Of a DNA stretch of 22,929 nt, positions 1 through 22,929 are shown piece by piece. Below the pieces are notes generated by a model. The model ran no database searches, was not told where the DNA came from, and saw only the letters and a list, made by a program, of their open reading frames with translations. How positions within the stretch are numbered: the stretch's first letter is position 1; every line of letters starts with the position of its first letter. Source of the stretch: a virus. The translations under genes were made by a program, and so were the position numbers. The stretch spans positions 1 to 22,929 of IMG/VR virus record IMGVR_UViG_3300031578_000356. One strand, 5' to 3'.

Positions 1-1
1 G

Positions 2-2110
2 CTAAAATGGTGCGAAGATAATAATGTGCCAGCATTTAGTATTGTAGATCACGGATCGGCAATATCAATGTTTGATATGACTAGGTTGGAGAGCACTAAA
101 GTTATTGGTATACCAGGTTGTGGCCTGTACTTCTCAGTAGACCATATGCTGTATCCTTTTAACGCATGGGCTGTGAGCCAAAAGGGATATTTTAACCTTA
201 TGAAACTAGCATCTCTAGGTTATGATAATCAAATAACTGAGGATGGCGTGGTTAGACCGGTACTTACTCATGATAATATCTTATCTCACAAAGAAGGTCT
301 TATATTCGGGACAGCAGACGTATATGGGGCGATCGGCATGGCAATTGCTGATGGTACAAGTGACATTGCAGAAACTAGATTTGATGAATACATCAGATTA
401 TTTGGCAATGAACTCTTGGTCGAATTCTCACCAATTTCGATTACTGAAACTTACTCTGGAAAAACTGGTTTCCAGCGAATTAAGAAAAATGAAGTGGTGG
501 CCGATGGAGATCTTAATAAGGCATATAATAAATTTTTGTTGCAAATGGTCCGTAAATATAAGTTATCGGCCATTCCAATAAGTGGTGCACATTTTATAGA
601 ATCTGAAGATAAGTTAATTCAAGATGTAGTAGCAAAAAATTCTTATGCTAGTGGTAAATATTATATCGAATCATACCATGCACGTACTGCAAAGGATATT
701 TACTGGGGATTGAAGAATCATTTAGGTGATGATCTTACAGAAGAGATGTTCAATCAGTGGATTGAGAATACCTATCCTATAGCTGAAGGTGCTAAGAATA
801 TAAAGATCGAACATAGTTTTCATATGCCAGAGATTGAAATACCTAAGCATATAAAAGTACAGACAGACGATTATGACCAACAAACTTTACTATATACTAT
901 TGAATTATGTAAGCAACATGGTCGTTGGAATGATGATCCAAAATATACAGCTAGATTAAAAAAAGAAATATCAGTTATCATGAAAAACGGTACTCTTAAT
1001 TTCTTACCATATTTTTTATTGTATGAAGATATTTGTACATATGCTAGGGCTAATGATATTCTTCAGAATATTGGTCGTGGTTCAGCTGGTGGTTGCTTAT
1101 TATCATATTACTTAAAGATCATTCATATTGATCCTATAGCAACAGATTTGCCATTTGAACGTTTTCTATCAGTAGCACGTATTAATGCTGGTTCATTTCC
1201 AGATATTGACTGTGACTTTGGCGATAGAACTCCTATTATTAAGTATTTAGAAGAGAAATATAAATTAGGATTTGCACAGATGTGCACTTTCCAAAAGATG
1301 AAAACTAAAAATGCCATTAAAGATGCAATGTGGGCATTATATGGCAAAAATCGTAAAGATCCGAATGTTGAAGCTATATGTGCTTTTATCCCTGACTCAC
1401 CTCAAGGTGTAGATGAATATGGATTTCTGTATGGATACACTAATTCTGAAGGTGAGTATACTCCAGGTGTGGTAGAAACTGTACCAGAAGTTGCTAAATT
1501 CTTTGAACAGTTTTCCCAAGTAGAAGATATGGTCAAGCGGATGATAGGTCTTGTTAGAGGATGGGGTAGACATGCATCTGCGTATGTGGTATCAACCTTA
1601 GATTTGTCTTCAACTCGCGTCCCTACTATGAAAACTTTTGATAAGCATACTAATGAGATGATTACTGTTACTCAATTTGAAGCATCTATGGTAGAGCAAT
1701 CTGGTTTAGTTAAAGCAGATATTTTAGGAGTTACAACAATTCAAGCAGTGGCAGACTGTATGAAGATGATTTTAGATCGAACGGGTGTAGATTATCTTGA
1801 AGAAGATAATTCTGGTACGTCGTTGGTATATAGATTACCAGAAGATGAGAGAGTGTATACTGACTTCTATAAAAAGAAAACGGATTCATCTTTCCAATTT
1901 AATACATCTCTTATTAAGGGTTATATCCAGCAATTCGCACCAACACAGCGAGAACACTTATCTGCTATGACCGCGCTTTGTCGACCAGGAGCGTTAGACG
2001 GTGACCTAAAATTAGATCCTGTCTGTATAATAAAGTATGACGATGGTACAGAAGAATATAGACCAGTAGGGGAATATGAACTATGGTTGGAAAAACAGCG
2101 AAACCAATAG
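2..2110 (+). CDS. dnaE: DNA polymerase III alpha subunit (DnaE-like), N-terminal fragment, 5' partial
   Basis: Replicative C-family DNA polymerase, N-terminal piece. The reading frame is open to the window edge (from base 2, reading LKWCEDNN before the GTG at 26), so the gene starts upstream. Residue numbers here count from that GTG. A PHP-type VDHGS motif lies near the start, followed by DnaE-like text such as YFNLMKLASLGY. The palm follows with GRGSAGG and FPDIDCDF (residues ~392-398), which hold two catalytic aspartates, and the third is in GLVKADILG (D565). The spacing fits E. coli DnaE (403 to 555). The finger motif SSFQF...LCRPGALDG is present. The frame then ends abruptly, about 40 residues after RPG and before the YQE motif, because an HNH gene interrupts it. 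The last two residues (NQ) appear to come from the insert. The remainder of the polymerase starts at 2643. Family assignment is firm; whether the pieces assemble into an active enzyme is inferred. Confidence 0.93.
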   Translation, partial: LKWCEDNNVPAFSIVDHGSAISMFDMTRLESTKVIGIPGCGLYFSVDHMLYPFNAWAVSQKGYFNLMKLASLGYDNQITEDGVVRPVLTHDNILSHKEGLIFGTADVYGAIGMAIADGTSDIAETRFDEYIRLFGNELLVEFSPISITETYSGKTGFQRIKKNEVVADGDLNKAYNKFLLQMVRKYKLSAIPISGAHFIESEDKLIQDVVAKNSYASGKYYIESYHARTAKDIYWGLKNHLGDDLTEEMFNQWIENTYPIAEGAKNIKIEHSFHMPEIEIPKHIKVQTDDYDQQTLLYTIELCKQHGRWNDDPKYTARLKKEISVIMKNGTLNFLPYFLLYEDICTYARANDILQNIGRGSAGGCLLSYYLKIIHIDPIATDLPFERFLSVARINAGSFPDIDCDFGDRTPIIKYLEEKYKLGFAQMCTFQKMKTKNAIKDAMWALYGKNRKDPNVEAICAFIPDSPQGVDEYGFLYGYTNSEGEYTPGVVETVPEVAKFFEQFSQVEDMVKRMIGLVRGWGRHASAYVVSTLDLSSTRVPTMKTFDKHTNEMITVTQFEASMVEQSGLVKADILGVTTIQAVADCMKMILDRTGVDYLEEDNSGTSLVYRLPEDERVYTDFYKKKTDSSFQFNTSLIKGYIQQFAPTQREHLSAMTALCRPGALDGDLKLDPVCIIKYDDGTEEYRPVGEYELWLEKQRNQ

Positions 2111-2673
2111 ATGAAGGAATATTAGTTTCGCAATATGATAGTAGTAATATCTCTATAAGAGATTTAGCTAAAAAATTTGGAATAGATATTAAGAGAGTAA
2201 GGAAGATACTTAAAGAAAGCAATAGTGAAAAATTTAATAAAAGAACTAGATCGTTTGGTAGAGTAGTGTGGAATAAAGGATTAACTAAGCATGATAATGA
2301 TAAAGTCGCTAATATAGCTAAAAAATTATCTAAACATAGAGAAACACATGGGGTAAAAGATGGCTATAGTACTGTCTACTGTGATAAGTTAAGAACAAGA
2401 CTTAAAAAACATACGCACGTGTGGTTTGAGAATACTGGATACTTACCTAATTTTAAAAATAATGAGCAAATCCATCACATAGATGGTGATAAGCATAATA
2501 ATGACTTTGATAATTTAATGCTTGTTTCTGTATCAGAACATACCCGTATACATAAGAAATATGAGGAACTAACATTTAAACTAATGCAAAAAGGTTATGT
2601 ATCTTTAAATAAACAGACTGGTGAATTGGAGACAGAATTCTTATGGCGAATGCTGAACGAGGACGCCGAATAG
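2083..2673 (+). CDS. HNH homing endonuclease interrupting dnaE
   Basis: Predicted site-specific DNA endonuclease, 196 residues. Residues ~12-46 form a helix-turn-helix (ISIRDLAKKFGIDIKRVRKIL). Residues ~59-86 resemble the NUMOD3 DNA-binding motif (VVWNKGLTKHDNDKVANIAK). The HNH core spans ~128-158, with H131/H132, D134, N140, N144, H153 and H157. The ATG lies inside the end of the upstream polymerase fragment, with AGGGGA nine bases before it. The stop lies 31 bases inside the downstream fragment, so the gene overlaps both pieces and is likely translationally coupled. Its frame differs from both. The base composition is visibly more AT-rich than the flanking polymerase. By analogy with free-standing endonucleases that split phage genes (MobE in Aeromonas phage Aeh1 nrdA), it probably cleaves the uninterrupted dnaE allele and spreads by homing. 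The target site is inferred, not shown. Confidence 0.9.
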   Translation: MVGKTAKPIDEGILVSQYDSSNISIRDLAKKFGIDIKRVRKILKESNSEKFNKRTRSFGRVVWNKGLTKHDNDKVANIAKKLSKHRETHGVKDGYSTVYCDKLRTRLKKHTHVWFENTGYLPNFKNNEQIHHIDGDKHNNDFDNLMLVSVSEHTRIHKKYEELTFKLMQKGYVSLNKQTGELETEFLWRMLNEDAE

Positions 2674-3962
2674 TTAGCGTCGAAAAATATGAAGCACTAA
2701 ATACTACCGCGGCACAATATTATATGGATGTTAGGAACAACATACAACCTCTTCGCTATTTACACCCTGATTTAGCAACATGTACTTCAAATGGTGTGTT
2801 TGTATACCAAGAAGAAGTCATGAAATTCTTAGTAGATTATGGTGGCTATTCTTTAGAGGAGTCTGATCGTATTCGTGGTGCTATCGCAAAGAAAAAGCAA
2901 GAAGTGATGATGGAAGCTTTCGATAAGATTCGGAAGAATACTACACCTAGAGGGTGGACAGTAGAACAGCAACAAGTTGTATGTGACATGGTTCAAGCAT
3001 TTGCAAGATATAGCTTTAACCGTTCTCATTCTCGTTGTTACGGAGAACTCGGTTACATCACTATGTATTTGAAGCATCACCATAAATTAGAGTGGTGGAC
3101 AGCAGTTCTTAATAATACTTCTAATGAAGATAAGTTACGTCATTATATGACTCTACTTGGAGATCTAGTTCAATCCCCCTCAATAGATAAACCAACACGC
3201 AAGTTCACTATTCGTGGAGATAAGATTGTTGCTCCTCTTTCTGTATTGAAACGTGTTGGAGGAACATCAATTGATGAGTTGGTTGAAAAAGGACCGTTTA
3301 AAGATCTTGATGATTATATTGACCGTGTTAAACATAATAAAGTGAATATTGGACATTTCTCATCTATTATAAAAGGACGAGCTGCCGATTGCTTCATGGA
3401 TCCGAATTTGCCTTATGATGAGGCACGCTTAAAACTCATGGAAGAGTATCAGGCGAAAAGAAAATGTAATTCATTTAAAGATGAAATGCTAGATGTTTCA
3501 CCTATGTCTGTTTTCTTAATGGAGAAAGATACAAATAGATGCTTTAATAAAACAATCCTCAATGATCCTGAATTAGTAAAAACCATCACCACAATTAATA
3601 CTGATTTTATAGCTACAGGTCGTAAGGGAGTACCAATGATATTTAGACGTACACCAATACTAGCTAATTTAGCAGTTGCACAAGGTTTACTAGAAAATAA
3701 ACATGATTCAACTATAGGTATGATCATGTTGTTTGAAGGTTCCACTTCACGAAGTGGTGTATCTAAAAAGAGTGGTAAACCATTTACTATGGTAAAAACT
3801 ATGCTATCTGATGGTTTTACAACTGTAGAATGCGTTATGTGGGATAGTAAAAAAGCTTTTGGTTGGCCTCACAATAGCTTAGTATTTGTTCGTGGCCAAC
3901 TTAAAGAAGGTTGGAATACACCAATTAGTATAACCATTTCTGATATTGAAAGGATTACATAA
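2643..3962 (+). CDS. dnaE: DNA polymerase III alpha subunit (DnaE-like), C-terminal fragment
   Basis: The 439-residue continuation of the interrupted polymerase. Residues ~40-80 carry the DnaE finger text YLHPDLATCTSNGVFVYQEEV and GYSLEESDRIRGAIAKKKQEVM, matching the family's YQEQVM...LRRAMGKKK region. FARYSFNRSHSRCYGELGY and TMYLKHHHKLEWW match the FNKSHSAAYA...YLKAHYP region. The C-terminal ~90 residues (SGKPFTMVKTMLSDGFTTVECVMW) look like the OB-fold nucleic-acid-binding domain. The ATG at 2643 lies within the HNH gene, with GGAG about 11 bases upstream also inside it. The first five residues (MANAE) appear to be derived from the insert. Fusing CGA at 2099-2101 directly to GGA at 2661 restores a sensible continuous polymerase (...LEKQR-GRRIVSVEKY...). 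It should therefore work as a separately translated subunit of a two-chain polymerase unless splicing occurs. Confidence 0.92.
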   Translation: MANAERGRRIVSVEKYEALNTTAAQYYMDVRNNIQPLRYLHPDLATCTSNGVFVYQEEVMKFLVDYGGYSLEESDRIRGAIAKKKQEVMMEAFDKIRKNTTPRGWTVEQQQVVCDMVQAFARYSFNRSHSRCYGELGYITMYLKHHHKLEWWTAVLNNTSNEDKLRHYMTLLGDLVQSPSIDKPTRKFTIRGDKIVAPLSVLKRVGGTSIDELVEKGPFKDLDDYIDRVKHNKVNIGHFSSIIKGRAADCFMDPNLPYDEARLKLMEEYQAKRKCNSFKDEMLDVSPMSVFLMEKDTNRCFNKTILNDPELVKTITTINTDFIATGRKGVPMIFRRTPILANLAVAQGLLENKHDSTIGMIMLFEGSTSRSGVSKKSGKPFTMVKTMLSDGFTTVECVMWDSKKAFGWPHNSLVFVRGQLKEGWNTPISITISDIERIT

Positions 3963-4489
3963 TGTCAAAGTTTATAATAGTTAAAGAAGCACCAGAAGAG
4001 CTCTCAAAAGGTTGTTTTATAATTAAGGCACCAAACTTTATGGATGAGATTGAAGAATCTTCAAAAAAGAGACCTCAGAGTAAACAGTTAACACCTAATT
4101 ATTTACGAGCTGTAATTGGTGTAATTGGTGCTAAATATGCAGATGAAAATTTTAGTGCGTTAACATCTGTTAACGTCAGCCCTTATCGTGGTGTGCCGTG
4201 TCCCGATAATGCAAGTGTTCAAGATGCATTGTTTAAAATCTTTAAATCATCATATCCACAAATGATAGATAACTATGTGGAATACCATATCAAAAAACGT
4301 CCATTTGGTACTAAACTTATATATTTTTTGGGTGATTTTACTCAAACAGGTAAATTTACTGCACAAGGAATTGATGAAATAAAAATGAAAGATGTGGATG
4401 TATACCTCGGAAAAGACAAGAAAAAAACCGTAGGAAGACCCGCAATAACTGATGAAGAAGCAACCAAAAATTCAGAAAATATGGTATAA
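3962..4489 (+). CDS. Hypothetical protein between polymerase and SSB
   Basis: 175-residue protein of a family I do not recognise. Its ATG overlaps the last base of the polymerase stop codon (TAATG), so it is very likely co-translated with the polymerase C-terminal fragment. No signal peptide or membrane segment is visible. Residues ~40-60 are basic and Lys/Arg-rich (SSKKRPQSKQLTPNYLR). Near the C-terminus KKKTVGRPAITDEEATK contains a GRP core reminiscent of an AT-hook, which would fit nucleic-acid binding but is weak evidence on its own. Its position between replicative polymerase and single-strand DNA-binding protein suggests a replication accessory role. That is inference from context only. 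The stop codon overlaps the -10-like element at 4484-4490. Confidence 0.8.
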   Translation: MSKFIIVKEAPEELSKGCFIIKAPNFMDEIEESSKKRPQSKQLTPNYLRAVIGVIGAKYADENFSALTSVNVSPYRGVPCPDNASVQDALFKIFKSSYPQMIDNYVEYHIKKRPFGTKLIYFLGDFTQTGKFTAQGIDEIKMKDVDVYLGKDKKKTVGRPAITDEEATKNSENMV

Positions 4490-4490
4490 T
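4484..4490 (+). promoter_or_regulatory. Putative promoter -10 element (GTATAAT) before SSB
   Basis: TGGTATAAT here fits an extended -10 element (TG-n-TATAAT). No TTGACA-like -35 box is seen 16-18 bases upstream. It lies ~80 bases before the SSB start codon and would drive the gp32/UvsY/UvsX-like run independently of the polymerase genes. The same GTATAAT recurs before other genes in the window. The leader downstream has a small hairpin (ATGCCAA-TAG-TTGGTAT, about 4497-4513). Confidence 0.5.
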
Positions 4491-4569
4491 ATAGACATGC
4501 CAATAGTTGGTATTTAGATAAGTTAACATATTTGCCTGATAGGTAAACCCTTTAAACATTGGAGAAGTT

Positions 4570-5586
4570 ATGGGAGAGATCCTCATTAATCAGAAGTCAC
4601 TCAAAACAGCCCGCGAGTGGAAAAGACACAAAATTCAAGACGGTTCAAATGTGTATCGAATACTACCACCTTTTGGTGACGTGGAAGTACATGATAACTA
4701 TCCTTACCGTAAATGGTCAGTAGCCTGGCTTATCGATCCTAAAAAAGGATCAAGAATGCCTTTTGCTACACCTCTTACAGATGGAGATGAAGCTTGTCCA
4801 GTTAAAGAATACCAAGATGCTCTTCGTGAATATATTGAAGGCAGAAAAGCTATGCTTAAAGCTGAAGGAATGACAGACTTGGATATCAAGGATGCATTGA
4901 AGTCCCTTCACGAGGTACAGTGGAATGTAAAAGTTCAACATATGTATGCGTACAATGCTTGTGATAAGTCTGGCAACGTTGGTCTTCTTGAAATTAAATC
5001 CACAGCTCATAAAGCTATGAAGAAAATGATGTCTGAATATATTACGAAGTATGGACAAGATCCCACTTCCTTAGGTTCAGACATTAAAGAAGATTCTGGT
5101 GTATGGTTTAATATTAAAAAAGATGGTGTTGGTAAGAACACTGAATATAGCGTTGGCTTCGCAACCATCAGCTCTAAAGATAATGATGGTGAACTCGTTT
5201 TCAAGAATGACCGAACCCCTTTACCAAATGCTGTGGTTGAAGGATATAATCAACTTGGATATGATCTTAACTCAGTATATCGTCGTAAAACGTACAGCGA
5301 ACTTAAAGACATTCTCGCATACAACCTTTCATTGATCGCAGAAGATTGCCCGGAAGCTGTTCTTCCTGGGTTCGATGAGTTTACAAGTGTAACCGAACAA
5401 GAACCAACGAAAGAACAACGAAATGATGAAGTTATTACCAAATCAACAAGAAAGTTTGTTCTCAATCTAGATGATGACGAGGATACTGGTCCTAGTACTG
5501 TTGACTCTAATGATGATGTTCGGAATGTAGCATCTAGTGACATGGATGATATTAAGAATTTTGCTGACTCAATCTTAGGGGATTAA
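4570..5586 (+). CDS. Single-stranded DNA-binding protein (T4 gp32-like)
   Basis: 338-residue predicted ssDNA-binding protein that would coat single strands at the fork and during recombination. The N-terminus has a basic segment (SLKTAREWKRHK) followed by NVYRILPPFG. The core has VQHMYAYNACDKSGNVGLLEIKS, then a YGQDPTSLG...SGVWFNIKKDG region like other phage gp32-type proteins. The C-terminal ~45 residues are strongly acidic (NLDDDEDTGPSTVDSNDD) and end MDDIKNFADSILGD. This is the acidic tail arrangement used by gp32 and SSB to recruit partners. GGAGAAG precedes the ATG. It is followed at one base by the UvsY-like gene and then UvsX, reproducing the T4 functional trio. I do not see the CxxC/His zinc site of T4 gp32 clearly, so homology to T4 gp32 itself is uncertain although the role is likely. 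Confidence 0.75.
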   Translation: MGEILINQKSLKTAREWKRHKIQDGSNVYRILPPFGDVEVHDNYPYRKWSVAWLIDPKKGSRMPFATPLTDGDEACPVKEYQDALREYIEGRKAMLKAEGMTDLDIKDALKSLHEVQWNVKVQHMYAYNACDKSGNVGLLEIKSTAHKAMKKMMSEYITKYGQDPTSLGSDIKEDSGVWFNIKKDGVGKNTEYSVGFATISSKDNDGELVFKNDRTPLPNAVVEGYNQLGYDLNSVYRRKTYSELKDILAYNLSLIAEDCPEAVLPGFDEFTSVTEQEPTKEQRNDEVITKSTRKFVLNLDDDEDTGPSTVDSNDDVRNVASSDMDDIKNFADSILGD

Positions 5587-5587
5587 T

Positions 5588-6019
5588 ATGTCTCTCGAGA
5601 AAATTGCCCAATATTCCGAGAAAATAAAAGATATAGCAAAGGGAGCCAACACCATGTTGGCTCCCATGATGCTTCGAGATTTCATTATTGCGATGGATAT
5701 TACTTCTGATATGCTTGCAAAAGCTATACGTAATGAAGTTCGTGCTAATGCTAAATTAAAGCAAGCAGAAGCAGAAGCTTATTTTGACAGAGCTCCAGAT
5801 TATCTAAAAGATAAAGGGGTAAAAGAAAGTTCAGAAGCTAAAAAGTACTATGTACCCATGGATCCTGATGTAATTGAAGCCTCTGATGAAAAAGGAAAAG
5901 CAGAAGCTATGTGTGCTTTTCTAAAAAATAAGTTACAAGAGTTCAGAATGTGTCATGACGACGTGAAAAAGATGGCGTATGCTGGAGACTATAATAACTC
6001 GCCTAATGAAGGCATGTAA
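5588..6019 (+). CDS. Putative recombination mediator (UvsY-like)
   Basis: 143-residue, largely helical protein, close in length to T4 UvsY (137 residues). Residues ~40-75 are a charged helix (AKAIRNEVRANAKLKQAEAEAYFD). A short loop with YLKDKGVKESSEAKKYYVP follows, then a second helical stretch (EMCAFLKNK-like, ending FRMCHDDVKKMAY). This helix - substitution-prone loop - helix layout is typical of phage UvsY-type proteins. In T4 these load UvsX onto gp32-coated DNA. The gene lies exactly between the SSB and the RecA-like recombinase, starting one base after the SSB stop, and the call rests mainly on this order. A perfect 10-bp inverted repeat lies inside the coding region at 5641-5665. A generic helical protein is the alternative. 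Confidence 0.55.
   Translation: MSLEKIAQYSEKIKDIAKGANTMLAPMMLRDFIIAMDITSDMLAKAIRNEVRANAKLKQAEAEAYFDRAPDYLKDKGVKESSEAKKYYVPMDPDVIEASDEKGKAEAMCAFLKNKLQEFRMCHDDVKKMAYAGDYNNSPNEGM
5641..5665 (+). repeat. Perfect 10-bp inverted repeat inside the UvsY-like gene
   Basis: GGGAGCCAAC (5641-5650) and GTTGGCTCCC (5656-5665) are exact reverse complements separated by five bases. In RNA this is a stable hairpin beginning about 53 bases after the start codon. No U-tract follows (next bases ATGATG), so it is not a standard intrinsic terminator. It could be an mRNA processing or stability element, an attenuating structure or a protein-binding site. Confidence 0.7.
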
Positions 6020-6035
6020 ATCCATTTGTATTAAC

Positions 6036-6045
6036 TTAGTACTAA
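6036..6045 (+). repeat. Palindrome upstream of uvsX
   Basis: TTAGTACTAA is a perfect 10-bp palindrome in the 56-base gap before the recombinase gene. It overlaps a second small inverted repeat AGTAC-TAAG-GTACT (6038-6051). It could be an operator or a weak hairpin; no strong promoter is seen with it. Confidence 0.35.
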
Positions 6046-6075
6046 GGTACTGTCTACGGACGTAAAGGAGAAGTT

Positions 6076-7227
6076 ATGAGCACTACTAAATGGATGTCTA
6101 AACTTGCAAAAGATGTTGGCAGAATAGCCACAGACATCCCATCCCCAACACAAAATATAACTAAGCTACCATCCCCATCTATGAATTGGGTTGTAGGTAA
6201 TGGAGGAATTGTTAAGGGTAAAGCACTCTTACTATTCGGTCCGGAATCAGGTGGTAAATCACTACTCATGCAACTAATTTTAATTCAGTTGCTCAGAGAT
6301 AACCCTGAAGGAATGTGTATCCTTTTTGATTCCGAATACTCTTTCAATCCCGATTGGTTTAGAAAACTAGCCGGTGCATCTTCAGATCCTCGTGAGGTGT
6401 TTGAAGTTGAATCTATAGTATCTAGATTAATCGTGCGTCAATCTAATGATCCACTAAAGATTTTTGATTATATTGAAGGAGAGTTGCAGGAAATGATTCA
6501 GGATGGATGTCCTATCGTAGGTATGGGGATAGATTCTGTAAAAGCAATTCGATATCCAAAAGATCACAAAGAAAAATCTACAAAGATGGTTATGGGTGGA
6601 GGTGGTGCTTCATATTTAGGATCTACTTTAAAGGGAACACTGCCTGTTATTCGTGAAAATAATATAACCACTATCTTGGTTCAGCAAGTATACGAAGAGA
6701 TGGACGAATATAAGAAAATGTCCAACCCGTATATCGTTCCTGATGGTCGAGCACTAAAACATTTTTGTGATTATATGCTGGAGGTAACACGAATTGATAC
6801 CAAGGCAGGACGAATTGAAGAGGGTAAGAACATTTACGGAGGCGCTCAACAGATTGGACATATTGTCCGTGTGCGAGGCAAGAAGAATCGTGTGGGTGCA
6901 CCGTTTAGAGCAGGTCAGTTTGCTTTGTCATACTCTGGTGGAATTATTAATATTGCAGAAGAAATATATGAGTTAGCTAAATCTCTAGGTGTAGTGTTTC
7001 ATCCGGTGAGTGAAAATACTGGTCGTCCTAGTACTTCAATGTGGCAGGTATTAGATTATCCAGCAATCAATGGTGAAGCTAATTTTAAAACATGGTTTAT
7101 ATCTGATAAAGATGCTCAAGAAAAAACAATGGAAGCATGCTATACTGTAGATAACGAAGATACACTAGCAAAACGTAATGCAGAATTAGGTTACACTGAT
7201 GATACCGCTAGTTCAATGTTAGAGTAA
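6076..7227 (+). CDS. RecA-like recombinase (UvsX family)
   Basis: 383-residue ATP-dependent strand-exchange protein. Walker A is GPESGGKS (residues 55-62). The catalytic-glutamate region DSEYSFNP (~86-93) corresponds to DAEHALDP of RecA. Walker B is in VGMGIDSV, followed by a glycine-rich DNA-binding loop (MVMGGGGASYLG). The ILVQQVYEEMD segment corresponds to the RecA NQ-type switch. The last ~110 residues (VRVRGKKNRVGAPFRAGQF...) resemble the RecA core end and C-terminal domain (VVKNKIAAPFKQAEF). AAAGGAGAAG sits just before the ATG. It would pair homologous DNA for recombination-dependent replication, loaded by the UvsY-like protein onto SSB-coated strands. The SbcD-like nuclease gene follows 10 bases after its stop. 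Confidence 0.92.
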   Translation: MSTTKWMSKLAKDVGRIATDIPSPTQNITKLPSPSMNWVVGNGGIVKGKALLLFGPESGGKSLLMQLILIQLLRDNPEGMCILFDSEYSFNPDWFRKLAGASSDPREVFEVESIVSRLIVRQSNDPLKIFDYIEGELQEMIQDGCPIVGMGIDSVKAIRYPKDHKEKSTKMVMGGGGASYLGSTLKGTLPVIRENNITTILVQQVYEEMDEYKKMSNPYIVPDGRALKHFCDYMLEVTRIDTKAGRIEEGKNIYGGAQQIGHIVRVRGKKNRVGAPFRAGQFALSYSGGIINIAEEIYELAKSLGVVFHPVSENTGRPSTSMWQVLDYPAINGEANFKTWFISDKDAQEKTMEACYTVDNEDTLAKRNAELGYTDDTASSMLE

Positions 7228-7237
7228 GAGGTGTTCC

Positions 7238-8245
7238 ATTAAAGTACTTTTTATAGGTGACCCGCATCTAAAGATCTCAAGATTTGACACCTGCAAAAAA
7301 TTTCTTTTGTGGGTTGAATCTGTTGTGATAGAAGAAAAGCCAGATTTAGTGGTAAACTTAGGCGATTCATTTGATACACACGCGGTACTTAGATCTGAAA
7401 TTATGTCAGAATTTATTAGACATGTGGGTGTAATTACGCCATATTGTGAATACATATACTTAATTGGCAATCATGATATGTATAAACCAAACGATGCTAC
7501 CTACCATGCGCTTCTTCCTTTTAAAAATAAGATACACAATTTTACAATAGTAGATGAGATTACGGATTTACACGGCATGACGTTTGTTCCGTATATGCAC
7601 AACTGGCAAGATTTTCCTAAAAATCCAAATCAACCAATAGTCGTAGCACATCAAACTTTTATAGGAGCAGACTATGGATACTATAGACCTGATGTGGGGG
7701 TGGATGCTGATAAAATCACTGCACAAATTATCATTAGCGGGCATGTCCATAAACGACAAAGTTTTGGAAAAGTCTATTATCCCGGTTCACCTTATGCAGG
7801 AGGCCTCGATGATATTAATCAGATTAAAGGTCTCACCTTATTTGATAAGTCCACCTTCCAACATATTTTCATACCAAGCCCATTCCCCTTGTGGAAAGGT
7901 GCTAGATTTTCCATAGATGATGAAACCTCTATAGCAGACATCCATAACGACTTATGTAGCAGTGTCAACGATAACAATCACTGGATAATAGAGTTAACTG
8001 GACCAAAAGCTGAAATTATTTCATATATGGATTCTAAAAAATGGTTTGAATTAAGTAGTAAACACTCTATACGTATAAAGCCTGAGTACAATGATAAACG
8101 AAAGATTTCAAATAAAAAGATAAAATCTATAACAATGCATGAAATTATATGTGAATATATAGATAAAATTTATAATGGATCTTTAGATAAGAGTTTGATA
8201 AAGGCGAAAGCGCTACAAGTGCTTGATAATGCAAACAAAAAATAA
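7238..8245 (+). CDS. SbcD/Mre11-like exonuclease subunit (T4 gp47-like), ATT start
   Basis: Calcineurin-type metallophosphoesterase acting as nuclease subunit of an SbcCD/gp46-gp47-type complex that resects DNA ends. Read from ATT at 7238 it is 335 residues, close to T4 gp47 (339), and begins (M)KVLFIGDPHLK, carrying motif I (D8, H10). Motif II is NLGDSFD (D43), motif III YLIGNHDM (N78-H79-D80), motif IV VVAHQTF (H138), motif V ISGHVHKR (H169, H171), followed by YPGSPYAGG. No ATG, GTG or TTG exists between the frame's upstream stop (7220-7222) and the ATT. The first conventional start, TTG at 7307, would delete motif I. GAGG (7228-7231) sits six bases before the ATT, an ideal ribosome-binding site. 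Hence the ATT start. The SbcC/gp46 partner is not in this window. Confidence 0.85.
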   Translation: MKVLFIGDPHLKISRFDTCKKFLLWVESVVIEEKPDLVVNLGDSFDTHAVLRSEIMSEFIRHVGVITPYCEYIYLIGNHDMYKPNDATYHALLPFKNKIHNFTIVDEITDLHGMTFVPYMHNWQDFPKNPNQPIVVAHQTFIGADYGYYRPDVGVDADKITAQIIISGHVHKRQSFGKVYYPGSPYAGGLDDINQIKGLTLFDKSTFQHIFIPSPFPLWKGARFSIDDETSIADIHNDLCSSVNDNNHWIIELTGPKAEIISYMDSKKWFELSSKHSIRIKPEYNDKRKISNKKIKSITMHEIICEYIDKIYNGSLDKSLIKAKALQVLDNANKK

Positions 8246-8263
8246 TGTTTAACCCTATCTCTA

Positions 8264-8272
8264 TGATATATT
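8264..8272 (+). promoter_or_regulatory. Putative extended -10 promoter
   Basis: TGATATATT matches an extended -10 (TG-n-TATATT). It lies about 23 bases before the ATG at 8295, in the 49-base gap after the SbcD-like gene. TGTTTA about 15 bases upstream is a weak -35 candidate. It would begin transcription of the small genes leading into the packaging module. Confidence 0.35.
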
Positions 8273-8294
8273 CTACCATAGGTAACGAGTTATT

Positions 8295-8753
8295 ATGACA
8301 GATAACGAAGATGCTAGCAAGATTAATGAACATATAGACCATCAGCGATGGTTATTAGAGCATGGGTTCGTTAATGATCTGCATAAAGATAATCTTTTCA
8401 TGTATGGTTCAATAGTACATAAAGAGATTGTTGCAGTTCAGGTTGATGTAAATATTGAAAAAAAGATAGTAGAGTATGATTTATACATTACACAGTCTCT
8501 TTTAAAGAGAATAGCTAGATATGAAGAAATGTCAAAAGCAACTAGTGTAATAGGTTTGTGGCGTTTTAAGAGATTACTTGGCAAAGAAGGAAACCTAAAC
8601 TTGAAACACCTATTGTCACAATTTGTTAATGATTATTGTGGCCCAAAATGGTCAGTTAGTGTAAGATTGAAAGATATTGAAGGATATGAAGAAGGATTTA
8701 AAGAACAAGAACAGGGCGATGATGCTCTTGATAAACAGCTTAACGAAGGATGA
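8295..8753 (+). CDS. Hypothetical protein
   Basis: 152-residue soluble protein not recognised as any family. AGGTAACGAG precedes the ATG. The N-terminal half has alternating strands (HKEIVAVQVDVNIEKKIVEYDLYI). The middle is helical and basic (SLLKRIARYEEMSKA...LWRFKRLLGKEG). The C-terminus is acidic and Gln/Glu-rich (EEGFKEQEQGDDALDKQLNEG). No signal peptide, membrane segment or catalytic motif is evident. Its end overlaps the start of the next gene by about 35 bases, implying translational coupling. Its position between recombination and packaging genes gives no clear function. Confidence 0.75.
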   Translation: MTDNEDASKINEHIDHQRWLLEHGFVNDLHKDNLFMYGSIVHKEIVAVQVDVNIEKKIVEYDLYITQSLLKRIARYEEMSKATSVIGLWRFKRLLGKEGNLNLKHLLSQFVNDYCGPKWSVSVRLKDIEGYEEGFKEQEQGDDALDKQLNEG

Positions 8754-9123
8754 AGACCTTAGACAAGACCTATGGATAGAACATCTTAGCGGTGCCAATC
8801 TTAGTAAACTTTTTAATAAAGTAAAAAACTCACACATATATCGTACCCCTTCAATTCAACAACTTCAAAATATTCAGCATCTTTTATATAGCCCACCCTC
8901 GGATACTTTCCTTAATAATTTCAACGATATTGAAAAATCTATCATGTGTTTACTAGCCATAGGTTATAATATAGGTGACATTTGTGTACTTGTGGGTATA
9001 AGTGAGGTAAGCATAGAACGTATAATAGTAGATATAAGTCTAAATAACGCATGGAAGATAGAATGGCCCTCAAACGATGTTTCACTGATGAAGAGAAGTT
9101 TGGTCTCACCAAAGAAGAGATAA
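8719..9123 (+). CDS. Helix-turn-helix protein, sigma-factor-like
   Basis: About 134 residues from ATG 8719 (a second ATG follows at 8722). A TTG further upstream at 8677 lacks a good ribosome site and would overlap the previous gene more, so it is not preferred. CAGGG sits just upstream of the ATG pair. The N-terminal part (DEDLRQDLWIEHLSGA) recalls the DLxQE helix of sigma region 2. The C-terminal third (IEKSIMCLLAIGYNIGDICVLVGISEVSIERII) is a helix-turn-helix resembling sigma region 4. This may be a phage transcription factor, or a DNA-recognition protein linked to packaging because the next two genes are terminase-related. The end overlaps the next gene by about 60 bases. Sigma activity is inference from short motifs only. 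Confidence 0.6.
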   Translation: MMLLINSLTKDEDLRQDLWIEHLSGANLSKLFNKVKNSHIYRTPSIQQLQNIQHLLYSPPSDTFLNNFNDIEKSIMCLLAIGYNIGDICVLVGISEVSIERIIVDISLNNAWKIEWPSNDVSLMKRSLVSPKKR

Positions 9124-9689
9124 AAATAGGTGAAAAATATTTAAGAAAATATAAAACTGCCGGAATGATTCAAGAAGCAGAATCAATGAAACTATATGAA
9201 ATGCATATGGTTGGTTGCAGTTTCTACGAAATACATCAACAATACCCTCAATACCCCGTAGATAAAATAGTTTTAACAGCAGCTTTACGTAAATGGATGC
9301 ATGATCGCGATAAGATGATGGGTTCATTGCGCGAGCGTGTCCAGGCTAAAGTTGTTAAGTCAGTTATTGAGCAAGTAGATTTTTTAACCACGATGCTATC
9401 TGTTACAAATACAGAACACTTAGGGGAGATGAAAGCATATATCTTGGATCCGGACAATAACACAAAGCCAGAGATTAGAGTACAGAATATAAAAGAATAT
9501 AAAGAAGTGGTAGAGACTCTTTATAAACTAGTCGCTGGTGCAACCTCTGCAGGATCTAAAAGTAAAGCATCCCCAATGTTTGATGCGCTAGATCCTGCAA
9601 ATAAAATACAACAGAAATTACCAGAAGCTCAAATGGCTAGAGAAGAAGATGATGTAGCTTCTATTATTGCAGCTAAGATAGTAGAGTAA
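9063..9689 (+). CDS. Putative terminase small subunit
   Basis: 208 residues from ATG 9063; ATG 9051, four codons upstream, is possible. 9063 is chosen because GGAAG (9053-9057) lies five bases before it, whereas 9051 has no ribosome site. Residues ~40-85 form a helix-turn-helix (YEMHMVGCSFYEIHQQYPQYPVD-type pattern, then AALRKWMHDR) that could recognise the packaging site. A helical oligomerisation region (RVQAKVVKSVIEQVDFLTTML) and a flexible C-terminus follow. It sits immediately upstream of the large subunit with overlapping stop and start (TAATG), the usual place for a small terminase. The role rests on position plus HTH and size. GTATAAT at 9020-9026 lies ~37 bases upstream inside the preceding gene. 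Confidence 0.6.
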   Translation: MALKRCFTDEEKFGLTKEEIKIGEKYLRKYKTAGMIQEAESMKLYEMHMVGCSFYEIHQQYPQYPVDKIVLTAALRKWMHDRDKMMGSLRERVQAKVVKSVIEQVDFLTTMLSVTNTEHLGEMKAYILDPDNNTKPEIRVQNIKEYKEVVETLYKLVAGATSAGSKSKASPMFDALDPANKIQQKLPEAQMAREEDDVASIIAAKIVE

Positions 9690-11614
9690 TGACACAGTTA
9701 ACACTGAAGCAAAGAACAAAATTACTATTAACTCCTTGTAAAACTAGACAGGAGTTAAAGAATTGGATCCACTACCATCTTGGTATGGATCTTCCTGACT
9801 GCACTGTATCGCGCTACGCTGATTCTAATCCATTAGATTCTATTTGGCAAATCTACGACATCTGTGTAAATAATAACAACCCTGATGGAATCCAAGAACT
9901 TCTATACGTTGCTGGAAGGGGTTCTGGAAAAACACTAGGAGTTGCAATTGCAGAACTAATGGTACTTCTTCATGACCAACGCGATGTGGTACATGTTGGT
10001 GCGATTCTTTCTCAAGCAAAACGTTGTTATGAATATCAAACTGGCTTCATGCTTAACGATAAACTTCGTCCTATATTAAATCATGGTAATTCAGAAAATG
10101 ATAGACTTCTTGAAAAATCCAATATGGAGAAATCTACATTTAATTTAATGGATAGATATAGTAAAGACAGAGCTAAAATAACTCTAGAAGTACTCCCATG
10201 TACACTTAAAGCCGTTAACGGTCCCCACGTTCCACTGGTAGTAGTAGATGAAATTGATACCGTGAGTGGAGAAGGTTTACGAGCATTTAAAGATATTTCA
10301 GGAATGCTTGACTCTAAAAAAGGCCGTAAGTCCATAAGAGTTGGTATATCAACTCGTAAATCTAGATATGGACTTATGAATAAGCAAATTGAAGAAGCAG
10401 AAACTGCTGGACGTACCGTACGCTGGTGGACTGCTTTAGAGTTTGCCGAAAGATGCCCGGACGAACGATCAGGTATAGAACCTTCGGTTGGTTATGTTCT
10501 TCAAGAAGATATGGAAGTAATCACTCAAAAAGAGTTTGATAGTAAATCAAAACAGAAACAAACCGAATACTTTAAAAATGACTTCCCCGGAGATAAGTGT
10601 CTTCGGTGCCCCATCGCTGCATTGTGTTTAGGAGATGCGAAAACTCAAACATCAAAATCAGCTATGTTGAAACCAATATCTGATCCAATAAAGAAAGCTA
10701 TGGAGAACGGTGCTGATTGGGCAATCTCTCAATTATTTAATTTAAAACCTTCTGTAGAAGGAGTTATTTATAAAGAGTTTGAAGAACGAAAGCATGTTAG
10801 AACATGGAATCAATTATGGCAAACATTAACAAATCAAGAATATCCAGGCGAATGTACTCATGACATCTTTGTTAAAAAATGTCATCAAATGGGGCTTAGT
10901 TGTTATGCTGGTATTGACTGGGGTTGGAGTAATCCCAGTACCGTTGTTTATTTCTTTGTGGATAATCGTGAAAATGTATATGTAGTGCGGTGTGAAGGTG
11001 TTAAATTAATGAATAACCCAACTTGGGTTCAAACAATAAAAAACAAATGGCATCAAATGTATAGATGTCAACTCTATTTCCCAGATCTTGCAAATCCTGG
11101 AGATGCAGTAACAATGCGTCAAGAAGGTCTTCCAAGTCCCACTAAGCAAACAAAAGATACTGAGGGCGGAATTCAAATAGTTAAAAAATGGCTGCGCTCT
11201 TTAGCATCCCCTGTTCCAAAAATGTATTTTGCAGAAGAAACATGTCAACCTATAATTAATGAATTTCAACTTTATCACTTTAAAACCGATGCTGCTGGTA
11301 ACATTACTGAAGATCCGGCAAAAGAACACGATCATTGGCTTGATGCTCTTCGTTATGCTCTATATGAATTATTCGGCAAATCAAGCATGGTTGTAAGTGG
11401 AGTTGATACTTATACTGGACAGCCTCTAGTTAATGCTAAAGGAGATTTCTCTCGTATGCCTACTGCAGAAGAGTATGCAATGAGTAAAAATATAAAAATA
11501 AATACTGATATAGATACTAGTAAGTTAGGGAACCTAGGAACCATAAGTGAATTGATGGATGGCGATGATGATGATAGTGTAAATGGTGGTGGTGGGTTTC
11601 TTTGGAGTTTTTAG
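9689..11614 (+). CDS. terL: Terminase large subunit
   Basis: 641-residue DNA-packaging motor and nuclease. The ATPase domain has Walker A AGRGSGKT (residues 75-82) and Walker B VVVDEID (184-190, with D187/E188). The ISTRKS segment near residue 225 fits the coupling motif. The RNase H-fold nuclease domain shows GIDWG (D410), FPDLANP (D466) and HDHWLDALRY (D552), the three metal-binding acidic positions expected. Between the domains lies a cysteine cluster, C256 plus C304-x2-C307-x5-C313 (DKCLRCPIAALCLG), unusual for terminases. The ATG overlaps the preceding stop by one base. The C-terminus ends in a glycine-rich GGGGFLWSF tail. It would dock on the portal encoded next and cut and translocate DNA into the prohead. 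Confidence 0.95.
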   Translation: MTQLTLKQRTKLLLTPCKTRQELKNWIHYHLGMDLPDCTVSRYADSNPLDSIWQIYDICVNNNNPDGIQELLYVAGRGSGKTLGVAIAELMVLLHDQRDVVHVGAILSQAKRCYEYQTGFMLNDKLRPILNHGNSENDRLLEKSNMEKSTFNLMDRYSKDRAKITLEVLPCTLKAVNGPHVPLVVVDEIDTVSGEGLRAFKDISGMLDSKKGRKSIRVGISTRKSRYGLMNKQIEEAETAGRTVRWWTALEFAERCPDERSGIEPSVGYVLQEDMEVITQKEFDSKSKQKQTEYFKNDFPGDKCLRCPIAALCLGDAKTQTSKSAMLKPISDPIKKAMENGADWAISQLFNLKPSVEGVIYKEFEERKHVRTWNQLWQTLTNQEYPGECTHDIFVKKCHQMGLSCYAGIDWGWSNPSTVVYFFVDNRENVYVVRCEGVKLMNNPTWVQTIKNKWHQMYRCQLYFPDLANPGDAVTMRQEGLPSPTKQTKDTEGGIQIVKKWLRSLASPVPKMYFAEETCQPIINEFQLYHFKTDAAGNITEDPAKEHDHWLDALRYALYELFGKSSMVVSGVDTYTGQPLVNAKGDFSRMPTAEEYAMSKNIKINTDIDTSKLGNLGTISELMDGDDDDSVNGGGGFLWSF

Positions 11615-11616
11615 CG

Positions 11617-11623
11617 GTATAAT
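11617..11623 (+). promoter_or_regulatory. Putative promoter -10 element (GTATAAT) before portal
   Basis: CGGTATAAT sits in the 32-base gap between terminase and portal, 24 bases before the portal ATG, with AAGAGG between them. There is no clear -35 box. It is one of several GTATAAT elements placed just ahead of genes in this window. Confidence 0.45.
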
Positions 11624-11646
11624 TCCACGTAAGAGGTAATATAATC

Positions 11647-13560
11647 ATGGGTTTTTTTGACGATATAACAAAAGGTATTAGAGATTCTTTAAAAGGCGAT
11701 ATTGATGACCTTCTTAAGGCCGATTCTGATCTATTGCCAGATAATCCAGAAGCTCAATCTAGTAATAAGGGTGCTATAGGTCAAAAGGCTATTGTCGATG
11801 ATCCCTACTTTGATCAAGTCCATCAGCATTTTATCTTTAAAAATAAGATGTCTCGAATTTCAAATAAGACACTTAAAGATACTTCAGTTAGAGATTGGTT
11901 GATTTCTGCTATCATTCAAGCCCGAATAGATACCATATTGCGCTTTGCTAGACCTCAGCGTGAAAAATTTGATATGGGATTCAAGATAGTTAAAAAGGAA
12001 TCTAATGAAAATTTAACTAAAGAAGAGAGAGAAGAAATTTCTAATCTTGAAGATTTCATCTATAATTGTGGACGTAAAGAGAAGACTCCCCCAGGTGAAG
12101 AAATGCTATTTGGTGAGTTTTTAAAATTAACCACTAGAGATGCTTTAACTTTTGGCCATGTTGCTGTTGAGAAAGTCTTAACTCGCAATGGTGGATTACA
12201 TAGATTTAGACCATTACCGGCAGAATCTGTATATTTAATCAATAAAAAAACAAGTCATGCAATTATAGCTAAAGAAATTGAAAATGCTAGAATCATGCGT
12301 AATAATCACACTAAGTATGATGTTTCAAATGATCCCACTGCAGACCATGAAATAAATGAACCAGATATAGAATATTTTAAGTATGTACAAATGTCATATG
12401 ATAATAGAGTTATGGCTGCATTTGGTGATGAGGATATGATCTGGAAACTCTTCAATCCTCAGAATTTTGCAGATTCTATGGGATACTGCTATTCAACATT
12501 GGAATTAGCAGTAATTAATATAACTAGTCACCTTAATGTGGAAAATTATAATGCAAACTTCTTCACACACGGTTATGCTGCTAAAGGGATACTTCACCTT
12601 AAGGGAACCGTTACTCAAGCTCAACTTACTGCCTTCAGACGACAATTCTATAACACAATTTCTGGAGCGCAACATGCGTGGCGCACTCCAATCATATCTG
12701 GATTAGATGAAGTACAATTCGTTACTTTGGCAGGTAATGCTAAAGAAATGGAATATCTCAACTATAATAACCACATTATGCGATCGTTGTGTACACAATT
12801 TCAGATCGATCCTGTTGAACTCGGACTGGACTATCTAACTAGTCCTACTGGTCGTTCGTCTATGCAGCAAGCTAATAATGAATATAAGATCAATTATTCT
12901 CGTGAACGCGGCTTATATCCAATACTCATGTGTTTCGAAGACATGATGAACGGTAACGTCCTTCCCGCAATTGATAAAGATTTAGCTAAAAAGTACGAAT
13001 TTAAATTTGCTGGATATACTGATGAAACTCCACAGACAAATGTAGCTCAACTCCAGGCTGAAATGACAGTGTATTCTACTATGAACGACTTACTACGTAA
13101 AGCCGGTAAAGAAAGTTGGAAACACCCTGTATTTGAATTACCTCTTAATGAAACATTCTGGAATCTTGTAGAAAAAAATATGACTAAAGCAGAAATTAGA
13201 AGAGATTTCTTTGGTGATAAAGAAGCTATTAATAAAAGAGAGCTCGCATATATCCCAGCAGATCCTGCTTTTATGGGCTGGCAACAACTACTTATGACTA
13301 TGGATCGTTCAAAACGACAAGATAAAATGGAAGCTCAACAGGTTCAGGCTCAACAACAACAAGAACAAGAACAAGGTGGACGTGAACAGGAACAGCATGA
13401 TATGGCGATAGAAGAAGCTAAATCTCGCCATGCTAGTGCTGCTGTAAATCATGAATCACTTCGTGATCAAGCTAAATCTTCTGGTGCTGCTACGTCTCCT
13501 CTCAATATAGAGGGTACACCTACGGCAAATCCAATAAACTCGGATGAAGCAGACAGATAA
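11647..13560 (+). CDS. Portal protein
   Basis: 637-residue head-vertex portal, the ring through which DNA enters and leaves the capsid and to which the terminase docks. The N-terminal region (DWLISAIIQARIDTILRFARPQ) and FLKLTTRDALTFGHVAVEK resemble portal wing and stem regions. The central part (STLELAVINITSHLNVENYNANFFTHGYAAKGILHLKG) and SMQQANNEYKINYSRERGLYPIL match the conserved helix and clip-to-crown area of portals in SPO1/phage K-like and related phages. The C-terminal ~90 residues are low complexity and Gln/Glu-rich (QAQQQQEQEQGGREQEQ), likely disordered or coiled and internal to the head. Its position after terminase and before protease, scaffold and capsid is the canonical order. 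AAGAGG precedes the ATG. Confidence 0.92.
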   Translation: MGFFDDITKGIRDSLKGDIDDLLKADSDLLPDNPEAQSSNKGAIGQKAIVDDPYFDQVHQHFIFKNKMSRISNKTLKDTSVRDWLISAIIQARIDTILRFARPQREKFDMGFKIVKKESNENLTKEEREEISNLEDFIYNCGRKEKTPPGEEMLFGEFLKLTTRDALTFGHVAVEKVLTRNGGLHRFRPLPAESVYLINKKTSHAIIAKEIENARIMRNNHTKYDVSNDPTADHEINEPDIEYFKYVQMSYDNRVMAAFGDEDMIWKLFNPQNFADSMGYCYSTLELAVINITSHLNVENYNANFFTHGYAAKGILHLKGTVTQAQLTAFRRQFYNTISGAQHAWRTPIISGLDEVQFVTLAGNAKEMEYLNYNNHIMRSLCTQFQIDPVELGLDYLTSPTGRSSMQQANNEYKINYSRERGLYPILMCFEDMMNGNVLPAIDKDLAKKYEFKFAGYTDETPQTNVAQLQAEMTVYSTMNDLLRKAGKESWKHPVFELPLNETFWNLVEKNMTKAEIRRDFFGDKEAINKRELAYIPADPAFMGWQQLLMTMDRSKRQDKMEAQQVQAQQQQEQEQGGREQEQHDMAIEEAKSRHASAAVNHESLRDQAKSSGAATSPLNIEGTPTANPINSDEADR

Positions 13561-13567
13561 CTTCTAG

Positions 13568-13574
13568 GTATAAT
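13568..13574 (+). promoter_or_regulatory. Putative promoter -10 element (GTATAAT) before kinase-like gene
   Basis: AGGTATAAT lies eight bases after the portal stop and ~27 bases before the next ATG. A perfect inverted repeat ATTATC-TAC-GATAAT (13573-13587) starts at its last bases, so the 5' end of the transcript could fold. No clear -35 box is visible. Confidence 0.45.
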
Positions 13575-13600
13575 TATCTACGATAATTCCCATAGGAGGT

Positions 13601-14479
13601 ATGCGTTTGTCTTGGATAATATTAGAAGGTTTAGATAAAACGGGCAAGTCAACCGTAGCTGAAATCTATAAAAATAAAGGTTTCGAAGTGGTGCACATGT
13701 CTGCACCCGATAAAAAATATACTGAAACAGGTTATGCTGGTCCTCTCTATATAGATGAAGTATTAGAAATGTATATGGAGTACGATGCGCGTGATGTTAT
13801 TTTTGATCGCTCACCGTACGGTGAGACAATCTGGCCACATGTGTATGGTCGTAAACCAATGCTAGATGATGATGATTTTGAAGTATTGCGTGAATTCGAA
13901 GATAAGAACCAAGTAAAACGCATTCTTATGATTGATCCTAATGCTAAAGCCCACTGGGAACGATGTGTAGCAAATAATGAACCCCTCAACATGCAGCAAT
14001 TTAAAGTAGCTTCAGCACTATTTAATAAAATGGCTCATAAATACAATTTCTTACCTCAGCAATTGGGAGATTATGATGGACAAGCAATTGCTACGAGGCA
14101 AGATCTTAATAAGACTCAAGAAGAGAAACATGACAACGTGGGAGAAAATAAACCTCTCGGGTCAGATGTTACTACTGTTAGTGGTAACGATACCAGACAA
14201 GATAAGACGTCGCTTCAAAAAAACAGTGGTAAAAGCAAAGAACAAGAAAAGCTTGAACAGGCCAATGCCATCAACAGCGTATTATCAAAACGAATCATTC
14301 GACAGAAGGGAATGATTTTTGATAAACTAGAATCAGATATAAAGCAATTTTTACAGCAACAGCTTAGTGTGATATTGGGAAATAACCTAGAATCTAAGTT
14401 GTTATCTGAAACAGAGGTACAAATACTTAAACTATATTGTCAACGAATTCTAGAAAAACAAAAAGAAGTAAGAGGATAA
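13601..14479 (+). CDS. dTMP-kinase-like P-loop protein with helical C-terminal extension
   Basis: 292 residues. The first ~150 form a nucleoside-monophosphate-kinase-like domain. Its P-loop is EGLDKTGKS (residues 9-17) as in thymidylate kinases, and the DRX motif is VIFDRSPYGE (~64-73). A polar linker follows (~155-205, Asn/Lys/Thr-rich), then a predicted helical region (~205-292, e.g. LESDIKQFLQQQLSVIL, CQRILEKQKE). Normal dTMP kinases are ~205-220 residues without this tail. It is encoded between portal and capsid genes, so a structural or assembly-linked role is possible. Start: AGGAGG (13594-13599) is only one base from the ATG at 13601, but seven from an in-frame TTG at 13607, which may be the real start (giving MSWIILEG). 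The substrate is not established; another Tmk lies at 21115. Confidence 0.8.
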   Translation: MRLSWIILEGLDKTGKSTVAEIYKNKGFEVVHMSAPDKKYTETGYAGPLYIDEVLEMYMEYDARDVIFDRSPYGETIWPHVYGRKPMLDDDDFEVLREFEDKNQVKRILMIDPNAKAHWERCVANNEPLNMQQFKVASALFNKMAHKYNFLPQQLGDYDGQAIATRQDLNKTQEEKHDNVGENKPLGSDVTTVSGNDTRQDKTSLQKNSGKSKEQEKLEQANAINSVLSKRIIRQKGMIFDKLESDIKQFLQQQLSVILGNNLESKLLSETEVQILKLYCQRILEKQKEVRG

Positions 14480-14480
14480 C

Positions 14481-15083
14481 ATGACTAAAAGGAAAAACAT
14501 GAGTGCAGCACAGCGTCAAGTAACTGTAGAAAAGAAAGTTGAACAACTAGAGATGGCTACTAGAGTATCTCAAATGCTTTTACAGCAAGTTGGTAATTCC
14601 ACCAATCAAGTAGGACGAGATATTAGTGAACTTGCTACTCGTCAACGCGATGTACAGTATCGTGTTTTAGCATTACAAGAATTACTAGGTGTTAAAATTG
14701 AAGATCTTGAAGCACGGGCAGAAGAACTTCAAGTAAAAGACTTCAATGAAGTTTCAGATAAAGAAGATCTTGAGAAAGGTTACACTATAGCAAATACAGT
14801 AACTGAAGATAGTGTTGTTATTATTACAACTAAAGTAGAAAATCAAGATGAAAATAATAAAGGAATCCTACGATCTAAGTTGATTCTAGCAGATCTAGCA
14901 TTTCCTAAGCTTAAAGAAGATCTTCTCGGTAAATCTGTTGGTGATGATCTGACTGCTGATATCAATGGGACAAAGCACCAAATTAAGGTGTTAGGTATTC
15001 GTTCAGTGCCTGAAGAAGTAGCTGATGCAGTACCAGTATTAACAGAAGTTAAAAATGAACAACCTACAGAAGCAAATGGATGA
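14481..15083 (+). CDS. Coiled-coil protein of the head region, unknown function
   Basis: 200 residues. The N-terminal ~90 are strongly helical with heptad-like spacing (VEKKVEQLEMATRVSQMLLQ, then RDVQYRVLALQELLGVKIED), predicting a coiled coil. The C-terminal ~100 residues are beta-rich: GYTIANTVTEDSVVIITTKV and FPKLKEDLLGKSVGDDLTAD. The LLGKSVGD text recalls the LxGxxVGD loop of FKBP/GreA-type domains, suggesting a possible FKBP-like or chaperone-like fold. This is a weak resemblance by eye. The gene starts one base after the kinase-like gene's stop and is followed by the sigma-like gene, so it belongs to the packaging/head operon. It could be an assembly chaperone or minor head protein. Confidence 0.75.
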   Translation: MTKRKNMSAAQRQVTVEKKVEQLEMATRVSQMLLQQVGNSTNQVGRDISELATRQRDVQYRVLALQELLGVKIEDLEARAEELQVKDFNEVSDKEDLEKGYTIANTVTEDSVVIITTKVENQDENNKGILRSKLILADLAFPKLKEDLLGKSVGDDLTADINGTKHQIKVLGIRSVPEEVADAVPVLTEVKNEQPTEANG

Positions 15084-15095
15084 TAGGTAATAAAC

Positions 15096-15503
15096 ATGGG
15101 TGACAAAAAGATGGACTCTCGTTGTCTTAGAGCCCTAGGTGACTTTCCTGATACCTGGTGCCCGCTTGCGGTTCAAAGGCTTAAAGCACTTAGACATGCT
15201 GGTAAAGAATTAAGTGAAGAAGAGGAGAACGAGTTACCAGGGTGCCCATGGGGAGTAAATCATCAAGTTGCTAATTATTGTTTTTTTAAGTTAATAGCAG
15301 AGCACATGCCTAATGTAAAGAGTGTATCTGATATGGAAGTAGCTCACTATTGTAATATTTCTACTGAATCTGTAAAGAAAGTAGAGAAACGTGCTATTGA
15401 TAAGATCCGTAAATCAGATAGTTTTAGCGAAATAATAGAAACCCATTCTGGCGGATCGGTCCTAGAAGATTCTTCAACAGACTGGGAGATGTCTAATGAT
15501 TAG
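15096..15503 (+). CDS. Sigma-region-4-like helix-turn-helix protein
   Basis: 135-residue small protein. The N-terminal half has CPLAVQRLKALRHAGKEL and then a cysteine-containing stretch (GCPWGVNHQVANYCFFKLI), with C22, C50 and C62. Residues ~75-108 (VSDMEVAHYCNISTESVKK, then VEKRAIDKIRKS) closely resemble the sigma-70 region 4 helix-turn-helix pattern EIGxxLxIS-x-ERVRQIExRAxxKLR. The C-terminal 25 residues are acidic and Ser-rich. It lies directly before a predicted terminator and the protease gene. It may regulate head-gene transcription or recruit RNA polymerase to phage promoters; this is inference from the HTH. No region-2 sigma domain is present, so it is not a complete sigma factor. Confidence 0.75.
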   Translation: MGDKKMDSRCLRALGDFPDTWCPLAVQRLKALRHAGKELSEEEENELPGCPWGVNHQVANYCFFKLIAEHMPNVKSVSDMEVAHYCNISTESVKKVEKRAIDKIRKSDSFSEIIETHSGGSVLEDSSTDWEMSND

Positions 15504-15504
15504 G

Positions 15505-15511
15505 GTATAAT
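15505..15511 (+). promoter_or_regulatory. Putative promoter -10 element (GTATAAT) before short RNA
   Basis: GGGTATAAT begins two bases after the stop of the sigma-like gene. An intrinsic terminator starts only 24 bases after the element, so a transcript begun here (~15518) would be ~60 nt unless the terminator is read through into the protease gene. Confidence 0.45.
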
Positions 15512-15517
15512 GCAACT

Positions 15518-15577
15518 AGCGCATGTTCCCTCCTTGGTCTACTAATGATACCGAAAGGTAGTTAGTAGACCATTTTT
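15518..15577 (+). ncRNA. Predicted short RNA with anti-Shine-Dalgarno stretch
   Basis: Predicted transcript from the -10-like element at 15505-15511 to the terminator. The unpaired 5' part contains CCCTCCTT (15528-15535), matching the anti-Shine-Dalgarno core at the 3' end of 16S rRNA. A long hairpin with a U-tract follows, the general layout of many small regulatory RNAs. It has no start codon followed by a useful frame. It may be only the leader and terminator between two operons; expression is unproven. Confidence 0.35.
15535..15577 (+). terminator. Intrinsic terminator with GAAA tetraloop
   Basis: Outer stem TGGTCTACTAA (15535-15545) pairs perfectly with TTAGTAGACCA (15562-15572) and is followed by TTTTT. 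Inside it TACC (15549-15552) pairs with GGTA (15557-15560) around a GAAA tetraloop, with TGA and G left unpaired between the two helices. It ends transcription of the terminase-to-sigma-like operon or of the short RNA starting at ~15518. Confidence 0.85.
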
Positions 15578-15655
15578 ATAAGAGACCTTATAACTAATAA
15601 AGAATTACAGATGTATCCAGCCTGCGGCACTGACTACCCCAGGTTATCCTAACCG
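15576..15655 (+). other. Structured non-coding leader before prohead protease
   Basis: After the terminator the gap holds a 7-bp hairpin TTATAAG-AGAC-CTTATAA (15576-15593). It is followed by CCTG (15621-15624) facing CAGG (15640-15643), and by GGTTA-TCC-TAACC (15642-15654), which overlaps the latter by two bases. No coding frame, tRNA or known riboswitch was recognised. The whole gap between genes is 182 bases (15504-15685), the longest in the window. Confidence 0.4.
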
Positions 15656-15671
15656 TTAAAGTCGATTCGTA

Positions 15672-15678
15672 GTATAAT
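15672..15678 (+). promoter_or_regulatory. Putative promoter -10 element giving a leaderless protease mRNA
   Basis: GTATAAT ends seven bases before the protease ATG at 15686. Transcription from it would begin at or within a base or two of the start codon. No Shine-Dalgarno sequence is seen before that ATG, consistent with leaderless translation. Confidence 0.45.
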
Positions 15679-15685
15679 TAATACT

Positions 15686-16663
15686 ATGAGTAAAAAATCA
15701 CTTGAAATTGATATGATAGCTGGATCTCAACTACGCGACACTCAGGGTGAGATGTTGAGTGTAGAGGGTGCTGATATATCCGATCTTGAAGCTGGTAGAG
15801 GTCGTTTCAATGACAATCATGGTAAAGGTTTTTTTAATGCTATTGGTCGCATTACTAGCGCTAAAAAAATCTTTCAATCAGAAGACTGCTCCAATGATAG
15901 AGAGAAGTACTATTGGGATAAAGTCAAATCTCCATTTATTTATGTTCGTGGAATTCTATATAATGATGAAGATCACCCTAATGCTCGTGCTGCCGCTGCA
16001 ATTTTAAGAAATATTCATAAAGCAGATTGTCCACTAAAGCTTAAAGCTTCTGTAGAAGGTGGTGTAATGGCGAGAGGTATTAAGGATACTAATCTACTAG
16101 CTAAGACTAAAATACACTCCATTGCACTTACTTTTACTCCTGCTAATCAAAATACATTAGTTGAACCTATTAGTTTAGATAAATCAATTAACTGGGAAGA
16201 AGATAAGCGACTTATAGAATCAGTTAAGCATCTCGCTACCACAGATATTCCGTCCTTTCGACATATCACTCGTCGTGTCTCTGCTGAAAAAGTAGTTGAA
16301 AATTTTGATAAAATTCGTGAACTTGCTAAAAATGCAGGTCTTAAAACTACACTTGCTGAATACAGTACTGATGATATTATTTTAGATGCAATCACTAGTA
16401 AATTAAACAATAATATAAATAAAATTAATAAATTAGTAAAGATGCTTTCTGCTGGTTATGGTGGAGCTAGTGCTCCTACATCTAGAACTCAAGGATCTGT
16501 ACTTCAAGCTGAATCAATAGGTGCTAAACGTGGATTCACTTACATAACTTGTAATGATTGTGGTGAAGATCAAGTATATATGAAACATCAAGTAAAATGT
16601 CGTAACTGTAACAAATCATTGCCTTTTTCTGATATATATAAGGTGATGGTGGGCTCAAAGTAG
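15686..16663 (+). CDS. Prohead maturation protease with C-terminal zinc ribbon
   Basis: 325-residue capsid maturation protease. The N-terminal ~165 residues fit the herpes/HK97-type prohead protease fold. The putative catalytic histidine is in FNDNHGKGFFNAIGRI (H45), YVRGILYND follows, and the putative catalytic serine is in LKASVEGG (S122), then IHSIALTFTPANQNT. The middle (~166-250) is helical and probably scaffold-like. Residues 255-278 (SAGYGGASAPT...VLQAESI) repeat a module in the capsid protein N-terminus (31-54). The C-terminus carries CNDC (289-292) and CRNC (305-308), a predicted zinc ribbon. The start has no ribosome site (see the -10 element just upstream). It would cleave scaffold, capsid and itself during head maturation. 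Confidence 0.88.
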   Translation: MSKKSLEIDMIAGSQLRDTQGEMLSVEGADISDLEAGRGRFNDNHGKGFFNAIGRITSAKKIFQSEDCSNDREKYYWDKVKSPFIYVRGILYNDEDHPNARAAAAILRNIHKADCPLKLKASVEGGVMARGIKDTNLLAKTKIHSIALTFTPANQNTLVEPISLDKSINWEEDKRLIESVKHLATTDIPSFRHITRRVSAEKVVENFDKIRELAKNAGLKTTLAEYSTDDIILDAITSKLNNNINKINKLVKMLSAGYGGASAPTSRTQGSVLQAESIGAKRGFTYITCNDCGEDQVYMKHQVKCRNCNKSLPFSDIYKVMVGSK

Positions 16664-16671
16664 AGTTTCAG

Positions 16672-16699
16672 TTGTTTAACCTTGCAAACCTGATATACT
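16672..16699 (+). promoter_or_regulatory. Putative sigma70-like promoter before the 134-residue head gene
   Basis: TTGTTT (16672-16677) and TATACT (16694-16699) are separated by 16 bases. This resembles a bacterial -35/-10 pair, about 50 bases before the ATG at 16750. The region also carries an 11-base direct repeat, TTAACCTTGCA. Confidence 0.4.
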
Positions 16700-16709
16700 T
16701 AACCTTGCA
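16676..16709 (+). repeat. 11-base direct repeat TTAACCTTGCA
   Basis: TTAACCTTGCA occurs exactly at 16676-16686 and 16699-16709, 23 bases start to start (about two helical turns). The copies lie in and just after the putative promoter, which fits a dimeric activator or repressor site. TTTGCAAA-like text recurs downstream at ~16719. Confidence 0.6.
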
Positions 16710-16749
16710 TTAAGTAGATTTGCAAATCAACTTTAGGAGTAGATTATAA

Positions 16750-17154
16750 ATGGCTAATAAAGAAGCAATTCTTAACAAGATCGCTAGAAACATGAAGCAG
16801 CGTGGAAAATCCGCTGAACGTGTTGGCGATACAGTTGAGTACACAAAAGCAGCTGGCGCGGGAGACACTCTCACCGTATCATACACAGACAAAAATGTTC
16901 AATCCCCAATGGGCGGCGTTTCCGACGCGTCTTCACCTTTTCTAGGTATCGGCATTGCATCACCTGGATCTCTTAAGGTCAAGGGCGATGCTGGTGAGAA
17001 TACAATCGCAGCAATTTTCGATGATGCTGATGCGATGGAATTATGGGCAGAGCTTGCAGGTTATGCAAATGATCTTACTATTGAAGCAGGCGATACATCA
17101 ACTCAATTAGCGCGCATTGCAGGCAATGAAAACGCTATTGGTCTTGGATCTTAA
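16750..17154 (+). CDS. Probable minor capsid or decoration protein
   Basis: 134-residue soluble protein encoded between protease and scaffold. A short basic helix (EAILNKIARNMKQRG) is followed by beta-rich, Gly/Ala-rich text (AGAGDTLTVSYTDKNVQSP, GDAGENTIAAIFDDADAMEL). No catalytic motif, signal or membrane segment is seen. It has a strong ribosome site (TTTAGGAG) and apparently its own promoter. Its base composition is visibly more GC-rich than non-structural neighbours and similar to the capsid gene, suggesting high expression. Placement and composition suggest a head structural or decoration protein. The family was not recognised, so the function is inference from context. Confidence 0.7.
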   Translation: MANKEAILNKIARNMKQRGKSAERVGDTVEYTKAAGAGDTLTVSYTDKNVQSPMGGVSDASSPFLGIGIASPGSLKVKGDAGENTIAAIFDDADAMELWAELAGYANDLTIEAGDTSTQLARIAGNENAIGLGS

Positions 17155-17195
17155 TAGTAGACGCATTGTTAACAACAACCCCTGAAAGGTTTAAC

Positions 17196-18017
17196 ATGAA
17201 CGAAGAAATGATAAAAAGTCTTGTAGATCTTATCGATGACTCAATGTCTGAGATTGAAGAATTGCGCAAGTCTGGTCGTTTCTCTGCGTCTGAAGTAAGT
17301 CTTGGTGATTCTGCATCTGGTATCGAAAGTCGTGATAAGAACGGCTCAATCGGTAAAAAAGAAGATGCTGAAAAAGCTGAAGACGAAGACGAAGACGAAG
17401 ACGAAGACGAAAAAGACGAAGATAAAAAAGATAAAAAAGACGACGATAAAAAAGACATGGACAAAGCTGATGGAACTAACAGCGAGTCTGATCCTAATGC
17501 CGGTAAACATCAAGCTGCTAAGGCAGACGATGAGATGGATAAGGGCGAAATGATGTCTGGGGATTCTAATAAAGGATCATCTACTGGCGGTAGCGCTGGT
17601 AATAATCGTCAAGCCGATCCAAACGGTGGCAAACACCAACCAGCTTACAAATCAGTTTCAGATGATGCAGAATTCAAAGAGGCTCTTAAAAAGTCTACTG
17701 AAGAAACCTCTGCTCTTATGAAAACTTATATTGATGAAAAAGTTGGTAGTCTAGAAGCAAAATTAACTTCTATTGCCGACTTAGTGAAAGAAATAGCGAA
17801 TACACCAGTTCCTTCTAAAGGAAGTTCTTATAAGAATGTAACCCCTCTTACAAAGTCTCAGCCTGAAACTGAAACTTTGAGCAAAGCGGAAGTTGCAGAT
17901 AAGTTATTCGAGTTGAAGAAATCTGGTGGAAAAGTAGATTCAATGGACATTGCTAGCGTAGAACTCGGATCTCCCGGTGAACTATCTAGAATCGTTAATA
18001 AGTACAACATTAAATAA
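17196..18017 (+). CDS. Acidic scaffold-like protein
   Basis: 273 residues from ATG 17196 (GAAAGG eight bases upstream); a TTG at 17166 in the same frame is unlikely. The N-terminus is a helix (EEMIKSLVDLIDDSMSEIEELRK). Residues ~54-92 are a Glu/Asp/Lys tract encoded by hexanucleotide repeats. A motif DPN(A/G)GKHQ(A/P)A occurs twice, at 99-108 and 141-150. A coiled-coil-like helix follows (~155-205, EALKKSTEETSALMKTYIDEK), and the C-terminus (~235-273, AEVADKLFELKKSGGK) is compact and helical. Position immediately upstream of the major capsid protein, the disordered acidic centre and the helical C-terminus fit a head scaffold that is removed by the protease. Sequence homology to a named scaffold family was not established. 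Confidence 0.75.
   Translation: MNEEMIKSLVDLIDDSMSEIEELRKSGRFSASEVSLGDSASGIESRDKNGSIGKKEDAEKAEDEDEDEDEDEKDEDKKDKKDDDKKDMDKADGTNSESDPNAGKHQAAKADDEMDKGEMMSGDSNKGSSTGGSAGNNRQADPNGGKHQPAYKSVSDDAEFKEALKKSTEETSALMKTYIDEKVGSLEAKLTSIADLVKEIANTPVPSKGSSYKNVTPLTKSQPETETLSKAEVADKLFELKKSGGKVDSMDIASVELGSPGELSRIVNKYNIK
17379..17408 (+). repeat. Hexanucleotide tandem repeat (GAAGAC)5
   Basis: Five consecutive GAAGAC units encode Glu-Asp pairs in the scaffold-like protein, followed by degenerate GAAAAAGAC and GATAAAAAA units. Unit changes alter length but not frame. Confidence 0.85.
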
Positions 18018-18031
18018 GGAGCTTAGTTTAA

Positions 18032-19486
18032 ATGTTTAACGAAGCAGTAAATCAAATTATGCAAGGCATTGAGCAAGGTATTGTAACTCCTGAAGATGTT
18101 GAAAACTTGCAAAAAGCAATCAGCGCTGGCTACGGTTATGCCGGACGCCCAACTGATCTAACTTATGGCGGAGTAATCCAGACTGAGTCGTTGGAAACAA
18201 CACTTAAATCTGTTACTTTCGATATGAAAAACCTTAAGTTATGGCCGGCAATTAGTATCGACAAGGCATATAACTTGTTCGAACAGTACAACCGCTTAAC
18301 AAGCTATGGTTCTGATTCTTCTCCGTATATCGGTGAAGGTGGCGCTCCTCAAGAAGAAGACAGCACCTACATCCGTGATGGACAAAGAATCGTGTTCTTC
18401 GGAACTCGTAGAAAAGTCTCTCACCAGATGACTCTAGTAAGAACTACAGTTGGTGACGTAGTTGCACAACAAGCTAAAGAGGGTACTATGCACCTTCTTA
18501 AGAATGTTGAACGCGAAATGTATTGGGCACATGCTCACTTCAGTGACAACACTGGATCACAAACCGGTTCTAATTCAGATCTTCCACAAGATTCTCTTGC
18601 GATGAATGGTCTTCTTCAGCAGCTTCTTCGAGGCGACACTGATGAACAACATCGTTCAGGTGATTTTGAAGGATACGGCGCATTTGAAAGTGTTATCCGA
18701 GACCTTGCAGGTAACGTTATAACACAAGATGATATCGAAGAGCTATCAGTAATCCTTTTGGAAAACTTCGGTGCTCCATCTGAGATTCACTTAGAGCCAC
18801 TAGCTCTTAGCCAATTTGTTCGTCAATTTTATCCTCAGTTCCGTTCTGCACCTGGTCTTTCTAACCAAACAGTTGGTTACGATGTATCTAAGGTTCAAAC
18901 AACTGCTGGAACAATGGACCTTAAACCTAACTTGTTCCTACGTCCTCGTGGACGAGCAAGAGCAAAAGCTGTCAACACTAATGCACCTGGTCTTCCAGCG
19001 GCATTTACTGGCGCGGCTGCAGCTTCTTCTGGATCAGGTAAAGTTCAACCAGGTACTTACCAGTACAGAATTACTGAAGTTAATGACTTCGGTGAGTCTT
19101 CACCCCGCAATATTACTGCAGCTGTAACTACAACCTTAGCTGATGACTCTGTAGTTCTTTCAATGCCATCTCCACAGACTGGTACAAAATACTTCAAAGT
19201 TTATCGATCAGCAAACGGTGGCGCTGCTGAAACTTCCGAGTTTATCGGTAACTACAAAACAGGTCTTGCTGCCTATGTAGATGCTGAAGACAAACGTCCA
19301 GGTCTTGGTGAAGCATTCATGCTTGACCTTAATGCAGAGTGCATGAGATTCAAGCAACTAGCTCCACTGTCAAAGATTAACTTTGCCATTGTTACTACTG
19401 CACTTGAATTTGCAGTAGTACTTTACGGAGCCTTGTTTGTCTACACTCCTCGCTTTAACGGAGTTTGGAAGAACGTCGGAAAATAA
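18032..19486 (+). CDS. Major capsid protein (SPO1/phage K-like) with Ig-like insertion
   Basis: 484-residue HK97-fold major capsid protein. The core resembles SPO1/phage K-type capsids: YIGEGGAPQEED...RKVSHQMTLV, a middle with NVEREMYWAHAHFSD, and a conserved C-terminus FKQLAPLSKINFAIVTTALEF...VVLYGALFVYTPR. Residues ~335-425 (GTYQYRITEVNDFGESSP, then KYFKVYRSANGG) form an Ig/fibronectin-like domain, as in phage K, where it is inserted near the C-terminus. It probably projects from the capsid surface. Residues 31-54 carry the module shared with the protease C-terminus and probably include the maturation cleavage (VIQTE-S). AAGGAG precedes the ATG. The gene is followed by a strong terminator and has a base composition in keeping with high expression. 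Confidence 0.94.
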   Translation: MFNEAVNQIMQGIEQGIVTPEDVENLQKAISAGYGYAGRPTDLTYGGVIQTESLETTLKSVTFDMKNLKLWPAISIDKAYNLFEQYNRLTSYGSDSSPYIGEGGAPQEEDSTYIRDGQRIVFFGTRRKVSHQMTLVRTTVGDVVAQQAKEGTMHLLKNVEREMYWAHAHFSDNTGSQTGSNSDLPQDSLAMNGLLQQLLRGDTDEQHRSGDFEGYGAFESVIRDLAGNVITQDDIEELSVILLENFGAPSEIHLEPLALSQFVRQFYPQFRSAPGLSNQTVGYDVSKVQTTAGTMDLKPNLFLRPRGRARAKAVNTNAPGLPAAFTGAAAASSGSGKVQPGTYQYRITEVNDFGESSPRNITAAVTTTLADDSVVLSMPSPQTGTKYFKVYRSANGGAAETSEFIGNYKTGLAAYVDAEDKRPGLGEAFMLDLNAECMRFKQLAPLSKINFAIVTTALEFAVVLYGALFVYTPRFNGVWKNVGK

Positions 19487-19508
19487 AGTGAATTAGATTA
19501 GTATATTA

Positions 19509-19535
19509 AGGGCGACTTTGGTCGCCCTTTTTATT
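19509..19535 (+). terminator. Strong intrinsic terminator after the capsid gene
   Basis: AGGGCGAC (19509-19516) pairs with GTCGCCCT (19521-19528) around a TTTG loop and is followed by TTTTATTT. It closes the head operon 23 bases after the capsid stop. Confidence 0.95.
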
Positions 19536-19560
19536 TCTGCTAAATTAATTTTGCAATATG

Positions 19561-19567
19561 GTATAAT
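19561..19567 (+). promoter_or_regulatory. Putative extended -10 promoter (TGGTATAAT) before HNH-kinase gene
   Basis: TGGTATAAT is an extended -10 element placed 26 bases after the terminator tract and 20 bases before the ATG at 19587. It is embedded in a short inverted repeat TATGG...CCATA. It gives the endonuclease its own transcription start. Confidence 0.5.
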
Positions 19568-19586
19568 TTCCATACGGGGAGATTAT

Positions 19587-20852
19587 ATGAGAAAAAAGAA
19601 AATAAATGCAGAAAGTGCAAAATTAATTTGCCAATTTTATAAAAACGGATCATCTATAAACTACATAGTTAATAATACCGGTATTACTCGTAGAATAGTA
19701 GAGCGTTCGCTAATTGAGAATGGTTTAAAGTTAAAAACCAAGTCTGAGAAAATTACAGATAGATTCCCTATCCTAAAAAACCGCGATGCACTAGTTGATC
19801 TTTACTATAATAAGGCTATGAGTCTAGATGAGATAGCCTTTGAGATAGGCACCAATTCCCAAGTTGTTAAAACGGCCTTTACCCGATTGAGTATAGAAAG
19901 ACTCCCACAGAACATAAAGCGAATTACAAAAAATACTCCTGATAAGCTACGTGATATGGAATATTTACAGCATGAATATATAAACAACAAACGTTCAGTA
20001 AGTAATATCGCAAAGCAATTCGGGGTTAGTGATACTACAGTTAGAACAATGCTTAAGTATTATGGTATATCTAGACGATCACATATCGAGCAGATGCAAC
20101 TAACTCTCCTTTCTCCTGAAGAAAAGTTAAATGCAAAAATAGCCAGAAGATTGAGATCGCGATTGAGTAACGCTGTCACAAATGGCCAGAAAGCAGGTTC
20201 TGCTGTGAGAGATTTAGGCTCTTCAATAGAAGAATTGAAAAAGTACTTGGAGTCTAAATTTACCTTAGGTATGTCTTGGGACAATTATGGATACTGCGGT
20301 TGGCACATAGACCATATCAAACCATTAGATTCATTTGACCTAAGCAACTCTGAGGAGTTTAAGAAGGCATGTCACTATAGCAATTTACAACCTTTATGGG
20401 CAAATGATAATTTTATTAAATCTAATAAAGCCCCTTCATCTAGTAAGATTAAACTCTATATTGTGTGTGGGCCTTGTGGCTCAGGTAAGTCCTGGGTGTG
20501 TAATCAAATTTCCGATAATTTAAAATACATAAGTTATGATTCTGTTCCCAAAGAAGAGCATTATTATGAATTTGTAGAGGCAGCTAAAGCTGGTATGGAT
20601 ATTATCTATGATCCGCTTCGCAAGCCAACTACCATCATGAATAGGTATAAAGATGAATTCGATATTAAGCTATGTGTGATAGACGAAGACTTGAATACAA
20701 TAGTTTCACGTATAAAGAATAGGAATGGTAAACCCAATATACAAAATATAAAAAAGGCTCTTAATAAGGTACCTCGTTGGAAAAAACATGCCTCTTTCAC
20801 AGGCACCTCTTCAGAAGTATTGAAATACCTTAAAACTAAACTCAATATATAG
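19587..20852 (+). CDS. HNH endonuclease fused to a P-loop kinase-like domain
   Basis: 421 residues from ATG 19587, chosen because GGGGAG lies just upstream and the -10 element excludes the in-frame upstream start at 19518. Three helix-turn-helix units are visible: ~8-47 (INYIVNNTGITRRIVERSL), ~68-105 (MSLDEIAFEIGTNSQVVKTAF) and ~125-165 (SVSNIAKQFGVSDTTVRTML). An HNH nuclease follows with WHIDHIKPLDSF (H240, D242, H243) and NLQPLWANDNFIKSNK (N266). The C-terminal ~130 residues form a P-loop domain: GPCGSGKS (295-302), YDSV, IIYDPLRKPT and a basic lid-like VSRIKNRNGK. It resembles small nucleotide or polynucleotide kinases and zeta-toxin-like folds. Free-standing homing endonucleases seldom carry such a domain. 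Nuclease identity is firm; the substrate of the kinase-like domain is unknown. Confidence 0.88.
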   Translation: MRKKKINAESAKLICQFYKNGSSINYIVNNTGITRRIVERSLIENGLKLKTKSEKITDRFPILKNRDALVDLYYNKAMSLDEIAFEIGTNSQVVKTAFTRLSIERLPQNIKRITKNTPDKLRDMEYLQHEYINNKRSVSNIAKQFGVSDTTVRTMLKYYGISRRSHIEQMQLTLLSPEEKLNAKIARRLRSRLSNAVTNGQKAGSAVRDLGSSIEELKKYLESKFTLGMSWDNYGYCGWHIDHIKPLDSFDLSNSEEFKKACHYSNLQPLWANDNFIKSNKAPSSSKIKLYIVCGPCGSGKSWVCNQISDNLKYISYDSVPKEEHYYEFVEAAKAGMDIIYDPLRKPTTIMNRYKDEFDIKLCVIDEDLNTIVSRIKNRNGKPNIQNIKKALNKVPRWKKHASFTGTSSEVLKYLKTKLNI

Positions 20853-20878
20853 AATATGCCTATAACCAATCTTTTTTC

Positions 20879-20885
20879 GTATAAT
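20879..20885 (+). promoter_or_regulatory. Putative promoter -10 element (GTATAAT) before small protein
   Basis: CGTATAAT lies 21 bases before the ATG at 20907, in the gap after the HNH-kinase gene, followed by TATAGGAG as ribosome site. No -35 box is evident. Confidence 0.45.
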
Positions 20886-20906
20886 ATTAATAATTATAGG
20901 AGAATT

Positions 20907-21113
20907 ATGATATTGTTACAAACTATAGCATTATTATGTCAAGTTGGTACTGGTACACTTGAACTCCACTTAAATTGTCAAAAATACTATATAAACTGTG
21001 TAGAAAAGAAGTATGATGAATACATTCTAAGAGTTTATGCTGAAAAGCGACTCCCTACTGATAATTTTTACGATACTTTTCTAAAGCAATGCCTTAAAGA
21101 AAAGGGGGTATAG
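20907..21113 (+). CDS. Small cysteine-containing protein, possibly exported
   Basis: 68-residue protein starting at ATG 20907, with AGGAG five bases upstream; a longer frame from 20856 would overlap the promoter and is rejected. The N-terminus (MILLQTIALLCQVGTGT) is hydrophobic and could be a short signal or membrane segment, but lacks the usual leading Lys/Arg. The remainder is charged (CVEKKYDEYILRVYAEKR). Four cysteines (11, 24, 31, 62) could form disulphides if exported. The family is not recognised. It is followed one base later by the thymidylate kinase, so it is probably co-transcribed with it. The gene is real by promoter, ribosome site and spacing; the function is unknown. Confidence 0.65.
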   Translation: MILLQTIALLCQVGTGTLELHLNCQKYYINCVEKKYDEYILRVYAEKRLPTDNFYDTFLKQCLKEKGV

Positions 21114-21114
21114 T

Positions 21115-21780
21115 GTGACAAATTCTATTTTTCCAGCTAAGTATTTAGTATTTGAGGGATGTGAGGGTGTAGGTAAAACAACTCAAACTAAAAAATTAGC
21201 AGAATATTTACGTAAAAAGGGTTATAGTGTACTTGAAACGAAAGAACCAGGTACACCGTTGTCCCCATTAACTATGCAACTACGTGGCATCATGCTTGAT
21301 GCCCAATATGAAAATGAAATGACTTCTACCGCACGTGAGTTAATTAGTCAAGCCATTCGCTCAATTCATCTAGAGCAAATAATCAAACCTGCATTAAATA
21401 AATATGATTTTATAATTCAAGATCGTGGAATCTTATCAGGTCTTGCATATGGTGATGCATGTGGAAATAGCATTGAATGGCTTCAAGATCTAGCCGAATG
21501 TGTATCAGAACCAATCACCCTAGATCCTTATTCTCTATATGATGCAGTAATTTATCTTTCTGGAGATGTTTCTAATGGTTTAACTAAAGCTAAAAATGCT
21601 AAACAAGAATTTGAAACTGGGGATGCAATAGAAGCAAAAGGAAGCGACTTTATGCACACTGTCTCCTTACAAATGGTAAAGTATGCTAGCTGGTTTAATA
21701 CTAAAACTATTAACGTCGATGGTAGAAATATTGACGAAGTATTTGATGAAATAATACAAATACTCGAATTGGAGCAATAA
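21115..21780 (+). CDS. tmk: Thymidylate kinase
   Basis: 221-residue dTMP kinase converting dTMP to dTDP for phage DNA synthesis, of usual family length. The P-loop FEGCEGVGKTTQ (residues 13-24) matches the FEGxDGxGKTTQ signature. ETKEPGTPLS corresponds to the TREPGGT motif, with Lys in place of Arg. IIQDRGILSGLAYG (~99-112) is the DRx motif. The late region GDAIEAKGSDFMHTVSLQMVKYASWF matches the xRIE...F...V...Y...A segment, though the lid SNGLTKAKNAK has Lys instead of the usual Arg residues. The start is GTG at 21115 with AAAGGGGG upstream, one base after the small protein's stop. The stop overlaps the next ATG by one base. It is distinct from the kinase-like protein at 13601. Confidence 0.92.
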   Translation: MTNSIFPAKYLVFEGCEGVGKTTQTKKLAEYLRKKGYSVLETKEPGTPLSPLTMQLRGIMLDAQYENEMTSTARELISQAIRSIHLEQIIKPALNKYDFIIQDRGILSGLAYGDACGNSIEWLQDLAECVSEPITLDPYSLYDAVIYLSGDVSNGLTKAKNAKQEFETGDAIEAKGSDFMHTVSLQMVKYASWFNTKTINVDGRNIDEVFDEIIQILELEQ

Positions 21781-22929
21781 TGACAGATAAGATTTCCAAA
21801 GAAGATGCTAAGAAGTTTAAAGACGAAGAGAAGCTTCGTGAAGAGACAGAGCGTCTAGAGAAGGAAAGAGAAATCACATCGATTTATGCTGAGATAGCTA
21901 AAGAAAAAGGCTATGTGAGCATGAATGATTTGATTGATGCTGGCTATACCAAAGACACTATAACATACTATTTTCGTAACCTATCTCGCCTTAATAGGGC
22001 AGCGCGCGAATCATACCCAGAATCATTCTTTGACATATATCTAAACACCCTATTTAATCCTGAAAATTTGCATAAAATGCAAAATGCCATAAAAGATCAT
22101 AAGAGATTCTTTATCACCACTGCTGTAACAGGTTGTCAAGCAAATGCTGAATTTATAGCTTCTATAAAGAATTTTTGTAAGAAGAATGATGCACATGCAT
22201 TAATTCTTGTAGCATCTGATCCAGCACATAATAAGTTTGCACCAGGATCAGACTACGGTACTATTGATGCTCAATTGGTGAATAATAAAGATATTTCGTT
22301 AGTAGTATCGGATGTCGCCCTTAACACTAATTTATGTATTAGTACAGTTAAACTTAGTGCTAAACATGTAGATCCCGCCACAAGTATGGGGCGTATAGCT
22401 TCTAAAAATGGTACATTTGTTTTTGCTTCACCTAAACAAAGACTTAAAGCTATTCCAGTATCTAATAGAAAGTTTCCACACTTTGTTATGACAACTGGAG
22501 CTGTGACTTTACCAGATTACTCTACGGGAAACTATATGAGTGGTCGTACGGCATTTATAGCAGAACATGATCATATTATGGGTGGTCTAATTATAGAGAT
22601 TGTAGATGATGATAGATACCATTTTAGACAGGTCCAGATTGACGAGAACGGATCTTTTATAGATCTTGGTATTAGATATCGTGCAGATGGTAAAACTGAT
22701 AAGGTAATACCAGAGGCATTTGTAATTGGTGATTGGCATTCAGGATCTACTGATCCAACAGCTAGAAGTGCATGGGAGGAAATCTCTAATGTATTAAAGC
22801 CTAAAGCATTAGTTATGCATGATTTGTTTGATGGTACAGCTATTAATCACCATGAGCGGATGAATGTAGTTTCAAGAGCTCAACTTGTTAAAGAAAACAA
22901 ACATGATCTCAAAACAGAAATGAAATTCC
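21780..22929 (+). CDS. Predicted metallophosphoesterase, 3' partial
   Basis: At least 383 residues, running off the window. The ATG overlaps the tmk stop (TAATG). The N-terminal ~32 residues are a highly charged helix (EDAKKFKDEEKLREETERLEK). Residues ~35-75 look like a winged helix or HTH (GYVSMNDLIDAGYTKDTITYYF). A central region (~110-300) has alternating strands, such as RFFITTAVTGCQANAEF, ALILVASDPAHNKF and FPHFVMTTGAVTLPDYST. At ~315-325 FVIGDWHSGSTDP contains a D-x-H (D318, H320) like motif I of calcineurin-type phosphoesterases, and ALVMHDLFDG follows. The downstream GNHD and GHxH motifs would lie outside the window, so the enzyme class is tentative. The combination of DNA-binding-like N-terminus and phosphoesterase suggests a nuclease or DNA-transfer role. 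Confidence 0.7.
   Translation, partial: MTDKISKEDAKKFKDEEKLREETERLEKEREITSIYAEIAKEKGYVSMNDLIDAGYTKDTITYYFRNLSRLNRAARESYPESFFDIYLNTLFNPENLHKMQNAIKDHKRFFITTAVTGCQANAEFIASIKNFCKKNDAHALILVASDPAHNKFAPGSDYGTIDAQLVNNKDISLVVSDVALNTNLCISTVKLSAKHVDPATSMGRIASKNGTFVFASPKQRLKAIPVSNRKFPHFVMTTGAVTLPDYSTGNYMSGRTAFIAEHDHIMGGLIIEIVDDDRYHFRQVQIDENGSFIDLGIRYRADGKTDKVIPEAFVIGDWHSGSTDPTARSAWEEISNVLKPKALVMHDLFDGTAINHHERMNVVSRAQLVKENKHDLKTEMKF

What the first reader, a model, noticed from the sequence alone, without database searches (positions are those of the whole stretch)
2083..2673. Replicative DNA polymerase split into two genes by an HNH homing endonuclease
The sequence shows one DnaE-type polymerase divided between the RPGALD and YQE finger motifs, with the two pieces and the HNH gene in three different frames. 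Joining CGA at 2099-2101 to GGA at 2661 restores a continuous polymerase, giving an insert of 559 bases. The HNH gene overlaps both pieces, and its coding sequence supplies the ribosome site and start codon of the downstream piece. Known precedents are Aeh1 nrdA split by MobE and split gene 43 in T4-like phages; a C-family replicative polymerase cut in its fingers would be a notable further case. Both halves are otherwise intact, so a functional two-chain polymerase is the likely outcome.
Basis: partly seen in the sequence, partly recalled or inferred. Interest (0 to 1): 0.75.

Follow-up and report, generated by a model that had tools for sequence, protein, structure and literature searches.

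The report
Phage polymerase split by self-clasping endonuclease
A mobile DNA-cutting gene has inserted into the gene for a phage's main DNA-copying enzyme and cut it into two proteins, and the inserted DNA appears to supply both cut ends with matching tags that snap together; the same arrangement recurs in eight phage lineages, which suggests a third way, besides introns and inteins, for such genes to live inside essential genes.

Summary
The three overlapping ORFs in three frames are real. A near-identical contig (L002, 99.99%) has the same layout and the true 925-aa upstream half. The junction was misplaced. Against about 58 uninterrupted relatives, the insert is about 700 bases (2000-2699), not 559, between RPGALD and TTAAQYY in the fingers. 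Besides the HNH gene it adds a ~36-aa C-terminal tail to the upstream half and a ~19-aa N-terminal tail to the downstream half.

Seven other phage lineages carry the same layout at the same site. The tails are conserved as protein (codon-position identity 54/68/39%; dN/dS about 0.1) and match no Pfam, PHROG or PDB entry. No intron or intein was found. The split state is scattered over the polymerase tree (at least 7 changes), and HNH and polymerase relationships disagree, as expected of homing.

AlphaFold2, given both tails in one artificial chain, folds them as beta-beta-alpha plus beta (pLDDT 82-86), while the junk linker stays below 50.

Best explanation: a homing HNH element that brings a split protein clasp, giving a working two-chain Pol III alpha without splicing. 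The nearest precedent is Aeh1 NrdA/MobE. Clasping and polymerase activity are untested.

The parts
1..2110 (+). Upstream polymerase half (Pol III alpha: PHP, palm with PDIDCD at about 1199-1216 and third Asp codon at 1718-1720, first half of fingers); truncated by the window start, full gene 925 aa in L002
   Evidence: catalytic motif read from the sequence and invariant at the aspartates in alignment A8
1832..2005 (+). First half of the Pfam finger domain (PF17657, profile 24-82)
2000..2699 (+). Whole insert relative to uninterrupted relatives (~700 bases, boundaries good to a few codons)
2000..2107 (+). C-terminal tail of the upstream half (GDLKLDPVCIIKYDDGTEEYRPVGEYELWLEKQRNQ), conserved in 8 lineages; predicted beta-beta-alpha
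2068..2073 (+). AGGGGA ribosome-site-like sequence for the HNH gene, 9 nt before ATG 2083
   Evidence: GAGGA-like sequence at the same place in L031 and L015
2083..2673 (+). HNH endonuclease gene (196 aa): HTH-like residues ~15-50 (weak matches), HNH_3 residues 108-155
2404..2547 (+). HNH_3 catalytic domain, motif HHIDGDK.NN...NL.L...EH..IHK intact
2628..2631 (+). GGAG ribosome-site-like sequence for the downstream half, inside the HNH gene
   Evidence: L130 has ttggagactggg and L015/L031/L122 have agaggtg at about the same place
2643..2699 (+). N-terminal tail of the downstream half (MANAERGRRIVSVEKYEAL), predicted to supply a further beta strand
2643..3962 (+). Downstream polymerase half (rest of fingers, HhH, weak OB-fold match; 439 aa, ATG start)
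2697..2939 (+). Second half of the Pfam finger domain (PF17657, profile 79-161)

Best explanation
This is a mobile HNH homing element inserted in the fingers of a phage Pol III alpha gene. It splits the gene into two translated halves with no splicing. The insert carries an in-frame C-terminal tag for the upstream half, then the HNH gene in a second frame, then a ribosome site, start codon and N-terminal tag for the downstream half. The two tags fold together into a small beta-beta-alpha plus beta domain that clasps the halves, so the finger domain re-forms and the essential polymerase works as two chains. Because the insertion is nearly harmless, the HNH gene can home between phages at this conserved site. 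Shown here: the layout, its recurrence, protein-level conservation of the tails, and scattered spread. Inferred: clasping, polymerase activity and HNH cleavage.
For: Eight lineages (window, L015, L031, L122, L130, L166, L168, L200) share the site, the frames, the overlaps and the start position. C-tail over 5 lineages: codon-position identity 54/68/39%, frame +0 scores well above every other frame, 0 of 2000 column permutations as high. L168 vs L200 C-tail dN 0.14, dS 1.40, close to the polymerase body at 0.088 and 1.25. The N-tail is most conserved in the P2 frame although it overlaps the HNH gene. The split state needs 7 changes forced by well-supported branches, and the window's nearest kin L003/L004 are uninterrupted. 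L031-L166: HNH 64%, C-tail 61%, polymerase 47%; L031-L130: HNH 35%, polymerase 77%. AF2 of an artificial chain holding both tails: strands VCIIKY and EEYRP, a helix, and strand IVSVEKY, pLDDT 82-86, linker below 50. Upstream half alone: the unpaired half-finger is below 50 but the tail hairpin-helix is about 80. No second Pol III alpha and no PolA or PolB in the 108-kb and 81-kb relative contigs. No Rfam match.
Against: No expression, activity or binding data. The chain is artificial (one +1 step, and stop codons read as residues, to make a linker), its alignment holds no tail relatives, and no contact map was returned. The window's C-tail is less like the others than they are to each other. 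The relative contigs are not shown to be complete, so a second polymerase is not excluded. Other pairings, such as each tail packing on its own chain, are not excluded.
Confidence: 0.8

Rival explanations
1. A two-chain polymerase held together only by the ordinary fold of the fingers. The tails are passive leftovers of the insertion, or serve only to carry ribosome sites and overlaps.
For: Parts of the tails overlap the HNH gene and its ribosome site, so some residues (EE, W) are partly fixed by DNA needs.
Against: The VEYEDG hairpin lies upstream of any overlap and is conserved in its own frame, with dN/dS about 0.1. AF2 gives the tails order.
Confidence: 0.12
2. A self-splicing intron or other RNA splicing joins the halves.
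For: HNH genes often sit in phage group I introns (PMC2988022, PMC3984707).
Against: No group I or II match at gathering level in the window or in four split relatives, nor at E 10 around the site. Only ~110 bases of the insert lie outside the HNH gene. The start of the downstream half and a ribosome-like site before it are conserved, and the tails are conserved as protein.
Confidence: 0.03
3. A split intein joins the chains by trans-splicing, as in the fractured genes of marine phages.
For: The layout (tag, endonuclease, tag) is similar, and DNA polymerases are common intein hosts (general knowledge).
Against: The tails total only ~55 aa; no intein model in Pfam or NCBIfam; the tail ends have no constant Cys/Ser/Thr or terminal Asn.
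Confidence: 0.03
4. The polymerase is dead or dispensable and the split gene is decaying.
For: A gene interrupted by a selfish element can be a pseudogene.
Against: Both halves are open, catalytic residues are kept, body dN/dS is about 0.07 between two split relatives, and no other replicative polymerase was found.
Confidence: 0.02

Closest known systems
Aeromonas phage Aeh1 nrdA-a / mobE / nrdA-b (Crona et al. 2011, Nucleic Acids Res 39:1381; cited in PMC3267527; also PMC2988022)
   Same: An HNH gene splits an essential gene and two chains make the active enzyme. [quoted passage not shown] that these are tails needed for activity is my recollection, the paper is not held.
   Different: Different host gene and a different HNH protein. 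The Aeh1 tail sequences, read from the record, look unrelated by eye. Here the arrangement recurs in 8 lineages with conserved tails.
Split gene 43 of Aeromonas phage 25 and 44RR (PMC2988022)
   Same: A replicative polymerase encoded as two chains that co-purify and are active, with an endonuclease gene at the site in phage 25.
   Different: B-type polymerase, with a seg-like gene or an untranslated spacer; the review passage mentions no conserved tails.
Fractured genes with split inteins (Dassa et al. 2009, not held; cited in PMC10448857)
   Same: Gene halves with tags flanking a homing endonuclease gene (from memory and title).
   Different: There the halves are ligated by a split intein; here no intein is found.
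mobA insertion in the T4 topoisomerase large-subunit gene (PMC2988022)
   Same: A mobile endonuclease gene splits a large-subunit gene into separate coding regions whose products assemble.
   Different: Different gene; no conserved tail pair mentioned in that passage.

Membership tests
C-family DNA polymerase III alpha | Palm and fingers domains of the family | tested here: met
   Pfam, PHROGs and NCBIfam matches spread over two ORFs; fold match of the modelled finger region to Pol III alpha structures
C-family DNA polymerase III alpha | Catalytic aspartates kept | tested here: met
   D393, D395, D397 region and D565 invariant or kept in alignment A8
HNH homing endonuclease | HNH catalytic motif | tested here: met
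   HNH_3 1.2e-11, above cut-off; motif invariant in relatives
HNH homing endonuclease | Scattered presence at one site, discordant with the host gene tree | tested here: met
   7 forced changes; HNH and polymerase identities disagree
HNH homing endonuclease | Cuts the uninterrupted allele | not testable with these tools
   needs a cleavage assay
Group I or II intron | Intron RNA core | tested here: not met
   no Rfam match
Split intein | Intein motifs and conserved splice-junction residues | tested here: not met
   no intein model matched; ends not constant
Endonuclease-split gene with assembly tails (Aeh1 NrdA type) | Gene split by a free-standing endonuclease gene without splicing, with extra tails on both halves | tested here: met
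Endonuclease-split gene with assembly tails (Aeh1 NrdA type) | Tails needed for assembly and activity | not testable with these tools
   only conservation and AF2 support
Endonuclease-split gene with assembly tails (Aeh1 NrdA type) | Common descent with the Aeh1 tails or MobE | tested here: inconclusive
   Aeh1 sequences compared by eye only, no likeness seen

The most novel reading that the evidence does not exclude
The HNH gene and the split beta-beta-alpha-beta clasp form one mobile cassette. The clasp is cargo that evolved to make insertion into an essential gene harmless, a third strategy beside introns and inteins, and it has homed repeatedly among distant phage Pol III alpha genes.
Probability: 0.55. 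Interest if true: 0.82.

Novelty: new variant of a known kind. Interest (0 to 1): 0.7.

Why it matters
As far as I know, one experimental case (Aeh1 NrdA) suggested that mobile endonucleases can bring tails that reassemble the protein they break. Here is an independent case in a different essential enzyme, seen in eight lineages, with tails conserved as protein and many natural uninterrupted controls. That makes it testable whether this is a general strategy. It would also show a replicative C-family polymerase working with its fingers cut, and it may offer a small natural two-part protein clasp.

Tried and rejected
Junction at 2101/2661: rejected by alignment to uninterrupted relatives. Intron: Rfam at two thresholds, none. 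Intein: none. Known domain in the joined tails: nothing significant in Pfam, PHROGs or PDB sequences; a Foldseek hit of the model to an atypical split intein (E 8.4) is chance level. Aeh1 tails: no likeness by eye. Alignments meant to add split-lineage tails to the artificial chain were misaligned by MAFFT (A6, A7) and not used; that model rests on uninterrupted rows only. Other sites for this HNH subfamily: every hit covering most of the protein at 35% or more lies at this polymerase site; more distant hits were not followed, so wider spread is open. Two named phages with remote polymerase hits (KKP_3916, vB_BpsS-140) were opened and not pursued. Searches of the held library found no report of a Pol III alpha split this way, but most subscription papers, and the Crona and Dassa papers, are not held.

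Full report
What is there. The window opens inside a polymerase gene. Its ORF runs to 2110, an HNH ORF runs 2083-2673, and a second polymerase ORF runs 2643-3962, each in its own frame. The upstream half has PHP, the Pol III alpha catalytic domain and the first part of the fingers. The downstream half has the rest of the fingers, an HhH region and a weak OB-fold match. Contig L002 matches 8,264 window bases at 99.988%, has the same layout, and shows the full 925-aa upstream gene, which begins with a DnaQ-like exonuclease-type region (judged by eye).

Where the insert begins and ends. Thirty relatives of the downstream half were found first, then many more. In the uninterrupted ones RPGALD is followed by a short variable loop and then by xxAAQYYMDV. 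The window has 36 extra residues on the upstream half after RPGALD and 19 on the downstream half before NTTAAQYY. So the insert is about 2000-2699, not 2102-2660. NCBIfam model PRK05673 agrees: the upstream half matches to profile position 643 and the downstream half from 644, and the tails match nothing.

Recurrence. Seven more lineages carry the same arrangement at the same site: L015 (and L025), L031, L122 (L123, L124), L130, L166, L168, L200. Each has the upstream tail, an HNH gene starting inside it, and a downstream half that starts (ATG or TTG) inside the HNH gene. L200 lies in a contig binned with a Flavobacteriaceae genome. Every HNH hit covering most of the protein at 35% or more is at this site.

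The tails are selected as protein. The C-tails align without gaps over 31 residues in all eight. In the part before any overlap, over five lineages, identity by codon position is 54, 68 and 39%, and none of 2000 column permutations reaches the observed protein score. Between L168 and L200 the C-tail has dN 0.14 and dS 1.40; the polymerase body has 0.088 and 1.25 (few sites, and dS is near saturation). The columns of the VEYEDG stretch, EY and W are nearly constant; EE and W partly reflect the ribosome site and ATGG of the HNH gene. The N-tail is best conserved in the polymerase frame, with the overlapping HNH frame second.

Mobility. On a 66-row polymerase tree the split state needs 7 changes, all forced by well-supported branches (quick method, some long branches). 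The window's nearest kin L003 and L004 are uninterrupted. HNH and polymerase relations disagree: L031 and L166 share 64% of the HNH but 47% of the polymerase, while L031 and L130 share 35% and 77%. Repeated gain by homing fits this best; one gain with many losses does not explain the discordance. Across pairs the C-tail correlates more with the HNH (0.63) than with the polymerase (0.43), which hints that tail and HNH travel together, though eight lineages are few and pairs are not independent.

Structure. AlphaFold2 on the upstream half alone leaves its unpaired half-finger below pLDDT 50 but folds the tail as hairpin plus helix at about 80. To put both tails in one chain, window 1703-3181 was read with one +1 step and stop codons as Ser or Gly, giving a meaningless ~180-residue linker. 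This is a computing device, not a product. In that model the linker is below 50, but the tails reach 82-86: strands VCIIKY and EEYRP, a helix, then strand IVSVEKY from the downstream tail, plus two short strands (DLKL, LNTT) where the tails leave the fingers. The finger region matches solved Pol III alpha structures. No contact map was available, so which strands pair is inferred.

Mechanism. Most likely the element homes into the conserved RPGALD-coding DNA, and its tags clasp the two chains so that the fingers re-form. Introns and inteins were tested and not supported. The larger contigs of two split relatives hold one Pol III alpha and no PolA or PolB. That makes a dispensable polymerase unlikely but does not exclude it, since completeness is unknown.

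Relation to known cases. It works like Aeh1 NrdA, split by MobE (PMC2988022; title of Crona et al. in PMC3267527), and like split gene 43. It is not shown to be related to either by sequence. What is new, as far as I could check, is the host enzyme, the recurrence, and the evidence that the tails are conserved and probably form one split mini-domain. I rate it a new variant of a known kind.

Noticed in passing
window 19518-20852: 444-aa ORF just after the major head gene, with HTH-type repeats, an HNH-like region and a P-loop kinase-like C-terminus: an unusual endonuclease-kinase fusion.
   Followed up: no
L002 968-1624; L015 146-781: GIY-YIG-like endonuclease ORFs (by eye) close upstream of the polymerase gene, so several kinds of mobile endonuclease cluster here.
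   Followed up: no
L130 4174-4914: HNH protein with an extra N-terminal HTH-like repeat compared with the other lineages.
   Followed up: no
L031 and L130: Closely related polymerases (77%) and similar C-tails (72% of nucleotides) but very different HNH (35%), as if the endonuclease was exchanged between kept tails.
   Followed up: partly
window 13601-14479 and 21115-21780: Two nucleotide-kinase-like ORFs (by eye), one next to the portal gene and one at the right end.
   Followed up: no
window 17166-18017: ORF before the major head gene with a long acidic DEDEDE/KDKKDD low-complexity stretch.
   Followed up: no
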